From NCBI GenBank assembly GCA_003649145.1, contig QMQZ01000024.1:1-5800 (forward strand): 5,800 bases of DNA. Reading direction: 5' to 3'. The DNA is from Thermoproteota archaeon (GTDB lineage: Archaea; Thermoproteota; Methanomethylicia; Culexarchaeales; Culexmicrobiaceae). A program made the translations under genes and the position numbers. The notes under the pieces were generated by a model. The model searched no databases, was not told the DNA's origin, and saw only the letters and a list, made by a program, of their open reading frames with translations. This document shows, in pieces, positions 1-5,800 of the stretch; positions within the stretch are counted from its first letter, which is position 1; every line of letters starts with the position of its first letter.

Positions 1-24
1 AATAAATGCATTGTTAAAAAGACT

Positions 25-441
25 GTGATTATTGAGAAGTTAAAAGTCAGCAATTTTTCAAAAACAATATTTGATGTCAATATTAAACTCGGCGTACTGG
101 GCTGCGTAGCTCTCTGCTCATCAGGTTTAGGTGGATTCTCAGTCTCTGGAGCTCTTGCTTTCCGTGAAATTAGGGATGAAGAGCTTTTCAAGAAGATTTT
201 GCAGAGCATTCCTGCAGATTATTCCTTCATTTTTATTAGGAATAAGTCTCGTGGAGACTTTTACCTACTTTGTCCACGGATTTCCTCATCTATTCGAAGT
301 AAGGATGAGGCAGTTTCAATAATATCTGGAATTCTAAATTCTCTGGCTACATCGATACCTGCTAGTGAAGTTAAGATTCTGAAAGGCGAAGAGCTGGTCA
401 GCGCATTATTAACAGCGAGCTTTTGGGGTGTTGAGCTATGA
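25..441 (+). CDS. Small protein of unknown function, first gene of the operon, possibly 5'-partial
   Basis: I do not recognise this protein. The first usable start is GTG at 25, giving 138 residues, but the frame stays open to position 1 and no ribosome binding site precedes the GTG, so the gene may begin outside the window. A Gly/Ser-rich hydrophobic patch lies at about residues 21-46. It is followed by a mixed alpha/beta stretch with a probable strand (SFIFIRNKSRGDFYLL, 67-82) and a helical C-terminal part with the short motif KGEELVSALL at 120-129. That strand-helix-GEEL pattern loosely resembles N-terminal regions of VirB4/HerA-type ATPases, and a P-loop-less relative of that family lies two genes downstream, so it could be a detached N-terminal piece; this is weak inference. 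The stop overlaps the next start by 4 bp (ATGA), indicating translational coupling. The first 60 bases are very AT-rich (about 25% GC). Confidence 0.6.
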   Translation: MIIEKLKVSNFSKTIFDVNIKLGVLGCVALCSSGLGGFSVSGALAFREIRDEELFKKILQSIPADYSFIFIRNKSRGDFYLLCPRISSSIRSKDEAVSIISGILNSLATSIPASEVKILKGEELVSALLTASFWGVEL

Positions 442-857
442 TTTCCCAAAATAAGATGCGAATTGATAGTGTTTTTGAGCGAAAAGGTGATGTTGAATCT
501 CTATCTTTAGCTCTAGTTTTAAGAGGAAAGATTCCAGCAATGATCATTTCAAGTGAAGGATTAGATGCTGCTCTAAATGAGCTTCTAGCAGGCAATTATG
601 CTCTTAGGGATGGTGAATTTATACTTCCATCTCGCGAATTGAAAAGCCTCTACAATATTAAGTCTATCTGCCTACCTTCTTCGAGAGTAGTTAAGCGCGC
701 GAAGTCCATCCTAACCTTATCATTTCTAGTTGACGCTTTAACCTTCATATCCTATTTGAAATGCTCCATTAACTCCGCAATTCTCCTCCTCTTAACATCC
801 ATTCTAATGAAGGCCATTTGCATTTGGAGGTTGATGATTCATGGTAGTTGTTCCTAG
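438..857 (+). CDS. Small membrane protein of unknown function with two C-terminal hydrophobic segments
   Basis: The 139-residue protein starts at the ATG inside the ATGA overlap with the gene before it; GGGGTG at 425-430 is a plausible ribosome binding site 7 nt away. Residues 1-85 are soluble-looking, with alternating hydrophobic strands (SLSLALVLRG, IPAMIIS) and a short helix (GLDAALNELL). A basic linker (RVVKRAKS, 83-90) leads into two strongly hydrophobic segments at about 91-107 and 111-130, consistent with a transmembrane hairpin near the C-terminus. Its last 17 bp overlap the start of the HerA-like gene. Some VirB4-family translocases carry or are fused to small membrane partners (VirB3), and this protein sits directly before a VirB4/HerA-like protein, so a membrane-anchoring role is conceivable but unproven. 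GC content is low (about 38% in a sampled 60-base line). Confidence 0.65.
   Translation: MISQNKMRIDSVFERKGDVESLSLALVLRGKIPAMIISSEGLDAALNELLAGNYALRDGEFILPSRELKSLYNIKSICLPSSRVVKRAKSILTLSFLVDALTFISYLKCSINSAILLLLTSILMKAICIWRLMIHGSCS
826..830 (+). promoter_or_regulatory. Ribosome binding site for the HerA-like gene
   Basis: GGAGG lies within the end of the preceding gene, 10 nt before the ATG at 841. It supports 841 rather than the later in-frame ATG at 859 as the start. Confidence 0.6.
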
Positions 858-2184
858 AATGCTTGGGATCGTAAATTTAGCGTCTATAATCTCAAGTCTT
901 CACGCGTCCAAGTGCATTTTAGGCACTTTTGGGCCGATTAGTGAGCGAGTTAAAATTAATGCATCTATTTTGGACGCCTTGGGCTGGGAGAAGACCATAG
1001 TTATCGACGGCTTTGGAGAGTATTCTGCCCTCTGCTCATTATGCAGGGATTGTAAATTAGTTCGCCTCGGCTTTAACGCCTCTATTTCTCCCTTCAACCT
1101 ATCTTGGTTTGACCCTTATATTCGAGCTTTTGAAATTTCTGAAGCTTTCAAGTTGAGCTTCCACATAAGTGAAGTTTCTGCTAGAATTTTGCAGCAAGCT
1201 CTAGCTCGTTTCGTAGCTAGAGGTGTTTATGAGCCTAGTGTTGAGGATGTTATACTTGAAATTGAATCGCAATCGCAAATAGCATCCACTAGGCCGTACA
1301 GCTTCAGGCTTCTAAGGCTTCTAGACAATTTAACTTGGGGTAGAATTGGATCATCATTTAGTGGATTCCTGGGGCTAGATGATGTAGGTAATTCTCTCCT
1401 AATAGTAGATCTCCACCACCTACCTAGAGAATTTAGAGTTTTAGCTTCAATCCTCCTCTTCCTGAATTTTTCCGAGAGGAGCGACGTAAAACTAGTTTTG
1501 GAGGAGTCAGATCTACTAATGCCGGGCCTAATGAGAGCTTTAAGAGAGGAGTATGCTGTAGCCTTTGAGAGAACCCTCTTCATCTTAGATATTTTGAAGC
1601 GGTCGAGGAATCCTGCTATAATCTTATCTTGCAGAAGCCCTATGCTACTTGCATTCAGAGCTAGACTTAGCCTCAATTGCGCCTTTTCATCGCCTCCACG
1701 CTCTAAAGAGGAATTTAATGCTCTATCAGCTCTTCTCCCGCTTGCCGACTTCCGACTGGAGCACGTAAATTACATTCCAAGTAGTGCTTTCCTCGTATTC
1801 TATGGTGGTAGAGTTAGTATTGCAGAGCTCAAATTTAAAGAACTGCCTGAGGTGAGGATTCCAGTTGAGGACGTCATCAAGCCAACTAAGCCTAAGGTGG
1901 AGTCTGCCCTTCACAAAATGTTTAGAGGATTAGCAGACCCTGCTGCGCAGATACTGTCATTCCTACTTCAAGGAGCTGCAGACCGCGACACCCTCATGGG
2001 GTATGCTGTAGGAGTCTTAGGGCTAAGTAGCGAAGTAGCACAGCGCATAATCAGTGTGCTTTCAGCGTATGGCTTCATTGCAGATGTCGTTGGGAGAGAT
2101 GGCAAGTACTACTTGAGAATAACGCCCTCCGGCATTGCAGCGCTAAATGAGTACTCAAGCTATAGGGGTGATGGTGATGAGTAG
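841..2184 (+). CDS. HerA/VirB4-like P-loop-family protein lacking Walker A, with C-terminal winged helix
   Basis: The 447-residue protein follows the motif order of HerA/FtsK/VirB4 translocase ATPases. Residues 24-38 (ILGTFGPISERVK, from 27) occupy the Walker A position, but the expected GxxGxGK[ST] is gone: there is no GK[ST]. Next come VIDGFGEY (54-61), matching the 'D-x-x-GEY' box after the P-loop, and the SISPFNLSWFDP segment (81-92), where the family has its 'NPLD' region. NSLLIVDLHHLPREFR (184-199) matches the 'vidLs.Lp.e.r' block, KLVLEESDLLMP (217-228) a Walker B-like strand with Glu/Asp, and ILSCRSPMLL (261-270) the 'TQrPs' block. Residues 355-440 form a probable winged-helix domain ending in YYLRITPSGIAAL. 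The protein is shorter than typical HerA (about 500 or more residues). It overlaps its neighbours by 17 bp upstream and 8 bp downstream. A structural or DNA-tethering pseudo-ATPase is inferred. The family call is from motif pattern only. Confidence 0.7.
   Translation: MVVVPRMLGIVNLASIISSLHASKCILGTFGPISERVKINASILDALGWEKTIVIDGFGEYSALCSLCRDCKLVRLGFNASISPFNLSWFDPYIRAFEISEAFKLSFHISEVSARILQQALARFVARGVYEPSVEDVILEIESQSQIASTRPYSFRLLRLLDNLTWGRIGSSFSGFLGLDDVGNSLLIVDLHHLPREFRVLASILLFLNFSERSDVKLVLEESDLLMPGLMRALREEYAVAFERTLFILDILKRSRNPAIILSCRSPMLLAFRARLSLNCAFSSPPRSKEEFNALSALLPLADFRLEHVNYIPSSAFLVFYGGRVSIAELKFKELPEVRIPVEDVIKPTKPKVESALHKMFRGLADPAAQILSFLLQGAADRDTLMGYAVGVLGLSSEVAQRIISVLSAYGFIADVVGRDGKYYLRITPSGIAALNEYSSYRGDGDE
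2165..2172 (+). promoter_or_regulatory. Ribosome binding site deciding the start of the small gene before radA
   Basis: GGGGTGAT matches the archaeal anti-Shine-Dalgarno and lies 4 nt before the ATG at 2177. This favours 2177 over the in-frame ATG at 2147, which has no such motif. In-frame starts at 2171 (ATG) and 2174 (GTG) overlap or abut the motif. Confidence 0.5.
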
Positions 2185-2533
2185 CTGGATTAGATGGCAT
2201 AGAGATGGGAGAGGCTTCAGCTACGTTGTCCTAGCCTCTTCAAAGGGCCTCGTAATTGCAAATTACAGATTGACTAGGAGTGGAAATGTAAGGAGAGAGT
2301 TAATTCTCATGCCTAAGCGCTCTGACGCAGGTAGAAGTGAGGGTAAGCTTCTCTTCGAGGAGTATTATGATAGGGGGAAGGTAAATTCACTAATCCAAGC
2401 GCTTAGAGACCTCACCTCTACTTCTCCTCAACTTACCCCACGCGATTTAGTTTTTGAGCTTGACAAGGTCATTCTTCACCTTAACTACTTGAAAAAGCTG
2501 TTTTTGGAGGTGATTGAAGGTGGAGGATTTTGA
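2177..2533 (+). CDS. Small basic protein of unknown function; candidate ssDNA-binding or recombination accessory protein
   Basis: I do not recognise the family. From the ATG at 2177 the protein has 118 residues (128 from the ATG at 2147). The N-terminal part is rich in Trp/Arg/His (SSWIRWHRDGRGFSYVV) and then strand-like (KGLVIANYRL, RRELILMPKR), ending in an acidic/aromatic FEEYYDRGKV motif and a helix. The C-terminal 30 residues (from about DLVFELDKVI) look like an amphipathic Leu/Ile-rich helix that could pair as a coiled coil. A basic beta-type N-domain with a C-terminal leucine-zipper-like helix resembles the general architecture described for ThermoDBP, the ssDNA-binding protein that replaces SSB in Thermoproteales, but I cannot show homology. 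The start overlaps the HerA-like stop by 8 bp. The last 14 bp overlap the RadA-family gene, so coupling with the recombinase is likely. Confidence 0.7.
   Translation: MSSWIRWHRDGRGFSYVVLASSKGLVIANYRLTRSGNVRRELILMPKRSDAGRSEGKLLFEEYYDRGKVNSLIQALRDLTSTSPQLTPRDLVFELDKVILHLNYLKKLFLEVIEGGGF
2506..2513 (+). promoter_or_regulatory. Strong ribosome binding site deciding the recombinase start
   Basis: GGAGGTGA is an 8-base match to the archaeal anti-Shine-Dalgarno. It abuts the TTG at 2514 with no spacer but lies 6 nt before the GTG at 2520, so GTG 2520 is the better start. Confidence 0.7.
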
Positions 2534-3497
2534 GAATGAGGTTTTTAAGGAGCTTGAAGACATCCCTGGAGTTGGACCTGCAACTGCTGAGAAGCTGAGG
2601 AAAGCTGGAATCCTAACTCCAAGGCAGCTAGCCTTGTATGGGCTGGACGAGCTGCTAATGTACGTCGACGTAGACGATTACTCGAGGATAAATAGAGCTT
2701 TAATGAGAGTGAGGCGAGCTTTTAGGCCGCAGAAAGTCCTTAGAGCCTCTGAGTACGCTTCAATGCGCAGTGAGCTCCCAAGACTAACCACTGGCGTAAA
2801 GTCTATTGACCAGCTATTGGAGGGAGGCCTCGAGCCCAGGTGCATCTACGAAGTTGTTGGTGAGTATGGAACTGGTAAATCTCAACTCTGCTTCCAGCTC
2901 TCAACCACCGTCCAATTGACAGTGAATAGAGGTGGTGTTGGTGGAAAGGCTTTCTACATAGATACTGAAGGCACCTTTTCTGAGAGTAGAATAGCGAAAA
3001 TTGGAGAGCGCTTCAATATTGAAGACCCTCTGTCCGGTGTACTTGTTTTCCAGCCCATGAATGTGGACGAGCAAATAGACTGCATAAGGACTATTCTCCC
3101 TAAGTACATTGAGGAGGAGGGCGTCAAGCTAGCCGTTGTTGACAGCTTGATCTCTCACGTCCGCGCCGAGTATAGGGGTAGGGAGATGCTGGTTGCCAGG
3201 CAGCAGACGCTCAACTACATGCTAAATTTCCTCTTGAGAGTAGCTATGATGTACAACGTCTACGTCATCGTAACTAACCACGTGGTTGCTAAGCCAGTAG
3301 CTGGCGGTGGAGTTACTGCAGCTGGAGGCCATGTAGTTGCTCACGGCACTACTCACAGGTTATTCATGGCGCCTCAACACTCTAAGCGTCAGGGAATTCT
3401 AGTTAGGAGGATGCTCGTTGAGGATAGCCCCTACCTGCAGAGAGGATCATCTGCAACATTTGGAATTTCGGAGAAGGGCTTAGTGGATGTCCTCTAG
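2520..3497 (+). CDS. radA: RadA/Rad51-family DNA recombinase, divergent
   Basis: RadA-family ATPases form filaments on single-stranded DNA and catalyse strand exchange in homologous recombination. From GTG 2520 the protein has 325 residues, a normal RadA length. It contains an N-terminal helix-hairpin-helix domain (IPGVGPATAEKL, 15-26), a linker, Walker A GEYGTGKS (114-121), a TEGTF segment with the likely catalytic Glu (149-153), Walker B LAVVDS (204-209), an L1-like segment RAEYRGRE (215-222), and AGGHVVAH (268-275), which holds the ATP-sensing His. Oddities compared with RadA/Rad51: the FxxA polymerisation motif reads VLRA (73-76), the nearly invariant TNQ reads TNH (252-254), loop L2 is about two residues short and lacks the aromatic-Gly-Asp-Pro stretch, GRG in L1 is GRE, and the C-terminal 'SPhLP' reads SPYLQ. 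It is either a lineage-divergent main RadA or a full-length paralogue. It overlaps the next gene by 11 bp. Confidence 0.93.
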   Translation: MEDFENEVFKELEDIPGVGPATAEKLRKAGILTPRQLALYGLDELLMYVDVDDYSRINRALMRVRRAFRPQKVLRASEYASMRSELPRLTTGVKSIDQLLEGGLEPRCIYEVVGEYGTGKSQLCFQLSTTVQLTVNRGGVGGKAFYIDTEGTFSESRIAKIGERFNIEDPLSGVLVFQPMNVDEQIDCIRTILPKYIEEEGVKLAVVDSLISHVRAEYRGREMLVARQQTLNYMLNFLLRVAMMYNVYVIVTNHVVAKPVAGGGVTAAGGHVVAHGTTHRLFMAPQHSKRQGILVRRMLVEDSPYLQRGSSATFGISEKGLVDVL

Positions 3498-3882
3498 ACG
3501 TAGAGACATCAAGAGGCTCACTGTACTAGTCAAGTTAGGAGTTTCAGCAGACCAGCTTGAACGCGCCTTCGAGAAGTTCAAGGTGAAGTTCAGCGGCAAG
3601 CCATACTCCTGGTTTTACCGATGCAAGTTGAGGCTCGTCGACGTCTACTCTACACCTAAACCAAACATGTGGATTGTAAGGGGGAGAGGGAGTTTAGGAG
3701 ATTGTGAAGCCTTCTACGTAGTTACCTTTCACCCTAAAGACAAGGTGTACAGCTGCACCTGCTATGACCCTAAGAAGCTATTCGCCGCTATTCGAATGAA
3801 GAGGATATGCACGCATGTTGGAAGCGTGATTCTGTGGAGGATGATTAAGGAGAAGAGCATGGATGACTTCTTGGACTATTAA
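3487..3882 (+). CDS. SWIM zinc-finger protein, Shu2/SWS1-like by motif and context
   Basis: The 131-residue protein carries a SWIM zinc-binding motif near its C-terminus: C90, C92, C108 and H110 (CxC, 15 residues, CxH), in the usual setting Y-S-C-T-C ... I-C-T-H-V-G-S-V. SWIM domains bind zinc and mediate DNA or protein contacts; the SWS1/Shu2 members partner Rad51 paralogues in the Shu complex. Here the gene starts inside the end of the RadA-family gene (11 bp overlap), the strongest contextual hint for a recombination role. Eukaryotic Shu2/SWS1 proteins are described with an extended CxHxxA motif; this protein has CxHxxS (S113). The N-terminus is basic (SSRRRDIKR). The rest (VKLGVSADQLERAFEKF and a beta-rich middle with WIVRGRGS) matches no family I know. 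SWIM is also found in transposases, helicases and other proteins, so the SWS1 assignment itself is inference. Confidence 0.88.
   Translation: MSSRRRDIKRLTVLVKLGVSADQLERAFEKFKVKFSGKPYSWFYRCKLRLVDVYSTPKPNMWIVRGRGSLGDCEAFYVVTFHPKDKVYSCTCYDPKKLFAAIRMKRICTHVGSVILWRMIKEKSMDDFLDY
3847..3853 (+). promoter_or_regulatory. Ribosome binding site for the last gene of the plus-strand operon
   Basis: AAGGAGA lies inside the SWIM gene, 9 nt before the ATG at 3863. It supports that start and the 20 bp overlap. Confidence 0.55.
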
Positions 3883-4510
3883 CGCTTTGAAGTCGCGTAT
3901 AGAGTCGAATGGCTGGAAAGTAGTTACGCTGTTTGGATTGAAGCTTGAAAGGGTTATTAGTGCTTTGGCTTGCAAGTGGAAGCCTAGCTTACTTATAGTT
4001 GACATGCCGCTTCTCACCGACCTTGATGAGGATGTATTCATCCTCGAAGTTAGCGGCTCTTTATCAAAATGTATTCGCAGCTTATCAAGCATATGCTCAG
4101 ATGTGAAATGCATATTCTACACAGCTCTTCAGCAGTATACTTCAATGCAATTTCACTTTCCGCCAATAGTGAGGAGATTTGAGCTTAGAGCTAAGCGAGC
4201 TGCAATATCTAGACTTCTCTTAAGTGAGTTCAAAGTTCTATCGACTATAGCATTCGCGTATGGGGTTGAGCGGCTAATTATAGTATCACCAGTCAAGTGT
4301 ACTAACATTATGGGGAAGTGGCTTCTTCTACCCTACTTTCCAGACGTAGTCGCAAAAATATCTGATGCGATCTTCTGGGTTAGAAAGGAGAAGCTTTGCC
4401 AGTTGAAGCCAGAACTCCTATCCTTTACGCGGGAAGGTGCATGTCATCCTGATTTAAGTGAGAAACTTGCATTTGAAATTTTAAGAAACTGGTCTGTAGC
4501 ATATTCCTAG
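3863..4510 (+). CDS. Hypothetical protein, probable P-loop-less RecA/Rad51-fold accessory protein
   Basis: No confident family match. The 215-residue protein starts at ATG 3863 with a good ribosome binding site and overlaps the SWIM gene by 20 bp. Its pattern resembles a RecA-type core without Walker A. WKPSLLIVDMPLL (39-51) looks like a Walker B strand, and a long basic/helical stretch RAKRAAISRLLLSEFKVLSTIAF is given here only by position (109-131). It is followed by the strand ERLIIVSPVKC (136-146), where Rad51 proteins have their 'TNQV' strand, then KISDAIFWVRKE (165-176), resembling the late 'h.a..i.l.k' strand. No GxxxxGK[ST] occurs. Psy3 and Csm2 of the yeast Shu complex and RadB-like proteins are reduced RecA-fold partners of this general type. 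The match is by eye and would need structure prediction. The 3' end overlaps the convergent radical SAM gene by 30 bp. Confidence 0.72.
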   Translation: MTSWTINALKSRIESNGWKVVTLFGLKLERVISALACKWKPSLLIVDMPLLTDLDEDVFILEVSGSLSKCIRSLSSICSDVKCIFYTALQQYTSMQFHFPPIVRRFELRAKRAAISRLLLSEFKVLSTIAFAYGVERLIIVSPVKCTNIMGKWLLLPYFPDVVAKISDAIFWVRKEKLCQLKPELLSFTREGACHPDLSEKLAFEILRNWSVAYS

Positions 4511-5593
4511 CTCGTCAGCATACTTGAAGGATGCTTCCATCTCCTCTTGCGACGGCCTCCTAGCGATGTCTGGATACTTCTCCGGCTCCCACGCGACTAG
4601 GTATTCGGGCCTGTACTGCCCCATTATGTTTACCATTGCTCTTGGGAGGTTTTCAGCTATCCACTCTAGAATTGGCTTGGTGCAGCACTCGACGTGGTTT
4701 GGCATTACTAGGTGCCTGATGATCATGTCTATGCCGTAGTCGTGCATCATCTTGTGGTTTCTGGAGACTACTTCGAAGTACCTGTCGACCATGGACAGGC
4801 GCTTAGCGCATGAGTCATTGCCGTACTTGAAGTCTGGTAGGGCGATGTCTATTAATTCCAAGAGTATGGTTATCGTTTCTACACTGCAGTACATGTTGCT
4901 GTTCCAGAGTAGGGGGACGTTTACGTCGAGGTATTTTAGAGATTCGATTATTGTGTGGAGGTTGGGCGTCGGCTCTCCTCCTACGTAATTAATGTTCCTC
5001 ACTCCCTCCCTCCTCAGCGTAGCTTGAATTTTTGCTAGCTCCTTGGAGTTAACTTGTATTCCTGCATATGGGTGAAGTTGACTTATGTCGTAGTTTTGGC
5101 AGAAGACACACCTGAAATTGCATGAGCCGAAGAATATTGTGCCGCTTGGAACTAGTGGAGCTTCTTCACCCCAGTGGTGGAACCAGGACGACACGTATGT
5201 TTTGGAGTCTAGTCTGCAGAAGCCCTTCACTCCCTCAGCCCTGTTAACTCCACATCTTCTTTCGCAGAAGTTGCAGTGAGTGAGCATCCTCTTAACTAGC
5301 TCGATTTTCAAGTCTAGAAAGCTAACTTTAGGCTTAGGTAGGTCTTCAAGCTTCTTTTCACCTTCAACTATCTCGTCGAGTGCTTTTCTAAAGCTCTCAG
5401 CTGCTCTTTTGTGCTCTTCCCAAAGCTCTTCCTCGCTTGCTTCCGTTAAATTAACTTCTACTGGTATTCTCTTACAAATTAGGTACTTGGCTGGCTTCCT
5501 GTCCTTCATGACCTCATAGTACCATGAAAGCCTCTCTTTAACCTCCTCACTCCTCCAAACTAGAAGTGAGTCTGGACGTAAAGCGTAATACAT
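4481..5593 (-). CDS. PflX-like (COG1313-type) radical SAM protein
   Basis: This is a radical S-adenosylmethionine enzyme with the 4Fe-4S motif CxxxCxxC (C-N-F-R-C-V-F-C) and the downstream SAM-binding GGEP. Counting from the chosen ATG (5593-5591, 370 residues), these lie at about 158-165 and 205-208. A second cysteine cluster precedes it (C-x2-C-x3-C-x11-C at about 107-126, with NFCERRCGV and GVKGFCR), typical of the PflX-like 'uncharacterised Fe-S protein' group often annotated as pyruvate formate-lyase activating-enzyme-like. Later blocks LWNSNMYC, LPDFKYG and IIRHLVMPNHVE are also typical of that group. The first 105 or so residues are a charged, helical extension. The substrate is not known and true glycyl-radical activation is not shown. 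A TTG at 5602 in frame would add three residues; neither start has a clear ribosome binding site. It follows the partial gene upstream by about 18 bp, so the two are probably co-transcribed. Confidence 0.92.
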   Translation of the reverse strand: MYYALRPDSLLVWRSEEVKERLSWYYEVMKDRKPAKYLICKRIPVEVNLTEASEEELWEEHKRAAESFRKALDEIVEGEKKLEDLPKPKVSFLDLKIELVKRMLTHCNFCERRCGVNRAEGVKGFCRLDSKTYVSSWFHHWGEEAPLVPSGTIFFGSCNFRCVFCQNYDISQLHPYAGIQVNSKELAKIQATLRREGVRNINYVGGEPTPNLHTIIESLKYLDVNVPLLWNSNMYCSVETITILLELIDIALPDFKYGNDSCAKRLSMVDRYFEVVSRNHKMMHDYGIDMIIRHLVMPNHVECCTKPILEWIAENLPRAMVNIMGQYRPEYLVAWEPEKYPDIARRPSQEEMEASFKYADELGICYRPVS

Positions 5594-5611
5594 ATTTCCC
5601 AACTCATGAAT

Positions 5612-5800
5612 TTAATCACTAAGATTGCTGATTTCTTTTTCGGCTGCCAAGATCGCCTCTTCGAGGTATTTCCTCCCCTCCGGTGTAGTGAATAGGGGAG
5701 GCTGCCAATCTTCGACTAGTTTCCTCCTAATGGTGAGAGCGGCTTCTCCAGTAATTGGATTTACTCCTCTCTTCTGAAAGACGTGCCACCTCAATACTAT
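5612..5800 (-). CDS. C-terminal part of an unrecognised protein, cut by the window edge
   Basis: The frame is open from the right edge to a TAA at 5614-5612 and gives 62 residues here. A TTG at 5794-5792 could start a 60-residue protein, but no ribosome binding site can be judged and the frame continues outwards, so a longer gene is more likely. Visible features are WHVFQKRGVNPITGEAA, a basic stretch (TIRRKLVEDWQPP), a short FTTPEGRKYLEEA segment and a charged helix at the end (AAEKEISNLSD). I do not recognise the family. It ends 18 bp before the radical SAM ATG on the same strand, so the two probably form one transcript. Confidence 0.6.
   Translation of the reverse strand: MVLRWHVFQKRGVNPITGEAALTIRRKLVEDWQPPLFTTPEGRKYLEEAILAAEKEISNLSD

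What the first reader, a model, noticed from the sequence alone, without database searches (positions are those of the whole stretch)
25..4510. Seven overlapping genes forming a candidate archaeal recombination-accessory (Shu-like) module
Every junction in the plus-strand cluster overlaps (4, 17, 8, 14, 11 and 20 bp with the chosen starts). The genes combine a RadA-family ATPase, a SWIM protein, a probable P-loop-less RecA-fold protein, a P-loop-less HerA/VirB4-like protein and small unknown proteins. In eukaryotes the Shu complex likewise joins a SWIM protein (Shu2/SWS1) to Rad51 paralogues with active or missing ATPase motifs. The addition of a translocase-like pseudo-ATPase and a membrane protein is not part of any Shu system I know of, so the cluster may be an undescribed system. 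Overlaps, RadA and SWIM motifs are seen; co-function is inferred.
Basis: partly seen in the sequence, partly recalled or inferred. Interest (0 to 1): 0.85.

Follow-up and report, generated by a model that had tools for sequence, protein, structure and literature searches.

The report
Archaeal Shu-like recombination operon
This stretch of archaeal DNA carries a widely conserved operon in which a relative of the DNA-recombination enzyme RadA sits with a SWIM zinc protein, a dead relative of a DNA-import motor and a possible single-strand DNA binder, suggesting an archaeal counterpart of the eukaryotic Shu complex, perhaps one that works on imported DNA.

Summary
Overlaps and domain calls hold and the gene order is not unique. 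Of 34 loci with a g3-type gene (33 genomes plus the window), 33 have a RadA-family gene downstream, 31 g4, 18 SWIM and 17 g7. These RadA proteins, with those beside SWIM genes elsewhere, are separated from 13 canonical RadA by a supported branch (61 rows, 97/98) and lack the Phe of the FxxA motif (0 of 65 against 13 of 13). The g7 model resembles RAD51. g3 has no P-loop (0 of 18 rows) and is most like a CedD-type DNA-import ATPase. g4 is weakly PC4/Whirly-like. In a Pyrobaculum Ted DNA-import locus, whose pilin gene matches PDB 8DFT, a RadA paralog of this kind and a SWIM gene lie between the TedB-like ATPase gene and the pilin gene. Best reading: a Shu-like RadA mediator with a membrane pseudo-translocase, perhaps loading RadA on imported ssDNA. 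Interactions and function are untested.

The parts
1..441 (+). g1: probably the domain after the membrane anchor of a longer protein (5' end cut by the window edge); like the N-terminal domain of a CedD-like protein
   Evidence: open frame from base 1; 48% identical to L001:4750-5337, which has a hydrophobic N-terminal stretch; a g1-like gene within 300 bp of g3 in 25 of 34 loci at E<=0.01 (the window itself is not counted because g2 lies between); CedD-like L033 protein matches it at E 2.6e-4 in a search of L001 and window ORFs only; hhalign 22.8%, E 9e-4
438..857 (+). g2: small protein with hydrophobic stretches (by eye), apparently lineage-specific
   Evidence: in-frame codon score; no match in 40 genomes of the class; no place in L001
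841..2184 (+). g3: P-loop-less HerA/CedD-like protein; the C-terminal part may be a winged helix (weak: Pfam E 0.12, PDB 3cta E 0.027)
   Evidence: 54% identical to L001; hhalign of its family to the CedD-like L033 protein 98.7%, E 1.6e-16 and to TedB-like proteins 95.7%; Walker A in 0 of 18 rows
2177..2533 (+). g4: small protein with a predicted fold weakly like PC4/Whirly/PUR, possible ssDNA binder (start 2171 was used in the analyses)
2520..3497 (+). g5: RadA paralog with HhH, Walker A and B, without the Phe of the FxxA motif
   Evidence: Pfam Rad51 E 1.8e-54, HHH_5 6.8e-8; trees; motifs
3487..3882 (+). g6: small SWIM zinc protein
   Evidence: CxC..CxH in 24 of 24 family rows, CxC..CxHxxA in 18 of 24; 2 of 24 rows match Pfam SWIM at E<=0.01, the window protein does not
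3863..4510 (+). g7: P-loop-less protein with a RAD51-like fold

Best explanation
The operon encodes an archaeal recombination-mediator complex. The RadA paralog (g5) keeps its ATP site but has lost the Phe by which RadA subunits chain together, so it should cap or seed RadA filaments rather than form its own. With the P-loop-less RAD51-fold protein (g7) and the SWIM protein (g6) it would make a Shu-like / RAD51-paralog-like complex that helps RadA assemble on single-stranded DNA; g4 may hold the ssDNA. g1 and g3 look like a split, catalytically dead relative of the membrane-bound DNA-import ATPase CedD and would fix the complex to the membrane, most likely where DNA enters, so that incoming ssDNA is passed to RadA. 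Shown: genes, order, homology, motif losses, predicted folds, and a SWIM gene plus a paralog of this kind inside a Ted import locus. Inferred: complex formation, ssDNA binding, filament seeding, and an import role for the window's own operon. That FxxA joins neighbouring subunits is recalled knowledge.
For: 61 RadA rows from g3 operons and SWIM or Ted loci are parted from 13 canonical RadA by one branch, 97/98 (first tree, 98/99). FxxA Phe: canonical 13 of 13, others 0 of 65; Walker A in 13 of 13 g5 rows. g7 RAD51-like, with an intact P-loop in L088. RadA paralog within 5 kb of the best SWIM gene in 27 of 64 loci, 17 of 54 without those first reached through g3, 11 of 47 without any g3. Ted locus L155: TedB-like, RadA paralog, HerA-like, SWIM, pilin matching PDB 8DFT (E 7.5e-64) and a TedA-like gene on one strand. 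TedB-like, SWIM and paralog genes also together in L156, L157, L158, L162, L163 and L164.
Against: 35 of 64 SWIM loci have no RadA-family gene within 5 kb (some contigs are short) and 2 have as nearest one scored canonical, L088 and L101. 16 of 34 g3 loci have no adjacent SWIM. The RadA genes of 16 of 33 g3 loci score higher with the canonical than with the paralog profile (L030, L031, L088, L194, L204-L215), though the tree puts those it holds outside the canonical group. TedC, TedA, ParA, CedA-like and TedB-like queries find nothing below E 0.1 in the window and 13 kb of L001, and the L001 genome has only weak CedD-model matches (best E 1.5e-9). g4's fold match is under the reliable range. 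g7 and g5 profiles match only weakly (18.7%), and other P-loop folds such as CobU and KaiC are also in g7's fold list. The SWIM family has no PDB match below E 0.35.
Confidence: 0.6

Rival explanations
1. A general repair mediator: a Shu-like complex that helps RadA at breaks and stalled forks, with no tie to DNA import; the CedD-like part is only a recruited scaffold.
For: No import gene found beside the operon in the window or L001; g3 is catalytically dead; a weakly Cas4-like gene (E 0.0098) stands beside the paralog in L094.
Against: SWIM and a paralog of this kind sit inside Ted loci; g3's closest relative found is a CedD-like ATPase.
Confidence: 0.25
2. A part of integrated conjugative elements, or a domesticated remnant of one: the cassette serves transfer or upkeep of the element.
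For: TedB-like, SWIM and paralog genes occur in several copies in G011 and G172.
Against: In the five genomes closest to the window (G001, G158, G134, G063, G247) g3 has one match each and conserved neighbours; no relative of the SWIM family in viral contigs (17 pattern matches, none confirmed); no PHROG match at E<=0.1 for g3, g4, g6, g7.
Confidence: 0.12
3. An anti-phage or anti-plasmid defence module.
For: HerA-like and RecA-like proteins occur in defence systems (recalled).
Against: Seven window proteins gave one weak PADLOC match, mad8 to g5, E 0.0016.
Confidence: 0.03

Closest known systems
Eukaryotic Shu complex (Shu2/SWS1 with Rad51 paralogs such as SWSAP1)
   Same: A SWIM protein with a CxC..CxHxxA-type motif together with Rad51-family proteins (PMC6316741, passages); in yeast some partners lack ATP motifs (recalled)
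   Different: Archaeal; adds a CedD-like pseudo-ATPase and a small possible ssDNA binder; no interaction shown; no sequence match to a solved structure
CedD / CedB (crenarchaeal DNA-import ATPases)
   Same: CedD is a TM part, an N-terminal domain and a HerA/VirB4/CedB-like domain (PMC11868833, passages); g1 and g3 both match a CedD-like protein
   Different: Split into two genes, no Walker A, no window match to the CedD model
Ted DNA-import locus of Pyrobaculum
   Same: Holds a RadA paralog of the same group and a SWIM protein
   Different: Has a TedB-like ATPase, a separate HerA-like ATPase, pilin and channel, which the window lacks. The main texts of the Ted paper (PMC9905601) and of PMC11868833 have no word beginning rada or swim
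Canonical archaeal RadA
   Same: HhH, Walker A and B
   Different: FxxA Phe lost, other side of a supported branch

Membership tests
Shu complex | SWIM protein with CxC..CxHxxA | tested here: inconclusive
   18 of 24 family rows fit exactly, 24 of 24 fit CxC..CxH; the window has S for the last A
Shu complex | Rad51 paralog encoded with the SWIM protein | tested here: met
   g5 overlaps g6 by 11 bp; conserved in 18 of 34 g3 loci and seen at other SWIM loci
Shu complex | sequence homology of the SWIM protein to Shu2/SWS1 | tested here: inconclusive
   no PDB match below E 0.35 by profile; no eukaryotic sequence was compared directly
Shu complex | physical complex that promotes recombinase assembly | not testable with these tools
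   no complex prediction or assay at hand
Canonical RadA recombinase | Phe of the FxxA polymerisation motif | tested here: not met
   13 of 13 canonical rows, 0 of 65 others, window Val
Canonical RadA recombinase | passes the TIGR02236 cut-off | tested here: not met
   240.3 vs 361.15 bits; it does pass NF003301, 262.3 vs 259
CedD | HerA-type domain homologous to CedD | tested here: met
   g3 family to L033, itself a CedD-like protein of 246.6 bits under the 600 cut-off: 98.7%, E 1.6e-16
CedD | Walker A | tested here: not met
   0 of 18 g3 rows
Ced/Ted import system | pilin, channel and active ATPase genes at the locus | tested here: inconclusive
   nothing below E 0.1 with single-protein queries for pilin, channel, ParA and a TedB-like profile in the window and 13 kb of L001; these proteins diverge fast and the window is 5.8 kb

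The most novel reading that the evidence does not exclude
Archaea have a dedicated Shu-type complex for the missing step after DNA import: a SWIM and RadA-paralog mediator, tied to the membrane by an ATPase-dead CedD-like partner or encoded inside Ted loci, takes incoming ssDNA from the channel and seeds RadA on it. The eukaryotic Shu complex would then share ancestry with, or have arisen again from, a DNA-exchange module.
Probability: 0.3. Interest if true: 0.92.

Novelty: new variant of a known kind. Interest (0 to 1): 0.8.

Why it matters
It gives a candidate prokaryotic counterpart of the SWIM and Rad51-paralog complexes and links such proteins to DNA exchange. It makes two open questions testable: where the Shu complex came from, and how DNA imported by Ced/Ted reaches RadA. 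It also points to SWIM and RadA-paralog genes as parts of the Ted locus that the two import papers seen here do not name in their main texts.

Tried and rejected
Rejected: a chance run of overlapping ORFs (order conserved across divergent genomes). Rejected: g5 as the genome's own RadA (the L001 genome has two stronger ones, 322.8 and 320 bits, the operon's at 194.6, and a weak one at 61.7). Rejected: g2 as a core part. Defence: one weak PADLOC match. Viral origin: SWIM patterns gave no confirmed relative.

Led nowhere: Pfam and NCBIfam on the window's g1, g2, g3, g4, g6, g7; PDB by sequence for g6 and the g7 family; for the g4 family, yheA at E 0.0042 was not followed; g1 against TedB-like profiles (0.6%); g7 against g5 by profile (18.7%). 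Shu-complex entries were not among the rows shown for g7, which excludes nothing. Asgard and other phyla were not reached, as no handle from them was at hand. S. acidocaldarius was not in the list of control genomes with Pfam SWIM, but that model finds only 2 of 24 of this family.

Weak points of the counts. The TedB-like profile was built from five proteins, one of which (L080, 766 aa) is not TedB-like. The 'chance about 2%' rests on an assumed 3.5 Rad51-family genes per 1.85 Mb. In one search the profiles were trained on some of the proteins counted. L032 and L194 end at contig ends. Of the 14 genomes, G243 was dropped as HerA-type; of the 28, G098, G176 and G194 were not and were added (all three have g3, g4 and a RadA gene; no SWIM seen).

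Full report
Observation. The window holds seven plus-strand ORFs whose junctions overlap by 4, 17, 8, 14, 11 and 20 bp with starts at 438, 841, 2177, 2520, 3487 and 3863. Only g5 and the minus-strand radical SAM gene match Pfam or NCBIfam clearly. g1 is open to the left edge; its homologue in L001 has 55 more N-terminal residues, hydrophobic by eye, so g1 is probably cut. g2 has coding-like codon use, no match in 40 class genomes and no place in L001.

Relatives. A genome-contig scan with g6 gave one locus, L001, from a MAG titled Candidatus Culexmicrobium profundum. It has g1, g3, g4, g5, g6 and g7 in this order, then the same radical SAM gene on the other strand. Alignment identities to the window: g1 48%, g3 54%, g4 57%, g5 74%, g6 57%, g7 29%. 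A g3 profile hit 14 of 398 genomes drawn from the phylum, a wider one 28 of 40 genomes of the class, some of whose matches are CedD/HerA-like, and a SWIM profile 67 of 398.

Conservation. Of 34 loci with a g3-type gene (33 genomes and the window), 33 have a RadA-family gene downstream on the same strand (directions), 31 have g4, 25 g1, 18 SWIM and 17 g7. The profiles were trained on some of these proteins, though not on their places. Of the 18 loci with SWIM, 16 have it after the RadA gene; L094 and L102 have it before. In L030 and L031 the gene after the paralog is a MazE/AbrB-like coiled-coil protein (weak, E 0.0065). In many members of the class no SWIM is adjacent.

RadA paralog. The L001 genome has four Rad51-family genes: 322.8, 320, 194.6 (the operon's) and 61.7 bits. 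In a first tree of 54 proteins, 20 operon paralogs, 13 SWIM-adjacent ones and two others were parted from 13 canonical RadA by a branch of 98/99. In a wider tree of 74 rows, 61 such proteins, now with those of the Ted loci and the class members, are parted from the 13 canonical ones by a branch of 97/98. Roots are arbitrary, and 'canonical' was my label, given by score. By simple profile score 16 of 33 operon RadA genes are nearer to the canonical profile, so part of the group is not far diverged. Still, the Phe of FxxA is present in 13 of 13 canonical rows and in 0 of 65 others, Val being commonest (the 65 include a few rows outside the group and identical copies). Walker A is present in 13 of 13 g5 rows of alignment A10.

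SWIM link. For 64 of the 67 SWIM genomes the best SWIM locus was examined. 27 have a RadA paralog within 5 kb; two (L088, L101) have as nearest a gene scored canonical, of which L088 lies outside the canonical group in both trees; 35 have none, some on short contigs. Without ten loci first reached through g3 it is 17 of 54; without the seven more that hold g3 it is 11 of 47. Expected is about 2% per locus under an assumed gene density; genomes are related, so p-values (1e-15 for 17 of 54, 4e-9 for 11 of 47) are only indicative.

Import locus. L155, from a genome whose contig is 2,009,313 bases (by recall the size of P. calidifontis), holds on one strand a TedB-like gene, a RadA paralog, a HerA-like gene, a SWIM gene, a pilin gene and a multi-TM gene. 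The pilin matches PDB 8DFT over its 112 residues at E 7.5e-64; PMC9905601 gives 8DFT as the P. calidifontis pilus, names the pilin TedC and describes the gene downstream as the CedA-like channel. Its RadA paralog groups with those of SWIM loci. TedB-like, SWIM and paralog genes recur together in L156, L157, L158, L162, L163 and L164; L165 has TedB-like and SWIM genes without a paralog. The main texts of PMC9905601 and PMC11868833 have no word beginning rada or swim (both seen as passages only).

Literature. Ten searches of the open library listed no paper whose title or abstract start describes an archaeal SWIM and RadA-paralog operon. Only listings and passages were seen; subscription papers, among them older work on SWIM domains and Sws1 (recalled), are not held. 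The claim of novelty is limited to that.

Mechanism and verdict. The combination is best read as a RadA mediator of Shu type with an added membrane pseudo-translocase. The motif losses say that g5 should not polymerise like RadA and that the window's g7 and g3 should not hydrolyse ATP. That the complex acts at an import channel is suggested by g1/g3's kinship to CedD and by the Ted locus; it is not shown. Function, interactions and ssDNA binding are untested.

Noticed in passing
window 4481-5602 (-): Radical SAM gene converging on g7 with a 30-bp overlap; the same neighbour follows the operon in L001 and L021-L024, so it is local synteny of this lineage.
   Followed up: partly
L001:3969-4616 and 13 further loci: A winged-helix-like protein with a hydrophobic tail lies near the operon; divergent in L001 and L021-L024, orientation not checked everywhere (same strand in L102). 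A possible regulator.
   Followed up: no
L025:12026-12523, L029:3781-4149, L030:11317-11796, L031:10659-11111, L075:9264-9641, L086:5208-5576, L166:8550-8945: Different DNA-binding-like proteins (C2H2, MazE/AbrB-like, CopG-like by eye) beside these genes end in a similar NPW-containing stretch, as if they dock on one partner.
   Followed up: no
G011 (L078, L162-L164) and G172 (L080, L156, L157): Several copies per genome of TedB-like, HerA-like, SWIM and RadA-paralog genes, perhaps integrated elements.
   Followed up: partly
L070:5194-6332: A KaiC-like ATPase gene overlaps a SWIM gene in G213.
   Followed up: no
L201, L203, L216, L033: CedD-like ATPase genes end a pilus-like gene cluster (large ATPase, membrane proteins, small pilin-like protein; by eye) in genomes that also have a g3 gene.
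   Followed up: partly
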